The notes under the pieces were generated by a model, which saw nothing but the letters and a program-made list of their open reading frames with translations, was not told the DNA's origin and made no database searches. Shown here piece by piece: positions 1 to 64,000 of a DNA stretch of 64,000 nucleotides. The stretch comes from Bacteroidetes bacterium RIFCSPLOWO2_12_FULL_37_12 (GTDB lineage: Bacteria; Bacteroidota; Bacteroidia; 2-12-FULL-37-12), in the NCBI GenBank assembly GCA_001769655.1, contig MEPC01000024.1, positions 203,572 through 267,571 of the forward strand. Direction: 5' to 3'. Position 1 is the stretch's first letter. Each line of letters opens with the position of its first letter. The translations under genes were made by a program, and so were the position numbers.

Positions 1-669
1 TTTATTTATATAAATATTGTCAAGATTCCAGATATCATGTTGTCCGAAGAGATTTCCAAATGAAATAAATTTAAAACGGAAGCCGTTGTATAAATAGGAA
101 TCACGGATCCATAAAAAAACATTCTGAAAAGCAGGAGAATCTATTCCAATCCAGGACCAGACCGGAATCCACGTTGACGTAGAATCCAAAAAATAAAGGG
201 CAAGAGAGTCATTGACATCGGGGGAATCGCCTATTCCTCCGGCTTCATAAAAAAAACTCAGATAAACCGAATCGGAATTTGAATAACTTAAATTTATGGG
301 CAATGAAACCAAACTGTCGGCTCGTCCCCAGGTTACGGATGAAGAAAAATCGTAGGGTTCTCCCTGGCTGTTTAATCCGTCAAAGGTGACAATTCCTTTG
401 GTGGGCTGATTAACAGAAAAACGGTTATTTAGAAGAACAGGGGCGCCTGACAACCATAAAGAATCAAAAATGGAAATGGAGGAAAAATCATCCAGAAATG
501 GGAGAGAGAGGGTGTCACTCTGCCCCGCCATCACTCTGTCACGTCTAAATAAATTATTGTTAGAGGGTGGTTGCTTGCTAAATGAAAGGGGTTGCAGGAT
601 TATCTGGGATTTTGCAACCGGAGATAAAAGCAGAAAATAAAAAACTAAAAACAGGAAATAATTTTTCAT
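1..669 (-). CDS. secreted protein, C-terminus beyond the window edge
   Basis: This open frame starts at the ATG read leftward from 669 and runs 223 codons without a stop to the window edge, so only the N-terminal part is visible. Residues 1-19 form a signal peptide (MKNYFLFLVFYFLLLSPVAKS). After it come an LPFLDDFS motif, FDSLW, GIVTFDGLN and an aromatic-rich stretch ending DIWNLDNIYI. This resembles a concanavalin or MAM-like beta-sandwich of the large T9SS-exported proteins of Bacteroidota, whose sorting domain would lie beyond position 1. It follows the PASTA gene on the same strand after 33 bases. The function is unknown; export is well supported. Confidence 0.75.
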   Translation of the reverse strand, partial: MKNYFLFLVFYFLLLSPVAKSQIILQPLSFSKQPPSNNNLFRRDRVMAGQSDTLSLPFLDDFSSISIFDSLWLSGAPVLLNNRFSVNQPTKGIVTFDGLNSQGEPYDFSSSVTWGRADSLVSLPINLSYSNSDSVYLSFFYEAGGIGDSPDVNDSLALYFLDSTSTWIPVWSWIGIDSPAFQNVFLWIRDSYLYNGFRFKFISFGNLFGQHDIWNLDNIYINK

Positions 670-702
670 TTTAAAAAATGAAATGCAAAGGTAGGTTTTT
701 TT

Positions 703-1590
703 TCAGCGTTTTTTTGATTGTTTAATTTTGTTCTGTTTTTTTTTCTGACTGTAATGAAATTTTTTTTCTCTTTCGTCCATTAATTTTTTTGCTTCCATCA
801 GCGCCTTCTCTTTCTCCTTTTTTTCATCCGGGTCAATTCCTGAAAGCAAAAAGTCAATCATTTCTCCGGCATGAATTTTCCGTTGGTCTAAGGTATCGGG
901 CTTTTGTTTTAATATTACGCCTGCGGGTTCTGTGGATGCAGAATCATAAAGGAGCGTGCCTACATTCAGTCCCATGCCGATCAAAAGCTCTTCCGCTTCC
1001 TGAATATGATAGCCCACGAGCGAGGGAACTACTATTAACTCTTCGCCCAGACCGTTTCCTATTATCAGGTCAATTTTAGAACCTCTGGGAATCATTTTCC
1101 CCGGTTCGATAACCCTTCCCCTGAATTGTTGTTCCAGCACGGCATTTTGAGCGATATCGGGGACATACGAAACGTTACCAATCCTTAGCCCATAACTTTC
1201 GAGAATAATTTGTGCACTTCGTACCGAACCGTCCACGAGGTCCGGTGCTTTTACTAAAGGAGGATATTTAGAATTGATGGTAAGATAAATTGAGCGGTTT
1301 TGTTTTACGGTTAAGCCCGGCTTCGGAACCTGATCGAGCACGACCAATGCCGGATAGGTGGAATTATAAGAAGAATCACTGATAATGATTCGCAGTTGTT
1401 GTTTTTCAAGAAAGGAAGAGGCATCTGCCATATTCATTCCTTTTACATCGGGAACATTTATCTCCTGGTTATGGAGCGTGGTAGAGGGGAGATAGGAATA
1501 AAAAAAATACAGAATGACGGCTACATTCAAAAGGAGGAAGATTATAAAATGGATAAATAATCCGCGATAGGTTAGTTTTTCTAATAGCAT
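703..1590 (-). CDS. PASTA domain-containing membrane protein
   Basis: A 295-residue protein with a short cytoplasmic N-terminus, one membrane segment at about residues 12-33, and three PASTA domains at about 44-107, 112-179 and 187-252. Each domain opens with the typical V-P-x-L/V-x-G pattern and contains a G-x-V-x-x-Q-x-P-like turn. The last 40 residues are Lys/Glu rich. PASTA domains bind muropeptides or beta-lactams in kinases and penicillin-binding proteins. No kinase or transpeptidase domain is present here, so this is a stand-alone envelope protein. It starts 9 bases after ddl on the same strand, and a PASTA gene next to ddl is a common Bacteroidota arrangement, suggesting a link to peptidoglycan. 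Confidence 0.88.
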   Translation of the reverse strand: MLLEKLTYRGLFIHFIIFLLLNVAVILYFFYSYLPSTTLHNQEINVPDVKGMNMADASSFLEKQQLRIIISDSSYNSTYPALVVLDQVPKPGLTVKQNRSIYLTINSKYPPLVKAPDLVDGSVRSAQIILESYGLRIGNVSYVPDIAQNAVLEQQFRGRVIEPGKMIPRGSKIDLIIGNGLGEELIVVPSLVGYHIQEAEELLIGMGLNVGTLLYDSASTEPAGVILKQKPDTLDQRKIHAGEMIDFLLSGIDPDEKKEKEKALMEAKKLMDEREKKFHYSQKKKQNKIKQSKKR

Positions 1591-1599
1591 TGTCTTGTA

Positions 1600-2655
1600 T
1601 TATTTTCTCAACGCATGTTCAATTATTTTATTCAACAGTTCCGGAAATTCAATCCCCACACATTTTGCCGCTTGTGGAAACAAACTGGTTTGTGTCATTC
1701 CTGGAACGGTGTTTGTTTCGAGCAGGTAATAAACGCCCTTGCGTATTATCATGTCTGTACGGGAAAGTCCACTGCATCCCAATAGTTTATGCACTTTCAA
1801 TGCAATTTTCTGAATTCTTTTTATGACAGGTAACGGCAACCGCGCGGGGGTCACTTCTTCTGTCGCACCTTTTTTATATTTTGCATGTACATCGAAAAAT
1901 TCACTCGTTTTGGGAATAATCTGTGTGGGAGGAAGTGCGATTGGTTTTTCATCGCAATCAAGAATGGAACAGGTCACTTCATCTCCCTGAATATATTTCT
2001 GAAAAATTATTTCTTTCGTGATTTTAAACCCTGCTGAAACTGCCTTTTGCAATTCCTTTTCTGATTTCAACAAAAAAGTTCCTTTACTGGAACCACCATC
2101 CACCGGTTTGCACACGCAGGGGAATCCTATTTTCTTATGAATCCTTTTTGCAAGAGATTCTATTTCCTGTTGTGAATCATATTTCGAAAAGATAAAATAA
2201 GCAGGCACCTTGAATCCATGAAATTGATATAATTCCATGGATTTAACTTTATCCATTGCCAAAGAACTGGCTAATACTCCTGAGCCGGTATAGGGAATGC
2301 CCATGAGTTCCAACATACCCTGCAGTGTGCCATCTTCTCCATATTTCCCATGTAAAGCAATAAAAACTACGTCCACTTTATCTTCACTGGCGCGATGGAG
2401 AGCGGAATTGGCTGTCACCGGAACCAGATTTTGCTGAGTCGAATTCAAAAATTTTGGACTTACTTTTTCAGGGATTGCGGTAAGATATCCGGGAGTTATC
2501 AGCCATTTTCCGGATTTTTCAATTTTTATGGGTTTAACATTATAGCGGTTTTTATCGAGCGCAGAAATGACAGTGGCACCCGATTTCATAGAGATATCAT
2601 GCTCGGAAGATCTTCCGCCCATGATGACGGCTACGTTGATTTTTGGGTTTGTCAA
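1600..2655 (-). CDS. ddl: D-alanine--D-alanine ligase
   Basis: This 351-residue ATP-grasp enzyme joins two D-alanines for the peptidoglycan stem peptide in the cytoplasm. Visible signatures are the N-terminal GGRSSEHDIS motif, the substrate segment ALHGKYGEDGTLQG with GIPYTGSGVLAS, the grasp lysines near KPVDGGSSKG, and the C-terminal LLETNTVPGMT segment carrying metal and nucleotide ligands. The length fits the family. The ATG at 2655 lies just before the conserved MGGRSSEHD block and about 17 bases downstream of a TACCTTTG promoter element. The PASTA gene follows after 9 bases and is probably co-transcribed; fabD is divergent. Confidence 0.97.
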   Translation of the reverse strand: MTNPKINVAVIMGGRSSEHDISMKSGATVISALDKNRYNVKPIKIEKSGKWLITPGYLTAIPEKVSPKFLNSTQQNLVPVTANSALHRASEDKVDVVFIALHGKYGEDGTLQGMLELMGIPYTGSGVLASSLAMDKVKSMELYQFHGFKVPAYFIFSKYDSQQEIESLAKRIHKKIGFPCVCKPVDGGSSKGTFLLKSEKELQKAVSAGFKITKEIIFQKYIQGDEVTCSILDCDEKPIALPPTQIIPKTSEFFDVHAKYKKGATEEVTPARLPLPVIKRIQKIALKVHKLLGCSGLSRTDMIIRKGVYYLLETNTVPGMTQTSLFPQAAKCVGIEFPELLNKIIEHALRK

Positions 2656-2671
2656 AGTGTTTAAGGAAGTT

Positions 2672-2679
2672 CAAAGGTA
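2672..2679 (-). promoter_or_regulatory. probable -7 promoter element for ddl
   Basis: Read leftward the bases are TACCTTTG, an exact match to the Bacteroidota -7 consensus TAnnTTTG. It lies 16 bases before the ddl start codon. No clear TTG -33 element is seen at the expected distance. Confidence 0.5.
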
Positions 2680-2688
2680 ATAAATTTA

Positions 2689-2718
2689 TTGAAACCACTG
2701 AAAATTGTATTTACTTTG
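2689..2718 (+). promoter_or_regulatory. probable promoter for fabD
   Basis: A TTG at 2689-2691 is followed after 20 bases by TACTTTG at 2712-2718, one base shorter than the Bacteroidota consensus TAnnTTTG. It ends 19 bases before the fabD ATG. With the ddl element it makes a compact divergent promoter region. Confidence 0.4.
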
Positions 2719-2737
2719 CATTTTAAATAAAAGAAAC

Positions 2738-3613
2738 ATGAAAGCTCTCATTTTTCCCGGACAAGGTTCTCAATTCCCAGGCATGGGAAAAAACCTGTAT
2801 GATTCTCTCCCTGAGGCAAAAAATCTCTTTGAGAAAGCCAATGAAATTCTTGGTTTCAGGATTACCGACATCATGTTCTCAGGAACAGAAGATGATCTAA
2901 AACAAACCCGGGTCACACAACCAGCTATTTTTTTACATTCTGTAATTCAATTTCTTACCCGATGTACTTTTCAACCTGAAATGACCGCAGGACATTCGCT
3001 GGGAGAATTTTCTGCCTTGGTTGCCAATAAATCGCTTTCCTTTGAAAATGCGCTTTCCTTGGTTTCCAAAAGAGCCAATGCCATGCAAAGGGCATGCGAA
3101 ATAAATCCTTCCACTATGGCGGCAGTGATGGGGCTGGATGACAGCAAGGTGGAAGAAATCTGTGCCACTTCCGGTGAAATAGTGGTAGCGGCAAATTATA
3201 ATTATCCCGGGCAATTGGTCATTTCAGGAACAAAGCCGGGCGTTGAAAAAGTTTGTGAACTGTTAAAATCAGCCGGAGCCAAACGTGCCATCCTTTTGCC
3301 TGTGGGAGGCGCTTTTCATTCTCCATTGATGGAGCCCGCAAAAAAAGAACTCGAACAAGCCATAGTGAATACTGAATTTGGAAATCCCGTTTGTCCTGTT
3401 TATCAGAACGCCACCGGTTTGCCGGAAGTGTCACCCGTGAAAATCCGTGAAAATTTAATTCTTCAGCTTACCTCTCCGGTACGCTGGACGCAATCGGTAC
3501 AAAACATGGTGAAAGATGGTGCCACTGAATTTTTTGAATGTGGACCTGGGAAGGTACTGCAAGGATTGGTGCGGAAGATTCATAGGGAAGCGGTGGTGGG
3601 GGAGGTTCTGTGA
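2738..3613 (+). CDS. fabD: malonyl-CoA:ACP S-malonyltransferase
   Basis: FabD moves malonate from CoA to acyl carrier protein at the start of fatty acid synthesis. From the ATG at 2738 the protein is 291 residues, normal for the family. It shows GQGSQ at residues 8-12, the nucleophile motif GHSLGE at 85-90 (catalytic Ser about 87), the malonate-binding Arg in the following KRANAMQ segment, and the catalytic His in GGAFHSPLM. A TTG at 2705 would add 11 residues but would run over the promoter, so the ATG was preferred. No other fatty-acid genes adjoin; it is divergent from ddl. Confidence 0.96.
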   Translation: MKALIFPGQGSQFPGMGKNLYDSLPEAKNLFEKANEILGFRITDIMFSGTEDDLKQTRVTQPAIFLHSVIQFLTRCTFQPEMTAGHSLGEFSALVANKSLSFENALSLVSKRANAMQRACEINPSTMAAVMGLDDSKVEEICATSGEIVVAANYNYPGQLVISGTKPGVEKVCELLKSAGAKRAILLPVGGAFHSPLMEPAKKELEQAIVNTEFGNPVCPVYQNATGLPEVSPVKIRENLILQLTSPVRWTQSVQNMVKDGATEFFECGPGKVLQGLVRKIHREAVVGEVL

Positions 3614-3635
3614 AGGAAAAGAAATAAAAATAAAA

Positions 3636-3708
3636 AACATTAAACAATAAATAATAAATGTCAAAGGATGTAAAACAATTAGTCATTATTCATTTTTTGT
3701 TTAATGTT
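3636..3708. repeat. inverted AT-rich word repeat after fabD
   Basis: An 11-base word (AACATTAAACA at 3636-3646) has its exact reverse complement at 3698-3708. A long hairpin could form between fabD and the next gene and serve as a weak terminator. It resembles the other inverted short-word arrays of this window. Confidence 0.4.
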
Positions 3709-3776
3709 ATATGTTTTTTTCTTAGTAAATACAACTTGCTTTGAAATATTTGATTTACTGGCTACTGAATATCAAA

Positions 3777-4853
3777 ATGCATTCTATCAAACACATTTGC
3801 TGTCTAATTTTTTTTCTTTCTTTAAATCAATTTTGCCAATCCCAGCCATTTCGCATGATTTATAATTCCACTGATATGAGCGATTATAAAGTAACCGATG
3901 AATGTAATCCTGGTGGTGGCACACAATGCGAATGTTCCATGGATGATGCGGGCATTGAGTATTCCAGTGGGTATATGGAAGTTATATCCAATAAAAGCCA
4001 AAAGCATCTCTGGATTAATTCCATAGGATACAAAAAATTTATTGACACTTTTCCGGATGGAAAACCCGTTTCCGTTTCGCGTTATAAATACAGTTATCAA
4101 ACCAGAATGAAGGTACTGCCTAAACCCGATACGTCTCAACTACAAAATCCGCAAGCAGTACATTTGATGCTCCAATTATATAATGGAAGCGGTGAACTAT
4201 GGTCTGGAGCCAAAGAGGCAAGAGAAGGCGCTATCTATTGGGAATTAAATCCATGGAACGCTGATTTTGGAAAAATAAAAGTTTATACCACAAATTTTCA
4301 GTTGGCAGAAACAGGGATTATTCTGAACCCGGATACCAACTGGCATACCTTCGGTCTGGAATTAGATTTTTCATCCTTAAAATATCAGAAAATTTACGTT
4401 GACACTCTGGAATCCGATATTTCAGGTATTCCTGTTTTAGTTAAATCCTATCCCGGATGGAGTTCTGAAAATGTTCTTGGACTCACCGCAGAATCCATGG
4501 CGACATGGCCTGGTGACACTTGCAAATTTGTTTTTTCATGGCATCAGCAATTTAAGAATTCACAACTCTACACTGACTCAGTGTCCACTTCAATGGATAA
4601 TGAAAATATAATTCGAGGGAATTTTAATTTATTCGTTCACCGGGAAGTAAACACGCTCATTCTGAATCCTGCAATAAATTTCAATACGGCTCAACTAAAA
4701 ATTTTTGATATGACAGGGAGGTTGGTCATACAAAAAGAATTGCCTGGAAATCCCGAAATTTCCATAAATCAGTTTAAAAAGGGTTTGTATTTCGCAGTTT
4801 TCTATTCGGAAAATAAGATTAAGGTGGAGAAATTGTTTTTGGGGTTGGAATAA
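3777..4853 (+). CDS. T9SS-sorted secreted protein, lectin-like fold
   Basis: From the ATG at 3777 the protein has 358 residues, beginning with a signal peptide of about 22 residues (hydrophobic CCLIFFLSLNQF, then SQP). A TTG at 3741 would give a poorer N-terminus. The middle (about 80-270) has aromatic-rich strands such as AIYWELNPW, NWHTFGLELDF and YVDTLE, suggesting a concanavalin-type beta-sandwich as in carbohydrate-binding or family-16 hydrolase proteins. I see no hydrolase active-site motif. The last 75 residues are a T9SS sorting domain with the IFDMTGRLV and FKKGLYFAVF landmarks. It should be exported and anchored or released at the cell surface; the ligand is unknown. Confidence 0.78.
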   Translation: MHSIKHICCLIFFLSLNQFCQSQPFRMIYNSTDMSDYKVTDECNPGGGTQCECSMDDAGIEYSSGYMEVISNKSQKHLWINSIGYKKFIDTFPDGKPVSVSRYKYSYQTRMKVLPKPDTSQLQNPQAVHLMLQLYNGSGELWSGAKEAREGAIYWELNPWNADFGKIKVYTTNFQLAETGIILNPDTNWHTFGLELDFSSLKYQKIYVDTLESDISGIPVLVKSYPGWSSENVLGLTAESMATWPGDTCKFVFSWHQQFKNSQLYTDSVSTSMDNENIIRGNFNLFVHREVNTLILNPAINFNTAQLKIFDMTGRLVIQKELPGNPEISINQFKKGLYFAVFYSENKIKVEKLFLGLE

Positions 4854-5114
4854 ACTGATGTAGCCATTATTTCATCGATTGAAAACGCCTTGGAGTTTGA
4901 AATTTTTCAATAAAAGATTCCGAATTCATTTTATTTATTTCACAAGCTAATGGGCGTAGCTGTTATCGTAACCTTGAGTTTGTTTAAAAAAGCGTAAATT
5001 TGAAAAACACATGCTATTGTAAAATGACTTTTTATCAGAAATATTCTTGAACAATCACCGAGTTGTTAAGTTAAGAGTTGCATTTGTCTAAGAATTAATT
5101 TTTTTTGTAAATTT

Positions 5115-6500
5115 ATGAAAAAGGCAATTTTTCTTATTTTGCTCGCGAAATTAATGGCGTCGCATTTATCTGCCCAGAATTGGAATCCGATCCATTTTGG
5201 AAATAAATACATTTACGTAATAGATTTCTTTGACATTTCTACCGCTCATGCAATTTATATTGATTCATTTAAAACGGTAAATAATGACTCTGTTTTTTAT
5301 TTGAATACTATTGCAAAAAAAATAGATTCACAGAGCGGATGTCTTCGCGCTCTTAGAAATCAACCGCTTTTTTTAAATAAAAAAATGATTAAAAAACAAA
5401 ATGGTAATATATATTTTACAGATACCGTACATATATTTATTAATATAAATGCCAAAATTTCAGAATTCTGGTTATTTGACTCTCTGCAAAATATTTCCGC
5501 TAAGATTATTTCCAATTCATATAAAGAAGTATTAGGAATTTTCGACTCAGTAAAAACAATTTTACTTTCTACTTATGATACAGTTATTATTGGTAAAAGC
5601 TTAGGAATAATAAAATATCCTAAAACTTATTACGAACAAAGCTATTATAATTTGGTTGGAATTAAAGGTAAAAAAAATATTGGAAATGATTTACTTGTTT
5701 TTAAAGATATTTACAATTTTGATGTTGGTGACAAATTCGAATACTATCATGAGTGGTATTATGGACCAAATTGCGCTTTCTGTGGTAGTATGATTGAGCA
5801 ATACACTATTATAACTAAATTTACAAATGGTGATACAATAAAATACGATATTAGAAATGCAAACGGGTCTAATAATTCATTGAATTACATTGACGAGTAT
5901 AACAGTATACTCAACAAATACAAAGACGAGCCAATCTTTAATGGATTTACATATTATCTTTTTAATATTACTTTGGATACGTTAACCAATAGAATGATGC
6001 GTGAATATGATTTTTACATTGGTTATATTTCTGAAAGGTCTGTTTCTGATACAATGAGTGCCTGTTCGCCAGGGGGAGGTACATACGAAAACTATGTAGA
6101 AGGATTAGGGCTTACGTATCAATTCTCATTCGGAGCAGGATCTTCGCTTAAAAAGTTAGTAGCGTACAAGAAAAAAAATGATAGTTTAGGTACATTTACA
6201 CCCATCGAAGAATTAACCGGATTAGAAACGCCTAACAATTTGGTATCTCCATTTGATTTTCTAATTTATCCTTTACCTGCAAATGAAAATCTTTGGCTAC
6301 AAATAACAAGCAGAGCAGAACAATTTTATAATGTTGAATTCCAACTATTTGAATTTACGGGAAAGTTACTGTTTCAAAGAAAAATATTTCAGCAAAACTC
6401 AATGATCGAACTTTCAGATTTATCTTCTGGCATCTATTTATATTTAATAAAAGATAAGCATGGGTTAAATAGAAGGGGGAAAATTATTATTACCAGATAA
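5115..6500 (+). CDS. T9SS-sorted secreted protein of unknown function
   Basis: A 461-residue protein with a signal peptide (MKKAIFLILLAKLMASHLSA) and a C-terminal T9SS sorting domain of about 75 residues (IYPLPANENL, FEFTGKLLFQ, LSSGIYLYLI). The body is rich in Asn, Tyr and Lys, without a motif I recognise; CAFCGS and CSPGGGT segments suggest one or two disulfides. Its codon use is more AT-rich than that of the housekeeping genes around it, consistent with accessory surface content. It has its own intergenic region of about 260 bases upstream and is probably transcribed alone. Confidence 0.78.
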   Translation: MKKAIFLILLAKLMASHLSAQNWNPIHFGNKYIYVIDFFDISTAHAIYIDSFKTVNNDSVFYLNTIAKKIDSQSGCLRALRNQPLFLNKKMIKKQNGNIYFTDTVHIFININAKISEFWLFDSLQNISAKIISNSYKEVLGIFDSVKTILLSTYDTVIIGKSLGIIKYPKTYYEQSYYNLVGIKGKKNIGNDLLVFKDIYNFDVGDKFEYYHEWYYGPNCAFCGSMIEQYTIITKFTNGDTIKYDIRNANGSNNSLNYIDEYNSILNKYKDEPIFNGFTYYLFNITLDTLTNRMMREYDFYIGYISERSVSDTMSACSPGGGTYENYVEGLGLTYQFSFGAGSSLKKLVAYKKKNDSLGTFTPIEELTGLETPNNLVSPFDFLIYPLPANENLWLQITSRAEQFYNVEFQLFEFTGKLLFQRKIFQQNSMIELSDLSSGIYLYLIKDKHGLNRRGKIIITR

Positions 6501-6588
6501 GTGATAAAAATAGAAGGAAACTTTATTGAACTTGCCTAATACCCATTTTCGTTCTGCACATCAATTACTGCCACGTTAATATTCGTTT

Positions 6589-7848
6589 ATGAATTTATTT
6601 ATTTTTCTTTTTTTTCTTCCCGGATTTTTCACTGTCTCTGCCCAAACCTCAACCCCAAATGGCGAGCATAACCGAACCATTGATTCCCTCAACGCACTGC
6701 TTTCGTCTTCCAAGCACGATACTGTAAAACTACGGCTGATGGTAGAAATTAGTGAAGTATGCGAATTAGACGATATTTTAAAATACGCTTTGCCTGCAGT
6801 TACTCTTGCCGATGAATTAATTATAAACGATTCGTTGCAGAAAGAAAAAACAAAAATTTTAAAATATAAAGCAGAAGCATTAAACAACGTCGGATATATC
6901 TATAAAAAACTTGGAAAAACCAAAGAAGCCCTAAAGTATTATTTTCAATGCTTAAAAATTAATAAAGAAATCCAAGATAATTCGGGTTACGCTACATCAC
7001 TTTATAATATAGGATTTATTTTTAGTAATCAGGGTAAAATCAAAGACGCTTTGGATTGTTATACAAAAAGTATGAAAATACAAAAGGAAATCGGGGATGA
7101 GGAAGGATATGCTTATTCTCTCAACAACCTTGGAGGATTCTACAGAAATCAAGGTCGTATTAAAGAGGCATTGGATTATTACAGCAAAGGTTTGACTATG
7201 CTTGAGAAAATCGGGGATAAACCGGGGATTGCCGGTTTGCTTAATAACCTGGGTACAATTTATTTTGAACAAGGGCAGATTCAGGAAGCATTAAATTATT
7301 ATGAACGGAGTTTAAAAATACAACAAGAAATCGGAAACAGCGAAGGAATTGCTTCTTCACTCAATAATATTGCATTTGTTCGTAATAAACAGGGAAAAAC
7401 GCAAGAGGCATTGAAAAATTACTACAAAAGTTTAGAATTAATGGAAAAAGCCGGAAACAAGGAAGGAATTGCCACAATGTTAAATAATATTGGGGCAATT
7501 TTTAATAAGCTGGGAAAATTTAAAAATTCCTTAGCTTGTTATGAAAAAAGTTTAAAAATAAGAAAGGAAATAAATGATAAGTTTGGAATAGCCACAACGA
7601 CGAATAATATCGGCATTGTATATTTAAGTCAGAAACGATTTAACTTATCAGAGGAATATGCTCATTTGTCCATGCAAACAGCTCGAGAAACAGGATATAT
7701 AGAGAATCTTCTTTTCGGTTTGGTTTTCTTTCTGGGGAAGTTCCGGTTACATCCTAAAGTAACGGAGTTTATCGTTTTCATTCCGTTCTTGCTATTGTTT
7801 GAATTTGTGCTCGTATTATTAGAACCATTTATAGAGCAATTTACATGA
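6589..7848 (+). CDS. TPR-repeat protein, reading frame interrupted by TGA
   Basis: The 419 residues begin with a signal peptide (about 1-19) followed by about seven to eight TPR units of roughly 40 residues, with the recurrent pattern NNIGxIYxxxGKxxEALxYYxxSLKI. After TARETGYIENL at about 372 the protein passes directly into a hydrophobic region (FGLVFFLGKF, then FIVFIPFLLLFEFVLVLL) that looks like membrane helices. The usual last TPR and the linker seem missing, so an internal deletion is possible. The TGA at 7846-7848 is in frame with a further 38 sense codons that continue the membrane domain. As it stands the gene encodes a protein truncated at its C-terminus. Confidence 0.7.
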   Translation: MNLFIFLFFLPGFFTVSAQTSTPNGEHNRTIDSLNALLSSSKHDTVKLRLMVEISEVCELDDILKYALPAVTLADELIINDSLQKEKTKILKYKAEALNNVGYIYKKLGKTKEALKYYFQCLKINKEIQDNSGYATSLYNIGFIFSNQGKIKDALDCYTKSMKIQKEIGDEEGYAYSLNNLGGFYRNQGRIKEALDYYSKGLTMLEKIGDKPGIAGLLNNLGTIYFEQGQIQEALNYYERSLKIQQEIGNSEGIASSLNNIAFVRNKQGKTQEALKNYYKSLELMEKAGNKEGIATMLNNIGAIFNKLGKFKNSLACYEKSLKIRKEINDKFGIATTTNNIGIVYLSQKRFNLSEEYAHLSMQTARETGYIENLLFGLVFFLGKFRLHPKVTEFIVFIPFLLLFEFVLVLLEPFIEQFT

Positions 7849-7965
7849 GGCGACCCGGTGCTGAAGTTGCTCATCAATGCCCTGATTGCGGGAATCATCT
7901 TTCCTGTGCATGGATTTTTTGAGCGGTTGCTGAAGCGGAGGGTGATGGGGAGGGGGATGGGGTGA
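7849..7965 (+). pseudogene. in-frame continuation of the TPR/membrane protein past a TGA codon
   Basis: Directly after the stop at 7846-7848 the same frame stays open for 38 codons to a TGA at 7963-7965. It encodes GDPVLKLLINALIAG and a further hydrophobic stretch ending in the basic FERLLKRRV. This reads naturally as the last membrane helix and cytoplasmic tail of the upstream gene. A single change from GGA to TGA would explain the break. The tail is visibly more GC-rich than the TPR part. Confidence 0.6.
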
Positions 7966-8012
7966 ACAATGGGCTTACGCCACATTGTTATATTCTGCTG
8001 TCCCTTCGGGAC
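7965..8012. repeat. REP-like palindrome pair
   Basis: Two small palindromes sit directly after the broken TPR gene: AACAATGGGC/GCCACATTGTT at 7965-7989 with a TTAC loop, and GTCCC-TTC-GGGAC at 8000-8012. They look like dispersed repetitive extragenic elements. The rest of the gap to 8180 is AT-rich, with no gene that I can see. Confidence 0.5.
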
Positions 8013-8179
8013 TTGAATGGTTGAAGCTCTGAAATATGTTTTTTGTATAATAATATTTTTTCAATATTTAAACACCTTTTCATTTAACGGTTCATCTCCC
8101 AACATGAGCCGGAGTAAATAAAGCCCTTCTCCTTTCAGTTCCGTTGTATTAAGATTTAGCGCGTTATTTTATTCGTGGC

Positions 8180-9616
8180 TTAATTCTCCATGTTCTTCAT
8201 CTCTGTCACCAATTGCGTCATGGTTTTGCGGGCATCTCCAAAAAGCATAAGGCAGTTTGGAAAACCGTACAGTTCATTGTCAATACCCGCATATCCCGGA
8301 TTCATGCTTCGTTTCATAACAATAACAGTCCGGGCTTTATCCACATTCAGAATAGGCATTCCATAGATAGGACTTTTCGTATCGTGACGTGCGGCAGGGT
8401 TAGTGACATCGTTTGCACCAATGATAAGTGCCACATCCGTATTTTCAAAGTCACCATTGATATTGTCCATTTCTACCATCTGTTCATAAGGCACATTTGC
8501 CTCTGCCAACAATACATTCATGTGTCCGGGCATTCTACCTGCAACCGGATGAATGGCGTAACGGACACGAATATTTTTTTTCTCGAGTATGTTTGTAAAT
8601 TCTTTCACTGCATGTTGTGCCTGTGCCACTGCCATACCATAACCAGGCACAATGATCATTGAGGACATCCCATCAAAAATCATAGCGGCTTCATCCACAC
8701 TGATTTCTTTTATAACTACTTGTGATTTTTTTTCGTCTCCCCCCTGCCCTGCCACTTGTCCGAAGCCGCCTAAGAGGACATTCCATATAGAACGGTTCAT
8801 GCCTTTACACATGATGTCGGTAAGAATGATACCCGATGCACCCACCAGCGCGCCAGTAATAATCAACATAGAATTGTTCAGCACAAATCCTGTAGTGCAA
8901 GCGGCCATTCCGGAATAGGAGTTTAAGAGGGAAATTACAACAGGCATGTCGGCGCCGCCTATAGGAATTACCACTAAAATGCCGATCAAGAGCGCTATAA
9001 ATGTCAACACAAAAAGTGCATTCATTTCACCCGGTACAAGCACAATCCAGATACTCAATACTATTGATAGAATGAAAAGTGCAAGATTGATAAAATGTTG
9101 TCCTTTATAGACCACTGCTTTACCTGTGATGATGCCTTCTAATTTTCCGTAAGCAACCATGGAACCGGAGAAAGTGACGCCTCCAATTAATATACTAAGT
9201 GCAATACTGATTAATCCGGTATATTTATCTAATGCCACTCCATGATATTCATTTACTATGGCATCCGGAACATGTGTCAATCTCCACAATTCAGAGAAGG
9301 CAACCAGCAAAGAGGCAATTCCACCAAACCCGTTAAAGAGTGCCACAAATTGCGGCATGGCTGTCATGGGAACTTTTTTAGCATAATAGGCACCTACGGC
9401 TGAGCCAATTACAACACCGATTATAATTTCAATATAACTTAAAATGTGAGCATCGAGCAGTGTCACTACAATGGCAATCAACATTCCCACTGATGAATAA
9501 AAGTTTCCCTTCCGCGCTGTACTGGGTTTTGCCATTTGCTTTATGCCAACGATAAAAAGGATGGCGCCCACCAGATAGGAAAGATTGGTGAAAATGGATA
9601 AGGGGGATTCGTTCAT
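8180..9616 (-). CDS. pntB: NAD(P)+ transhydrogenase (proton-translocating), beta subunit
   Basis: PntB carries most of the membrane domain and the NADP(H)-binding domain of the enzyme that drives hydride transfer from NADH to NADP+ with the proton gradient. The 478 residues show about nine hydrophobic helices in the first 275 positions, then domain III with IIVPGYGMAVAQAQ, VRYAIHPVAGRMPGHM, and IIGANDVTNPAA, all canonical. The length agrees with the family. It is the last gene of a three-gene operon read leftward, 7 bases after the small alpha-2 subunit. The product supplies NADPH for biosynthesis. Confidence 0.97.
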   Translation of the reverse strand: MNESPLSIFTNLSYLVGAILFIVGIKQMAKPSTARKGNFYSSVGMLIAIVVTLLDAHILSYIEIIIGVVIGSAVGAYYAKKVPMTAMPQFVALFNGFGGIASLLVAFSELWRLTHVPDAIVNEYHGVALDKYTGLISIALSILIGGVTFSGSMVAYGKLEGIITGKAVVYKGQHFINLALFILSIVLSIWIVLVPGEMNALFVLTFIALLIGILVVIPIGGADMPVVISLLNSYSGMAACTTGFVLNNSMLIITGALVGASGIILTDIMCKGMNRSIWNVLLGGFGQVAGQGGDEKKSQVVIKEISVDEAAMIFDGMSSMIIVPGYGMAVAQAQHAVKEFTNILEKKNIRVRYAIHPVAGRMPGHMNVLLAEANVPYEQMVEMDNINGDFENTDVALIIGANDVTNPAARHDTKSPIYGMPILNVDKARTVIVMKRSMNPGYAGIDNELYGFPNCLMLFGDARKTMTQLVTEMKNMEN

Positions 9617-9623
9617 ATTGTTT

Positions 9624-9899
9624 CTATTCTTTTCTTTTAAACATTTTTAACATTCTATCGGTAACCATGTAGCCGCCGACTACATTTATCATGGCAAAAA
9701 TAACAGCAAAAATTCCTAAAATTGTGCTGACCGTGTTTTGCTCATAACCGGCACAAATAAGCGCCCCTACAACAGTAATCCCGGAAATTGCATTGGAGCC
9801 GGACATTAAAGGAGTATGCAATGTGGGTGGGACTTTAGAAATTAGCTCGGTACCAAGCATGGTAGCGAGGATGAGAATGGTGATGAGGACTACAAACAT
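9624..9899 (-). CDS. pntAB: NAD(P)+ transhydrogenase, alpha subunit part 2 (membrane)
   Basis: A 91-residue protein with three hydrophobic segments (about 2-16, 33-57 and 63-84) corresponding to the membrane helices at the C-terminus of the fused E. coli PntA. The segment TPLMSGSNAISGI is the conserved signature of this subunit. In this organism the alpha subunit is split into two polypeptides, as in Rhodospirillum-type enzymes. It lies between the NAD(H)-binding subunit gene (26 bases upstream) and pntB (7 bases downstream). Confidence 0.94.
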   Translation of the reverse strand: MFVVLITILILATMLGTELISKVPPTLHTPLMSGSNAISGITVVGALICAGYEQNTVSTILGIFAVIFAMINVVGGYMVTDRMLKMFKRKE

Positions 9900-9925
9900 T
9901 TTTTTTGCAAATTATGATTTTAAAT

Positions 9926-11026
9926 TTAACATTTTTTCCCTTCATGCACAACCATTGCCCCTTTCGTAATTTCGTCAGCGGGGTCAATTTTCAACGTGTT
10001 GTTTTCTGTAATATGAAATAAAAAAGATGAAATGTTCTTTGCATACAATTCACTGGAATTTTTTGGCAATAAACTGGGAATATTTGACTCACCGATAATG
10101 CAAACCCCATGTTTTTGCACGGTTTTATTCAGTTCACTAAGCGGGCAATTACCTCCTTGTTCAACTGCCATATCCACTATGACCGATCCCTGCTTCATGC
10201 TTTTAACCATATCTTCAGTAACCAATATAGGCGCTTTTTTCCCGGGGACGAGTGCGGTTGTAATTACGATATCCGCTTCGGCTACATGCTTTGAAATCAG
10301 TTCCTGTTGTTTTTTTAGAAAATCGGAGGAAACCTCTTTGGCGTATCCTCCGGTGGTAGCCAAATTCTCATCACTTTTAACCTCAATAAATCTTGCACCA
10401 AGTGATTCCACCTGCTCTTTTGTTTCTTTGCGGATGTCTGAGACCTCCACGATTGCACCGAGGCGTTTTGCAGTGGCAATGGCTTGCAGTCCTGCTACGC
10501 CGGCTCCCATTATCAACACTTTTGCGGGGGTGATGGTTCCTGCCGCTGTCATCATCATCGGAAAAATCCTACCGAGGGAATTTCCAGCCATGATGACTGT
10601 TTTATAACCCGCCAGATTGCTTTGAGAACTCAGCGCATCCATTTTTTGAGCTCTTGAAATCCGGGGGATGGCATCCATGGAAAACATAGTAATCTGCTGT
10701 TTGCAAGCTGATTCCACGATTTCCGGGTGAAATAAATGGAAAATAAATCCTATATACACTGCATTGGGTTTCATCATTTCAATTTCACTTATCTGAGGTA
10801 TGTTTACTTTCAGGACGATATCGGCTGTTTGCATTAATTCCTGCTTACTTTGGAGTATCCTTGCTCCGGCTTTTTCATATTCACTATCGGGAAATCCGGC
10901 GGTTAGCCCCGCTGATTGCTCTATCAGACATTCCATACCCTTTTTGACAATTTGTTTCACCAATTCAGGAGTAATGGCTACTCTGTTTTCACGAGGTTGG
11001 ATTTCTTTGGGAATGGCTATTTTCAT
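9926..11026 (-). CDS. pntAA: NAD(P)+ transhydrogenase, alpha subunit part 1 (NAD-binding)
   Basis: The 366-residue soluble subunit binds NAD(H). It starts with the AlaDH/PNT N-terminal pattern (IAIPKEIQPRENRVAITPE), followed by a second Rossmann domain with the GAGVAGLQAIATAKRLGA dinucleotide motif and the acidic VEVSD segment. TTALVPGKKAPILV and GSVIVDMAVEQGGN are diagnostic of transhydrogenase rather than alanine dehydrogenase. It is the first gene of the pnt operon, with about 100 bases of noncoding DNA upstream for a promoter. Confidence 0.96.
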   Translation of the reverse strand: MKIAIPKEIQPRENRVAITPELVKQIVKKGMECLIEQSAGLTAGFPDSEYEKAGARILQSKQELMQTADIVLKVNIPQISEIEMMKPNAVYIGFIFHLFHPEIVESACKQQITMFSMDAIPRISRAQKMDALSSQSNLAGYKTVIMAGNSLGRIFPMMMTAAGTITPAKVLIMGAGVAGLQAIATAKRLGAIVEVSDIRKETKEQVESLGARFIEVKSDENLATTGGYAKEVSSDFLKKQQELISKHVAEADIVITTALVPGKKAPILVTEDMVKSMKQGSVIVDMAVEQGGNCPLSELNKTVQKHGVCIIGESNIPSLLPKNSSELYAKNISSFLFHITENNTLKIDPADEITKGAMVVHEGKKC

Positions 11027-11134
11027 GCGCTATTAACAGTGTTGCTTCATAAAGGTTAACTACCTTATGATACAAACTTTCCGCAATATTATAAAAATTT
11101 ATTAAGATAAATCAGATTATAAAGCAGGTTTCTA

Positions 11135-12127
11135 CTATTCATACAAAACTCCCAGCACTGTTTGTCCCACTGCTTTCAGTGTTCTTTTATCAATAATTTC
11201 CATATTATCTTTCTGGGTATGCCACCATACCGGAAATCCTGTTGCCGTTTGTTCATCCAGATGAATAATATCAATTACGGGTATATTGGTTTTGCGAATT
11301 ATATACAAATGGTCATCGGTGATATTTCTTGCTGACTCGAAACGGAAAAAATCAGAATATCCAAGCTTATTTGCTTTGTTCCATATTTTCTTCAACAAAT
11401 CGGGAGCGACTTGTTCGGAATTTCCTTCCTTATAAAAAGTGGCACCTGTTGCGCCCACCATATCGAGCAGGATACCAAAAGTCGCATGGTAGTTGCCAAC
11501 ATGGGGATTTGCCGCCCAATATTGTGCTCCCAGACAATAGGAATCATCCGCCTGCCTGAAGCGACTTTCATCGGGTTGGCCATAGTCCTCCCCATCAAAA
11601 AAGATAATGTCTATTCCTTTATTCCCGGGAATAGTATCTTTCCTGAAATGCCTTGCCACTTCTAATAAAACACCTACTCCGCTGGCTCCATCACTTGCGC
11701 CATCAATGGGTTTATCTTTATCAACGGTATCCTGGTCTGAGAAAGGTCGTGTATCCCAGTGGGCTAAAAGTAAAATACGGTTAACTCTTTCGGGATAAAA
11801 TTGCGCGATGATATTCGACAATTTTAATTTCTGCCCATTAAAAATAGTAACCTCCGCTGTCTGTATAATGACCTGTGCTCCATAGTTAGTTAATTTCTCT
11901 TTTAAAAACTCTTTACATTCCGCATGGGGTTGGGTGTTGGGAACTCTGGAACCAAAGCCAACCTGTTTATTTACAAAAAACCAGGAGGAGTCGGCATTGA
12001 ATTCGGGAATTTTTTCTTCCAGTGATGTTTTAGAAACACTCCGGTACTCTTTTTTTACAGAGGTCTCGCATGAAAAAAAGGATGTAGCTATGAAAAATCC
12101 TATAAATAATAAAAAACTATTTCTCAT
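11135..12127 (-). CDS. M28-family lipoprotein, glutaminyl-peptide cyclotransferase-like
   Basis: A 330-residue protein with a lipoprotein signal (FIATSFFSC, Cys about 20), so it is probably anchored in the envelope. The zinc-dependent M28 fold is clear: HWDTRPF, the metal-binding Asp in GASDGASGVGVLLEVAR, FFDGEDYG with a Glu-Asp pair, and a late His in VWWHTQKDN. The DDHLYIIRKTNIPVIDIIH segment and the closing VWWHT-D-N pattern match type II glutaminyl cyclases, which form pyroglutamate at protein N-termini. N-terminal pyroglutamate is frequent on exported Bacteroidota proteins, so that role fits. An aminopeptidase activity cannot be excluded. Confidence 0.85.
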   Translation of the reverse strand: MRNSFLLFIGFFIATSFFSCETSVKKEYRSVSKTSLEEKIPEFNADSSWFFVNKQVGFGSRVPNTQPHAECKEFLKEKLTNYGAQVIIQTAEVTIFNGQKLKLSNIIAQFYPERVNRILLLAHWDTRPFSDQDTVDKDKPIDGASDGASGVGVLLEVARHFRKDTIPGNKGIDIIFFDGEDYGQPDESRFRQADDSYCLGAQYWAANPHVGNYHATFGILLDMVGATGATFYKEGNSEQVAPDLLKKIWNKANKLGYSDFFRFESARNITDDHLYIIRKTNIPVIDIIHLDEQTATGFPVWWHTQKDNMEIIDKRTLKAVGQTVLGVLYE

Positions 12128-12178
12128 TCTTAACTAAAAAAATTGACGAAATATAGAAAGAAATCTCCAATCAATCTG

Positions 12179-13084
12179 CTACCGATGGCTCCGCGGATGA
12201 AAATCAATAATCGTCTGCCGTAGATAATCCCTGTCAAGGTGAGTGTATATTTCGGTAGTTGTAATGGATTCATGTCCCAGCATTTCCTGTACTGCTCGTA
12301 AATCCGCTCCGCCTTCCAATAAATGAGTTGCAAATGAATGACGGAAAGTATGCGGACTGATTTTCTTTTTTAATCCTGCTTTTTTTGATAATTCCTTTAA
12401 TATCATAAACATCATTTCACGGGTTAGCTTTCTTCCTCTTCTATTGAGAAAAACAAAATTCTCAAAACCCTTTTTGACAGGAACGTGGCACCGCACTTCC
12501 TTTTGATAAATGGTTAATAATTTCAACGCCGGTTTTCCGATGGGAACCATGCGTTCCTTGTTTCCTTTTCCGATAACTCTCAGAAAACCCTGTTGGTTGA
12601 ATATGTTATTAATTCTCAGGTCAATTAATTCCGAAACGCGTAAGCCGGAGGAATACATTGTTTCTATCATCGTTTTATTGCGGAAACCTTCGGGAGTGGA
12701 AACATCTATCTGTTCAATCAATTTATCAATTTCTGTGACACTTAAAACAGACGGTAGTTTTCTGGGAAGTTTAGGCGATTCCAATAAAAGAGCGGGATTT
12801 TCTTTTATAATATCCTGCATCAGCAGAAATTTAAAAAACGATTTTACTCCTGAAATAATCCTCGATTGGCTGTAGGGATTCAGACCTTCCGCCGGAAGGG
12901 ATTGTACAAAATTCTTCAATTCCTGAATGGAAATTTTTTCGGGCGTGATATCGGGATTTATTGCAGTTATGAAATCAGCGAGTTTCTGAATATCGGAAGC
13001 ATAAGCCAGCAATGAATTTTCGGAAAGGGAGCGCTCTAATTTCAGAAAGGAGAGGAATTGTTTTTGGAGAGAGAGCCAGGGCAT
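12179..13084 (-). CDS. xerD: site-specific tyrosine recombinase XerD
   Basis: The 301 residues have the size and layout of Xer recombinases, which resolve chromosome dimers at dif sites during division. The N-terminal SAM-like core-binding domain spans about 1-90. The catalytic domain shows the full set R (SGLRVSEL), K (GKGNKERMVP), H-x-x-R (HTFRHSFATHLLEGG), H (MLGHESITTTE) and nucleophile Tyr (IYTHLD). The first ten residues (MPWLSLQKQF) fit the family start. Immediately upstream of the ATG is a run of eight C residues on the coding strand (13085-13092). The gene stands alone; no dif site was found nearby. Confidence 0.95.
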   Translation of the reverse strand: MPWLSLQKQFLSFLKLERSLSENSLLAYASDIQKLADFITAINPDITPEKISIQELKNFVQSLPAEGLNPYSQSRIISGVKSFFKFLLMQDIIKENPALLLESPKLPRKLPSVLSVTEIDKLIEQIDVSTPEGFRNKTMIETMYSSGLRVSELIDLRINNIFNQQGFLRVIGKGNKERMVPIGKPALKLLTIYQKEVRCHVPVKKGFENFVFLNRRGRKLTREMMFMILKELSKKAGLKKKISPHTFRHSFATHLLEGGADLRAVQEMLGHESITTTEIYTHLDRDYLRQTIIDFHPRSHR

Positions 13085-13156
13085 GGGGGGGGTGGGATTA
13101 AGGGTAAAGGAGAAAGGTTAAAGGATAAAGGAAATGGGCTTGCCCATGACTGTGGA

Positions 13157-14032
13157 CTACTCTCCCATAATTATAACCTTCCCATTCGCCACATTCCCAT
13201 AATTATTTTTCACTTGTAAAAAATAAATTCCATCAGTCGCATTTTTGATTGTAATATCTTTTGACAATTTTCCGGTATTGCATTCTACTGTTTCACTATA
13301 AACATTCGCTCCCATTACGTCAATGAGCGATAATTTATAAATACCGCTTTTGGGAACATCTGTATTAATTGTGAAAGATTGTTTGCACGGATTAGGAAAT
13401 AGTTGAAAAGCGATGTTTTGATTCGTAAATGCGGTTCGCTCTTCTTCAATAAAAGTAACGCCCCCCCCATTGCTCGTTTTAAGAATGTTTCCATATTCGC
13501 CCACCGCGTAACCCGTATTGGCATCGGTGAAATAAACGGAATATAAATGATCACCTGTCCTTTTTGTTTGGATTGACCAATTAGATCCTCCATTGCTCGT
13601 TTTAAGCATGGTTCCATTATTACCTACTGCGTAACCCGAATCGGCATCGGTGAAATAAACGGAATACAAATGATCACCTGTCCCGCTTATTTGGGATGAC
13701 CAATTTGCCCCCCCATTGCTCGTTTTAATAATGGTTCCACCGCCTCCCACCGCGTAACCCGTATTGGGATCGGTGAAATAAACGGATATTAACCAATCAT
13801 TTGTACCACTTGTTTGGGCTGACCAACTGGACCCACCATTGTTCGTTTTAAGAATGATTCCATATTCGCCCACTGCGTAACCCGTATTGGCATCGGCGAA
13901 ATAAACAGTATGTAATTCATTCCCTTGAGGCAAAGGGTTCTGCCATACCCATTGTGCAATGGTTGGTGAAAGAATAAGTTGGAGAAATATAATAGATAGA
14001 AGCAATTGAAGAGTTATTTGATTTGGTTTCAT
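13157..14032 (-). CDS. T9SS-sorted Ycf48-like repeat protein, 4 repeats
   Basis: A 291-residue exported protein: signal peptide about 1-27, then four repeats of about 42 residues with the core SVYFTDANTGYAVG-GTILKTSNGG-W, and a C-terminal T9SS domain (QLFPNPCKQSFTI, LIDVMGANVY, DGIYFLQV). The repeats are the blades of a Ycf48/BNR-type beta-propeller; four alone would not close a normal propeller. The gene is a shorter paralogue of the next upstream gene, and the first 15 residues and last 75 are nearly identical between the two. A G8 tract lies inside the last repeat (13461-13468). The function is unknown; surface location is likely. Confidence 0.85.
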   Translation of the reverse strand: MKPNQITLQLLLSIIFLQLILSPTIAQWVWQNPLPQGNELHTVYFADANTGYAVGEYGIILKTNNGGSSWSAQTSGTNDWLISVYFTDPNTGYAVGGGGTIIKTSNGGANWSSQISGTGDHLYSVYFTDADSGYAVGNNGTMLKTSNGGSNWSIQTKRTGDHLYSVYFTDANTGYAVGEYGNILKTSNGGGVTFIEEERTAFTNQNIAFQLFPNPCKQSFTINTDVPKSGIYKLSLIDVMGANVYSETVECNTGKLSKDITIKNATDGIYFLQVKNNYGNVANGKVIIMGE

Positions 14033-14639
14033 GTTATTTCAAATGGAAAGGTTAAGTAATAATTCGGGGGAATAAGTTAAAGTACAAAAGTATAATATTA
14101 AACTTTGAAAAAAAAATTATTATACCTCAATCGGTATAAATTTTCGTGTAACTCTGTTCATTGTTCCATTGCTACATTGTTTCATTGTTGTGCTGAAATC
14201 ATGGAGTCAATTAACAATGAAACAATAGAACAATATGTCAATATAGACATTTGCTGAAATTTATTAAGTTTACAGTATAGTGATTACTCAGGTAAGAATT
14301 ATTACTCGCAAATAGTGTGTCACGCAAAAACACAATGCATCTAGTCCGCTGTAAAAAAGTGTTGGTGAATGGGATAACAAGTGTGCAGTGGTATAAGGAA
14401 CTTTTAAAGGTGAAATTTACCAATTTATTTTTATATGTCTTTATGCTGTTGTCCGACTAAACATATAAAAAAAACTATTCTCTCTCTGAAAAATAGTGAT
14501 TTTACAAAAGTAATCCCCCCGATTATATATGACTTTCGATTAGTCCTTTCAGAACTTTTTGAACATATCACTTATTTTAATCGGGCAAATGTGATTTTTT
14601 TAATGTAAAATGTAAAAGTCCATGGGTTGTTTTAACTTC
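14033..14639. other. 607-base intergenic region between the two Ycf48-like paralogues
   Basis: No convincing gene is present; a 61-codon frame at 14238-14423 lacks family features. A perfect 14-base inverted repeat (ATTGTTTCATTGTT at 14176-14189, complement at 14213-14226) with partly matching flanks could form a long hairpin. The rest is AT-rich and may hold the promoter of the 291-residue paralogue. Confidence 0.5.
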
Positions 14640-16775
14640 TCACTTTTCCCCCATAATTATAACCTTCCCATTCGCCACATCTCCATAATTATTTTTCACT
14701 TGTAAAAAATAAATTCCATCAGTCGCATTTTTGAGGGCAATATCTTTTGACAATTTTCCGGGATTGCACTCCATTGTTTCACTATAAACATTCGCTCCCA
14801 TTACGTCTATAAGCGATAATTTATAAATACCACTTTTGGGAACATCTACATTAATAGTAAAAGATTGTTTGCACGGATTAGGAAATAGTTGAAAAACGAT
14901 GTTTTGTTTCGTAAACGCGGTTCGCTCTTCTTCAATAAAAGAAACGCCGCCGTTGGTCGTTTTAAGGATGGTTCCATTATATCCTACTATGTAACCCGTA
15001 TTGGCATCGGTGAAATAAATGGACTTTAAAAAGTTATATGTCCCGCTTGATTGGGATGACCAAGCCAAGCCCCCATTGTTCGTTTTAAGAATGGTCCCAC
15101 CATCTCCTACCACGTAGCCCTTAATTGCATCGGTGAAATAAACAGAGTGTAACCACTCACTTGTCCCGCTTGTTTGGGATGACCAAAAAGAGCCCCCATT
15201 GCTCGTTTTAAGAATGATTCCATTATAGCCCACTGCGTAGCCTGTATTGACATCGGGGAAATAAACTGAATATAACGATTCCGTTGTTCCGCTGCTTTGT
15301 GCCGTCCAATTCGTACCAGCGTTGCTTGTTTTTAGAATTGTTCCACTTTCACCAACCACGTAACCTGTATTTATGTCACTGAAATAAACGGAATGTAACC
15401 CATAATCTGTTTCGCTTGTTTGGAATGACCAATTCGTACCACCATTGTTCGTTTTAAGAATGGTCCCTTGGTCTCCTACAGCATATCCCGTATTGGCATC
15501 TGGGAAATAAACTGAATGTAAGCTTACAGTTGTTCCAACTGAAACGGTTGTCCAATTTGAACCCCCATTAATGGTTTTAAAAATAGAATTACAATCGGAA
15601 CCAACTGCGTACCCTGTATTAGTATCGGTGAAATAAACTGAATTAAATTCATAAAGAATCACTACACCAGAATTTGCTGACCAATTCGTACCTCCATTGC
15701 TCGTTTTAAGAATGGTTCCAGATTCGCCCACTGCGTAACCAGTATAGGCATCGGTGAAATAAACTGAACTTAAATCATTAGTTGTTTTTTGGCTTGATTG
15801 AATTGACCAACTCGAGCTCCCACTGGTTGTTTTAAGAATTATGCCAGATTCACCTACTATGTAGCCGGTTTTGGTGTTGGTGAAATAAACTGAAAGTAAA
15901 TATTTATTTGTTACGTTTGTTAAGTCTGATAGGTCTGACCAATTTGTACCGCCATTGCTCGTTTTAAGAATAGTTCCATTAAACCCAACCACGTACCCAG
16001 TATTGTCATCTGCAAAATAAACTGAATATAAAGGTTGACCTATTCCGATTGAAATTGTTAACCAATTTGTACCCCCATCATTTGTTTTTAGAATGGTTCC
16101 AGTTCCAGTTCCAGCTCCACCTACTGCGTACCCAGTATTTGTATTTGTGAAATATACCGACGATAAATATTTATATATTCCAATTGTTAGAGATGACCAA
16201 TTCGTACCCCCATTGATTGTTTTGAGAATGTTGACATAATAACCCACTACATAGCCCGTATCCTTATCGGTGAAAAAAACTGAAGTTAAATCTTGAGTTG
16301 TTCCGCTTGATTGGACTGACCAATTTGCCCCCCCATTGCTCGTTTTAAGAATGGTTCCAGCACCGCCCACCGCGTAACCCGTATTAGCATCGGTGAAATA
16401 AATGGAATTTAAATAATTACTTGTCCCGCTTGTTTGGGCTGACCATTTTGCCCCCCCATTGCTCGTTTTAAGAATAGTTCCAAAACCACCCACAGCGTAA
16501 CCAGTATTGGCATCGGTGAAATAAACGGAATTTAAACCATTACTTGTCCCGCTTGTTTGGGCTGACCAATTGGAGCCCCCATTGCTCGTTTTAAGAATAG
16601 TTCCAAAACCACCCACAGCGTAACCAGTATTGGCATCGGTAAAATAAACGGAACGTAAATCATTGCCTTGCGGCAGAGGGTTTTGCCAGACCCACTGTGC
16701 ATTTGTATAAGTAAAAGAAAAGAAGAGAAAAATAAGAGATAGAAGCAATTGAAGAGTTGTTTGATTTGATTTCAT
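14640..16775 (-). CDS. T9SS-sorted Ycf48-like repeat protein, 14 repeats
   Basis: A 711-residue paralogue of the preceding gene. After a signal peptide (about 1-26) there are fourteen repeats of about 42-46 residues with the core VYFTDANTGYAVGGFGTILK, then a T9SS sorting domain almost identical to the shorter paralogue's. Fourteen blades could make two seven-bladed propellers. The DNA of neighbouring repeats is similar enough to recombine, especially the first three. One repeat (about 220-235) contains a small GTGTGT insertion, from a short tandem duplication. The product should be a surface protein; no enzymatic motif is seen. Confidence 0.85.
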   Translation of the reverse strand: MKSNQTTLQLLLSLIFLFFSFTYTNAQWVWQNPLPQGNDLRSVYFTDANTGYAVGGFGTILKTSNGGSNWSAQTSGTSNGLNSVYFTDANTGYAVGGFGTILKTSNGGAKWSAQTSGTSNYLNSIYFTDANTGYAVGGAGTILKTSNGGANWSVQSSGTTQDLTSVFFTDKDTGYVVGYYVNILKTINGGTNWSSLTIGIYKYLSSVYFTNTNTGYAVGGAGTGTGTILKTNDGGTNWLTISIGIGQPLYSVYFADDNTGYVVGFNGTILKTSNGGTNWSDLSDLTNVTNKYLLSVYFTNTKTGYIVGESGIILKTTSGSSSWSIQSSQKTTNDLSSVYFTDAYTGYAVGESGTILKTSNGGTNWSANSGVVILYEFNSVYFTDTNTGYAVGSDCNSIFKTINGGSNWTTVSVGTTVSLHSVYFPDANTGYAVGDQGTILKTNNGGTNWSFQTSETDYGLHSVYFSDINTGYVVGESGTILKTSNAGTNWTAQSSGTTESLYSVYFPDVNTGYAVGYNGIILKTSNGGSFWSSQTSGTSEWLHSVYFTDAIKGYVVGDGGTILKTNNGGLAWSSQSSGTYNFLKSIYFTDANTGYIVGYNGTILKTTNGGVSFIEEERTAFTKQNIVFQLFPNPCKQSFTINVDVPKSGIYKLSLIDVMGANVYSETMECNPGKLSKDIALKNATDGIYFLQVKNNYGDVANGKVIIMGEK

Positions 16776-16874
16776 GGTTTTTCAAATTAAAAGGTTAAAT
16801 AATAATTCAGGGTAATAAATTGAAGTACAAAAGTATAAAAAATTGTGGTAACGATATGAGGTCTGTGACACGAT

Positions 16875-16903
16875 TTGATTATAAAAAAACTTTCGTACCT
16901 TTA
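16875..16903 (+). promoter_or_regulatory. possible promoter for the aspartic-protease-like gene
   Basis: TTG at 16875-16877 and TACCTTTA at 16896-16903, spaced 18 bases, match the Bacteroidota promoter pattern except for the last base. A leader of about 90 bases would precede the start at 16997. Confidence 0.3.
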
Positions 16904-16996
16904 CGTTATTAATTAAATATTTTCCGGAGAATCAATCCAAAAACAGTTATAAACTCCGGAATTCTTAAATTTTTTCCTTTTTAACCAATCATTGTT

Positions 16997-17413
16997 ATGG
17001 GATTAATATACGCAATCGTTCGGCTTAGAAATTATGATGATATTCTGCTAGCCAATAAAAGATATATAAAGCCGGAAGAAATACGCAGTGAAACAATCAA
17101 AGTGTTGGTAGATGCTGGAGCAAGCATGCTTTCTATTAACGAGCACCTTAAAAATCAACTGGGTTTAAATAAAGTATATGAAAGAGAAGTAGAGCTGGCT
17201 GATGGCAGAGTGCAATTATTAGAAGTAGTGGGTCCCATTGAAATTTCGTTTGAAAACAGGGTATCTATTTCCTCTGCTTTTGTACTTTCTCAGGGAGAGC
17301 CGTTATTGGGTGCAATTCCCATGGAAGAAATGGATGTAATTTTACACCCTCAAAAAGAAAAAATGATTATTAACCCCGATAACCCATACATTCCTAAATT
17401 AAAACTTAAATAG
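16997..17413 (+). CDS. retropepsin-like (clan AA) protein with a DAG triad
   Basis: A 138-residue soluble protein. VLVDAGASMLSINEHL (Asp about 39) corresponds to the active-site loop of retroviral-type aspartic proteases, followed by a strand-rich ADGRVQLLEVVGPIEISF and the later LLGAIPMEEMD, which matches the conserved hydrophobic-hydrophobic-Gly segment. Retropepsins act as dimers. The usual triad Asp-Thr/Ser-Gly is Asp-Ala-Gly here, so activity is uncertain. The N-terminal MGLIYAIVRLRN looks native, so the start is probably right. There is no signal peptide. The genes downstream, a DUF420 membrane protein and a K+ channel, are on the same strand. Confidence 0.75.
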   Translation: MGLIYAIVRLRNYDDILLANKRYIKPEEIRSETIKVLVDAGASMLSINEHLKNQLGLNKVYEREVELADGRVQLLEVVGPIEISFENRVSISSAFVLSQGEPLLGAIPMEEMDVILHPQKEKMIINPDNPYIPKLKLK

Positions 17414-17461
17414 ATATCTTAAATTCGCAAACCTGTTTCAGATTAGTATATATCTCCATTC

Positions 17462-17983
17462 ATGAAAGAAAAAGCCCTCCTCCTTACCATACTCATTTCA
17501 TCCATCTTGGTTTTTTCGTTAGTGGCTTTTTTATATCTCATTCCTCAAACGGGTGTCTTAGGAAAGCTGGATGTTTCCAATTTACCAAAATTCAATGCCA
17601 CTCTTAATGCTTTATGCACCTTCTTGCTTATTACAGGTTATATCTTCATCCGGAAGAAAAAATTTAAAGAGCATAAATACTGCATGATTACGACATTCAT
17701 GTTATCTTCCGTATTTCTGATTTCCTACGTCGTGTATCATGCGCAGGCAAAACCAACCCATTTCGGAGGAGAAGGTCTTGAAAAAGGTATTTATTTTTTT
17801 ATTCTCATTACTCATATAATTCTTGCCGCTTTCATTTTACCCATGGCAATTCTTTCCATGCTACGTGGTTTGAATAAACAATACGTGCTACACCGGAAGA
17901 TTGCAAAATGGACATTGCCGGTTTGGTTGTATGTGACGATTACAGGAGTGGTGGTTTATTTTATGATTTCGCCGTATTATTAA
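17462..17983 (+). CDS. DUF420 family membrane protein
   Basis: A 173-residue protein with five hydrophobic segments (about 7-28, 42-62, 76-95, 106-132 and 147-168). The pattern FNATLNALCTFLLITGYIFIRKK followed by HKYCMITTFMLSSVFLISYV places it in DUF420. Such proteins often accompany cytochrome oxidase and SCO-type assembly genes in Bacteroidota, and a heme or copper role is suspected but not shown. Here the oxidase genes are absent. The K+ channel gene follows after 7 bases and may share the transcript. Confidence 0.82.
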   Translation: MKEKALLLTILISSILVFSLVAFLYLIPQTGVLGKLDVSNLPKFNATLNALCTFLLITGYIFIRKKKFKEHKYCMITTFMLSSVFLISYVVYHAQAKPTHFGGEGLEKGIYFFILITHIILAAFILPMAILSMLRGLNKQYVLHRKIAKWTLPVWLYVTITGVVVYFMISPYY

Positions 17984-17990
17984 AATCCCC

Positions 17991-19013
17991 ATGCTCAGAC
18001 AAATAATTAAACACGTATCTTTTGTACTTATATTAACACTCACAAGCATTTCTGCAGGGGTTTTCTGGTATCACTATATGGAGAACTACCCCTGGCTGGA
18101 TGCTTTTTATATGACCGTGATTACCATTTCATCCGTTGGATTCGGAGAAGTTCATCCCATTTCAGATAACGGGAAAATTTTTACCATTTTTTTTATTATT
18201 TTTAACCTCATAATTATCGCATACATCATTGCGGTTATGACCCGGTTTATTTTTGAAGGAGAATTAAAACACATTTTCAAACAATATATGGAAACAAAAG
18301 AACTTGGTAGTTTCAAAGATCACATTATTATATGTGGCTTTGGAAGAAATGGCAGGAAAGCATCCGAAGTACTGTCACTGAATAAAAAAAAATTTGTCAT
18401 CGTTGAGCATAATGCTGAGATGAAAAAAAACGTTGAGGCAAAAGCAGATTATCTGTTTCTGATTGGCAATGCCACCGACGATGACATTCTGGAAAAAGCC
18501 GGAGTAAAAACAGCAAGTGCATTGATAGCCACACTTCCCGAAGATGCCGATAATGTTTTTATTGCGCTGACTGCCAGAGAACTTAACCCGAAGATAAAAA
18601 TTATCAGCCGGGCATCGGATGAATCCTCCTATAGTAAAATGAAAAGAGCCGGAGCCGACTATGTTATCATGCCTGATAAAATCGGTGGAAGTCACATGGC
18701 AAACATGATTATCAGACCTGATGTGATGGCATTTCTCGATATGATTAACGGAGAAGGTGACACTCAGCTTAGAATGGAAGAAATTCCGTTCGAAAAACTT
18801 TCTGAAAATTTCAAAAATAAATCCATCAAAGAACTTGATATCCGGAATAAAACCGGCGCCACTGTTATTGGTTATAAAAATTCTACTGGTAATACTTTTA
18901 CGGTTAACCCGGACCCGAATACTTTACTTGGTAGCAATGATAAAATGATTATCCTCGGCACTGATGTTGAGATTAGAAAATTTATCAGTTTGTTTGAAAA
19001 GGAAGGCGTTTAA
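17991..19013 (+). CDS. two-helix potassium channel with RCK (TrkA-N/TrkA-C) domains
   Basis: A 340-residue channel subunit. Two membrane helices (about 11-27 and 60-82) flank a pore loop whose selectivity filter is SVGFGE (residues 48-53), close to the canonical TVGYGD. The cytoplasmic part starts with the Rossmann motif IIICGFGRNGRKASEVL (about 111) and the acidic end of strand 2 in FVIVEHN, typical of a TrkA-N ligand-binding domain; a TrkA-C-like region follows from about 255. It should form tetramers gated by nucleotide, Ca2+ or cyclic dinucleotide; the ligand cannot be read from sequence. The TPR gene downstream begins 12 bases after its stop. Confidence 0.92.
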   Translation: MLRQIIKHVSFVLILTLTSISAGVFWYHYMENYPWLDAFYMTVITISSVGFGEVHPISDNGKIFTIFFIIFNLIIIAYIIAVMTRFIFEGELKHIFKQYMETKELGSFKDHIIICGFGRNGRKASEVLSLNKKKFVIVEHNAEMKKNVEAKADYLFLIGNATDDDILEKAGVKTASALIATLPEDADNVFIALTARELNPKIKIISRASDESSYSKMKRAGADYVIMPDKIGGSHMANMIIRPDVMAFLDMINGEGDTQLRMEEIPFEKLSENFKNKSIKELDIRNKTGATVIGYKNSTGNTFTVNPDPNTLLGSNDKMIILGTDVEIRKFISLFEKEGV

Positions 19014-19025
19014 TAGGTAACATAC

Positions 19026-20843
19026 ATGACTTTAAGAATTACAATAAATTTATATTTTATTTATCTTTTTTTATATGGCATTCCGGTTTACTGCCAACCG
19101 AATGACATTAAAATTGCCAACGAATATTTTAATCAGGGGGATTACGAAAAAGCAATTCCTGTTTATAAAAAGGTCTTTGACGACAAACAATTAGGTCCTT
19201 TGGTTTATTTTTATTACAGTGAATCGTTAATACGCACAGGGGACTATGAAACGGCTGAAAAAGTAATTAAGAAAACGATGAAGCGGAATGAGCAAAATCC
19301 CTCGTTCTCCATTGACCTCGGGGTACTTTATAAAAAATGGGGCAAACTCAGTGACACAAAAGAAATTTTTGAAGAAGTAATTAACCGGATAGAAAACAAC
19401 TTGAATTACGCACGGATGGCAGGTTCCTCCTTTACCCGTCACGATGAAATTGACTACGCCATTCGTTGTTACGAGACCTACCGGAAAAATTCCCGTGACA
19501 TTAATATTTTCTCCGCAGAATTGATACAGTCATTCAGGAGAAAGGGTGACCTCGAACGGTTGATTACCGAATTAGTGCAACTAGTTAAATCAGACCCCAC
19601 ACTGCTTGATTATTCTAAAAATCAATTACAAAATGATTTACGCGATGAAAAGAATTTTGAAAAATTGGAATCCATGCTCTATTCAGGAATGCAATCCGAT
19701 CCCGAAGCGTTGGTATATCCGGAATTATTAATGTGGTCTTTTATACAACGAAGGAACTTTGAAGATGCCTTGATACAAGCCAAAGCATTAGACCGCCGTT
19801 TTGGCAATACAGGAAACCGTGTCATGGAATTGGGATTTATATGTTTGGAAAATGCTGATTTTAATTTAGCTATTAAATCTTTTGAATATGTAGTAAATCT
19901 GGGAAGAGATAATAGGAACTACATTCAGGCAAGAGGATATCTGATTACCGCCCGGGAATCTGCTCTTAAAACCGGAACCTTGCTGGATGAAACGAATATT
20001 AAATCCATTCTGAGTGATTATAAGATGTTGATTGATGAACTGGGAGAAAATTTTAGTACGGCGCCTTTTATCAGAGCCATGGCGCTCCATTGCGCTTTTT
20101 ATATGAATAAATTAGATACCGCTGTAATTATTCTAAATAAGATTATTCAGATGTATGGCATTCATCGTAATTTATATTCGCAATGCAAACTTGATTTGGG
20201 TGACATTTATATTTTAATGGGAGAATACTGGGAAGCAACCCTGCTTTATTCTCAGGTTGAAAAAGCAAACAAAGGAGAGCCAGTCGGCGAAGATGCCAAG
20301 TTCCGTAATGCACGCCTTGCTTTTTACAAAGGGGAATTTGATTGGGCGCAGGCACAACTTGAGGTTTTAAAAGAAGCCACTACCCGCGAAATTGCCAATG
20401 ATGCACTTTCATTAAATTTATTAATCAGAGATAATCTGGCGCTGGACACTATAGAAAAACCGCTGTTGCAATATGCTCATGCCGAACTTTTGTATTTTCA
20501 AAACAGTTTTGACAATGCACTTGTATCATTAGACAGCATCTTGCACGCGTTTCCTTATCATTCATTGACCGATGAAATTTACTTCCTGAAATCAAAAATA
20601 TTTCTGAAGAAAAGACAACCCGGACCTGCAACAGAAGAATTGGAAAAAATCCTGCTTCAATATCCGTTGGATATTTTAGGTGATGATGCTTGCTTTACGT
20701 TAGGTGAAATTTTCGAGCAATTTCTTAACGATAAAGAAAAAGCAAAACACTATTATTATGAGGTGCTTACAAAATATCCTGCGAGCAGTTATAAAGTAGA
20801 AGCAAGGAAGCGGTACAGGAAATTACGAGGGGATGGGGCGTAA
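19026..20843 (+). CDS. exported TPR protein, 605 residues
   Basis: A signal peptide (about 1-22, ending YCQ) precedes a protein made almost entirely of helical TPR-like repeats, beginning with ANEYFNQGDYEKAIPVYKKV and ending with FTLGEIFEQFLNDKEKAKHYYYEVLTKYP. The last repeat type resembles the outer-membrane assembly scaffold group (BamD/CpoB-like tetratricopeptides). No catalytic or membrane domain follows. It is probably a periplasmic scaffold protein in the same transcript as the K+ channel. The specific partner is unknown. Confidence 0.8.
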   Translation: MTLRITINLYFIYLFLYGIPVYCQPNDIKIANEYFNQGDYEKAIPVYKKVFDDKQLGPLVYFYYSESLIRTGDYETAEKVIKKTMKRNEQNPSFSIDLGVLYKKWGKLSDTKEIFEEVINRIENNLNYARMAGSSFTRHDEIDYAIRCYETYRKNSRDINIFSAELIQSFRRKGDLERLITELVQLVKSDPTLLDYSKNQLQNDLRDEKNFEKLESMLYSGMQSDPEALVYPELLMWSFIQRRNFEDALIQAKALDRRFGNTGNRVMELGFICLENADFNLAIKSFEYVVNLGRDNRNYIQARGYLITARESALKTGTLLDETNIKSILSDYKMLIDELGENFSTAPFIRAMALHCAFYMNKLDTAVIILNKIIQMYGIHRNLYSQCKLDLGDIYILMGEYWEATLLYSQVEKANKGEPVGEDAKFRNARLAFYKGEFDWAQAQLEVLKEATTREIANDALSLNLLIRDNLALDTIEKPLLQYAHAELLYFQNSFDNALVSLDSILHAFPYHSLTDEIYFLKSKIFLKKRQPGPATEELEKILLQYPLDILGDDACFTLGEIFEQFLNDKEKAKHYYYEVLTKYPASSYKVEARKRYRKLRGDGA

Positions 20844-20914
20844 AAGGATAAAGGTTAAAGGTTAAATAAAAAAAATAGAAAAGTGAATTAATCCGTATAA
20901 GAAGGGTTTACAAC

Positions 20915-21000
20915 AAAAAAACTCCTGTAAAATTCATTGCAGGAGCTTTTGCCATTAGGTAACCAGGGTCGTTACGGCTACTAATTTACTACACTAAAGT
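20915..21000 (-). ncRNA. candidate structured small RNA with intrinsic terminator
   Basis: Read leftward, a hairpin GCC-GTAAC-loop-GTTAC-CTAAT-GGC (20951-20978) is followed by AAAAG and a terminator hairpin CTCCTG/CAGGAG (20922-20945) ending in a run of seven T (20921-20915). It lies 71-156 bases beyond the stop of the leftward TPR gene, between convergent genes. The primary sequence around the first hairpin looks constrained rather than random, suggesting a conserved Bacteroidota RNA or 3' UTR element; I could not confirm a family (Flavo-1 in Rfam is a guess). At the least it is a terminator for the TPR gene. Confidence 0.45.
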
Positions 21001-21070
21001 GAACTTTCCAACCTTTTTTTAAGAAAAATTAAATATTTTTTCTAATTAACTATTTATCAACAAGTTACAA

Positions 21071-22489
21071 CTAATTTTTTTTTCGTTTATACCGGTAAAA
21101 CAACCCTATTATTAGTAGAATCCCTAAAAAGGCAAAACCGATTTTTTGCAAAAGCCCTGCCCTTTCGTTTTCATTTGCTTCCTCTGCTTTTATTTGTTCA
21201 ATCAGTGTTTTCTCTTCCATGGCTTGTTTTTTTATGGACGCTTTAATTTCTTGTTTTTTCTCTTTAAGCGAACTTTGTACTTCTGCTAATGAGTCCTTGC
21301 AACTGTTATAGTTGATTTCATAGTAATTTGCTTCCGTTTGCCTGTTAATTTTTTTATAGAGTTGAAATAATTTGAAAAGATAACTGAGGGAAATACTCCC
21401 TTCTTTGGTTTCTCTGGCATAACTTAATGCTTTTTCCAGGTTTAGAATTTCATTTTTGCTGTCGCGTTTTAAGCGGGAAAGAAAACTTTTTCTTTCAAAA
21501 TAAATACACAGGGATTTATTATCTTTTACCATGGGAAGAATTTTTTGTGTTTCATTAAAAAAAGGAACTATATTTTTATCAGACATAGTGTCTTTCATAC
21601 AAAAAATTACATTCATATATCCGTTTAAAAGACGGGTCGCCGCCACGGAATCATCGGGTTGACGTTCAAGTTGTGCCTTCCAAATCCGGTTTGATTTTGA
21701 AAAATAATTTATTGCCGATGTAAAATCTCCCTTGATGTAAAAGGTCTCCCCCAACTGATAATAGGCATCGGCAGGTTCCTTTTGCGAACCAAGAATCTCT
21801 GAAATTTTCATTCCACGGATATACCATGAGATTGAGCTATCGTATCTTTTCTGGATTCGGTACAATAATCCGATTTGATTGCAAACCGCAATTGAACCAT
21901 AGTAATCCTTTATTGCATCTGAAATTTCCAATGCTTTCAGGTTATAGGTGAGAGCCATGGGAAAATCATCTATGAAAGAATATATTTTTCCAAGGTTTAC
22001 ATACACATTAAATAACCCCGCTCTCACCTCTAAGTTTTTTTGTTGTACAAGGTTGAGCCGGAAAAAATAATCCAGGGCGTTTAAAAAATATTTTCTTGCT
22101 TTTTCAAACTCATTTATAAAAAGAGAAGCGGCGCCTGCACGGTTAAAAACGTTTATGAGTTCTTTTTTGTAATTCACTCTGTCCGGAAAAATTAAATTGA
22201 GTACTTTAAGTAACATGGTCTGGCGTTTAAAAAATAATACGGCATCCTCATATTGATTATTTTTAAGATAATAATTTCCAATTTTTCCACAGGCATCCGA
22301 AATACGGAAAAGTTCCAGAGTGTCGGCAGATAATAAATCATTAAATTTTGCAGAAGTATCCGATTCCGGAAATGGGAAATCAATGACCTGTTTTTTTAAT
22401 GAGTCAATGAAATCGGCTTTGACGTTAGGTATAGCCAAAATGAAAACAAACAGGAATAATAATTTTTTGTGCATCAGAGGACGGTACAA
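21071..22489 (-). CDS. TPR protein with C-terminal coiled coil and membrane helix
   Basis: A 472-residue protein with a signal peptide (about 6-25, ILAIPNVKA), TPR units from about 60 to 380 (for example YYQLGETFYIKGDFTSAINYF), a charged coiled-coil region of about 395-440, and a single membrane helix near the C-terminus (IGFAFLGILLIIGLFYRY) followed by KRKKN. This layout is the sensor half of the Bacteroidota TPR-TM-histidine kinase or LuxR proteins, but no output domain follows. It may work as an adaptor or be a naturally shortened receptor. The candidate RNA/terminator at 20915-21000 follows it. Confidence 0.78.
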   Translation of the reverse strand: MYRPLMHKKLLFLFVFILAIPNVKADFIDSLKKQVIDFPFPESDTSAKFNDLLSADTLELFRISDACGKIGNYYLKNNQYEDAVLFFKRQTMLLKVLNLIFPDRVNYKKELINVFNRAGAASLFINEFEKARKYFLNALDYFFRLNLVQQKNLEVRAGLFNVYVNLGKIYSFIDDFPMALTYNLKALEISDAIKDYYGSIAVCNQIGLLYRIQKRYDSSISWYIRGMKISEILGSQKEPADAYYQLGETFYIKGDFTSAINYFSKSNRIWKAQLERQPDDSVAATRLLNGYMNVIFCMKDTMSDKNIVPFFNETQKILPMVKDNKSLCIYFERKSFLSRLKRDSKNEILNLEKALSYARETKEGSISLSYLFKLFQLYKKINRQTEANYYEINYNSCKDSLAEVQSSLKEKKQEIKASIKKQAMEEKTLIEQIKAEEANENERAGLLQKIGFAFLGILLIIGLFYRYKRKKN

Positions 22490-22560
22490 GGGTATAGGGT
22501 ATAGGGTATAAGGGGAAAAATCCCGTTAAAATCTTTGTTACTATTCAACACTCCAGTTTT

Positions 22561-22611
22561 TTGCCACTGATTACACGGATTAAAAAATAAAATCCGTGTA
22601 ATCAGTGGCAA
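22561..22611. terminator. perfect 21-base inverted repeat, probable terminator
   Basis: TTGCCACTGATTACACGGATT at 22561-22581 (first 20 shown by the words TTGCCACTG and ATTACACGGATT) pairs perfectly with 22591-22611 across a 9-base loop, and a T run follows. It lies between the threonine aldolase gene and the upstream TPR gene and should stop leftward transcription from the aldolase gene. The word CCGTGTAATCAGTGG may belong to a dispersed family. Confidence 0.65.
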
Positions 22612-22647
22612 CATTTTTTTCTGCTGATTAGTTACAAATCTTTGCAA

Positions 22648-23673
22648 TTACATTTTTTTAAAATTTTCCAGAATGTCACACGCTTTGGCTAATTGTTCAT
22701 CGTCAAAATCGAGATGAGTCACAAACCGGACTTGCTGTGGTCCTGTGGAAACTGCTTTTAGGGAGTTTTGCGCTAAATAGTTTACAAATGTATCTGTTTC
22801 TAAGGTTTTTTGTAAATGAATAATAATAATATTTGTTTCAACAGGTAAAATCTTTTCAACGTAGGGCTGATTTGACAAGCAACTTTCAAGTATTTTAGCT
22901 CTACGATGATCCTCTTTCAGACGTGCAATATTATTATCCAATGCGTATATACAAGCAGAGGCATATATACCCGATTGTCTCATTCCGCCTCCCAAAACTT
23001 TTCTGATTCTACGCGCTTTATAAATAAATTTTTCATTTCCAATAAGCACTGAACCGGCGGGAGCCCCTAACCCCTTTGAAAAACAAACTGAAATACTGTC
23101 AAATAATGAACCCAGTTCAAGGGTATTTCCTCCGGTCACAAGCAGGGCATTGAAAATTCTGGCACCATCCAAATGAATCTTCAACTTATTTTTCCTGCAT
23201 ATATCAGAAATGGCTTTTAATGTTGCTGTAGAATAACAAGAGCCGCCGCCTCTGTTTGAAGTATTTTCAATAGTTACCAATTGTGTTTTTGGAAAATGCG
23301 CATTATCCGGGTTTATATTTGGGATTATATCTTCAGGATTTAATCTTCCCCTATCGCCTTGAACTGTACGCACCGAAACCCCGGAATTAAAAGCGATTCC
23401 ACCTCCTTCGTAGCGGTAAACGTGAGAAGATTGTTCGCAAATTAATTCGTCTCCAGGTTGGGTATGAACCTTAATGGCAATCTGATTGGTCATGGTTCCG
23501 GAAGGACAAAAAACTGCCTGTTCCATTCCAAACATTTCAGCGCATTTTTTTTCTAATGCATTTACGGTTGGGTCATCGCCGAATACATCATCTCCCACTT
23601 CGGCACTCATCATGGCTTTGAGCATTCCTGTGGAAGGGCGTGTTACAGTGTCACTGCGGAGGTCTATTTGCAT
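22648..23673 (-). CDS. ltaE: low-specificity L-threonine aldolase
   Basis: A 341-residue PLP enzyme of fold type I that cleaves L-threonine or L-allo-threonine to glycine and acetaldehyde. The N-terminal DLRSDTVTRPS motif is diagnostic. Others are FCPSGTMTNQIAI, the LHLDGAR-like KIHLDGARIFNA (Asp contacts the PLP ring), and the Schiff-base lysine in SVCFSKGLGAPAGSVLIG. The length matches the family. The ATG at 23673 sits just before the motif. Upstream is a 7-base tandem array, downstream a perfect hairpin terminator, so the gene is probably monocistronic. Confidence 0.94.
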   Translation of the reverse strand: MQIDLRSDTVTRPSTGMLKAMMSAEVGDDVFGDDPTVNALEKKCAEMFGMEQAVFCPSGTMTNQIAIKVHTQPGDELICEQSSHVYRYEGGGIAFNSGVSVRTVQGDRGRLNPEDIIPNINPDNAHFPKTQLVTIENTSNRGGGSCYSTATLKAISDICRKNKLKIHLDGARIFNALLVTGGNTLELGSLFDSISVCFSKGLGAPAGSVLIGNEKFIYKARRIRKVLGGGMRQSGIYASACIYALDNNIARLKEDHRRAKILESCLSNQPYVEKILPVETNIIIIHLQKTLETDTFVNYLAQNSLKAVSTGPQQVRFVTHLDFDDEQLAKACDILENFKKM

Positions 23674-23683
23674 TAGTCATTTA

Positions 23684-23894
23684 GTGTTAAGTGTTATATG
23701 TTAAGTGTTATGTGTTATGTGTTATGTGTTAAGTGTTATGTGTTATGTGTTATATGTTAAGTGTTATGTGTTATGTGTTATGTGTTATGTGTTATGTGTT
23801 ATATGTTAAGTGTTATGTGTTATGTGTTACGTGTTAATTATTATTTTGTAACTAAACTGTACACATTAGTATTAAAAAACAAATAACACTTAAC
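23684..23894. repeat. heptanucleotide tandem array (GTGTTAT type) with an inverted unit
   Basis: From 23684 to about 23835 the sequence is roughly 21 copies of a 7-base unit GTGTTAT with variants GTTAAGT and ATATGTT in a higher-order order. An inverted unit ATAACACTTAAC sits at 23883-23894, allowing a hairpin with any array unit. It separates lipB from the divergent side of the aldolase gene's promoter. A similar array and the following AT-rich words recur near 30090-30215. Confidence 0.8.
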
Positions 23895-23950
23895 AAAAAA
23901 TAAAAAATGTATAAGTATGAGCACAATATTCAAATAAAAAATTTTCATAT

Positions 23951-24673
23951 TCAAGATGCTCCATACTCTACCCCAAACACCTCCACAAATTTTTCCAAAA
24001 AAACCTTTTTCACTTCTTTCATGGAAAATTCCTGCCCATTTTCTTTTTTCATGGATGTAACCTGCTTATCTTTGATTCCACAAGGAATAATATAGTTAAA
24101 AAAAGTAAGATCCGTATTTACATTTAACGCCAACCCGTGCATGGTGACCCATCGGCTTGAACGCACTCCTATGGCACAAACCTTTCGGGCTTTAGCGGGA
24201 ATGTCCGGTTCAATCCATACTCCGGTATATCCCGGAAATCTTCCAGACGAAATTCCAAAATATGCCAACGTAAGAATAACACTCTCTTCTAAAGAGCGAA
24301 GATATAATCCAATATCGGTAAAAAAATTTTCCAAATCCAAAATGGGATAAACCACCAATTGTCCCGGACCATGAAAGGTAATGTCCCCGCCACGGTTAAT
24401 AGGATAATAACTGATTCCTTTTTCCGCTAATTTGTTTTTATTTAGAAGAAGATTGTTCTCGGCGCCACTCTTTCCGAGAGTGAAAACAGGGGGATGTTCA
24501 CAAAGGATTAAATGGTTTTCAGTAAGATTTTTTTGTTTTTCAGTCCGGTGATTTTCAATTTTTATTTTTACGGTCTTATGTAATTGCTCTTCCTGAAAAT
24601 CCCATGCTTGTTTAAAGTCAATTAACCCAAGGTCGTGGAGGGTGACACTGCGATTTATTTGATTATTGGTCAT
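23951..24673 (-). CDS. lipB: octanoyltransferase LipB
   Basis: LipB moves octanoyl from acyl carrier protein to lipoate-dependent enzymes, the first step of lipoate synthesis. The 240 residues show the family motif RGGDITFHGPGQLVVYPI, the active-site Lys in RKVCAIGVRSSRWVTMHGLALNV, and the nucleophile Cys in IIPCGIKDKQVTSM. The start codon at 24673 overlaps the stop of the upstream MCE gene by four bases (ATGA), so the two are translationally coupled. No lipA gene is visible in the window. Confidence 0.95.
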   Translation of the reverse strand: MTNNQINRSVTLHDLGLIDFKQAWDFQEEQLHKTVKIKIENHRTEKQKNLTENHLILCEHPPVFTLGKSGAENNLLLNKNKLAEKGISYYPINRGGDITFHGPGQLVVYPILDLENFFTDIGLYLRSLEESVILTLAYFGISSGRFPGYTGVWIEPDIPAKARKVCAIGVRSSRWVTMHGLALNVNTDLTFFNYIIPCGIKDKQVTSMKKENGQEFSMKEVKKVFLEKFVEVFGVEYGAS

Positions 24674-25605
24674 TTATCTTCCTTCGCTTTTCCCATTCTC
24701 ACCCCCACTACCATCCTGTTCTTGCGAACTACATCGAGGGTTTGCTCAACTTTCATAAGTAGTGAATCAAGTTTGCGTGCAAATTCTTTATCATTGATAA
24801 ATTTTCCGGCAGTAGTTTCTTTATCCATCACTTTACCCATCACCGTATTCATGGCTGACAAACTGTTCCGGGCAATCTCCATGGTTGATTCAATTTCATT
24901 GAGCATTTTATGCATTCCATCGAATACTTGTTTTGTAGTTACCGGCAAGCTATCCAACATCTTTATACCCCCATCAAGCCCTTTGGCAACTTTGTTAAAA
25001 TTATTTATGGTTTCGCTTACTTGTTCCACTACCTTTTTCTTGTTAAAATCCTGAATGATCAGGTCCACGCCATCCATAGTGGCGCGCAGATTTTTAGGAT
25101 TAATGGATTCAATAATCATTGCCAGTTTCAAGCTGAGATTGCTGAAAGAAGCAATGGTAAATGCAAGATTCTGGTCGCTCATATCCGCAAAAACTCTCCC
25201 GAATTTTGACATAACCTGAGAGATATCCATAGCGGAAACACCACGAATGGAATCCGTTTTTTCATAGTGATTGGAACCAGGTACCAAATCAATCTTTTTT
25301 CCACCCATCAAATCCTTCATATTTATAGCGGCGTAACCATCTTCATAAATCTTTACATCTCCTTCCACGGCAATGGTAACACGAACCCCTTTGGATAATA
25401 AATTCAGGTTGTCAACCCTGCCTTTTTTCATACCAAATACATAAACAGGATCTCCGGGTCCTAAGCCGCCAATATCATCAAAAAGCACTTTGATTTTTTG
25501 CTGTCCTGCACTATAGACCTGGTCGTTGGAAAGAAACTTAATGACCAGAAACAGGATAATGAGTGATGCCAGAAATGTAAGACCTATGCGATATTCCTTT
25601 TTCAA
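24670..25605 (-). CDS. MCE/MlaD family lipid-transport protein
   Basis: A 311-residue protein with an N-terminal membrane anchor (about 7-26, IGLTFLASLIILFLVIKFL) and one MCE domain (about 35-115) with QKIKVLFDDIGGLGPGDPVYVFG and later GVRVTIAVEG. The rest is a long helical region that would form the tunnel part of the hexamer. Proteins of this kind shuttle phospholipids between inner and outer membranes with an ABC transporter (MlaE/MlaF), whose genes are not visible here. The final residues overlap lipB by four bases. The true start agrees with the first Met before KKEYRIGLT. Confidence 0.88.
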   Translation of the reverse strand: MKKEYRIGLTFLASLIILFLVIKFLSNDQVYSAGQQKIKVLFDDIGGLGPGDPVYVFGMKKGRVDNLNLLSKGVRVTIAVEGDVKIYEDGYAAINMKDLMGGKKIDLVPGSNHYEKTDSIRGVSAMDISQVMSKFGRVFADMSDQNLAFTIASFSNLSLKLAMIIESINPKNLRATMDGVDLIIQDFNKKKVVEQVSETINNFNKVAKGLDGGIKMLDSLPVTTKQVFDGMHKMLNEIESTMEIARNSLSAMNTVMGKVMDKETTAGKFINDKEFARKLDSLLMKVEQTLDVVRKNRMVVGVRMGKAKEDK

Positions 25606-25685
25606 GTTGAATTTATGAAATTTATTTTTTGTTTATATAAAATACCTTTTACCTTTATACCCCTATACCCTTATACCTCTATACC

Positions 25686-26684
25686 CTATACCTTTTTAGC
25701 TAATGCGTTTTTAAGATAATTAATCACTTCAACCGGAGCTGGATCAATCTTATTCTCAAGGGCAAGAAAATAGGATACCCAGTCCAAATAATGCACCAAA
25801 TATAATACATGTTGACAAAATGTACTGCCTTTTGCATTTATTTCAATTATTGAGGATGTGTTTTTCTTAATTAGAGGTCTGATAATCTTAAATCTTGCCT
25901 GTGTACGGGGATGTTCACCTTCAAAACGGATGTTTACGACCGCTGTATTTTTTACTATGTGTTTAGGAAATACCCAGCCCACCAGTTCGTTGTGATTCAT
26001 TTCAGGAATTGCATTATATGCACAATGCTGTTTTGAATTTTCATTTACCTGTTGTTTAAACCGGAGTGCTACCGGACTGATTTGATCACTGCTGTATGCA
26101 AAAATTATTTTGTTTTTTAACAGGGCGGCTGTTTTCTTTGCTTTGATGCAAATCCCTTTTTGTTCTTTCATCAGAAATTCTGCTGATTTTTGAATCTCAT
26201 TAATAAAGGAACCGGAAATCAGATTAAAACGATGGAGAATATATAGCTGAGCAATAAATGAATAAGCCAGCGCCGCGCGGGGTGCAGGAATTCCTGATTT
26301 GATTTTGAAAAGTAAAAAATTATTTTGCTGTGCCAACCCGGCTACTTTTCCACCTGAAGTGACACAAACGATTTTTGCACCTGTGCTTTTTGCATTTTCC
26401 AGACATTCAAGCGTCTCTTCGGTATTTCCTGAATATGAAGAAGCGATAAAAAGTGTGTGGTTACTGATAAATGGCGGCAGGATATATCCATTGGATACAA
26501 TAAATGGTATCTTTAATTCTCTACCGGCAAGCATTTGTGCAAAGTGCGCACCAATACCTGAACCTCCTAATCCGGCAACCAGTACCTCAGAAGGATGAAA
26601 ATCGTTTGTGGATATTGTAGTATTTTTGCCGCTCTCAATTGCCTCAAGTAGCTGTTGGGGAAATTGCGCAATAAGTTCTTTCAT
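25686..26684 (-). CDS. bifunctional phosphoglucose/phosphomannose isomerase family protein
   Basis: From the ATG at 26684 the protein is 332 residues. An upstream start at 26741 would overlap the divergent yraN gene, so it was rejected. Two SIS sugar-isomerase domains are seen: GLGGSGIGAHFAQML then IASSYSGNTEETLECL in the first, and the second from about 170 with PEMNHNELVGW, the typical catalytic His/Glu segment of this family. It should interconvert fructose-6-phosphate with glucose-6-phosphate or mannose-6-phosphate. Length and motifs match the archaeal-type enzymes found in Bacteroidota. It is divergent from yraN. Confidence 0.88.
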   Translation of the reverse strand: MKELIAQFPQQLLEAIESGKNTTISTNDFHPSEVLVAGLGGSGIGAHFAQMLAGRELKIPFIVSNGYILPPFISNHTLFIASSYSGNTEETLECLENAKSTGAKIVCVTSGGKVAGLAQQNNFLLFKIKSGIPAPRAALAYSFIAQLYILHRFNLISGSFINEIQKSAEFLMKEQKGICIKAKKTAALLKNKIIFAYSSDQISPVALRFKQQVNENSKQHCAYNAIPEMNHNELVGWVFPKHIVKNTAVVNIRFEGEHPRTQARFKIIRPLIKKNTSSIIEINAKGSTFCQHVLYLVHYLDWVSYFLALENKIDPAPVEVINYLKNALAKKV

Positions 26685-26728
26685 AATGTAATTTTTGTAT
26701 TTAAACCTATAACTAAAACCAAAAGCCC

Positions 26729-27142
26729 ATGAAAAATTCAATTACCAAACCCTCCAAAAACCCACGCAAGATATTAAAAAAAAGTGAAAATCCAACCCTT
26801 CTTGAAAAAGGAAGGCAGGGGGAATCGGTTGCCGCTGTTTATCTTCAGCGACATGGTTATACTATCAAAGAGCGAAATTACCGGATTTCAAAGTACGAAG
26901 TGGATATCCTTGCTGAGAAGGACAATACCTTGGTTTTTTGTGAGGTGAAAATGCGAAGTAATATTAAAAACGGCTCTCCTGAATACAATGTGGGAGCTGA
27001 TAAACTGCATAAATTAACCAGAGCCGCCATGCTTTACCTTAACTATTTTCCCTACGCCGGAGCAGTTCGTCTTGATGTGCTTGCGGTAAACCCTTATAAG
27101 GACGGGTTTGAGGTAAAGCATTATAAGGATGTGTTATATTAA
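26729..27142 (+). CDS. UPF0102 (YraN) family nuclease-like protein
   Basis: A 137-residue protein with a basic N-terminal extension and a PD-(D/E)XK-type core. GRQGESVAAVYLQRHGYTI and KERNYRISKYEVDILAEKDN followed by VFCEVKMRS supply the usual Glu, Asp and Glu-x-Lys residues. YraN proteins are thought to act on Holliday-junction or other branched DNA, but the role is unsettled. The last bases of its stop codon are the first bases of a 149-base palindromic element at 27139-27287, which may have replaced the natural C-terminal sequence. Confidence 0.85.
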   Translation: MKNSITKPSKNPRKILKKSENPTLLEKGRQGESVAAVYLQRHGYTIKERNYRISKYEVDILAEKDNTLVFCEVKMRSNIKNGSPEYNVGADKLHKLTRAAMLYLNYFPYAGAVRLDVLAVNPYKDGFEVKHYKDVLY

Positions 27143-27287
27143 GGGCACCTCTAAAAACTTGTCTTTTGTCCAGATACTGCGTTGTCAGAAATTTTTAAAT
27201 CCTCATTTACCCAATGTAAACTCCGGTTTAAAAATTTCTTCCGCCTTGTCTCTGGCCAAAATCCATAGTTTTTAGAAGTACCCTTAA
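27139..27287. repeat. 149-base imperfect palindrome (MITE-like)
   Basis: The ends TTAAGGG and CCCTTAA are exact inverted copies. The outer 19 bases of each arm agree at 17 positions (arms begin AAGGGCACCTCTAAAAACT and AAGGGTACTTCTAAAAACT), inner blocks such as AGAAATTTTTAAA pair again, and the centre is near TTTACCCAATGTAAAC. No protein is encoded. The shape fits a small non-autonomous element or a large RNA hairpin. It covers the yraN stop codon and sits before prfB. No second copy was seen in this window. Confidence 0.6.
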
Positions 27288-27380
27288 GATTAAATACAAA
27301 GTGCACCATTCTCCGACACTCCGATACCCCCATACACCGATACTTTTTTACCATTTAAGCGTAAATCAGAAAATTTCATG

Positions 27381-27388
27381 TACTTTTG
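27381..27388 (+). promoter_or_regulatory. probable -7 promoter element for prfB
   Basis: TACTTTTG fits TAnnTTTG exactly and lies 21 bases upstream of the prfB start codon. No TTG is visible at the expected -33 position. Confidence 0.4.
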
Positions 27389-27409
27389 TTCTATAAATCC
27401 AACCTAACC

Positions 27410-28487
27410 ATGACTTCCGACCAACTAAAAGATTTAAGAGCCCGCACTGAGGCACTGAGGAGGTTTCTTTGACGTAGATGTCAAAATAGCTGAAATCAAA
27501 AAAGAAGAAATGACTTCAGAAGCGCCGGATTTCTGGAATGACACTGCAAAAGCCAGCCAAATTCTCAAATCCATCAAATCAAAAAAAATCTGGGTACATG
27601 CTTATGAAGTTGTGAAAACCAACGTGGAGGATCTTTGTGTATTTTACGACTTTTTCAAAAGCGGTGAATTGGATGAGAAAGAAATGGATAAACATTTTAA
27701 TGACTCGCTGAAAGCCGTTGAGGAACTGGAACTAAAAAAGATGCTGGGTCGCCCCGACGATTCCATGGATGCGGTGCTCCATATCAATTGTGGCGCTGGT
27801 GGTACTGAAAGTCAGGATTGGGCAGAAATGCTCATGCGTATGTATGTAATGTGGGGGGAGAAAAATAATTTTACCGTTCGCACCTTAAACATTCAAACCG
27901 CCGAGGAAGCCGGCATTAAATCTGCCGATCTTGAAATCACCGGTGAATTTGCTTATGGCTACCTCAGAGGGGAAAGCGGGGTTCATCGCATGGTTCGCAT
28001 CTCTCCTTTCGATTCCAACAAACGCCGGCACACTACTTTCGCTTCTGTGTATGCATATCCTCTGGTGGATGACACTATTAAAATTGAAGTAAATCCTGCC
28101 GATATCACCTGGGATACATTCCGCGCCGGAGGACATGGAGGACAAAATGTAAACAAAGTGGAGACGGCAGTGCGTTTGAAACATGCACCTTCTGGAATTA
28201 TTATCGAGTGCCAGCAGGAGCGCTCTCAGGGGCGGAATAAAGATAAGGCATTACAGATGTTACGTTCGCAACTTTATGAAATGGAAATACGAAAGCGCGA
28301 CGAAGCCAAAGCCATTGAGGAAGGAAAAAAACTAAAAATAGAATGGGGCTCTCAAATCAGGAGTTATGTGTTTCATCCCTATAAAATGGTCAAAGATTTA
28401 CGTACCGATTTTCAAACCTCAGATGTTAATTCCGTGATGGATGGGGAAATAAATGGGTTTATCCGTTCGTTTTTGCTGGAGGGGTAG
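27410..28487 (+). CDS. prfB: peptide chain release factor 2, with programmed +1 frameshift
   Basis: RF2 ends translation at UGA and UAA. Its gene starts with ATG at 27410, reads 20 codons to CTT (27467-27469), meets an in-frame TGA at 27470-27472, and continues one base further (GAC at 27471) to the stop at 28487, giving 358 residues. The frameshift signal is complete: AGGAGG at 27458-27463 is three bases before CTT-TGA-C, the same geometry as in E. coli. The body has the UGA-reading SPF motif (VRISPFDSN) and the catalytic GGQ ([12 protein letters not shown]). A start at 27510 would remove the N-terminal domain. It is convergent with the next gene, only three bases apart. Confidence 0.96.
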
Positions 28488-28490
28488 CCC

Positions 28491-29999
28491 TTAATATTCC
28501 ACCGTCACCCCATTCACCACACGCGTGCAACGCATACCGGTTTTGAAAACTTCCGGCTTCAGCACGGAGCTATGTTTCAACATACGCACACATTCCTGAA
28601 TTCCTTCGGGTATGGAAGGATGGGGTTGTATCAGTTCAGTGAGTAATTCAATGCCACCGTTAGTTGAAATCAGCAGTGACACAGCCGCCATAGCACTGGA
28701 GCTGTGCATTCCCAACGCCCGCATTCCAAGCACTTTCATCTGGTCATCATCGCTGACCAAGATTTTGAAAAATCCATTAGTATTTCTTTTGGCAAGCGCT
28801 CTTGAAATGTAGGAGTAATGATAACAAGCCACCCGGTAAGATAAACCGGCGGCGCGGGCTTGCTTTTCGTTCATACCCACTGCGGCAATTTCCGGATTCA
28901 GAAACATGATGGTAGAAATATTTGAATAAGAGAGCGGTTTGATTTTATTCCCATAAATTTTTTCTACCGCATGTCTTCCCTCCAATTCTCCTACATTGAC
29001 AAGGGCAATGTCTGCAGTGAGGTCTCCAACGGCATAAATATTGGGAACAGAGGTCTGAGTGTCATTGTCTTCGATATGACCGCCCGACTTGCATTTTATC
29101 CCTGCTTTTTCCAATCCTAATCCCTCTATATTTGGAACTCTCCCTATAGATAACAATGCTTTTTCCACTTCAAAGGTTTGACGGCTATCATCTTTGTATT
29201 TAAGGGAGTAAGATACCTTCCCATTTAAAATGTCTAATTTGTCTAAGGATGCATTGTGGTGAATATTGACTCCCAATTCTTCAAAATTTTTAATAACCAC
29301 TTCTGCTACATCATCGTCTTCAAAAGGAAGAATCCTGTCTTCTTTATCAATGAGATTTACGCGAGTGCAACCAAAATTTCCAAGAATGGTGGCAAATTCA
29401 CAACCGATGACACCGGCACCGACAATGACAATGCTTTTCGGAAAACCGCTCATGGAATGAATGCCATTGCTGGTGCAAATAATCTTTTCATCCACTGGAA
29501 TATTATTCAACACTCTGGGTCGGCTTCCGGTAGCAAGAACAATATTTTCTGCCTGAATTATTTCTGTGGCACCATCTTCTGTAGTAATTTTTATAGTATT
29601 TCTGTCTTCCAGTTCTCCTTTTCCATTGATAAATGAAAAATTATCGCCTTTCATCATTTCCAATGCTTCCACTTGCTTCATTAATTGTTTCTCTTTTGTA
29701 TTGAGCGTATCATTCATTGATTTCAGGATCCAGTCGAAATCGGGTTTTAACTTTCCGGAGAGTCCGGTAGATGCCGTGCCAGATTGTATTAACCTGTTTT
29801 CGGCAAAATTTCTGAATTCAAAATACTCGGTAGAAATTTCCCAGAGGGTTTTGGAAGAAAGAGCGCCATTGAAAACTGCGGCTCCCCCGAGACGGTTCTT
29901 CTCGATGAGAATTGTTTTTTTGCCGAAATCAAGGGCTCGCATGGCGGCGGCATAACCCGCAGGTCCACCGCCGATAACACAGAGGTCGTATTTTTTCAT
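28491..29999 (-). CDS. lipoamide-dehydrogenase-like flavoprotein without redox cysteines
   Basis: The 502 residues have the pyridine nucleotide-disulfide oxidoreductase layout: N-terminal FAD motif CVIGGGPAGYAAAMRA, central NAD(P) motif IVIVGAGVIGCEFATIL, the second FAD contact NIYAVGDLT, and a C-terminal dimerisation domain with QPHPSIPEGIQE resembling the catalytic His-Glu segment. The redox-active disulfide motif G-G-T-C-x4-C is replaced by GGAAVFNGALSSK, with Ala at both Cys positions (41 and 46). Lipoamide or glutathione reduction should thus be impossible; a transhydrogenase-like or NAD(P)H oxidase role is more likely. No 2-oxoacid dehydrogenase genes are near. Confidence 0.85.
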   Translation of the reverse strand: MKKYDLCVIGGGPAGYAAAMRALDFGKKTILIEKNRLGGAAVFNGALSSKTLWEISTEYFEFRNFAENRLIQSGTASTGLSGKLKPDFDWILKSMNDTLNTKEKQLMKQVEALEMMKGDNFSFINGKGELEDRNTIKITTEDGATEIIQAENIVLATGSRPRVLNNIPVDEKIICTSNGIHSMSGFPKSIVIVGAGVIGCEFATILGNFGCTRVNLIDKEDRILPFEDDDVAEVVIKNFEELGVNIHHNASLDKLDILNGKVSYSLKYKDDSRQTFEVEKALLSIGRVPNIEGLGLEKAGIKCKSGGHIEDNDTQTSVPNIYAVGDLTADIALVNVGELEGRHAVEKIYGNKIKPLSYSNISTIMFLNPEIAAVGMNEKQARAAGLSYRVACYHYSYISRALAKRNTNGFFKILVSDDDQMKVLGMRALGMHSSSAMAAVSLLISTNGGIELLTELIQPHPSIPEGIQECVRMLKHSSVLKPEVFKTGMRCTRVVNGVTVEY

Positions 30000-30085
30000 A
30001 TTGTCCGTGAATGGGAATGTAAAGGTAGGAAAAAATTAATAATTTAGAATTAAGAATTATAGCAATACAACTTAGGTTTTAGAAA

Positions 30086-30215
30086 AAAAACATATAACAC
30101 TAAACAAAAAATGAAAAATGTATAAGTATGTCCGCAATTTAAAAAACAATTACAAAAATTGAAAAAGTGAACCCACTTTGTCATTAATTGTTACGTGTTA
30201 CGTGTTATTCATTAT
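30086..30215. repeat. AT-rich word repeat, related to that at 23880
   Basis: CATATAACACTAAACAAAAAATG followed by AAAAATGTATAAGTATG (from about 30090 to 30129) closely matches 23880-23917. Further on TTACGTGTTACGTGTTATTC (about 30191-30210) repeats the heptamer words on the opposite sense. The two blocks could pair as a hairpin downstream of the beta-barrel gene or before the flavoprotein gene. Confidence 0.5.
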
Positions 30216-30239
30216 TTTTCGGAAACCTGTTATTTTCTG

Positions 30240-30968
30240 TTAATTCTGATTAGTTTTAATAGAATAAAGCGCTCTCACATTAAAAACTGCCGAGCGATTC
30301 AGAATTGCTTCAAATCCTTTTTTTCCTTCGTGGATTACAAAAAAATTGTTTAATCCCCATTCGAATGAAAACCCGGCGCTGAGGAGAAATCTTTTTAGGT
30401 TCACTTGCATTCCGGTTCCTGCTGAAATTTGAAAATTATTCAACGAAAGAAGATAACCATGCCATCCACCATTTTTATTAATTTCTATGGGATTAAAATT
30501 CTCAACTTCGTCAATATATGTCTCAGTGATTAAATTGTACTGATGTAAAAAAATCTGATAGGATATTAGATACAGGTAAGAAAATCCAGGTTCCAGGTAC
30601 CAAAATACATTTGTATGTCCAACAAGAAAGCGGAAGTTAAGCGGAAGTTCCAAATATCCGGCACGAATTTCCGTAAATTCCTGACTGTATTGATTTTTTT
30701 GTTGAAATCCTTTTGGATTATATTTTAACCCTGAGCAGACATTTAGTTTTTTCGTGGGTTGGTATGAAATCGTTACTCCCAAAGGAAAATCGGTGATATA
30801 TCTGACATATTCATTGGGCGGGAGATTTTCATTACTAATTCGCATGTAGGACCAGGAAACGCCGGATTCAATGCCTATTGCAAACTGTGAAGACGCAGAA
30901 TTTGAAAAATGCAGTGACACTGCAATTAAAATGAATGTTGAGTATTTGGGTGAGAACCTTATGCGCAT
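30240..30968 (-). CDS. outer membrane beta-barrel protein
   Basis: A 242-residue protein with a signal peptide (about 1-28, ending SASSQ) and alternating hydrophobic strands ending in an aromatic-rich C-terminal part (FNVRALYSIK). Segments such as FAIGIESGVSWSYMR, LGVTISYQPTKKLNVCSGLKYN and AGYLELPLNFRFLV follow the PorT-like beta-barrel pattern common in Bacteroidota. It should sit in the outer membrane; no specific substrate can be given. It begins 22 bases after dnaJ on the same strand and may be read through from it. Confidence 0.78.
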   Translation of the reverse strand: MRIRFSPKYSTFILIAVSLHFSNSASSQFAIGIESGVSWSYMRISNENLPPNEYVRYITDFPLGVTISYQPTKKLNVCSGLKYNPKGFQQKNQYSQEFTEIRAGYLELPLNFRFLVGHTNVFWYLEPGFSYLYLISYQIFLHQYNLITETYIDEVENFNPIEINKNGGWHGYLLSLNNFQISAGTGMQVNLKRFLLSAGFSFEWGLNNFFVIHEGKKGFEAILNRSAVFNVRALYSIKTNQN

Positions 30969-30990
30969 TATTTTTTGTTATACCCATTCA

Positions 30991-32148
30991 CTACTCCCTG
31001 AAAAAACTCCGGATTTTCTCAAAGATATTCTTCTCGCTCCTGTCTGGATGCGGAAAAAAGTTAGACGAGTTGCGTAGAGTGCTGATTATTTTTTTTTCGT
31101 CGGAAGAAAGATTTTGCGGAGTCCATACGTTTATATGCACCAATAAATCTCCTCTGTCATACGAATTAAACTCCGGTATTCCTTTGCTTTTCAATCGTAG
31201 AATTTTTCCGCTCTGGGTTCCCGGTTCAATGCCGATTTTCGCTTTTCCGCTCAAGGTTGGTATTTCTACAGAAGTTCCCATGCAGGCATCCGGAAAACCA
31301 ATGTATAATTCATAAATTAAATTCAGCCCGTCCCGCATAAGGAATTCGTGTGGGATCTCTTCAACCACTATAATCAAATCACCTGGGATTCCACCTTGCG
31401 GAGGAGCATTCCCTTTGCCGCTCATGGATAACTGAACCCCTTCCACCACCCCTGCCGGAATATTCATGGTGATCATTTCTTCCCCTATCATTCGCCCATC
31501 GCCATTGCAGTTTTTGCAGGAGGATGTCACTACCCGCCCTTCGCCGTGACACCGCGGACAAGTAGTAACTGTTTGCATTTGTCCGATAAAAGTATTGGTC
31601 ACTTTCCGCACCTTTCCACTGCCTGCGCATTGCAGACAGGTTTGAACCGCATTTCGGTCTTTGGCGCCTGTGCCATCACACACATTGCAGGGAACTTGCT
31701 TTTTTACTTTGATTTTCTTTTCAACGCCATTAGAAATTTCCTCGAGGGTAAGTTTTAACTTGATTCGTAAGTCAGTCCCACGGTTTACTCTTCGTGCACG
31801 ACCGCGGGTTCCTGTTTCAAAAAAGTCCTCAAAACCGCCACCGAATGGACTTCTCCCTCCGAAAATATCTCCGAAATGTTCAAAAATGTCTTCAACATTT
31901 ACATTTCCACCCGAAAATCCTCCATTGACTCCCTGATGGCCATATTGATTATAGCGTTGCCGTTTTTCATTATCGCTAAGCACATCATACGCTTCGGCAG
32001 CTTCTTTAAATTTATCCTCTGCCGCTTTATCCCCCGGATTTTTATCAGGATGGTATTTAATAGCCATCTTCCGGTATGCCTTTTTTATTTCATCGGCAGG
32101 TGTGTTGCGGTCAACCCCTAGAACCTCGTAATAGTCGCGTTTTGACAT
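30991..32148 (-). CDS. dnaJ: chaperone protein DnaJ
   Basis: DnaJ stimulates the ATPase of DnaK and presents unfolded proteins. The 385 residues show the complete type I layout: J domain with the HPD motif ([11 protein letters not shown], about 31-41), a Gly/Phe-rich linker (about 75-110), four zinc-binding CxxCxGxG repeats ([36 protein letters not shown]), and a C-terminal substrate domain with [13 protein letters not shown]. The grpE gene lies upstream on the same strand with a 125-base gap containing a hairpin. DnaK is not in the window. Confidence 0.97.
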
Positions 32149-32210
32149 TTGTGAAATTAGAAATTAGTCATTGGAAATTAGTCATTAGAGATTAATACAC
32201 TCATTCTCTC

Positions 32211-32238
32211 GCCCCTCTCCATTTTTTTGGAGAGGGGC
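32211..32238. other. hairpin between grpE and dnaJ
   Basis: GCCCCTCTCC (32211-32220) and GGAGAGGGGC (32229-32238) form a perfect 10-base stem around an 8-base AT loop. No T run follows on the grpE-dnaJ sense, so it is more likely an RNA stability or attenuation hairpin than a full terminator. The bases are similar to a GC-rich intergenic word common in many genomes. Confidence 0.45.
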
Positions 32239-32273
32239 TGGGGTGAGGTTTTTTTGATTGGATATTGAAAAAT

Positions 32274-32954
32274 TTATACCGTCTCGTTTTTCGCTTCCAG
32301 CTTTCCCACTACAACTTTCCCAAACCGGATAATTTTATCATTCAGAAAATATGCTTTTTCCATTTCGTCAATTACTTTTCCATCTTTATCTTTATCCTCT
32401 ACGGGTATATTGGAAATTGCCTGATGAATTTCGGGATTGAAAGATTCACCAACGGAGCTAACCCCTTTCAATCCTTTTTGTTCTAATGCAGAAAAGAGTT
32501 TAGTAAAAATAAGTTCAACACCTGCTTTTAATGCAATGGCATCAGACGATGAGTTAAACGATTTTTGTGCTCTTTCAAAATCATCCAGGATGGGCAACAG
32601 TGAAGTTATAATATCCTGCCCCGCATATTTAATCAAGTCAATTCTTTCTTTGTTGACTCTCCTTTTATAATTTTCAAATTCAGCGAAAAGACGTAAATGT
32701 TTGTCGTTAAGTGCCTGGAGTTCCTCTTCTTTCTTATTTAATAATTCTGTATCAGAGGCAACGGCTTGATTGGTTTTGGAGCCCGTATTTTCCGAATTTG
32801 CTGAATCAACTTTCATTGTAGTTGAATTACCATTTTGCGTAGTATTTACACGTTGGGTGTTATCATCAGCTACCTGACTATCTACTGAATTTTCTTCAGG
32901 ATTATTTACTTTTTCAGGTGAATCCTCACCTTTTTGTGTCTTATCGTTTTTCAT
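32274..32954 (-). CDS. grpE: nucleotide exchange factor GrpE
   Basis: GrpE releases ADP from DnaK. The 226 residues start with a long acidic, low-complexity arm (about 1-75, rich in Asn, Glu, Thr), then a coiled-coil helix (LNKKEEELQALNDKHLRLFAEF) and the signature ENYKRRVNKERIDLIKYAGQDI, LLPILDDFERA, and the C-terminal beta domain with FNPEIHQAISNIPVEDKDKDGKV. The acidic arm is longer than in E. coli but usual in Bacteroidota. It is followed by dnaJ, a standard heat-shock operon order. Confidence 0.95.
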   Translation of the reverse strand: MKNDKTQKGEDSPEKVNNPEENSVDSQVADDNTQRVNTTQNGNSTTMKVDSANSENTGSKTNQAVASDTELLNKKEEELQALNDKHLRLFAEFENYKRRVNKERIDLIKYAGQDIITSLLPILDDFERAQKSFNSSSDAIALKAGVELIFTKLFSALEQKGLKGVSSVGESFNPEIHQAISNIPVEDKDKDGKVIDEMEKAYFLNDKIIRFGKVVVGKLEAKNETV

Positions 32955-33174
32955 TTTTTTTAGCAGGGGGTGTTTTTCTTCAAAATAATTGCCAAGATAC
33001 GATTAAATGACAAATTGTCATGGGTGTTTCATTGTTTTATTGATACATTGCTACATTGCTACATTGCTTCATCAGAAAGGTTAATTCTTTTTTTCAGGTG
33101 ATGGAAAGGATTTATCTTTGCCTTTTTACTTTATCAGGAACAACAATTTTTCACGGTCTTTTACTATATAAAAT

Positions 33175-33475
33175 TAGTTCCGTAGGAACGGTTCATATTA
33201 TAACAACGGACTTCAGTCCGTTGTTATAGCACCTGACTTCAGATCCTTGAGTTCCGTAGGAACGAAACATAAAAAAACAAACTTTCAGAGAAGAGTATCT
33301 GGATTTTTTGGATAAGTTTAAAGTGCCATATAACGAACGATGCATTTTTGAAGATCTAATATGAATCGTGCCTATGGCACTTTTGGAACACAACCTATAC
33401 AAATTAAGGATGGACTAAAGTCCATCCTTATAAAATAAAATCGTGCCTATGGCACTTTCTGGAACATCATGTATG
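33175..33475. repeat. cluster of REP-like palindromes in a 648-base gap
   Basis: The gap 32955-33602 contains no gene. Within it are two copies of GTTCCGTAGGAAC (33177-33189 and 33251-33263), a perfect 14-base stem TATAACAACGGACT with two-base loop at 33199-33228, a perfect 12-base stem TAAGGATGGACT at 33405-33430, and the inverted pair AAAGTGCCATA (33320-33330) / TATGGCACTTT (33373-33383) with another copy of CGTGCCTATGGCAC at about 33442-33455. The words are related in style (x-x-TTCAGTCC, CCTATGGCAC) and look like repetitive extragenic palindromes. The rest of the gap has CATTGCTACATTG repeats (about 33043-33070) and an orphan TATCTTTG at 33113. Confidence 0.7.
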
Positions 33476-33589
33476 TTTTTCTACTGACGTTTTTGTACGT
33501 TAAACTCGGTTTTGGGCAATTATTCCAACATCTGAAAAAAAGAATTATCCATCAGAAAAATACCTGCCATGTATAATTAAAATTTTATG

Positions 33590-33597
33590 TAGGTTTG
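33590..33597 (+). promoter_or_regulatory. probable -7 promoter element for the TPR lipoprotein
   Basis: TAGGTTTG matches TAnnTTTG exactly. It ends only five bases before the ATG at 33603, so the mRNA would have almost no leader if transcription starts at the usual distance. Confidence 0.35.
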
Positions 33598-33602
33598 TGC
33601 TT

Positions 33603-34634
33603 ATGTTTTCAAAGTCATTTATACTAATTTGTATTCTCTTCTGTTTTTTATCCGCTTGCCGCACTAAGGATTCACAAAACGAAATGGTTGACTTAGATAA
33701 AAATGCTCCAGGGGTTACCATTAATGCACAGTTTGAATCATTAAACAAGGACATTGCTTCTGAGCCAGACAATCCTGTTCCCTATTTCCGGAGGTCAAAA
33801 ATTTTCTTAGAAAGGCAGGAATTAAACAACGCATTGCTTGATATTTCTTCCGCTATCAATCTGGATTCCACCAAAAGTGAATATTACTTTCAGATGGCAA
33901 AAATTTACCGTAAAATGAACAAGTTCATGGATGGATTAGCGGCTATATATAAAGCGGATAAATTAAATTGTCCGGACCCGGAGTTGTTTTTACTTGGCGG
34001 CGAAATGTATTTTATTTTAAAAGAGTATAAGAAATCAATGGTCTATTTAAACAAAACGCTCTATCTGAATAAATTTGAAAGCAGAGCTCATTTTTACATA
34101 TCCTTAAATTACTTAGAAACGGGTGACACACTTAGTGCCATACATTCCTTAGAAACAGCAGTGACACAAAACACTGATTACGCTGAAGGATATGACCAGC
34201 TCGCAGTTATCCATGATTCAAAGAAGGACTATAAATCGGCTCTTGAATACGCCACAAGCGCCATTTCATCAAAAAAAGATGCTCCTGCCTTGTATTATAA
34301 CCGCGGAACAATTTTTTTTCATACCGGTAATTATGACAAATCCATAGAGGATTTCCAACAGGCAATAACGTTGGATTCTCTGCATTATCTCGCCTGGTAT
34401 AATCTCGGGACTTCTTATTACAATAAAAAAAATTATCAGTCAGCCGGAAAATGTTTTCAAAAAGTTATTGACACCAAGCCGGAATATCAACCGGTTTATT
34501 TTATATTTGGTCAAACGCTGGAATGGTTGAATAATGACTCATTGGCGGCTGTACAGTATGCAAAGGCGATTGAACTTGATAATAAGGATGAGAAATCGGT
34601 GAAAGCCCTTAAAAAAATAGAAAATAGAAAATAG
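33603..34634 (+). CDS. TPR-repeat lipoprotein
   Basis: From the ATG at 33603 the protein has 343 residues, with a lipoprotein signal ending in FLSAC (Cys about 19). A GTG two codons upstream is possible but overlaps the promoter element. About seven TPR units fill residues 50-340, for example PALYYNRGTIFFHTGNYDKSIEDFQQAI and the following YLAWYNLGTSYYNKKNYQSAGKCF. It should be anchored on the periplasmic side of a membrane and serve as a scaffold. The REP-like cluster lies upstream and thrS follows 128 bases later on the same strand. Confidence 0.82.
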   Translation: MFSKSFILICILFCFLSACRTKDSQNEMVDLDKNAPGVTINAQFESLNKDIASEPDNPVPYFRRSKIFLERQELNNALLDISSAINLDSTKSEYYFQMAKIYRKMNKFMDGLAAIYKADKLNCPDPELFLLGGEMYFILKEYKKSMVYLNKTLYLNKFESRAHFYISLNYLETGDTLSAIHSLETAVTQNTDYAEGYDQLAVIHDSKKDYKSALEYATSAISSKKDAPALYYNRGTIFFHTGNYDKSIEDFQQAITLDSLHYLAWYNLGTSYYNKKNYQSAGKCFQKVIDTKPEYQPVYFIFGQTLEWLNNDSLAAVQYAKAIELDNKDEKSVKALKKIENRK

Positions 34635-34762
34635 AAAATAGAAAAATCCACCCCCTACTCCCGCCAGCGGGGGACATGACGCTCCAGAAATTGTCAGGCA
34701 AAACAAAGAAATTCAACATTCAATTGTAAATCAAAAATCGTAAATCGTAAATTATACATATT

Positions 34763-36688
34763 ATGCTCAAAATAACATTCCCCGACCAAACCGTTAAAGA
34801 ATTCAACGAGGGCATCACCTCTTTGGAAATCGCTAAAGGCATCAGCGAAGGATTAGCACGCAGATGTTTAGCCGCTAAAATAAATGAAGAAGTATGGGAG
34901 CTAACCCGCCCTATTCATTCCGATTCCACGTTGCGTTTGATTACCTGGGATGATCCGGAAGGCAAATCTGTCTTCTGGCATTCCTCCGCACATTTAATGG
35001 CAGAAGCTATAGAAGCGTTATATTCCGGTGTAAAATTCGGAATCGGTCCTCCTGTGGAGTGGGGATTTTATTATGATGTGGATTTAGGAGAGAAAACATT
35101 TTCATCGGATGATTTTAAAAACGTAGAAGATAAGATGAAGGAGCTGGCAGGAAAAAACAGTGCGTTTATCCGGAAACCCGTTGCGAAAAAAGATGCCCTG
35201 GAATATTTTACTGAAAAAGGAGATGAATATAAACTCGATTTAATAAATGACCTGGAAGATGGCACTATTACTTTCTATACACAGGGAAATTTTACCGATT
35301 TGTGCAGGGGACCTCATATACCAAACACCGGTTTTATCAAAGCAGTAAAATTATTAAATGTGGCAGGCGCCTATTGGAGAGGAGATGAAAAACGAAAACA
35401 ACTCACCCGGATTTATGGCATTACATTTCCGAAACAAGGTGAACTGGAAGAGTTTTTAAAACGTCTGGAAGAAGCTAAAAAAAGAGATCATCGTAAATTG
35501 GGAAAAGAACTTGAAATTTTTCATTACTCTGAAAAAGTAGGAATGGGTTTGCCTTTATGGCTTCCTAAAGGAGTTATTATCAGAGAACGGTTAGAAAATT
35601 TTTTAAAAACTGAGCAACGCAAGAGAGGATACACTCCGGTGATGACTCCCCATATAGGTAAAAAGGAATTGTATGTGACTTCAGGTCACTATGAAAAGTA
35701 CGGAAAAGAATCTTTTCAACCGATATTTACTCCAAACTACGAAGAAGAATATTTGCTGAAACCAATGAATTGTCCGCATCACTGCGAGATTTTTAAAAGC
35801 AAACCCCATTCGTATCGTGACCTTCCCGTTCGTTTATCGGAGTTCGGCACCGTTTATCGTTATGAACAATCGGGAGAACTGAATGGCTTAACCCGCACCC
35901 GTGGTTTTACACAGGATGATGCACATATCTTTTGCAGGGAAGACCAGGTAAAAGCAGAATTTATCAGCGTGATTGATTTAGTCATGCATGTGTTTGAAAA
36001 ACTTGGATTTTCCGACTATACCGCTCAGGTTTCGTTGAGTGATCCCAAAGACAGAAGCAAATACATTGGTTCGCAGGAATTGTGGCAAAAAGCAGAACAG
36101 GGAATCATTGATGCCACAAAAGAAACGGGATTGAAAACAGTGACAGTTTACGGTGAAGCGGCTTTTTACGGACCTAAGCTGGATTTTATGGTGAAGGATG
36201 TGATCGGTAGAAACTGGCAGTTGGGAACCATACAAGTAGATTATAATCTACCCAACCGGTTTGAGTTGGAATATACCGGTGCAGACAATGTGAAGCACCG
36301 ACCTGTGATGATTCACCGCGCACCTTTTGGCTCCATGGAGCGGTTTATAGGAATTCTGATTGAACATTGTTCAGGAAATTTTCCATTGTGGCTGACACCT
36401 GAACCCGTGGTTATTCTTCCTGTATCTGAAAAATACATTGAATACGGCAAGAAAGTGGCACTTCAATTAAATGAAAATGAAATACCCGCATTTATGGATG
36501 ATAAAGACGACAAAGTGGGGAAAAAAATTCGTGACTCCGAACTTAAAAAAATACCGTTTATGTTAGTGGTGGGTGAGAAAGAAGAGAAAGATGGAACAGT
36601 AGCAGTGCGAAGGCACGGGAAAGGGGACTTGGGGGTTTTTACGTTGGGGAATTTTGTGGCACTGTTTCGGGAGGAGGCAGTTCTTTAG
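34763..36688 (+). CDS. thrS: threonine--tRNA ligase
   Basis: ThrRS charges tRNA-Thr in the cytoplasm. The 641 residues are full length: TGS domain (about 1-60, starting [13 protein letters not shown]), editing domain with [15 protein letters not shown] and the late [12 protein letters not shown], class II catalytic core with zinc ligands in [10 protein letters not shown] and LLEHCS-like [11 protein letters not shown], motif 2 in [20 protein letters not shown] with [13 protein letters not shown], motif 3 in [13 protein letters not shown], and a C-terminal anticodon domain. Its stop codon overlaps that of the convergent PIN-like gene by four bases. Confidence 0.97.
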
Positions 36689-37146
36689 TAGTTCTTCAAG
36701 AAGTCATCAAGTAGTACAATACTGTATTCTTTTTCACTTTCCATCCACTTCTTTAATCGTGTATCAGTCGTCAATATAAGTTTAGTGTCTGTCATGGATG
36801 CAGCTTCAAATAAGTAAGTGTCACTGATTGTATTTCCTCCCTCAGTTAATCTGTTTCTTATTTTTTCGGATAATTCATATTCACCATCGTGAATTATTCT
36901 GCATCGGTTACTATCCAAGTAAATTATCGTAATGAACTTATGAATATTTGCATAAACTCGTGAGTGATTTTGATAATCTTTTGCAAACCTTAATAATTTT
37001 CTAAGAAATTCGCTTGGTTGTCTTATAAATATTTTATCGTTTCTCTCCAAAAATTTAATAAGAAACTTTTCGAGTTTTTCTTTTTCTTCGTTGGATGCGT
37101 CAGGTTTAAAATATTCTGGTAGCCATTCGTTGACAACAAATTCCAT
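36685..37146 (-). CDS. PIN-like nuclease domain protein, partner of the AAA ATPase
   Basis: A 153-residue soluble protein. The C-terminal half reads like a PIN domain: [22 protein letters not shown] supplies Asp109, a helix, and Asp128 in the usual TTD position before RLKKWM. The first acidic position of PIN proteins (VVDTNVL) is not obvious; the start is [13 protein letters not shown], with Asn-Glu at that place. PIN proteins are Mg2+-dependent RNases, frequent as toxins. It follows the ATPase gene with four bases between and probably acts with it. Its end overlaps thrS. A toxin or defence-effector role is inferred from context only. Confidence 0.65.
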
Positions 37147-37150
37147 ATTT

Positions 37151-38386
37151 TTAATCGGTGATTTTGAAGAATGAGTTCAAGTTGCTTAATTCCGCCTGAT
37201 AAAAATTTTTCAAACCACCTTTAATTTGTCCATCGGTATTTATCTCTTGAAACTCCATAATAGTTTCTTTTCTTGTTTTGTCTAAGTAGTAAACTTTCAC
37301 TTCATCGTTTTTAATTTTTCCATCAACAACATTTTTTAAAATAGAGTTAATGAAATGTTCGCTATGAGTTGAAACTAAAAATTGTTTGTCTTCGTGTTCT
37401 GCCATTTCAATGAATACAGAGACAAGTTTATCAATGATTGTTGGATGTAAATGAATTTCAGGTTCGTCAATACAAATAAATTTGTTATTCTTCTGCATTA
37501 TTTTGGCAAGAATAGTTACTAATTGATTGGTGCCTAACCCTTCATTCACTAAATCAGCAGTGAAACCATTTTTTTTGTCCATGGTTTGCAAATAAAAAAT
37601 GGAAGTTCCAGGTGTTGTATAAATAGAAAAACTTCTTTCAACAATTTTTTCAAGGTAAAATGTAACCTTATAAGCTAAATCACGGTCTATATCTAAAAGA
37701 GTAGCGATTTCTGCTTCTGTGCAAATTTGAGCGCCCAATGGAACAGGATTAAAATTGGGTTGTGTAAAACCTCTGCGTATTGGAACAAAATCAATCTTTG
37801 AGAATTCATATAATGGTAATTGAAAAATCTTTTTTAATGTTGCTGTTGCTTGGTTAATGATGACTATTTGAGTGCTATCAGTCGGATTCTCAATAAAACC
37901 GGGTGTTGAAATACTTAGAATTTTTACTATAAATCCATTCCAGCTATACTTCACTTGCAAATCATTGCTTTCAAATTCAAATTCTTGTACTTTATTTGCG
38001 GGATAAGGAAAGGCAATATCCAGTTTTGCTGAAAACTTAAAGGGTTTGTATGAAGTTATTTCTAAAAAGGAAGTAACTTTTCCGATAGAAAGTTTATAGC
38101 CAACTTCAATGTCATCATCAGTAGCAATAATTTCTAAAACAATATTCTGGCTTTCATTTTTGCTAAAAACTGTTTGTTGGAAACCTCCAAGATTAATGAA
38201 AGGCAAAGTGAGGCAAGCGTCAATACTTTGATTGGGGTTTGAAATTGTATTTTTGAGGGAAAGTAAGCTATAAATGAAGCTAGATTTGCCGCTGTTGTTT
38301 GCACCAGTCAATATGGTTATATTTCCTAAAGACAGTTCTGCATTTTTTAAACTTTTGAAGTTTTGTATATTTAATTTAGTTATCAT
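37151..38386 (-). CDS. AAA15-type (SMC/OLD-like) ATPase, no TOPRIM domain
   Basis: A 411-residue ATPase of the ABC/SMC-like class. The start ITKLNIQNFKSLKNAELSL and Walker A GANNSGKSS (28-36) are typical of AAA15/OLD proteins. The signature region is NEGLGTNQLVTILAKI, Walker B is FICIDEPEIHLHP (about 303-315, Asp307-Glu308), and the switch His is in STHSEHFINS (about 339). The insert between Walker A and B is about 260 residues. No TOPRIM or other nuclease domain follows, unlike OLD or GajA. The four-base gap to the PIN-like gene suggests one operon, like two-gene defence systems where the ATPase senses and a small partner acts. Function is not established. Confidence 0.85.
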   Translation of the reverse strand: MITKLNIQNFKSLKNAELSLGNITILTGANNSGKSSFIYSLLSLKNTISNPNQSIDACLTLPFINLGGFQQTVFSKNESQNIVLEIIATDDDIEVGYKLSIGKVTSFLEITSYKPFKFSAKLDIAFPYPANKVQEFEFESNDLQVKYSWNGFIVKILSISTPGFIENPTDSTQIVIINQATATLKKIFQLPLYEFSKIDFVPIRRGFTQPNFNPVPLGAQICTEAEIATLLDIDRDLAYKVTFYLEKIVERSFSIYTTPGTSIFYLQTMDKKNGFTADLVNEGLGTNQLVTILAKIMQKNNKFICIDEPEIHLHPTIIDKLVSVFIEMAEHEDKQFLVSTHSEHFINSILKNVVDGKIKNDEVKVYYLDKTRKETIMEFQEINTDGQIKGGLKNFYQAELSNLNSFFKITD

Positions 38387-38660
38387 TTTCCCACTGTCTA
38401 TTATATATTGAATTGAGGCGACAAATATAGGTTTTTTCTGCCATTATTGATTTGATGATCGCTTTATTTTCTTTTTTCCGGTTGTAGTGTATTTCTATCA
38501 CTAATCTCACTTAATTTATTACATTAGGTTTGGTGATGAAATTACCTTTATATCTTGAGCCATCGCACTGCTCACACAAACAAAACTAACTGTTTGAAAT
38601 GCCACAAATCCCAAATATTCAAATTCACCCAGTGAAATAATTTTCATATCTCACGGTAAA

Positions 38661-39707
38661 TTAATCCCTTAAACAGCGAACGCTCAACCCATAACTCTTA
38701 ATGCTGGCAATCAGGTGGACATTGGCGTCATCGAAGTTCAGATTCCGGTCCCATACGTTTGTAGAACCGTCCCCCGCAACTGACCACCAAGTACCGCCGT
38801 TGCCAAGATTGTTGAACGAACCATCGGCGTCGCGGTCCCCGCCCGGAAGCGCTGTAAAACCGCTACTGTTATCTGCTCCGGTATTTGGGCTATTCCAGTG
38901 AGTTGTACCGGCTTCTTTTAATTTTCCTCCAGCTTCGCCTCCTCCACCAAGATAATTATCAAGAGTGGTCCATTCCTCCGCAGTTGGTATATGCCAACCC
39001 GCAGGGCATACATTTCTGCTATCGGTTACTGCATACCAAGTGTATAACCGTCCATAAACAGCAATATTATTATTGTCATTATTATATGCCCACTGGTATT
39101 TTGATGTACTATTATCAGGAATACTCCCAGTTGTGGTTGCAATAACATCTCCATTTCTATATTTGGTAACTTTCAAATTTTCTTTCATCCAAACCTGAGT
39201 GCCAATGGTAACGGTATTATAAACATTGCCGTCTATATCTGTAATTTCTTCCTCTGGGAGATTACTTATTTTATTCATTGCTTGTGAGGATAAATCATTT
39301 ATTTCAGATTGCTTGTCATTTTTACAAAGACCTTTTTGTCCATTAAAAGAATAATTAAATTTTTCATTTTTTTCTTTATCAATCACATATTTTTCCTGAA
39401 TTTCAGAAAACCTTTTTTCGGCTATACTATCACACTTATTAAATTCTGTCATAATTTGCCTTTTAAAAGAATCCATTATTTTTTTTGCAGCATTTTTATC
39501 CTTGAATTTAATATTATCAAAATCCTCATTAAATTTTTTTAGAAAAGTAGAAGTGTTTTGTGTTTTAATCTTATTACAATCACAAAAGAGAATAGCCGAT
39601 TTACTTCCATCTTTTACCGGATCATTACATCCAAAAAAAGTAACGGAAAGCAGAAGAAATAAAGCAATACAGTTGATTAAATTAATTTTTGTTTTCATAG
39701 GTATCAC
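38661..39707 (-). CDS. FISUMP-domain lipoprotein
   Basis: From the ATG at 39707 the protein has 348 residues, with a lipoprotein signal (LLSVTFFGC, Cys about 27), a helical charged region (about 45-150) rich in Lys and Asp, and a C-terminal FISUMP domain (Fibrobacter succinogenes major paralogous) from about 160: DIDGNVYNTVTIGTQVWMKEN, CPAGWHIPTAEEWTTLDNYLG, GFTALPGGDRD and YGLSVRCLRD. These domains resemble C-type-lectin-like folds of exported Bacteroidota proteins. The ligand is unknown. Its GC content in the FISUMP part is higher than in the helical part, consistent with domain recombination. Confidence 0.85.
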   Translation of the reverse strand: MIPMKTKINLINCIALFLLLSVTFFGCNDPVKDGSKSAILFCDCNKIKTQNTSTFLKKFNEDFDNIKFKDKNAAKKIMDSFKRQIMTEFNKCDSIAEKRFSEIQEKYVIDKEKNEKFNYSFNGQKGLCKNDKQSEINDLSSQAMNKISNLPEEEITDIDGNVYNTVTIGTQVWMKENLKVTKYRNGDVIATTTGSIPDNSTSKYQWAYNNDNNNIAVYGRLYTWYAVTDSRNVCPAGWHIPTAEEWTTLDNYLGGGGEAGGKLKEAGTTHWNSPNTGADNSSGFTALPGGDRDADGSFNNLGNGGTWWSVAGDGSTNVWDRNLNFDDANVHLIASIKSYGLSVRCLRD

Positions 39708-39743
39708 CCGTTTTTTTGTGGTCGCTGGTCTTCACTTTTTTAT

Positions 39744-40641
39744 TTAATCCCTTGTCATCCTCCGTTTTTTAATATTGTTGATTTGTTTCTTTGTTAATCC
39801 GGAATACTTAATTATTTTATCAATTGAAACGCCTTCTCTCAACATTTCTTTTACTATTTCAATCTTACCTTCAATCTTACCCTCTATTTTTCCCTCAATT
39901 TTTCCCTCTTCTCTTGCCGTATCTATAGAATTTTTTAAATCACGATACGATTTCAAACTATCTTCATAAGAACGAACTTCCTGGGGTGTGAATTTTGCTA
40001 TCTCCGCTAACTCAAATAATCTCTCAAAAATTTTTTCTCTCAGTTCATCCGGTATTCGTTCCAGTTTATTTAAGTTACGAATAATATACATCCACTTGTC
40101 AAATCTTGTTTTCAGCTCTTTGATGGTTTTAGTAAACTTCGGCACTTCCAGGTAAATAAAAGTCAATTTATCATAAAATACTTTATACGTTTCAATATCG
40201 GAAAGTTTAACGTTATACCTATACTTATCAAGTTGATGTTTGTCTTCGTCAAAAACAAAATCCAGAATCGCAATGGTGTAAACAGCATTTAGTTCAAAAT
40301 CCCAATCACTTCTACGTTGAGCTTGTTCCCGTATCGGAAAAGTTGAATAATACACGGTTCTGTCTTTAAAAAAACTTTTGTTTCGTTTTTTGCAATTCAA
40401 CAATAAACTTTTCACCTTTTTCATTTTCACAATATAAATCAAAGATTGCTTTTCTATCTTCTTCACTTGATCCAAGTTTATCGCTTTTTAAATATGTTAA
40501 TTTTTTAATTTTTCCCTGTTCGGCAACCAATAATTCATTTAAAAAATCTAATAGTAATTCCTTACTCGGTTCTTCACCGAAAAGACGCTTAAAACCATAA
40601 TTCGTAAAAGGGTTTATATATTTTTCTGCTATTGTACTCAT
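39744..40641 (-). pseudogene. Rpn-family PD-(D/E)XK nuclease, frameshifted
   Basis: Two overlapping frames encode one protein. The first (start 40641, 91 codons) has MSTIAEKYINPFTNYGFKRLF, then the nuclease core FDLYCENEKGEKFIVELQK with Asp and Glu-x-Gln of the Rpn group, and stops after KQKFF. The second frame resumes with FFKDRTVYYSTFPIREQAQ and runs to 39744. The switch needs one base removed from a run of seven A on the + strand (40368-40374). Without it the protein would be about 298 residues. The end has four copies of EGKI and a helical tail. Rpn nucleases promote recombination and are mobile; this copy seems inactive or is a sequencing slip. Confidence 0.8.
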
Positions 40642-40709
40642 AAGTAATATCTTTTCACAAATGTACGATTTTTTAAATAATTTTAATTATCACATTTTGA
40701 AATAATAAA

Positions 40710-42518
40710 TCACATCCTCTCCGGCGACTCAATCCCCAACAATCCCAGACAACGGCAAATGATTTTCCGGACAGTGTCACTCAATTCAAGACGAAAATTT
40801 CTTAGGGCTTCATCTGTTTCCACAAGAACAGGAACTTCCTGATAAAATTTATTATACAAACGGGCGGTTTCAAACACATAATTTGCAAGCAAGGCAGGAG
40901 AATATTGCTCAGCCGCGTCTTGCAATACCGTTGGATAATATACCAGCCAACGAAGCATTTCTCTTTCTTCTTTGAATAGTAAATGATTCAACGGAATTTT
41001 TTCCTTTTGAAATTCTGAAGAACTAATTCCTATTTTATCCTTCTTGCGAAACAAGGCACAAATTCTTGCATGAGTGTATTGAATAAAAGCCGCAGTGTTC
41101 CCTTTCAAATCCAACGACTCTGCGGGATTGAACAACAACTTTTTTTTAGGATCTACTTTTAATAAAAAATATTTAATTGCGCCTAACCCAAGAATCTCAT
41201 ATAAACGAAACAATTCTTCCTGTGACATTCCCTCGGTTTTTCCAAGTTCATGTACCGTCTTTTCTGCCTCTTTTACCATTTCATCCATTAATTCGTCTGC
41301 GTCAACCACCGTACCTTCCCGTGATTTCATCTTTCCTTCAGGTAAGTCCACCATTCCATACGATAAATGATAAATTCCATCTGCATAGTGCTTTCCAAGT
41401 TTTTTCAGAATGGCTTTAAGCAGTTTAATATGATGGTTTTGTTCATCGGCTATCACGTAAACCGAAACATCCATACCGTAATCATTGTATTTTAAATCCG
41501 CAGTACCTAAATCCTGAGTAATATAAACCGATGTTCCATCTGAACGCAATAATAGTTTATCATCTAATTTTAAATCACTTAGATTTATCCAAACGGAATT
41601 ATCATCTTTTTTATAAAAAATACCTTTTTCCAAACCCTCCTCTACCATCTTTTTCCCAAGAAGATATGTTTCTGATTCATAATACCATTTATCAAAATCC
41701 ACTCCCATGCGTTTGTATGAATGGTTGAATCCATCATAAACCCATTGGTTCATTTTTTTCCATAGAGCAAAAATTTCAGTGTCACCACTCTCCCATTTTC
41801 TTAGCAATTCCTGCACGCTAAGCATCCAGGGCGCTTCTTTTTCTGCTACCGTCTGTGATTTTCCCTGTGCCACTAAAATTTCCACCTGCTGTCTGTATTC
41901 TTTTTCAAACCTCACATAATAATCTCCAACAAAATGGTCCCCTTTTTTACCTGTACTTTCGGGAGTGGCGTCGTTTGCCAATTCCATCCATGCCAACATG
42001 GATTTGCATATATGAATCCCTCTGTCGTTAACTAAATTTGCTTTTATTACTTCATACCCGTTTTCTTTTAGGATTTCAGAAACTGACCATCCTATAAAAT
42101 TATTTCGCATGTGTCCGAGATGAAGGGGCTTATTGGTATTTGGAGCAGAGTATTCCACCATCACTTTTTTTCCATTGGTATTACGATTTCCAAAACCTGG
42201 ATTTTTTGTAATCCAATTAAAACATTCAAACCAAGTTTCCTGATTAAGTTTAAGGTTTAAAAATCCCTTCACTATATTATAACCGGAAAAGAGATTGGAA
42301 TTTTTCAACAAATATTCTCCAATGGCACTGCCCGTTTTTTCGGGAGATAATTTGCTGGCACGGAGGTATGGAAATACTACAAATGTAAAATCACCTACGT
42401 GTTCCTGATTAGTGATTTCAAGATGGAGATCATCCACCGTTACGTTTTGGGAAAAAAGATCACGGAGTGCAGATTGAAGAGAGATGCGAATGGATAGGAG
42501 TAAATGCATTGGGTTCAA
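40710..42518 (-). CDS. argS: arginine--tRNA ligase
   Basis: ArgRS is a class I synthetase. The 602 residues show the N-terminal Add-1 domain (about 1-110), the HIGH-type motif in PLHLGHMRNNFIGWS (about 134), the KMSKS-type loop KMKSREGTVVDADELMDEM, and an anticodon-binding C-terminal DALR domain ending YNKFYQEVPVLVETDE and later. Length is normal. The start at 42518 has a second Met three codons later, either of which could be used. A run of inverted TTCAAGTTTTAAG words lies just upstream (42520-42582). Confidence 0.96.
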   Translation of the reverse strand: MNPMHLLLSIRISLQSALRDLFSQNVTVDDLHLEITNQEHVGDFTFVVFPYLRASKLSPEKTGSAIGEYLLKNSNLFSGYNIVKGFLNLKLNQETWFECFNWITKNPGFGNRNTNGKKVMVEYSAPNTNKPLHLGHMRNNFIGWSVSEILKENGYEVIKANLVNDRGIHICKSMLAWMELANDATPESTGKKGDHFVGDYYVRFEKEYRQQVEILVAQGKSQTVAEKEAPWMLSVQELLRKWESGDTEIFALWKKMNQWVYDGFNHSYKRMGVDFDKWYYESETYLLGKKMVEEGLEKGIFYKKDDNSVWINLSDLKLDDKLLLRSDGTSVYITQDLGTADLKYNDYGMDVSVYVIADEQNHHIKLLKAILKKLGKHYADGIYHLSYGMVDLPEGKMKSREGTVVDADELMDEMVKEAEKTVHELGKTEGMSQEELFRLYEILGLGAIKYFLLKVDPKKKLLFNPAESLDLKGNTAAFIQYTHARICALFRKKDKIGISSSEFQKEKIPLNHLLFKEEREMLRWLVYYPTVLQDAAEQYSPALLANYVFETARLYNKFYQEVPVLVETDEALRNFRLELSDTVRKIICRCLGLLGIESPERM

Positions 42519-42519
42519 G

Positions 42520-42582
42520 TTTTAAGTTTTAAGTTTCAAGTTGGTTATAATTCCTGCGATATGCCATAACTTAAAACTTGAA
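42520..42582. repeat. inverted array of AAGTTTTAAG-type words
   Basis: AAGTTTTAAGTTTTAAGTTT followed by CAAGTT (about 42516-42541) faces ACTTAAAACTTGAAACTT (42568-42585) across about 28 bases, so the two could pair. The word family recurs around 62885-63000. It lies between the arginase stop and the argS start on the minus strand. Confidence 0.55.
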
Positions 42583-42584
42583 AC

Positions 42585-43538
42585 TTATATCAATCGCTGT
42601 TCAATCACCTCCGATGCTTCCAGTATCAGCGGAAACACAATTTTTGCCATGGAGTTGTTACTATCTACTAAGGGATTAATTTCAACCACCTCAAAACAGC
42701 AAACTTTTTCATTCAGCAAAAGGGTTTTCAATAGTTCCTGTGCTTCCTCTCTCATCAGACCATTGGAAGCAGGTGTGCCGGTACCGCGTGAGAGCGTGGG
42801 GTCCAAACTATCCACATCAAAAGAAACATAAATTTTATCGCAATCAGAAAGATAACTCAATGCTTCGTGTGCCACTTTGATACTCCCTTTCTGTCTTATT
42901 TCTCTGGTAGTGAAATTCCGGATATTGCTATGACTAATCAAATAATCTTCAGCGGGTTCATTATTTCTTACAGAAATATAAGCGATATCCTCCGAATCAA
43001 TGGGTAATCTGGGAGAACAATAATTTTTTATTTCGTTCCACACAGAAATGGTTTCCGGAATGGGGTCATTGGTTTTATTATGCAGATTATCTTCGCTGAG
43101 AATCATGGCAACCGGCATACCGTGCATATTTCCGCTTGGTGTAGTATAAGGCGAATGAATATCCGCGTGAGCATCCACCCAAATAACTCCTACCCTTTTA
43201 TCAGGATACGCCTGGCGCAAACCCGCAATAGTACCGGCTGAAATACTATGATCACCGGACAACACCAAAGGAAAAAAATCCTCTTCAATGGTTTGCTTGA
43301 TAACCGGAGCGATTTTTTTATATAAATCAAAAATTCCCTGTATTCTTTTTGCGTAGGGATTACGGTTCCTTTCAAACAATAAATGATTGTTGTTGGGAAC
43401 ATCCACTACCGGATATTTTAGAAAAAAATCTGAACGCATTTCCATGGAAACAATTCTTAACGCATCAACGCCTAAACTTGCTCCACGCGTGCCAGCTCCT
43501 ATTTCTGATTTGATTTGAATGATTCGGAGGTTTTTCAT
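42585..43538 (-). CDS. arginase
   Basis: From the ATG at 43538 the protein has 317 residues; a start at 43592 would place TATACCC-type repeat DNA in frame (PYTPIPLYPY), so it was rejected. It is a ureohydrolase: GDHSISAGTIAGLR, the two-manganese motif DAHADIHSP and SFDVDSLDP carry the metal ligands. TTPSGNMHGMPV is the arginase-type substrate loop, so cleavage of arginine to ornithine and urea is more likely than agmatine or formimidoylglutamate. It follows nadC on the same strand 46 bases later, but there is no known functional link. A rocF designation is possible. Confidence 0.9.
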   Translation of the reverse strand: MKNLRIIQIKSEIGAGTRGASLGVDALRIVSMEMRSDFFLKYPVVDVPNNNHLLFERNRNPYAKRIQGIFDLYKKIAPVIKQTIEEDFFPLVLSGDHSISAGTIAGLRQAYPDKRVGVIWVDAHADIHSPYTTPSGNMHGMPVAMILSEDNLHNKTNDPIPETISVWNEIKNYCSPRLPIDSEDIAYISVRNNEPAEDYLISHSNIRNFTTREIRQKGSIKVAHEALSYLSDCDKIYVSFDVDSLDPTLSRGTGTPASNGLMREEAQELLKTLLLNEKVCCFEVVEINPLVDSNNSMAKIVFPLILEASEVIEQRLI

Positions 43539-43584
43539 GATTAAATATGGGTATAATGGTATAGGGGTATAAGGGTATATGCGT

Positions 43585-44445
43585 TTATACAACTGTTTGT
43601 GCCAGCATGCTCAAATCCATACTCTTATAGGTATGGGTAATGGCACCGCAAGATATGAAATCTACTCCGGTTTCAGCAATTTTTTTTGCATTTGCAATAG
43701 TAATATTTCCGGAAGCTTCGGTTTCAAAGCGACCATTAATCATTTGCACTGCTTTTTTTAGCATGGGAATATCCATATTGTCGAGTAATATTCTGTCAAC
43801 CATTCCTACGCTCAATATTTCATTAACTTCATTGAGATTTATGACTTCAATCTCAATTTTTAATTTGCTTTTTCTTTTGCGTAAATACGCTTTCACTTTA
43901 TTAATTGAGATTTTAATTCCCCCCCCAAAATGAATATGATTTTCTTTCAGCATGATCCGGTCATATAATCCAAAACGGTGGTTAGTTCCTCCGCCAATTC
44001 TTACTGCCCATTTTTCCATCCAGCGAAGGGATGGTGTGGTTTTCCGGGTGTCAAGTAATTTTGTTTTTGTGCCTTTCAGGCATTTTACCATTTTATTGGT
44101 TACAGTAGCTATTCCACTCATCCGTTGCATGCAATTGAGTATTATTCTTTCTGCCTTAAGTAAATTTCTTACCGATGATTTTAGGGTAATAATTTTTTGT
44201 CCTTTCGATACATTTTCTCCATCTTTTACAAAACATCTTACTTTTGCACCTGAATCAATCCTTTGAATGATCATGGTTGCCAGTTTAACCCCGGCGATAA
44301 CTCCGCTTTCCTTGCTGAATATACTGGCTACTCCTGATTTTTTCGCAGGAATACATGCCATAGAAGTATGGTCCCCTTGTCCAATATCTTCCTTAAGGGC
44401 ACGTTGGATAAATAAATTTACATCTTTTACATTAATTTTTTTCAT
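43585..44445 (-). CDS. nadC: nicotinate-nucleotide diphosphorylase (carboxylating)
   Basis: NadC makes nicotinate mononucleotide from quinolinate and PRPP in de novo NAD synthesis. The 286 residues include the N-terminal ALKEDIGQGDHTS motif, LNCMQRMSGIATVT, DTRKTTPSLRWMEKWAVRIGGG with active-site Arg and Lys, and the C-terminal barrel LLDNMDIPMLKKA and EASGNITIANAKKIA with the GVDFISCGAITHT end. Length is normal. A G8 run on the coding strand (43919-43926) encodes the GGG of HFGGGIKI, a likely slippage site. nadA and nadB are not in the window. Confidence 0.95.
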   Translation of the reverse strand: MKKINVKDVNLFIQRALKEDIGQGDHTSMACIPAKKSGVASIFSKESGVIAGVKLATMIIQRIDSGAKVRCFVKDGENVSKGQKIITLKSSVRNLLKAERIILNCMQRMSGIATVTNKMVKCLKGTKTKLLDTRKTTPSLRWMEKWAVRIGGGTNHRFGLYDRIMLKENHIHFGGGIKISINKVKAYLRKRKSKLKIEIEVINLNEVNEILSVGMVDRILLDNMDIPMLKKAVQMINGRFETEASGNITIANAKKIAETGVDFISCGAITHTYKSMDLSMLAQTVV

Positions 44446-44485
44446 AAAACCTGCTAAAAATTAAAATTCAAACCATAAAACTACT

Positions 44486-44493
44486 TAAATTTG
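44486..44493 (+). promoter_or_regulatory. probable -7 promoter element for the SDR gene
   Basis: TAAATTTG is an exact TAnnTTTG match, ending 22 bases before the start codon at 44516. The divergent nadC start lies 40 bases to the left. Confidence 0.4.
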
Positions 44494-44515
44494 CGGAAAT
44501 TTCACCACTTCACTC

Positions 44516-45220
44516 ATGAACAATAAGAAAACAGCACTCGTCACCGGAGGTAACCGGGGCATTGGCTTGGAAATTTGCCGTCAATTGGCAGAAAAAGATA
44601 TGGATGTCATTTTATGCGCCCGCGATGCTAAAACCGGGAAATCAGCGGTTGAGCAATTGAAAAAAAACGGTTATACCGTTCATTTTTTCAAATTAGAAGT
44701 TACATCCGATAAAGATAGAAAATTACTTAAAAAATTCATAGAAAAAGATCTGGGAAAAATTGATATCCTTGTCAATAATGCAGGCATTTCCATTGACCGT
44801 GGAAAATTTGGTTATGAAATAGAAATGGAAACATTTGTAAAAACAATGGAAACAAATGTTTACGGTCCTTTAGCTTTAAGTCAGTTGGTAATTCCTTTTA
44901 TGAAAAAAAATAAATTTGGAAGAATAGTAAATATAAGCAGTGGCATGGGTGCCATTGATTCCTTATATAAAGGGTATCTTTCGTACAGGGTTTCGAAAAC
45001 CTGCCTGAATGCGATGACTATAATCCTGGCAGATGAATTACGGGGTACCAATATCTTAGTAAATGCGGCAGACCCGGGATGGGTTAAAACAGAAATGGGA
45101 GGACCCAGTGCACCCAGGTCAGTGGAAAAAGGAGCTGAGACAGCTGTTTTTCTTGCACAATTGCCTGACAAAGGACCTTCCGGAAAGTTTTTCAGAGACA
45201 AGTTGGTGGTTCCGTGGTAG
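44516..45220 (+). CDS. short-chain dehydrogenase/reductase
   Basis: A 234-residue classical SDR. The cofactor motif TGGNRGIGLEICRQLAEKDM is at the N-terminus, NNAG at about 87 (ILVNNAGIS), the catalytic Ser in RIVNISSGMG, and YxxxK in YLSYRVSKTCLNAM. After it DPGWVKTEMGGPSAP is a typical NADP(H)-enzyme loop like that of carbonyl reductases. The Arg pair in CARDA after strand 2 favours NADPH. The substrate is unknown. The hemerythrin gene follows 53 bases later. Confidence 0.93.
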   Translation: MNNKKTALVTGGNRGIGLEICRQLAEKDMDVILCARDAKTGKSAVEQLKKNGYTVHFFKLEVTSDKDRKLLKKFIEKDLGKIDILVNNAGISIDRGKFGYEIEMETFVKTMETNVYGPLALSQLVIPFMKKNKFGRIVNISSGMGAIDSLYKGYLSYRVSKTCLNAMTIILADELRGTNILVNAADPGWVKTEMGGPSAPRSVEKGAETAVFLAQLPDKGPSGKFFRDKLVVPW

Positions 45221-45273
45221 TCACTTACTCCGATACCCCTATACTCCCATACTCCCATACAAATTTTTACTTC

Positions 45274-45729
45274 ATGACGCGCCATCCCTCCCTACTCCCT
45301 CTCTCCAAAGACCATCATTTTGGTTTAATACTGGCACAAATGTTAAAAAAAGATGCTCCCATTTATCCTCATCTACCCGATACCTTAAAAGACAGAATCA
45401 CTTATTTTCATGCTTTTTTTGAAAAAGACCTGCTTCCCCATTTTGCAAAAGAGGAAATTATTTTTTCTTTTATAATTAAAAACCTACCTGAGCTTTCCGG
45501 TTTAGCAAGTGAGTTGTCACAGGAGCATGATTATATGAGAAAATTCCAACATATTACTTATGATATACGAAAGGAAGAAGAAATTAAAGTTCAGTTGAAT
45601 GAATTTGGGATAATGTTAGAAAAACATATTCGTAAAGAAGAAAGAGTGCTTTTTGAACAATTACAAAAAAAACTTTCGGAGGAACAATTGGGTGAAATCG
45701 GGAAGATGATAAAGGGATTTATTCCATAA
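45274..45729 (+). CDS. hemerythrin-like domain protein
   Basis: From the ATG at 45274 the protein has 151 residues; a start at 45214 would read through TATACCC-like repeat DNA (YSDTPILPYS). Four helices carry the iron ligands: HHFGL near residue 17, HAFFEKDLLPHFAKEE, SQEHDYMRK, and LEKHIRKEERVLFE. This is the usual H-HxxxE-H-HxxxE layout for a diiron site. Such proteins bind oxygen or repair iron-sulfur clusters after NO or oxidative stress. It ends overlapping the convergent T9SS gene by 11 bases. Confidence 0.85.
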   Translation: MTRHPSLLPLSKDHHFGLILAQMLKKDAPIYPHLPDTLKDRITYFHAFFEKDLLPHFAKEEIIFSFIIKNLPELSGLASELSQEHDYMRKFQHITYDIRKEEEIKVQLNEFGIMLEKHIRKEERVLFEQLQKKLSEEQLGEIGKMIKGFIP

Positions 45730-47317
45730 TGATTTTCTGCACTACAACTTTGTCCTCATTTTGCAATTTTATAAAATAAATACCTGAGGGTTGTCTTGAT
45801 AAATCAATGTCTATATTACTGAAAGAGTAAACGATTGAATTATAAATATTTTCACTGAGTACATTATAAATATTAATTTTAGTTTTTTGTATTGATCTTT
45901 GAGTATTGATAAATAGTGTAAACCTTCCATTATTTGATGGGTTGGGATAGATTGTAAATTCTTCATGCTGGGAAACTGGAATTGATATTTTTACTCCAAC
46001 GGGATTAGTATGAAAATATCGATATGAGCTGTCTCCATTAGTATAAGTTAAAGCACCGCTACCATTCCAATACTTATGCGAATAACTTTTCCTGAAATTA
46101 TTAACATCGTATGTATAAGTGAACTGCTCAAAGTTCCGCCAAAAGCTTCCGAACCATCTTTGAAATAATTCGCTGGTCTTATTATTATTAGCATCATAAG
46201 TATAAGTGGATTGTTTAGTGTTCTCCCAAGCACTATCTTTCCAGATTTGTTCTAATTTACTTGTCATATTGTTGTTGACATCATATATATTAGAATTTTG
46301 TTCATTGTTTACCCATGTACTTGTACTGTCATTCCATTTTTGATATAAATAAGTTGTCATATTATTATTAGTGTCGTAGGCATAAGTGGATTGACGAATG
46401 TTCACCCATGAACTTACACTGTCTACCCATATTTGTCTAAAGAAATTTATCATGTTATTATTGTTATCATAAGTAAAAGTGGATTGAAAGTAGTTAACCC
46501 ATACGCTATCTTTCCAGTTTTGATATAATTCACTTGTCTTATTATTATTATTATTATCGTAGATATTAGTGGATTGCTGAATGTACTTCCAAGTACTGGA
46601 TGTGTCGTTCCATGTTTGACTTAAGTAATTTGTCATATTATTATTTGCATCGTAGGTATAAGTTAGTTTATATGAGTTCACCCATACGCTATCTTTCCAG
46701 TTTTGATATAATTCACTTGTCAGATTATTATTGTTATCGTAGGTAAAATGAGCAAATTGAGAAATGTTTGACCATGAGCTATCAATCCATTCCTGATGTA
46801 AGTAACCTGTCATATTATTATTTATATCGTAAGTATAAGTGGATTGATAGGAGTTCACCCAGATACTTGCGCTGTCATTCCATAGTTGACTTAAGTCACT
46901 TGTCATATTATTATTTGAATCGTAGGTATAAGTTAGTAGATATGAGTTCACCCAAGTATTTATTATGTTATTCCATGATTGAAATAAGTAACTGGTATTA
47001 TTGTTATTGGTATTGTAAATATAATTAATTGCTTTTTCATAAGGATTTATTTCCCATGCATTGGTCAGCGTGTCCCATTTCCATTTTAACACACTGTCCA
47101 TTATCATAATTGATGATTGTGGCATGCGGCTAACCCTTTTCGAAGCAAATATTTCTAAGATGTCACACATTTTTTGTCTGCAATTTACTATACTGTGACA
47201 TTTAGCAACTTCCGATTTATTGGATATTTGATATTGCCTATCAGCTAAGGATTGACTATCTTGGGCAAAAGCATTCATTGATAATGCAGTTGCTAAAAAG
47301 AAAATTGATTTTTTCAT
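45719..47317 (-). CDS. T9SS-sorted protein with Asn-rich repeats
   Basis: A 532-residue exported protein: signal peptide (about 1-18), about eleven repeats of roughly 31-35 residues with the core STYTYDANNNMTS-L-Q-WNDS-W-N, and a C-terminal T9SS domain (FTIYPNPSNNGRF, INIYNVLSENIYN, PSGIYFIKLQ). The YTYDANNN pattern resembles the YD-type repeats of RHS proteins but lacks a core Rhs peptidase. The repeats are conserved at DNA level, so their number may vary. The product is likely on the cell surface. Function is unknown. Confidence 0.8.
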   Translation of the reverse strand: MKKSIFFLATALSMNAFAQDSQSLADRQYQISNKSEVAKCHSIVNCRQKMCDILEIFASKRVSRMPQSSIMIMDSVLKWKWDTLTNAWEINPYEKAINYIYNTNNNNTSYLFQSWNNIINTWVNSYLLTYTYDSNNNMTSDLSQLWNDSASIWVNSYQSTYTYDINNNMTGYLHQEWIDSSWSNISQFAHFTYDNNNNLTSELYQNWKDSVWVNSYKLTYTYDANNNMTNYLSQTWNDTSSTWKYIQQSTNIYDNNNNNKTSELYQNWKDSVWVNYFQSTFTYDNNNNMINFFRQIWVDSVSSWVNIRQSTYAYDTNNNMTTYLYQKWNDSTSTWVNNEQNSNIYDVNNNMTSKLEQIWKDSAWENTKQSTYTYDANNNKTSELFQRWFGSFWRNFEQFTYTYDVNNFRKSYSHKYWNGSGALTYTNGDSSYRYFHTNPVGVKISIPVSQHEEFTIYPNPSNNGRFTLFINTQRSIQKTKINIYNVLSENIYNSIVYSFSNIDIDLSRQPSGIYFIKLQNEDKVVVQKIIME

Positions 47318-47368
47318 GATTTACTATATTTTCAAACTCCAGTTAAATTTACTATGAAATTTATACGT

Positions 47369-47514
47369 ATTCCGAACGAAGCGCCGGATAGCGCCGTGGG
47401 GTGAGGAATTTCTTTATACTTCAAAGCGTCCCCTCACCTCTCACCCCCCTGTCCCCTCAAACGACACTGTCATTCCGAACGAAGCGTTGGGTAGCGGAGT
47501 GGAGTGAGGAATCT
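47369..47514. repeat. two copies of an ATTCCGAACGAAGCG-type repeat
   Basis: Copies at 47369-47412 and 47472-47514 begin ATTCCGAACGAAGCG and end GTGAGGAAT, with variable centres. Each has a GC content above the surrounding AT-rich sequence. They lie between two T9SS genes, and I know similar words (CATTCCGAACGAAG...GAGGAATC) as dispersed repeats in Bacteroidota. Confidence 0.6.
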
Positions 47515-47535
47515 GTAAAACTTCAAATCGCCCCA

Positions 47536-49308
47536 TCACATCTTCACCACTTTCCCAAACCCCGAATTTCCCGCTTTACCTTTAACCCTGTAAAAATAAA
47601 TACCCTGCGGTAAAAACGAAACATTTATTTTATGAACGAATGTATTTTTATTCTCAGTGACACTTTTCCCAAACTCAAATTCAACTAACTTTTTTCCGGT
47701 GACATCAAACATATTTAAACGGATGGGTTCATTGGCATTTGATTCAACCTGAATTACATCATACATGGGATTCGGCGTAATCTTAATAAGAGAGGGTGGA
47801 TTTTCCATTTCATTTTTTGCTATTGCCGTACGAAAAATAGTTATCGTTTGCCTAAGCGTATCCCACTCCCCGCAAGCACCCGCTAAGAGTGTGATAGTAT
47901 AAGTTCCCGTATCTGCATAAACATGCGAAAACGTATCCGGCGGCGACTTGCGTATCCAGAGCCAGGATTTATCCCAATCATACACCAAGGAATCTCCATC
48001 GCCGAAATACCATTTGAAATTTACTGCACTGTCACTTTTGTTTTCAAATTTAACTTTCATTTCATTGGGAGAAATATTAAATTTTGTTATTGGCGGACCG
48101 GCGAACCCGGCGCAGTTGGTTTTGATAAAGATAACGTTGGAATTGAATGATGTTTCGGTGCGACCGGTAATTATAAAACCACCATCGCTACAGGTATCAA
48201 AATCGTATCCGTAATCATTGTATCCAATATTTCCATACATACGCCTCCATAATTCAACACCCCCCGTGTCTATTTTCGAGATTAGTACTTCCCGGCTATA
48301 TGTGATTCCTGTATCAATTGAACCGACAATAATATAGCTCATATCTGTTAACTGCAAGACCTTATTCGGAGCGCTTTGAAACCAAAGGGTACTGTTATCT
48401 TTTAAAATTGTAGCCCATTCTTTATCTCCATTTGCATTTAATTTTAAGATATATGTATTATTTGGTACAGATTCAAACTCACCGGTTTTACCTGCAAACA
48501 CATATCCCCCATCAGTAGTAATTCTAAAATTTGAAACATAAGTCACGGGCTCAACCGTAAATTTTTTATCCAGAATTATATTTCTGTTCTTATCCATTTT
48601 TACCAGCCAACCCTGTCCTTTATCAAATAAATATCCAAAAAGACCTCCAAAAACAAATCCGCCGTCAGAACTTTGTTCAACCCAGACAAACACATCATTT
48701 CGCCCATAATCTCCTAAGGTAGTATCCCACTCTACATTCCCAATAGAATCAATTTTAATTACATTGGCATCCCAGTAACCCGAGGAATCTTCCCAGAATC
48801 CTGCCAAAATATAACCTCCGTCAAAAGTAGGTTTTATGCTTCTGGAACCATTGTCAGAAGTAGTGTCACCGAGTATTTTTTCCCAAACCAATTTTCCTTT
48901 AAAGTCAAATAGAGTGACGAAACTATCCCATTTATTAGTTGAGCGAGTTTGGTAATGCCCTGTAGTTATATAATGATTTTGAATATGAGAAAATTGCAAA
49001 TCCTTAATTCCCACACTACTATTTGTATCAATATAAGTAGAGTCAAGTAAAATTTTATTATATTTGTCAAGATGAATTAATTGATTATCTCCATCATTAT
49101 TTACAAATTTGTTGGAACCAATAATGTAACTACTATCCTGATGCTGTTTCACTACTATTCCGTTGATTGACCAAGGAGGTGATACCGTCATAACTTTATA
49201 AAAATATTTCTCAGATTGAGAAAAAACATTTAGTTTTAACAAGAGTAAAATATTTAAAAAGAAGAATCTGAGCATTTTGTATGAAATTGAAAAGGGAATA
49301 TATTCCAT
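47536..49308 (-). CDS. T9SS-sorted protein with beta-propeller-like repeats and a PKD domain
   Basis: The 590 residues comprise a signal peptide (about 9-30), a region of about 45-residue repeats with DGGYILAGFWEDSS or DGGFVFGGLFG and VIKIDSIGNVEWDTT, which match delta-60/SBBP-type propeller blades, a PKD domain at about 405-500 (VKFENKSDSAVNFKWYFGDGD, then YADTGTYTITLLAG), and the T9SS sorting domain (KITPNPMYDVIQV, MFDVTGKKLVEF, LPQGIYFYRV). The layout is typical of surface-exported, possibly adhesive proteins. No catalytic motif is seen. Confidence 0.85.
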   Translation of the reverse strand: MEYIPFSISYKMLRFFFLNILLLLKLNVFSQSEKYFYKVMTVSPPWSINGIVVKQHQDSSYIIGSNKFVNNDGDNQLIHLDKYNKILLDSTYIDTNSSVGIKDLQFSHIQNHYITTGHYQTRSTNKWDSFVTLFDFKGKLVWEKILGDTTSDNGSRSIKPTFDGGYILAGFWEDSSGYWDANVIKIDSIGNVEWDTTLGDYGRNDVFVWVEQSSDGGFVFGGLFGYLFDKGQGWLVKMDKNRNIILDKKFTVEPVTYVSNFRITTDGGYVFAGKTGEFESVPNNTYILKLNANGDKEWATILKDNSTLWFQSAPNKVLQLTDMSYIIVGSIDTGITYSREVLISKIDTGGVELWRRMYGNIGYNDYGYDFDTCSDGGFIITGRTETSFNSNVIFIKTNCAGFAGPPITKFNISPNEMKVKFENKSDSAVNFKWYFGDGDSLVYDWDKSWLWIRKSPPDTFSHVYADTGTYTITLLAGACGEWDTLRQTITIFRTAIAKNEMENPPSLIKITPNPMYDVIQVESNANEPIRLNMFDVTGKKLVEFEFGKSVTENKNTFVHKINVSFLPQGIYFYRVKGKAGNSGFGKVVKM

Positions 49309-49335
49309 AAAGAATACTATTCCCTTCGGTTAAAT

Positions 49336-52300
49336 TTATTTTACTACAATAATTTTTTGGAAAGAGATGGGTTTTCCGTCAGCGAGGAATGAACATAGAT
49401 ATGTGCCGTTTTTCAAATCAGAAAAGTTGATGTATAATTCATGTTGATTTGGATTCAACGGAAAACTTTTTAGTTTTTTTCCTAATAGGTCAAAAAATCT
49501 AACCTCAAGTGAAATATTATATTCGTTAGCAGAATATTGAATTTTTGCTGTATGATTTAATGGATTCGGAATAATTTCGTAATGAATTAAATTCTTATCA
49601 TTTTCTAAACTCTCATTTGCCTTATTACCCGATTTCCTTAATGCGGTTTCGCAATCATTCACCATTTCGCAAGTAACCGGGAAATGTTCTCCTGTTAAAA
49701 AGCTTAAAACTGCCTGTGCATTTGTATTTAATGTGGTTGTATTATCGTAGGCAAGAGTTCTTATAAATTGCAACTGGTTTGTATCCAAATCCTGAAATGT
49801 TTTACCTTGTTCTGCAAGGTCGCACACTAGGGAATGGAACTGAACAAAACAAGTATTCTCAAAATTGTCAACAGGAATGGAACTCATTTCAAGACGCGCT
49901 TCTAAAAATTTATTGTTATTGATTAAAGCAGGAATTAAAATCTTTTTTGATTCAAGAGTATTTATAGCTTGCAGAAAAGGTATGATTTCATTTTCTTTTT
50001 GTTGAGGCATAAGAAGTGATAATAATTCACTTAATAATTTTGCTCTTTCTATTGCGTCTTTTGTGTTTGGAATAAGATTCCTTAAAGTTTGTTCGTTATG
50101 TGGCGGTTGTAATAGTAAATCTGCACAATAATTGTCTGAAGTTGAACCTGTGGGGCAACCCGTAACAGTTACTCCAGAAGAGAAAACATCCGGATTCACA
50201 CTATTGTCTCCATTATTGAAGGTTTCATTATCATAAACATAAAAAACTGTTTGAGAAGGGTAATCATTGAAAATGTCAAAAACATCGCTACTGGTTACAT
50301 TAAAATGATTACCTGCGGGAAAATCTGATTCAAGATTCTCACATATACCTTGCGGTTGCAAAATTCCAACAGCAGTTGCATCATTAGTAGGATATTTGTA
50401 AATATTGAAGCCATAAAACTTGTAATCACTCAAGGTGTTACAATGTACTAAAATGCCACTGTTATTTCCTCCCATATTTATTGCTTGCCGTGAACTTGAT
50501 ATGTTATTTTTATGGACCCAACCAGTGAACGTTGAATTAGTATTAAGTACCACTATACCTGATTTATAAGAATCAATGTTATTATATAATACATGGGAAC
50601 CGGTACAGTTTTCAAGCAGGATACCTACCGTTTCGGATGTCTGAGTGTCGTGGATAAAATTATGTGTAACCACGCTACCTATACAGTTCTTAATAAAAAC
50701 GGCGGTTTCCATAATACGTGTGAATGTGTTTTGATCAAAACCATTTTCAATAGAACCGGGATACATAAGGGTATTTTCAACGGAAATACCTCTATGGACA
50801 TTGTCAAATCTGTTATTTACAACATCATACGTGCTGTTGGTGCTACGAATTGCCGTAGTTGTGTTTGAATTATTTTCTGGGCTGTTATAAAAATCATTGT
50901 CTAAAATAAACCCTAAATTAGGATTGGAATCAGCCGGTAGATAAGAAAATAATAGTTCAATAAATACGGAACTTCTCGCATTGTTTCCGTATCTTGTTAC
51001 ATCCCTAAGGGGCGCATCACAATAAAAAAAGCATTTTGTAATTAAAGGAAGAAGGGATAAATTAACATGGTTCATGTTTAAGTTGTTAATTACAACGGCT
51101 TTATTATTGTTTCTGAACATAGTACCAGAATTTGCTTTAATAACGCCGCTTGTAGTCACACCGGTATGGGCATGTTCAATAATTGTATTGTTCTTTAAAT
51201 TTATTGCACCGCGCTTTTTGTTGGGTGGTTCCTGATTTGTTCCTTCCCTTTTTTCGTATCCATTTACCTGAATCCCCTGCCACATGCAAGTACCCACCGC
51301 ACTCAATAGAGGACCATTTAAATTTAAAGTTCCACCGTTCTGTTTTTCAGTTGCACCCTTCACGATGACACTTGAATTAGGGGAGAAATATAGTTGTAAC
51401 CCGTTTATAGTTAAACTTGCTCCATGATTTATGATAATATTGCCTTCAAAGTTAACGGATGTATTGCCGGTCCAGGTTGTGTTTGAATAAATAGTAATAT
51501 TTCCATCAGCATCCGCATTCGTTCCCTGTATGCTAGTAGAATAATTTATTACATTATTATCGCAAGGACACGGGGCTACTACTTTAAAAACAGGAACAGA
51601 ACTACAACCCGATTTAGTTGCTGTTACATTAATAGAACCACCGGATAGAGAATTCCACGAAACACTGATAGATGTAAAAGTTCCCGGTAAAAATGAAAAC
51701 GTTCCACCGTACACCAACCATTGATAACTTACACCTGCCTGAGGGTTATTTATACTATAAGTGGCATTTAACCCGCCGCAGGTATTATCAGAACCATCTA
51801 TTACAGGGGTTGCCGGAATTGAATTAACAATAATTCCTACGCTACTTGTATTAGTACAACCCGATGTGTTAGTCGCTGTTACAGAATAGGAAGTAGAATT
51901 TGCAGGAGTAACAGTAATAGCTGATGTTGTTGCACCGGTTGACCATACATAATATTTGGGGGCGACTATACTTGCAGTAATCGTGGCGCTGGAACCCTGA
52001 CAGATAGTTGTACCAGTACTTGTAGTAAATGAAATTGTTGGTTTAGAATTAACTGTAATAGAAGTTGATGCAGTGTTTGTACAACCTGATGTATTAGTAA
52101 CAGTTACTGAATAACTGGAGGGATTAACATTGGGAGAAACAGTAATTGCTGAAGTTGTTGCACCGGTTGACCATAAATAATATTTGGGTGCGACTATACT
52201 TGCAGTAATTGTAGCGCTGGAACCCTGACATATAGTTGAACTTGGGGTTGTGGTGAATGAAACTGTAGGTTTGGGAATCACCGTAACCGTTACGCTACTA

Positions 52301-53655
52301 GTATTTGTACAACCCTCCGTGTCAGTAGCTGTTACCGAATATGAGGAGGAACTTGTCGGAAAAACCGTTATTGCTGTATTAATTTCACCGGTTGACCACG
52401 AATATTGGGTGGCTGTTCCACTTGCAGTAATCGTGGCATAAGATTCCTGACAGATAGTTGCACTTGGAGTTGCTGTGAGTGTAATTGTTGGTTTGGAATT
52501 AACAGTAATAGTAGCCGATGCAGTGTTTTTACAACCTGCTAAATCAGTAGCCGTTACCGAATAATCGGAGGAATTTGTCGGAAAAACCGTTATGGCTGAA
52601 TAGATTTCACCGGTTGACCATGAATAATATTGCGGGGTTGCCCCACTTGTAATAATCTTAGCGCTTGATCCCTGACAGATTGTTGCACTACTTGGTGTTG
52701 TAGTGAGAGTGATTACAGGTAAAGGAAACACAATAATATTTAGTTTTCCTGATGTTCTTATGAATGTCCCGGTACTTGAACTTATTTGCACCTCAATGGC
52801 GTAAACTCCAGATACTAAGGAGGAAAAAAAGTATGATCGTCGTGATGTTGAAAGAGGTGTAGGACCATATATTAAATTATCGTTGATATACCAACTTACT
52901 TTATAGTTAAGACCAATGTATTCAGCTAAATTTTTATCATCCATAGTAACCTCAAAACTATTTACAACTCCAACACACACTTCCCCTATAGTACAGCTGG
53001 TATTACTACATTGCGTAGAATTAGGATTGTTTGTTTCCGAACACGAAGGAACAGAGCTGTTAGATTCGTTTGTTTTGATTTTCCCTGAAAAAGAATTTCC
53101 TGTAGAAGAGTTTTTTATCCATATCCCTTCACATGGAGCCGTCACATCCCTCCTCAAACACATCACAAACTTCTCCGGTGTCCTCACCTCCCGCACTAAT
53201 TTCAGTTTGTAATTTACTCCATGTTCCACCCTTGCAAGAACAATATGTTTCTCATTCTCCAAACGTCCGATGTGTTCCTTTTTTATTTCTTCCAGATCAG
53301 GGCATCCGCCTCGCTCTTTAAACAAAACCACTTCGGTTAATTCGTTCACCGGGTTTTGTGCGCCGGGCGATAATTTCAGTGACACTTCAGTGCCAGAACC
53401 CTGAAACTCAAACCACATTTCTTTTTCTTTAATTTCAAATTCCCTATTGTTGCAGGTTTGTGCCGGCAGAGGTATGATGACTGCTTTTCCGCAACCGGTG
53501 CCATCGCGCAGTTGGGCAAAAGTTTTTTCTTTGATTCCGAACATTAGTAGGATGATAAATAAAATGTAATTGGTAAGCTGGCAACGATGTTTAGGTATTG
53601 TATTGTATTGTATTGTATTGTGCGCCGAGGCGCAAGTGATACCTGTGGTTTTCAT
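49336..53655 (-). CDS. large T9SS-sorted adhesin-like protein
   Basis: At 1439 residues the largest gene here. It has a hydrophobic signal (NYILFIILLMFGI, about 31-43), a mature N-terminal part with several Cys, four Ig-like repeats of about 75-80 residues (TICQGSSATITAS, YSVTATNTSGCTNT) and a PKD-like domain at about 380-700, a right-handed beta-helix region about 700-1130 with many short turns (VVKGATEKQNGGTLNLNGP), a helical part, and a T9SS sorting domain (YEIIPNPLNHTAKI, FFDLLGKKLKSF, NGTYLCSFL). The start ATG is followed by a CAATA array (53596-53620) before the signal. The sum suggests a surface adhesin or polysaccharide-binding protein. Confidence 0.85.
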   Translation of the reverse strand: MKTTGITCASAHNTIQYNTIPKHRCQLTNYILFIILLMFGIKEKTFAQLRDGTGCGKAVIIPLPAQTCNNREFEIKEKEMWFEFQGSGTEVSLKLSPGAQNPVNELTEVVLFKERGGCPDLEEIKKEHIGRLENEKHIVLARVEHGVNYKLKLVREVRTPEKFVMCLRRDVTAPCEGIWIKNSSTGNSFSGKIKTNESNSSVPSCSETNNPNSTQCSNTSCTIGEVCVGVVNSFEVTMDDKNLAEYIGLNYKVSWYINDNLIYGPTPLSTSRRSYFFSSLVSGVYAIEVQISSSTGTFIRTSGKLNIIVFPLPVITLTTTPSSATICQGSSAKIITSGATPQYYSWSTGEIYSAITVFPTNSSDYSVTATDLAGCKNTASATITVNSKPTITLTATPSATICQESYATITASGTATQYSWSTGEINTAITVFPTSSSSYSVTATDTEGCTNTSSVTVTVIPKPTVSFTTTPSSTICQGSSATITASIVAPKYYLWSTGATTSAITVSPNVNPSSYSVTVTNTSGCTNTASTSITVNSKPTISFTTSTGTTICQGSSATITASIVAPKYYVWSTGATTSAITVTPANSTSYSVTATNTSGCTNTSSVGIIVNSIPATPVIDGSDNTCGGLNATYSINNPQAGVSYQWLVYGGTFSFLPGTFTSISVSWNSLSGGSINVTATKSGCSSVPVFKVVAPCPCDNNVINYSTSIQGTNADADGNITIYSNTTWTGNTSVNFEGNIIINHGASLTINGLQLYFSPNSSVIVKGATEKQNGGTLNLNGPLLSAVGTCMWQGIQVNGYEKREGTNQEPPNKKRGAINLKNNTIIEHAHTGVTTSGVIKANSGTMFRNNNKAVVINNLNMNHVNLSLLPLITKCFFYCDAPLRDVTRYGNNARSSVFIELLFSYLPADSNPNLGFILDNDFYNSPENNSNTTTAIRSTNSTYDVVNNRFDNVHRGISVENTLMYPGSIENGFDQNTFTRIMETAVFIKNCIGSVVTHNFIHDTQTSETVGILLENCTGSHVLYNNIDSYKSGIVVLNTNSTFTGWVHKNNISSSRQAINMGGNNSGILVHCNTLSDYKFYGFNIYKYPTNDATAVGILQPQGICENLESDFPAGNHFNVTSSDVFDIFNDYPSQTVFYVYDNETFNNGDNSVNPDVFSSGVTVTGCPTGSTSDNYCADLLLQPPHNEQTLRNLIPNTKDAIERAKLLSELLSLLMPQQKENEIIPFLQAINTLESKKILIPALINNNKFLEARLEMSSIPVDNFENTCFVQFHSLVCDLAEQGKTFQDLDTNQLQFIRTLAYDNTTTLNTNAQAVLSFLTGEHFPVTCEMVNDCETALRKSGNKANESLENDKNLIHYEIIPNPLNHTAKIQYSANEYNISLEVRFFDLLGKKLKSFPLNPNQHELYINFSDLKNGTYLCSFLADGKPISFQKIIVVK
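53596..53620. repeat. five-copy TATTG (CAATA) microsatellite inside the adhesin start
   Basis: Five perfect copies of TATTG lie between the ATG of the 1439-residue gene and its signal-peptide core. In the coding sense they read HNTIQYNTI. Because the unit is five bases, each gain or loss changes the frame, so the array could switch the gene on and off. Confidence 0.85.
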
Positions 53656-53787
53656 GGTTTTAAGGGTTTGGGTTAAAATGATAAAAGTTGTATCGCTGTG
53701 TTTTTTTTACCAAGAAAATAAAAAGAGGAAACCAAATATACAACATTAATTATTAAAAAACAAGGGGGTGTTAAAAAAAATATTTCC

Positions 53788-54192
53788 TTACCTCTTCGTA
53801 CACACAGCATCCAACACTTCAATCGATCCATTTTGGTGATCAATCTGGTAGTTTAGGTTTAAAACGCGGTTATTTAATGAACCATAACCGGAAATGAGAA
53901 GGGTAGAGTATGCCTGTGTTGGCATGGTAATTTTGTTTCCAAGAACCACAGCAAATGCACTGATACCTGCGTTATAAAAATTAGAAATCACAATGGTAGT
54001 GTCATCGGCTTTTGAAAGTGCCACTTCAATAACAAAGGTGGTCGTTACATTCATATCACGGCTAAATTCAGATACATTATAAGTGCCTGTATATTGTGTG
54101 CGTGGGTCGTAGGGTTCCGGGTCATGCGAGGAGCAGGAGGGAAAGATAAATGTAAAAAAGACCAGCGTTAAGAATAGGGTAAGGGTTCTCAT
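53788..54192 (-). CDS. small lipoprotein of unknown function
   Basis: Starting at the ATG at 54192, the protein is 134 residues; the upstream start at 54222 would make an unlikely N-terminus. A lipoprotein signal ends at IFPSC (Cys about 19). The mature part, YTGTYNVSEFSRDMNVTTTF and on, has short beta strands like a lipocalin-like or calycin-type Bacteroidota lipoprotein family. No catalytic residue pattern is recognised. Confidence 0.75.
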   Translation of the reverse strand: MRTLTLFLTLVFFTFIFPSCSSHDPEPYDPRTQYTGTYNVSEFSRDMNVTTTFVIEVALSKADDTTIVISNFYNAGISAFAVVLGNKITMPTQAYSTLLISGYGSLNNRVLNLNYQIDHQNGSIEVLDAVCTKR

Positions 54193-54251
54193 GATAAAGC
54201 ACGGGTACAAATATAAAGCCAAAAATTATAATTATTTCAATGTCCGGAAAA

Positions 54252-56420
54252 TTATTTCAATTTTAGGATGAACCATTTATCCCCCATCTTTACCCAAGCC
54301 GCTCCATCCGAAAATCCATCCGCTTCGTCATATTCAATAGGAACAACAATATCGCCTTTCTCATTAATAAATCCGTATTTTCCTTCTCTCCCAACTAACA
54401 TTAATCCGTCAGCGTATTCTCCAATCAGTTCGTATTCCAACGGAACGATTAGCGCTCCTGCTGTGTCAATTATTCCATATTTATCATTAACGTGAATCCT
54501 TATAAGATTTTTGCTAAGAAATGTGATTTCATCGTATAGAATCTCAGAAACAATTTCTCCGTTGATATTAATTAAACCATACTTCTTATCGCGTGACACT
54601 ATGGCGGTGTTATTATTGAAATCGCCTGCCTGTTCGTAGCTGAAAGGAATTTTTATCTTGTTTTTTTTGTCAATATATCCCCACTTCTTGTTTTTTCTGA
54701 CTCTCAGCCACCCGTTAGCGCAAAAAGAAATATCCTCATAGTAAAGGGGGATGATCACCCTTCCTGATTTTTCAATAATTCCCCATTTGTTTCTGAGTGA
54801 CACGAAACACATTCCATCATGAAACGAGCCTGCTTTGTCATATTTTAATGGAATAACCACATTGCCTAATGTGTCCAAAAATCCAAAACGTTTCCCATCT
54901 GAAAAATAGAGAAGACCTTCCGACATATTCCCAAGCTCTTCATACCTGGGTAAAATAATCCATTTCCCAACCGGATTGATTATTCCTTGTTTTCCTTTTT
55001 GCTGTGCTTTGAAATTTCCGGAAAACGATTCTTCAAGCATGTTGAATTTTATGGGAAGTAAAATTTTTCCTGCAGAATCCACTACTCCCCACTTTTCCTC
55101 CTTATTCAACATGAAACGATGTCCGGAAATAAATTTTATTTCTTCATAAACAGCAGACAGTTTCCATTCACCCTTGTGATTTATTAATCCCTTTTTTTCA
55201 TTCACAACTACCGGAATCAGTTCCGACACCTCTTCACCCATTTCCTCAAATCCTTTTTCTAATAATGGTTTACCGGTAGTGTCAATAAGTGTGTATTCTC
55301 CGTTTAGTGAAACCACAGCTCTACCATTTATAAATTGCCCTGCCTCATCATACTGATGCGGCAAGAGGATCCTTCCTTTCTTGGTTACATATCCGAATTT
55401 ATTTTCTTTTCTTACAGGCATCAGCCCTTCACTGAATTCCCCTAATTCGTCATAAATCAGAGGCAGAATAATTTCTCCCTTTTCATTCATCAGGCCTTGC
55501 TTTTTTGTTCTGCTCACAATAGAAAATCCCTTGAAAAAAGGTTCTGTTTCTTCTAAAAAATCATCAATTTGAATTTCAAAATAGGGCTTTAACGCTTTTT
55601 GAAGTTCAATTTCTGCTTTCTCAATCATAGGGCTGTTGGGATAACGGGTTATAAATTCCCTGAACGGATCGGGACCCGATTTCGAAGCGTATAATCCGTA
55701 AAGTTTTTCCCATGCCTCTTCAGTATGGTTGTTCTGGTGATAATGATAAATAAAATATTCAAAATCCGCTATGGTATTAGTGACACAAGCCAAATTAAAT
55801 GCCGCCTGATGAAGTTTTTGAGTGGCACTATGTATTAGCGAAGAACCTTTATAGACCTCAATAAATTCTTCCCAGATTTTTACGGTATTCAGGGAATCTG
55901 CAATAGTAAAAGCAAGCATGTTTCTCAGCATCATGATTTCATCCCGATGAATTCCAAAATGTCTTGTTTCAAGATAGTTGTTATAAGAGGAAATGGTTGC
56001 CTGTTTTTTGGCGGCACTGTACTCCGCAATGTCAATGGCATTTTCAATTAACGTAAGATAAACCTCAATGTCTTCCCGTAGAATTAATTGTTTCTTAAAA
56101 TAACGGTGAGATTTTTTTTCTTCATAGTTTTCCAACGACTTTTGAAAATAAAACCCCGCGGAATCAAGATTAAAAAAATCCATTCCGGGATTTGAGTACA
56201 GTTGAGCAAGCTTATAAGCCGAAGGAGCATGTCCAGGAAAATTTTTCAGTTGATTTATGAAATGAGACCGTGCAAGTATGAATTTTTCTTTTCTAATTGC
56301 ACGTAATCCTTTTTTGAAATCTCCTGTTCCTGTATTTCCCGATAAGAAATTATTGGTTCCTACGAAAATTAATAAGATGAGAACTTTTTTCAACAGATTG
56401 TATATTTTAAAAAAAAACAT
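54252..56420 (-). CDS. WG-repeat protein with N-terminal helical region
   Basis: The 722 residues have a signal sequence (about 10-29), a helical TPR-like region (about 35-280), and from about 300 to the end at least a dozen WG repeats of about 33-35 residues with pattern GYVTKKGRILLPHQYDEAGQF or KWGYIDKKNKIKIPFSYEQAGDF. WG repeats occur in surface and periplasmic proteins, but their role is unsettled. The repeats are too diverged for recent expansion. It is divergent from the glycogen-synthase-like gene. Confidence 0.88.
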   Translation of the reverse strand: MFFFKIYNLLKKVLILLIFVGTNNFLSGNTGTGDFKKGLRAIRKEKFILARSHFINQLKNFPGHAPSAYKLAQLYSNPGMDFFNLDSAGFYFQKSLENYEEKKSHRYFKKQLILREDIEVYLTLIENAIDIAEYSAAKKQATISSYNNYLETRHFGIHRDEIMMLRNMLAFTIADSLNTVKIWEEFIEVYKGSSLIHSATQKLHQAAFNLACVTNTIADFEYFIYHYHQNNHTEEAWEKLYGLYASKSGPDPFREFITRYPNSPMIEKAEIELQKALKPYFEIQIDDFLEETEPFFKGFSIVSRTKKQGLMNEKGEIILPLIYDELGEFSEGLMPVRKENKFGYVTKKGRILLPHQYDEAGQFINGRAVVSLNGEYTLIDTTGKPLLEKGFEEMGEEVSELIPVVVNEKKGLINHKGEWKLSAVYEEIKFISGHRFMLNKEEKWGVVDSAGKILLPIKFNMLEESFSGNFKAQQKGKQGIINPVGKWIILPRYEELGNMSEGLLYFSDGKRFGFLDTLGNVVIPLKYDKAGSFHDGMCFVSLRNKWGIIEKSGRVIIPLYYEDISFCANGWLRVRKNKKWGYIDKKNKIKIPFSYEQAGDFNNNTAIVSRDKKYGLININGEIVSEILYDEITFLSKNLIRIHVNDKYGIIDTAGALIVPLEYELIGEYADGLMLVGREGKYGFINEKGDIVVPIEYDEADGFSDGAAWVKMGDKWFILKLK

Positions 56421-56426
56421 CCCTTA

Positions 56427-56457
56427 TTGCATATTTGTTATAAATTCAGTATCTTTG
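56427..56457 (+). promoter_or_regulatory. probable promoter for the glycogen-synthase-like gene
   Basis: TTG at 56427-56429, a 20-base spacer and TATCTTTG at 56450-56457 are a close match to the Bacteroidota promoter TTG-N19-TAnnTTTG. A leader of about 40 bases precedes the ATG at 56504. Confidence 0.55.
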
Positions 56458-56503
56458 CGTCAAATTAAAATTAACTATCTAACATTTTAACCTCTATAAA
56501 GTT

Positions 56504-57316
56504 ATGTCAAATCTTCGAGTTCTATACGTAACTTCCGAAATTCTACCTTTTCTTGAAATAACCCGTGCCGCAAATTTTGTACGACAATTACCCCAGGGTT
56601 TACAAGCTAAGGGTGTGGAAGTTAGGATATTAATGCCTCGCTTTGGATGCATTAATGAACGCAAAAACCGTCTGCATGAGGTGGTACGGCTTAGTGGAAT
56701 AAATATTACAGTGGGAGATGAAGAAAAACCGTTAACCATTAAGGTTGCCAGCATTCCCAATGCACGTCTTCAGGTTTACTTCCTCGACAATGATGATTAT
56801 TTTGAGCGTAAATTTGCTTTAACCGACGACAAAAATAAGTTTTATAATGATAACGATGAACGGGCTATTTTCTTCTGCAAAGGCGCACTTGAGACCATTA
56901 AAAAATTAGGTTGGTCTCCTGACATCATCCATTGCCACGACTGGATGACCAGTTTGATTCCCTTGTATCTGAAAACAACCTATAAAAATGATCCCGTTTT
57001 TAAAACTTCAAAAGCCGTTTTTTCCATCAATAATTCTGAATTTAAGCACAAGTTTAATAAAAACATAATTCAGAAAGCAAAAATGAGGGATGTCACCGAT
57101 GAAATGCTCACGTTATTTCAAACGGGTGACTTTAATGGCTTTGTAAAAATCGGAATTGAATATGCCGATGCTATATGTCTTGCCGACAAAGCGCTTACCG
57201 AAAGTGTTAAATCGCTTTTAAAATCATTTACTAAAAAGAAAAAGTTGGGTTTTATGGAAGAAGACCGTGCGGTGGAGTCCTATTTTAATTTTTATAACGA
57301 AATACTTCTTTCATAG
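56504..57316 (+). CDS. short glycogen/starch synthase-like protein (GT5 N-terminal domain only)
   Basis: A 270-residue protein matching the N-terminal Rossmann domain of family GT5 synthases: VLYVTSEILPFLEITRAANF, GVEVRILMPRFGCINER, NDNDERAIFFCKGALETI, and DIIHCHDWMTSLIPLYLK are all clear. The C-terminal domain with the nucleotide-sugar site, needed for catalysis in normal 450-500 residue enzymes, is missing. Length and position next to a DUF4270 gene are a Bacteroidota pattern, so this is likely a stable truncated family rather than a fresh deletion. It may have lost synthase activity. The first conserved residue K-x-GG is altered to EITRAA. Confidence 0.82.
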   Translation: MSNLRVLYVTSEILPFLEITRAANFVRQLPQGLQAKGVEVRILMPRFGCINERKNRLHEVVRLSGINITVGDEEKPLTIKVASIPNARLQVYFLDNDDYFERKFALTDDKNKFYNDNDERAIFFCKGALETIKKLGWSPDIIHCHDWMTSLIPLYLKTTYKNDPVFKTSKAVFSINNSEFKHKFNKNIIQKAKMRDVTDEMLTLFQTGDFNGFVKIGIEYADAICLADKALTESVKSLLKSFTKKKKLGFMEEDRAVESYFNFYNEILLS

Positions 57317-57331
57317 ATTTTTGAATAGAGC

Positions 57332-58699
57332 ATGTTTTCCCGCTTTCTCCCTCTCTCCATTTTCTACGGAATTTTCGTATTTCTTTTTTTATTCTCATCC
57401 TGTGAAGAGCCCGGAGACCTTGGAACCAATCTCCAACCCGGAAACTCCCGCGGAAATATACTTTTCACAGATACGCTGACCATCGAGACCACTACCTTGC
57501 AGTCCGATTCTGTATTTTCTTCCCATACCGACTTACTTCTTGCCGGTGGTTATTCTTCCTCTGATTTTGGTAAAACATCCGCGAGCTTTTTCACACAAGT
57601 TCTGCTACCTGAAACTAACTATAAATTTCCTGACAGCGCACGCTTTGATTCTGTTGTTCTCAAACTTGAGTACTCTACCTATTATGGTGACATTAGCCAG
57701 CCGATGACTCTAAATGTGTATTATGTAAACGAAGCATTATCAACCGATTCTCTGTATTATCACGATTCTCAAAAAGAACTTGGAGATCTTCTCGGTTCCC
57801 GAACATTTACACTGAATATGACGGATAGTGTCAATGAAGGAAGTACCAAAACACGTCCCCATTTACGGATTCCGCTTGATACCTCTTTTTTTTACGATAA
57901 ATTTATTGCTGTTAAAAACGATACCGCTTTCACAAGCAATGCAGAGTTTGTTAAGTATTTTTATGGGATTAGCGTAACTCCTAAAACTGCTTTTGATGAA
58001 CCGGCTATTATTTCATTTAAAACAAGAGCTGTAAATACTTCCTTATCATTTTATTATTCTAAAAATGGTGACACACTCACTGAAAATTTTCCAATCAATG
58101 AATTGTGCGCCCGTTTTAATCAATTTAAAGCGAACCGGCTGAATTCATCTATTTATGAATTAGATATTTTGAATAGTGACACTTTACCTGAAAAATCCAG
58201 TGGCGGTAAATGTTTTATTCAGGCGGGAACGGGAGTCAGGTTTAAAATTACTCTCCCGTACCTTGATGATTTCAAACTAAGGGACGGTGTAAAACAAAAA
58301 TTTGTAGTAAACAAAGCGGAGCTCCGGTTTTTTATGCAGAAAGATACTAATACTTCTTCCACGCTATACATGCCGGTCCCCCAGGGATTGTTTATTTATC
58401 CGGTTGACCCCGAATACGCTGTTTTGCCGCTATATCCTCCCGTACAGGAAGAGTTTTATGGATTCAGTTCAGTGACACATCCTTTGATTATCATTCCGGA
58501 TGCCACCAATTCTTACTATAACGCCGCCATCACCCGTTATATTCAAGACGTTCTCAACGATGAAAAAGAGAATGATGGTTTTATTATTCAACCGAAAGGG
58601 TTTGGTGTTTCTGTGAATAACGCAGTTATTTATGGGGGTTCTAATGCAGATCCAGCTAAACGATTCCGGTTGCGGATTTTTTATTCGGTGGTAAGGTAG
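57332..58699 (+). CDS. DUF4270 family lipoprotein
   Basis: The 455 residues start with a lipoprotein signal (FLFLFSSC, Cys about 24) followed by EEPGDLGTNLQPG, the usual DUF4270 opening. After it come beta-rich segments, including DSVVLKLEYSTYYGD and FIIQPKGFGVSVNNAVIYGG, that recur in the family. It is probably an outer-surface or periplasmic lipoprotein of unknown role. It begins 15 bases after the glycogen-synthase-like gene, and pairing of these two genes is well conserved in Bacteroidota, suggesting a link to glycogen or cell-wall polymer metabolism. Confidence 0.9.
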   Translation: MFSRFLPLSIFYGIFVFLFLFSSCEEPGDLGTNLQPGNSRGNILFTDTLTIETTTLQSDSVFSSHTDLLLAGGYSSSDFGKTSASFFTQVLLPETNYKFPDSARFDSVVLKLEYSTYYGDISQPMTLNVYYVNEALSTDSLYYHDSQKELGDLLGSRTFTLNMTDSVNEGSTKTRPHLRIPLDTSFFYDKFIAVKNDTAFTSNAEFVKYFYGISVTPKTAFDEPAIISFKTRAVNTSLSFYYSKNGDTLTENFPINELCARFNQFKANRLNSSIYELDILNSDTLPEKSSGGKCFIQAGTGVRFKITLPYLDDFKLRDGVKQKFVVNKAELRFFMQKDTNTSSTLYMPVPQGLFIYPVDPEYAVLPLYPPVQEEFYGFSSVTHPLIIIPDATNSYYNAAITRYIQDVLNDEKENDGFIIQPKGFGVSVNNAVIYGGSNADPAKRFRLRIFYSVVR

Positions 58700-58749
58700 T
58701 AGGAAAATGTAAACTTTTTTTGTAATGTGTTCGTACTTAAATGTTTTTA

Positions 58750-58845
58750 ATTTTTTGTTATATGTTATATGTTTTTTTTAAATTGGTTAATTCATCGAAA
58801 AAATAATAAATAACATATAACGCATAACACTAAATAACTAATGGG
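58750..58845. repeat. inverted array of TTATATG-type words after DUF4270
   Basis: TTTTTTGTTATATGTTATATG (about 58752-58771) faces AATAACATATAACGCATAACAC (about 58806-58834), so a stem of about 12-15 bases can form. The words belong to the same family as those at 3636 and 23684. Two convergent genes flank it, suggesting a terminator for both. Confidence 0.5.
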
Positions 58846-58858
58846 TTCACTATTCCCC

Positions 58859-60037
58859 TCAAACTTCCCTCTTCCCCCAACCTACTGCCACTCCCACCAA
58901 TCCTCCGAAAACTCCTGCTACAGAGACAATCAACACTAGCCATCCTATAAAAGGGAGCATTGTAATTCCCCAGAGAAGTAAATAACAAACAGCAGTTACG
59001 GTAAATAACATTAGTTTTCCGGATTTCAGTTTCAACTTATGTTGAATGAGATTGCCCAGTGTCACTGCAACGATTACTCTTCCGAACCATATGCTGAATC
59101 CGAAAATGCAAAACAATAAAATGCCCAGCGGAATACCGATGATAGTCATGCACAAAAATGCCCCAAGCAACGGAAGCGCAATAAAATACAATACTCCGTA
59201 ACCAAAAGAACTCATTAAATTATCCTTCATTTTTTCCCCGGCTTTTAATAAGGTATCCTTGCATACTAAAACTAGAATTAAAATAATCAGTAACCCGGAC
59301 AAAACCATTATCAGTGACATTTTTAAAAAATTGAATTCGAATCCTTTCCATCCGAAATTTCTTTTGGCTTCAAGGTGGGAATCAAAAACCGGTTTTCCAC
59401 TTTTAAATGAGTTTTTAAAATCCGGTGTTTTATTTTCCTGCCAATAGCTCATATCCGAAAAAAACTGGGCGTTTTCTCCTATAGATATTGTTTTTGCGGC
59501 TAGTTGGGTTTTTCCGGCAATACTTCCGTTAAGTTCAATTTTCTCTGCATAAATTTCTGCGGTGCTTTCTATTCTTCCTCCCAGTAAAAAATTTCTGCCA
59601 TAACAAAGTACCCTGCCAAGTACAATGCCGTTTATTTCCACCGACCCGCCGCAAACAATTACATCTCCGTAAATAATTGAACCCCTGTCAAGTGTCACTG
59701 CGCCTCCACAGATAATCAAATCTCCTCCTACGGTTTGCAATAACCGGACATTACCGCCGGCAATACGAATATCATCTCCAATATATCCGTTAATCTGAAT
59801 TTCTCCTCCGGCAATGGTTAAATCTCCGCGAATAGTGTCATTAATGGTGATTCGCCCTCCGGCACCTACAAAATCACCACGAATCCCCGCATGAATGTTG
59901 ATTTCTCCGGCAGTGGCATAAAAATCATCATACACCGGGTCGTCAAGAGTGATGCGATCGGCGGCTTGAAAATGACCGGCAAAAGAAAAGATTTGTGGAA
60001 GAACGAAGAAGAGAAAAATAGAAAGAGTTTTTTTCAT
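58859..60037 (-). CDS. bactofilin-like membrane protein
   Basis: A 392-residue protein with a signal peptide (about 1-20), a beta-helix of short repeats at about 30-190 in the bactofilin/polymer-forming style (GEINIHAGIRGDFVGAGGRI, GELLICGG-like DLIICGGAVTLDRGS), and a C-terminal half with about five hydrophobic helices (LIMVLSGLLIILILVLVC, VLYFIALPLLGAFLCMTIIG and others). Unlike cytoskeletal bactofilins the beta-helix is exported. The role is unknown; relation to cell-shape or envelope scaffolds is an inference. Confidence 0.8.
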   Translation of the reverse strand: MKKTLSIFLFFVLPQIFSFAGHFQAADRITLDDPVYDDFYATAGEINIHAGIRGDFVGAGGRITINDTIRGDLTIAGGEIQINGYIGDDIRIAGGNVRLLQTVGGDLIICGGAVTLDRGSIIYGDVIVCGGSVEINGIVLGRVLCYGRNFLLGGRIESTAEIYAEKIELNGSIAGKTQLAAKTISIGENAQFFSDMSYWQENKTPDFKNSFKSGKPVFDSHLEAKRNFGWKGFEFNFLKMSLIMVLSGLLIILILVLVCKDTLLKAGEKMKDNLMSSFGYGVLYFIALPLLGAFLCMTIIGIPLGILLFCIFGFSIWFGRVIVAVTLGNLIQHKLKLKSGKLMLFTVTAVCYLLLWGITMLPFIGWLVLIVSVAGVFGGLVGVAVGWGKREV

Positions 60038-60100
60038 GAGGATTTTAAAAAAAGTGTCACAGGTTTAATTTTAGGAAAATTTCAATTTTTACAATAACCA

Positions 60101-60430
60101 CTATCCAGCGACAGAAAAAGAGGTATGTTTCCTTTTATCAAATGCCTTGGCTTGCCGGTGTTTAGTAAATATCAGTTGTTCTTTTCTCTTAAAATCAGAA
60201 ATTTTATATAAAAATTCAGGAGCTAAATCAAAATCATTGTTCCAACCTATAGTTGACCCTATTTTTCGGAATTTTTTAAAATATTTTAAATCGCGTAGTG
60301 GTTTTACAATCTCCCAGTTCTTAGTAAAAAGAAATTTCTCTAAATCTACAATACCCGTTTCACCAGAATTAAAAGTAAGCTGTATTCTATAATTGCTAAC
60401 ATACTTAGCATTGTTAATTTTCAATATCAT
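60101..60430 (-). CDS. DUF2442 domain protein
   Basis: A 109-residue protein with the DUF2442 pattern: KYVSNYRIQLTFNSGETGIVDLE, PLRDLKYFKKFRKIG and STIGWNNDFDLAPEFLY. These small proteins pair with DUF4160 proteins and are thought to be the antitoxin-like or regulatory half. Its ATG at 60430 overlaps by four bases the end of the out-of-frame DUF4160 tail (stop at 60427-60429), so an ATGA coupling once existed. The C-terminus KHRQAKAFDKRKHTSF is basic. Confidence 0.85.
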   Translation of the reverse strand: MILKINNAKYVSNYRIQLTFNSGETGIVDLEKFLFTKNWEIVKPLRDLKYFKKFRKIGSTIGWNNDFDLAPEFLYKISDFKRKEQLIFTKHRQAKAFDKRKHTSFSVAG

Positions 60431-60486
60431 ACTAATGGTGTAATTTTTTTTAATTTTTTGCCTTCCCTCATAGAATCCCAGTTCAT
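60427..60486 (-). pseudogene. out-of-frame C-terminal tail of the DUF4160 gene
   Basis: In the frame shifted by -1, 19 codons after the DUF4160 stop read MNWDSMREGKKLKKITPLV and then TGA. This matches the typical end of DUF4160 proteins (ENW...P-L-x-x-I-x-P-L). It ends in an ATGA overlap with DUF2442. A one-base deletion near 60488 explains the break. Confidence 0.65.
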
Positions 60487-60683
60487 TAATAATTCTTCTC
60501 GTGAAGTTCTAACCAATCAAGCACAGTCCTTAATGCCCTTTTAGGAAATTCACCTTTGACATTGCCTGTCTTAATTTGTATTTTTACTTCAAACTCATTA
60601 TAAATGGCATGAAAATGAGGTGGATTCTCCAATTCATAATACATGTAAATTTCTATCCCATAAAATCTACTGATCTCCGGCAT
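60486..60683 (-). CDS. DUF4160 domain protein, C-terminus removed by frameshift
   Basis: A 65-residue protein starting MPEISRFYGIEIYMYYELEN with PPHFHAIY, the DUF4160 signature, then FPKRALRTVLDWLELHEKNY and a stop. Intact relatives are about 84-90 residues with a conserved end, found here in another frame at 60427-60486. DUF4160 is often listed as a toxin-like partner of DUF2442, but its mechanism is not established. The mutated gene may have lost function or may be shorter by nature. Confidence 0.8.
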   Translation of the reverse strand: MPEISRFYGIEIYMYYELENPPHFHAIYNEFEVKIQIKTGNVKGEFPKRALRTVLDWLELHEKNY

Positions 60684-60733
60684 GTAATCTTATCTCATTT
60701 ATATACAAAAGTAACAAAAATTATTGAAAGGTT

Positions 60734-62095
60734 CTACGCCATCTCCGCGTAATATTTATAAAACAACGGAATCGTCTCTATTCCTTTCAGAAAATTGAAT
60801 ACTCCGAATTTCTCATTGGGAGAGTGAATGTTGTCTGACTCCAATCCAAAGCCCATCAGCACAGATTTTAAACCAAGCACTTTCTCAAAGAGTGCTACAA
60901 TAGGAATACTGCCGCCACCTCGCGTAGGGATAGGTTCTTTTCCAAAAGTGTCACGCATTGCTTTGCACGCCGCTAAATAAGCAGGCGAATCAATCGGTGT
61001 CACTGCGGGTTCTCCGCCGTGATGTTCTTTAACCTCCACTTTCATAGATGGAGGAGCTATTTTCCGGAAATGTTTTGCAAATAATCCTGATATTTTTTTG
61101 GAAGTTTGATTCGGAACTAATCGCATTGAAATTTTTGCAGATGCTTTGGAAGGTAATACGGTCTTTGAGCCCTCGCCGGTATATCCACCCCAGATTCCGT
61201 TCAATTCAAGTGTGGGTCTTACTGAAACGCGTTCCAGAGTTGTATATCCTTTTTCTCCCCGTAATTCTTTTACACCCAGATCTTTTTTGTACGCATTTTC
61301 CTTAAAAGGAATTTTAGCCATCAACTTCCTTTCATTGTTGCTGACTTTCAATACGTCTTTATAAAAACCCGGTATGGTTATATGATTATTTTTATCTTTC
61401 AAAGAAGTAATCATTTCACATAAAACCTGAACAGGATTGGCAACAGCTCCACCATACACTCCTGAATGGAGGTCACGGTTAGGACCGGTAAGTGTAACTT
61501 CCATATAACTTAATCCGCGCAACCCAACACATATTGAGGGGACTTTATTATCAAAAATTTCAGTATCGGAAATCAACACGATATCGGCTTTGAGTTTTTC
61601 GGTGTTTGAGCGGATAAATTCTTCCAGGTTGGCAGAACCGACTTCTTCTTCTCCTTCAATGATAAATTTCACATTACAGGCAAGTGTATTCTCTTTCATC
61701 ATCATTTCAAATGCCTTTACGTGCATGTAAACCTGACCTTTGTCATCGCAGGCACCGCGGGCATAAATTTTTTCATCTTTAATTACCGGCTCAAAAGGGG
61801 GGGAAGTCCACAAATTCAAAGGGTCTGCCGGTTGAACATCGTAATGTCCATACACTAAGATAGTTGGCTTTGCAGGGTCATTGATTTTTTCTGCATAAAC
61901 AATAGGATGACCTTTGGTAGGACAAATTTCTGCGTTTGAAACGCCGGCTTCGAGCAACCGTGAGCGTACATACTCGGCCGCCCGTTGCACATCGTTTTTG
62001 TATTTGGAATCGGCGCTGACGGAAGGGATTTTAAGCCATTCAATCAATTCACTGATGAAACGGTCTTTGTGTTTTTGAATATATTGGCTTGCCAT
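60734..62095 (-). CDS. M20-family dipeptidase
   Basis: The 453 residues form a dinuclear-zinc peptidase. GHYDVQPADPLNLW holds His and Asp, ARGACDDKGQ the bridging Asp, EGEEEVGSANLEEF the catalytic Glu pair, DTEIF another ligand, and NIHSPNEKF the last His. A lid domain lies at about 190-380 with HSGVYGG. The pattern fits the CNDP/PepV-type group that cleaves dipeptides such as Xaa-His; a carnosinase-like or D-aminoacyl specificity cannot be read. No signal peptide is seen, so cytoplasmic. The tRNA-Leu gene lies 56 bases upstream on the same strand. Confidence 0.92.
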   Translation of the reverse strand: MASQYIQKHKDRFISELIEWLKIPSVSADSKYKNDVQRAAEYVRSRLLEAGVSNAEICPTKGHPIVYAEKINDPAKPTILVYGHYDVQPADPLNLWTSPPFEPVIKDEKIYARGACDDKGQVYMHVKAFEMMMKENTLACNVKFIIEGEEEVGSANLEEFIRSNTEKLKADIVLISDTEIFDNKVPSICVGLRGLSYMEVTLTGPNRDLHSGVYGGAVANPVQVLCEMITSLKDKNNHITIPGFYKDVLKVSNNERKLMAKIPFKENAYKKDLGVKELRGEKGYTTLERVSVRPTLELNGIWGGYTGEGSKTVLPSKASAKISMRLVPNQTSKKISGLFAKHFRKIAPPSMKVEVKEHHGGEPAVTPIDSPAYLAACKAMRDTFGKEPIPTRGGGSIPIVALFEKVLGLKSVLMGFGLESDNIHSPNEKFGVFNFLKGIETIPLFYKYYAEMA

Positions 62096-62151
62096 GGGAG
62101 TGGGGTTGGATTGGAAAAGTGCAAATTTACGGAAAAAATGAAGTAAAAAAG

Positions 62152-62235
62152 TGCCCAGAAAGAGACTCGAACTCTTATGACCTTACGGTCGCCACCCCCT
62201 CAAGATGGTGCGTCTACCAATTTCGCCACCTGGGC
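62152..62235 (-). tRNA. tRNA-Leu (GAG anticodon)
   Basis: Read leftward from 62235, 84 bases fold as a class II tRNA. The acceptor stem is GCCCAGG with TCTGGGC and discriminator A. The D arm is GTGGCGAAATTGGTAGAC, the anticodon stem CCATC/GGTGG with loop TTGAGGG (anticodon GAG), a variable arm TGGCGACCGTAAGGTC and a T arm GAGTTCGAGTCTC. CCA is not encoded, and a T run follows. The long variable arm and A73 fit leucine. Confidence 0.93.
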
Positions 62236-62450
62236 AGGGATAAGGGGGTGCAAATTTACATGAAATTTTTTATTTACACATAATTTAAGCTCTTTATAGA
62301 ATTGAGTGTGTAAATTTGCAGAACGCTCATTTGTACATTTTTAGCTGTTTGTTTGTCATTGAACATTTTTGGTGTTTGTCACTTTCTTTTCTTGTTTACC
62401 CACACAAAATGTTATAGTACCATAATTTAAACTCAGTGCAGTCCCTCCCC

Positions 62451-62879
62451 TTATTCCACCCATCTGTAACTGCCATCGGCAAAGACCTCTTTTTTCCAAA
62501 TCGGTACAGTAGTTTTAATCAATTTCACTATTTCTTTTACGGCATTTAATCCCTGTTTGCTGTGTTGTGATGCCACAAGAATAAACAGCGAAGTTTCCCC
62601 CGCTTTTATTTTTCCTGTTCCATGAACCATTACAAGATAATCCGGAGCATACTTTTTTTTAACAGCAGAATAAATTTCTTTCATTTTTGTTTTTGCCATC
62701 GAACCATAACATTTATATTCAATATAATTGATTTTTTTTCCTGATTTGTCCTTATCATCTCTTACAATTCCGGAAAAGGTACAAATGGCTCCCGGATATC
62801 CTGCTTTTTTGAACTTGAGCGTTTTCTTAAATGTTAAGGTGAGAAATTTTTGGGTTATCTTTCCTTTGGTGATATACAT
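62451..62879 (-). CDS. moaE: molybdopterin synthase catalytic subunit
   Basis: MoaE adds sulfur carried by MoaD to precursor Z to make molybdopterin. The 142 residues have GAICTFSGIVRDDKDK, the IEYKCYGSMAKTKM segment, VMVHGTGKIKAGETSLFILVAS, and the catalytic Lys in TTVPIWKKEVFADGSYRWVE. Length is normal. It is separated from moaD by a 169-base gap with hairpin-like TTTCAAG words, so the two genes may still share control. Confidence 0.94.
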   Translation of the reverse strand: MYITKGKITQKFLTLTFKKTLKFKKAGYPGAICTFSGIVRDDKDKSGKKINYIEYKCYGSMAKTKMKEIYSAVKKKYAPDYLVMVHGTGKIKAGETSLFILVASQHSKQGLNAVKEIVKLIKTTVPIWKKEVFADGSYRWVE

Positions 62880-62884
62880 AGTCG

Positions 62885-63000
62885 GGTTTTTAGTTTCAAG
62901 TTTTTAGTTTCAAGTTTTAAGTTACAAGTTATGATAATACTTTACTATAGGTGAAAATCTTTTATCTTACGGCAACTTGAAACCTGAAACTTGAAACAAT
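62885..63000. repeat. inverted array of GTTTCAAG-type words
   Basis: From 62898 the sequence reads AGTTTCAAGTTTTTAGTTTC and then AAGTTTTAAGTTACAAGTT, and at about 62972-62998 the complement GCAACTTGAAACCTGAAACTTG and AAAC. A hairpin of two arrays results. It shares words with 42520-42582. Confidence 0.6.
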
Positions 63001-63048
63001 TTTTGCAATTCTGTTTCAGATTGGTATATTTTCTATTAAGCGCAAATG

Positions 63049-63279
63049 TCACCCACCGGCAAAAGGGGGAAGCAGTGCCACTACATCCGATTCCGATAAT
63101 TTTGTATTCTGATTTACAAGTTTTTCGTTTACTGCAATCTTAAATTTCCGTTGCAAAAGTTCTGGGAAGTCATTATACAAACAATCCATAAGTTCCTTCG
63201 TGCTTTTTACCCCCGTGATTTTTGTTTTTTTGCACCGGGTGATGTCGGCAAGGGGACCAAAAAAAAGTAATTGAGGCAT
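63049..63279 (-). CDS. moaD: MoaD/ThiS family sulfur carrier
   Basis: From the ATG at 63279 the protein is 76 residues; a TTG start at 63306 would add nine and is less likely. It has the ubiquitin-like fold signature with PQLLFFGPLADITRC at the start, FKIAVNEKLVNQNTKLSESDVV, and the C-terminal PPFAGG, whose last Gly is thiocarboxylated. It pairs with MoaE to form molybdopterin synthase. Genes order mobA, moaD, moaE on the minus strand fits a molybdenum-cofactor cluster. Confidence 0.92.
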   Translation of the reverse strand: MPQLLFFGPLADITRCKKTKITGVKSTKELMDCLYNDFPELLQRKFKIAVNEKLVNQNTKLSESDVVALLPPFAGG

Positions 63280-63424
63280 GAATACAAAAGGTTTTTTGAT
63301 TTCCAAAAATCAGAGTGAATTATTGTTAAAATGTTAAATGGTTATATGGTTAGGCGATAACCATTTAACCATTTAACTTTAATTTTCTGAAACCTGAGTT
63401 TGTTTAGCATAGTGTTGTTTTCTA

Positions 63425-64000
63425 CTACTTTAAATAATCTGATACAAATGTTTCGTAGTCATTCATTGTATTCATATTAAGAAACGCATTCCGGGTTGTC
63501 TCTGTAAATTCCGGTTTATTCAGATACAATGTGTTGCTTTGTACAAAAAGATTTTGCAAAGAAAGCTCATTTCTTTTAATTAATGTCTTGATGCGAGTCA
63601 TGCAGGTTTTTCTATAAATTCCCGGGAACGGTTCCGCTCGTTCTTTTTTTCCATACAAAACTATCTCTGTACGATTAATATGGGTTATTAAATGATTTAT
63701 CATTTCCTGGTTTATGGAAGGCATATCGCAGGCGGTGATAATAGTTAATTCGTTGGTAGAATAAAACAACCCTGTATAAATGCCGGCTAAAGGTCCTTTG
63801 TTTTTAATAAGGTCTTCAAACACCGGTAATCCTAATTTTGAATAGCTCGGGTGATTGGCAATTAAAATAATATTTTCAGTAAACTTCCGGGCTATGTTGG
63901 CAATGTGTTCAACACTTGTAAAATTTCCAATCTTTAACAATCCCTTTTCCGTTCCCATCCTGCTACTTTTTCCGCCGGAGAGGATGATAAAAGTAAGAGG
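63425..64000 (-). CDS. mobA: molybdenum cofactor guanylyltransferase (start beyond the window)
   Basis: An open frame runs to the window edge. The ATG at 63958 is internal, because the codons before it read PLTFIILSGGKSSRMGTEKG, the nucleotide-binding motif (usual LAGGxSxRMGxDK). Also visible are LLKIGNFTSVEHIA, ITACDMPSINQEMINHL (Asp for metal) and FPGIYRK. MobA links GMP to molybdopterin. At least 191 residues are present; only a few N-terminal ones should be missing. It lies upstream of moaD. Confidence 0.88.
   Translation of the reverse strand, partial: PLTFIILSGGKSSRMGTEKGLLKIGNFTSVEHIANIARKFTENIILIANHPSYSKLGLPVFEDLIKNKGPLAGIYTGLFYSTNELTIITACDMPSINQEMINHLITHINRTEIVLYGKKERAEPFPGIYRKTCMTRIKTLIKRNELSLQNLFVQSNTLYLNKPEFTETTRNAFLNMNTMNDYETFVSDYLK

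Follow-up and report, generated by a model that had tools for sequence, protein, structure and literature searches.

The element at the end of yraN

The DNA analysed here (the window) is one stretch of 64,000 nucleotides. It carries yraN (UPF0102; 26729..27142, plus strand), whose 137-aa product is complete at the C-terminus and matches PF02021 with an E-value of 2.7e-23. The end of the gene overlaps a 149-base, nearly continuous imperfect palindrome (27139-27287), which is highly significant; its terminal inverted arms are 24 nt long and 88% complementary, and there is a further inverted repeat in the centre. Folded as RNA, the element gave -50.2 kcal/mol, vs -19.4 ± 3.1 for 200 shuffles (z -9.8, no shuffle as good); folded as single-stranded DNA it gave a z of -7.6 relative to shuffles. 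The sequence was as the original prediction had described it, a 149-base palindrome bounded by TTAA and including the yraN stop codon. The palindrome stands, but the TTAA is not part of the element: it frames both full copies in the genome (see below) while the outer flanks differ, which identifies it as duplicated target and leaves 141 bp (27143-27283) as the mobile part.

The left target copy (TTAA, 27139..27142) contains the yraN stop TAA (27140-27142) and the right copy lies at 27284..27287; TTAA is also found on both sides of the second copy. The terminal inverted repeats (TIRs), GGGYACYTCTAAAAA, occupy 27143..27157 (GGGCACCTCTAAAAA, plus strand) and 27269..27283 (read as GGGTACTTCTAAAAA on the minus strand), and the left one is common to 21 TIR-bounded elements of the genome. 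The core hairpin, CCTCATTTAC-CCAAT-GTAAACTCCGG (27201..27226, plus strand), has a tip stem TTTAC/GTAAA and an internal loop TCA/CTC. It is enclosed by the 5' arm (27188..27200, plus strand) and the 3' arm (27227..27239, plus strand) of a variable stem, which covary between elements (pair counts in alignment A2, below). Further out are a conserved left box, CTGCGTTG (27177..27184, plus strand), which recurs around position -24 relative to the core in many loci, across different phyla, and a conserved right box, CCGCCTTG (27241..27248, plus strand), which is GCCTT in most relatives; both boxes lie outside the pattern used to search for the core. The single ORF overlapping the element (67 aa, minus strand) had no Pfam match.

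The NCBIfam model NF009154 aligned residues 27-135 of YraN to model positions 12-122 of 123. yraN was present in 38 of the 40 genomes searched (own genome included), and the relatives' YraN, in a sample drawn entirely from outside the genome's own family, aligned to residue 131 or beyond of the 137 in 31 of 37 cases and to residue 134 or beyond in 28. An altered C-terminus, as had been suggested for the host gene, was rejected because the model match is near full length and the relatives align to the end region. When 30 yraN loci (own locus and those of 29 of the 37 relatives) were searched with a covariance model, R1 (built without ERIC sequences), the element was found in the own locus only; its position beside yraN is not conserved, which agrees with the mobility proposed for it. 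The stop codon lies inside the left target TTAA and is host sequence; yraN is complete by model and relatives, and among the yraN loci searched the element occurs in the own one only. The insertion therefore went into a TTAA at which the gene already stopped.

Two further features were noted nearby. At the 3' end of yraN lie two adjacent 27-bp copies (27074-27127) that are 78% alike; the duplication is possibly due to chance, since relatives align across it. Downstream, the ORF at 27410-28487, which we take to be prfB (peptide chain release factor 2), has an in-frame TGA (27470-27472) within CTTTGAC, after which the long frame continues in +1; this is presumably the classic programmed frameshift motif.

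Copies, ends and a candidate transposase

The genome assembly (3.94 Mb in 43 contigs, 97.9% complete) contains a second full copy at G000:C36:13151-13299, with 97% identity and its own TTAA/TTAA. Searched with R1, the genome returned these two full copies only, and the next match had an E-value of 0.17. The terminal repeat GGGNACNTCTAAAAA gave 70 genome matches with at most one mismatch, vs 21 for a reversed control pattern. Paired inward, the matches delimit 21 elements of 79-141 bp. At 40-200 bp no pair faces outward or in the same direction, and one long pair (2319 bp) was discounted because it spans two adjacent elements. The same-end elements have several unrelated interior types, of which one type only carries the core of the window element. 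Four-base duplications (TTAA, TAAG, TGAA, ATAA, TAAA) flank several members; some others have no duplication or one of three bases only. Taken on its own, the window copy is an ordinary MITE: it is short (141 bp) and lacks a transposase gene, it has 15-bp TIRs, TTAA is duplicated at both full copies, and it is dispersed as two full copies among 21 TIR-bounded elements. The prediction of a mobile, non-autonomous element was supported.

The other same-end MITEs are located on contigs C2, C6, C19, C21, C22, C24, C30, C33, C35, C36, C39 and C42 of the genome. Types of 79-80 bp and 87-91 bp contain CCTCTCC/CTCCCTC palindromes, and types of 131-140 bp have repeated CACATAG-like motifs. Single TIR-like sequences were seen in or at the start of open frames, where they read VFRST (L033 1501-1515, L052 191-205); these are possibly remnants absorbed into proteins. 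A tandem repeat of the CATCATCC type opens contig C33 (L052 1-105).

Among 57 viral-contig stretches with the element's end sequence, one holds a broken insertion sequence of the IS5 family whose ends equal those of the element. This 1151-bp element (L253; ends GGGAACCTCTAAAAA) has exact ends of the GGGAACCTCTAAAAACT type on both sides and encloses pieces of a broken IS5-family transposase (NF033581; E-values 8e-31, 3e-10 and 6e-15); its flanks carry no exact target duplication. The TIRs GAGACCTTTGCA and near variants of core-bearing loci (L091, L210, L306) match the IS5-family ends given in Table 2 of PMC4596501.

A helper with the element's ends was not found in the own genome (43-contig assembly); the definition of a MITE applied here does not call for one. 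The genome's only NF033581 matches were two remnants without such ends. Both were rejected as helpers, being open frames whose flanks lack the element's ends; judging by the protein, they are presumably IS1182-like. Unpaired TIR matches were also rejected as ends of an autonomous insertion sequence, as none of the 10 loci examined enclosed a recognisable transposase. The helper may have been lost from the genome or may be unassembled. From the ends, the duplications and L253, we infer that the element was moved in trans by an IS5-family DDE transposase recognising GGGNACYTCTAAAAA ends. Such an enzyme would recognise the 15-bp ends, excise the element and then insert it at TTAA-like targets.

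The conserved core and its pairing

Of 395 Bacteroidia genomes searched by blastn, 11 (the own genome among them) had matches, which fell mostly on the element's centre. The centre occurred in hairpins with ends of the same type (L059, L063, L065, L066, L073) and in hairpins with other ends (L062, L064, L067, L069). The exact pattern CCTCATTTAC-N2-9-GTAAACTCCGG was found in at least 117 stretches of genome_contigs, of which 80 (L076-L155, chosen by the exact pattern) were taken as the core locus set; viral contigs contained no exact match. By record name, Bacteroidota account for 47 of the 80 and Proteobacteria for 26, with 7 from other or unassigned taxa; 14 of the 80 belong to isolate-named records from both phyla (e.g. 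Pseudomonas, Halomonas, Rudaea, Deefgea, Anaerophaga). A phage or plasmid passenger was rejected, given no blastn match and no exact core in viral contigs.

The conserved interior has the layout CTGCGTT - variable stem - CCTCATTTAC nnnn GTAAACTCC - variable stem - GCCTT. Where the boxes were found, in most loci a TGCGTT-like box starts about 23-25 bases before the core and a GCCTT/GCCTC box lies 16-18 bases after it. From 79 of the 80 loci, those with full flanks, 57 non-redundant loci were kept; counted strictly, GCGTT[GA] was present in 21 of the 57 and GCCT[TC] in 35. Alignment A1 comprises 49 of the 57 and the window copy (L079, L092, L103, L110, L111, L135, L140 and L154 were excluded on visual inspection), and alignment A2 comprises 46 and the window copy, after L093, L117 and L144 had also been dropped for long insertions/deletions or poor fit. 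The exact core letters in A1 and A2 were imposed by the search pattern.

At an E-value of 0.001, R1 had matches in 19 of 295 Bacteroidia genomes, one of them the own genome, and in 63 of 185 genomes from the class to which G401 belongs (record titled Gammaproteobacteria); this class was sampled because G401 has the element. Ten genomes chosen for having the core contained from 7 to at least 151 copies. Head-to-tail series of cores in the same orientation were seen in G252:C133 (about 148 bp spacing) and G439:C125 (about 119 bp).

Pairing of the variable stem was measured in the 47 sequences of A2, in which 91.3% of cells are paired vs 75.2% after shuffling. The covariation score of the stem was 0.395, vs 0.105 ± 0.012 for shuffled alignments and at most 0.185 when the register was slid. 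The tip stem was assessed in 32 model-found matches (ERIC included), which loosen the constraint of the search pattern on the tip and came from 31 hand-picked source loci; all cells were paired and three of the five pairs change on both sides. Mismatches in the variable stem were equally rare for G-T (10) and A-C (12) among 376 cells (eight pairs), which suggests that pairing is kept at the DNA level.

In a crude scan, TIRs of at least 13/16 bases were found in 59 of the 80 core loci, most of them 104-145 bp long and with clearly different TIRs; the scan found no TIR in the other 21. Among the 59, 20 have no duplication, 17 a two-base duplication (weak evidence), 10 a four-base duplication and 12 duplications of other lengths. 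With naive ORFs of at least 100 aa taken as genes, 6 of the 80 loci fell inside an ORF, 13 at the edge of a stretch and 61 elsewhere. Of the 61 placed loci, 43 lie in tandem gaps, 13 in convergent gaps and 5 in divergent gaps, compared with 70, 21 and 42 of 133 other gaps (convergent vs divergent, p 0.006). The elements sit close behind gene ends, at a median of 30 bp from the neighbouring 3' end, and no orientation preference was seen between tandem genes (25 vs 18, p 0.36). Such placement agrees with elements that are tolerated behind genes and have no strand-specific role as RNA.

The same data bear on a reading in which the transcript of the core acts as an RNA hairpin that stabilises, processes or terminates mRNA and is for that reason tolerated at gene ends. 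Strong covariation, the short distance behind gene ends and the excess of convergent over divergent gaps would be expected of such a hairpin, and effects of ERIC on mRNA have been reported: in Yersinia, RNase E acts on ERIC transcripts and a role in mRNA has been proposed (PMC2229807, PMC10969869). Selection on RNA should, however, favour G-U, whereas the corresponding mismatch is as rare as A-C, and orientation between tandem genes is even. The element reached no Rfam family at its gathering threshold (the only match was MIR5998, 21.4 bits vs 180) and an Rfam RNA identity was rejected; a plain terminator was likewise rejected, as the window element has no terminator-like site. A role as RNA hairpin is considered unlikely, and the large hairpin RNA of the original prediction was not retained as the main reading.

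It could also be that the core has no function and belongs to a recent MITE lineage which was spread horizontally and looks conserved because it is young. We regard this as improbable too. Occurrence is patchy, as in the 19 of 295 Bacteroidia genomes, and binning errors in metagenome-assembled genomes could widen the apparent host range. Against this, stems and ends have largely diverged while the core and boxes stay, the tip stem shows compensatory changes, both phyla are represented among the isolate-named records, and the viral contigs lack the exact core.

Relationship to ERIC and other known systems

ERIC (also IRU or RU-1) is a 127-bp repeat of enterobacteria that is used for typing. ERIC repeats have been described since 1990-91 (PMC2229807), and a 2024 review places them in Enterobacteriaceae and Vibrionaceae (PMC10969869). 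The openly licensed PMC literature yielded no description of the core outside ERIC.

Covariance models were compared in both directions. R1 was run on 110 kb of DNA from Escherichia (with two 50-kb stretches of K-12), Rahnella and Pantoea. It gave seven matches up to an E-value of 10, and every one is an ERIC repeat (E-values from 6.8e-6 to 0.033; K-12 ybhI-ybhJ and narK-narG among them). A Bacteroidota-only model, R2, built from 26 Bacteroidota-named rows (L080, Acetofilamentum, counted in) and the window copy, returned the same seven ERIC first, with weak E-values of 0.003-0.28, followed by three matches at 0.64 that represent a single ybhI-region sequence present in three loci. Neither model matched the Rahnella ERIC L198. 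In the reverse direction, an ERIC-only model, R3, was built from six of the seven ERIC loci of alignment A5 (L195 was dropped, as its right half diverges) and run on 31 hand-picked core-bearing loci (175 kb); it gave 16 matches, all at cores, with E-values from 0.00018 to 8.7. On the window copy R3 gave no match up to an E-value of 10 with filters, and an E-value of 3.7, at second rank, without them. The arrangement of the ERIC core, CTGCGTT ... CACTTAC-n4-GTAAGCTCC ... GCCTT, recurs in the element, where the tip has T-A in place of C-G. The link is made by R1 and R2 and by R3 on the relatives; R3 run on just the window copy does not make it. The tip stem of the Rahnella ERIC L198 (398-475) shows a compensatory change: it reads CATAC/GTATG, and other ERIC copies have CTTAC/GTAAG.

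Considering the terminal repeats, the TTAA duplicated at two sites, the copies, the absence beside the yraN of relatives and the conserved interior, we think it likely that the window element is a MITE with IS5-type ends, inserted in TTAA at the end of yraN, whose core comes from a widespread family of hairpins that includes ERIC. That a core is kept while ends change suggests a benefit independent of any one transposase. Our likeliest guess, held with low confidence, is that the core is kept through recognition of folded DNA by a host factor; a widely conserved host factor would recognise the folded strand, as hairpin or cruciform, by its TTTAC/GTAAA tip and TCA/CTC internal loop. The broadest reading, which we put forward tentatively and consider somewhat doubtful, is that these elements are modular hairpin parasites that cross phyla, with a conserved core recognised by a widespread host protein, ends swapped repeatedly according to the IS5-like or other transposase of the host, and ERIC as the enterobacterial branch.

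A specialist would be surprised by the cross-phylum link to ERIC and by a core that is retained while the ends are exchanged. If ERIC is a branch of a hairpin family that extends over Bacteroidota and Proteobacteria, comparison could serve to test where ERIC came from and what it does: letters that stay constant as ends and stems vary would indicate what is recognised. Bacterial MITEs would then also be modular, with core and ends evolving separately.

Among other known systems, REP/REPIN elements are likewise intergenic, imperfect DNA hairpins in high copy; to our knowledge, they lack long TIRs of the type found in the window element. Their units measure 20-40 bp (PMC3733652). Movement of the window element in single-stranded form by a Y1 transposase (RAYT), as for REP/REPIN, is very unlikely: a hairpin with a mismatched internal loop and a conserved tip is shared, but exact long TIRs, 4-bp target duplications and IS5-type ends fit a DDE transposase. 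Closer in their ends are BrickBuilt and MITEPgRS, IS5-family MITEs of Porphyromonas gingivalis, which are also short, have IS5-type ends and are thought to be moved in trans. BrickBuilt consists of a leader, 23-nt repeats and a tail, and no such hairpin core appears in the description given in PMC4596501. Insertion sequences of the IS5 family share the GGGNACYTCTAAAAA ends, as in L253, and short target duplications, and differ in having a transposase gene, which the window element lacks.

ERIC is itself MITE-like and intergenic, and shares with the element, in the same order and orientation, CTGCGTT - stem - TCA-YTTAC-nnnn-GTAAR-CTC - stem - GCCTT. Its ends are TATACCC/GGGTATA, with TA at the termini (PMC2759123). 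Those of the window element are GGGYACYTCTAAAAA (GGGCACCTCT/AGAAGTACCC) with TTAA, and the remaining sequence does not align. Because the ends differ, the window element was not filed as ERIC and both were placed in one wider family; ERIC looks like one branch of a wider hairpin-MITE family whose core outlives changes of its ends.
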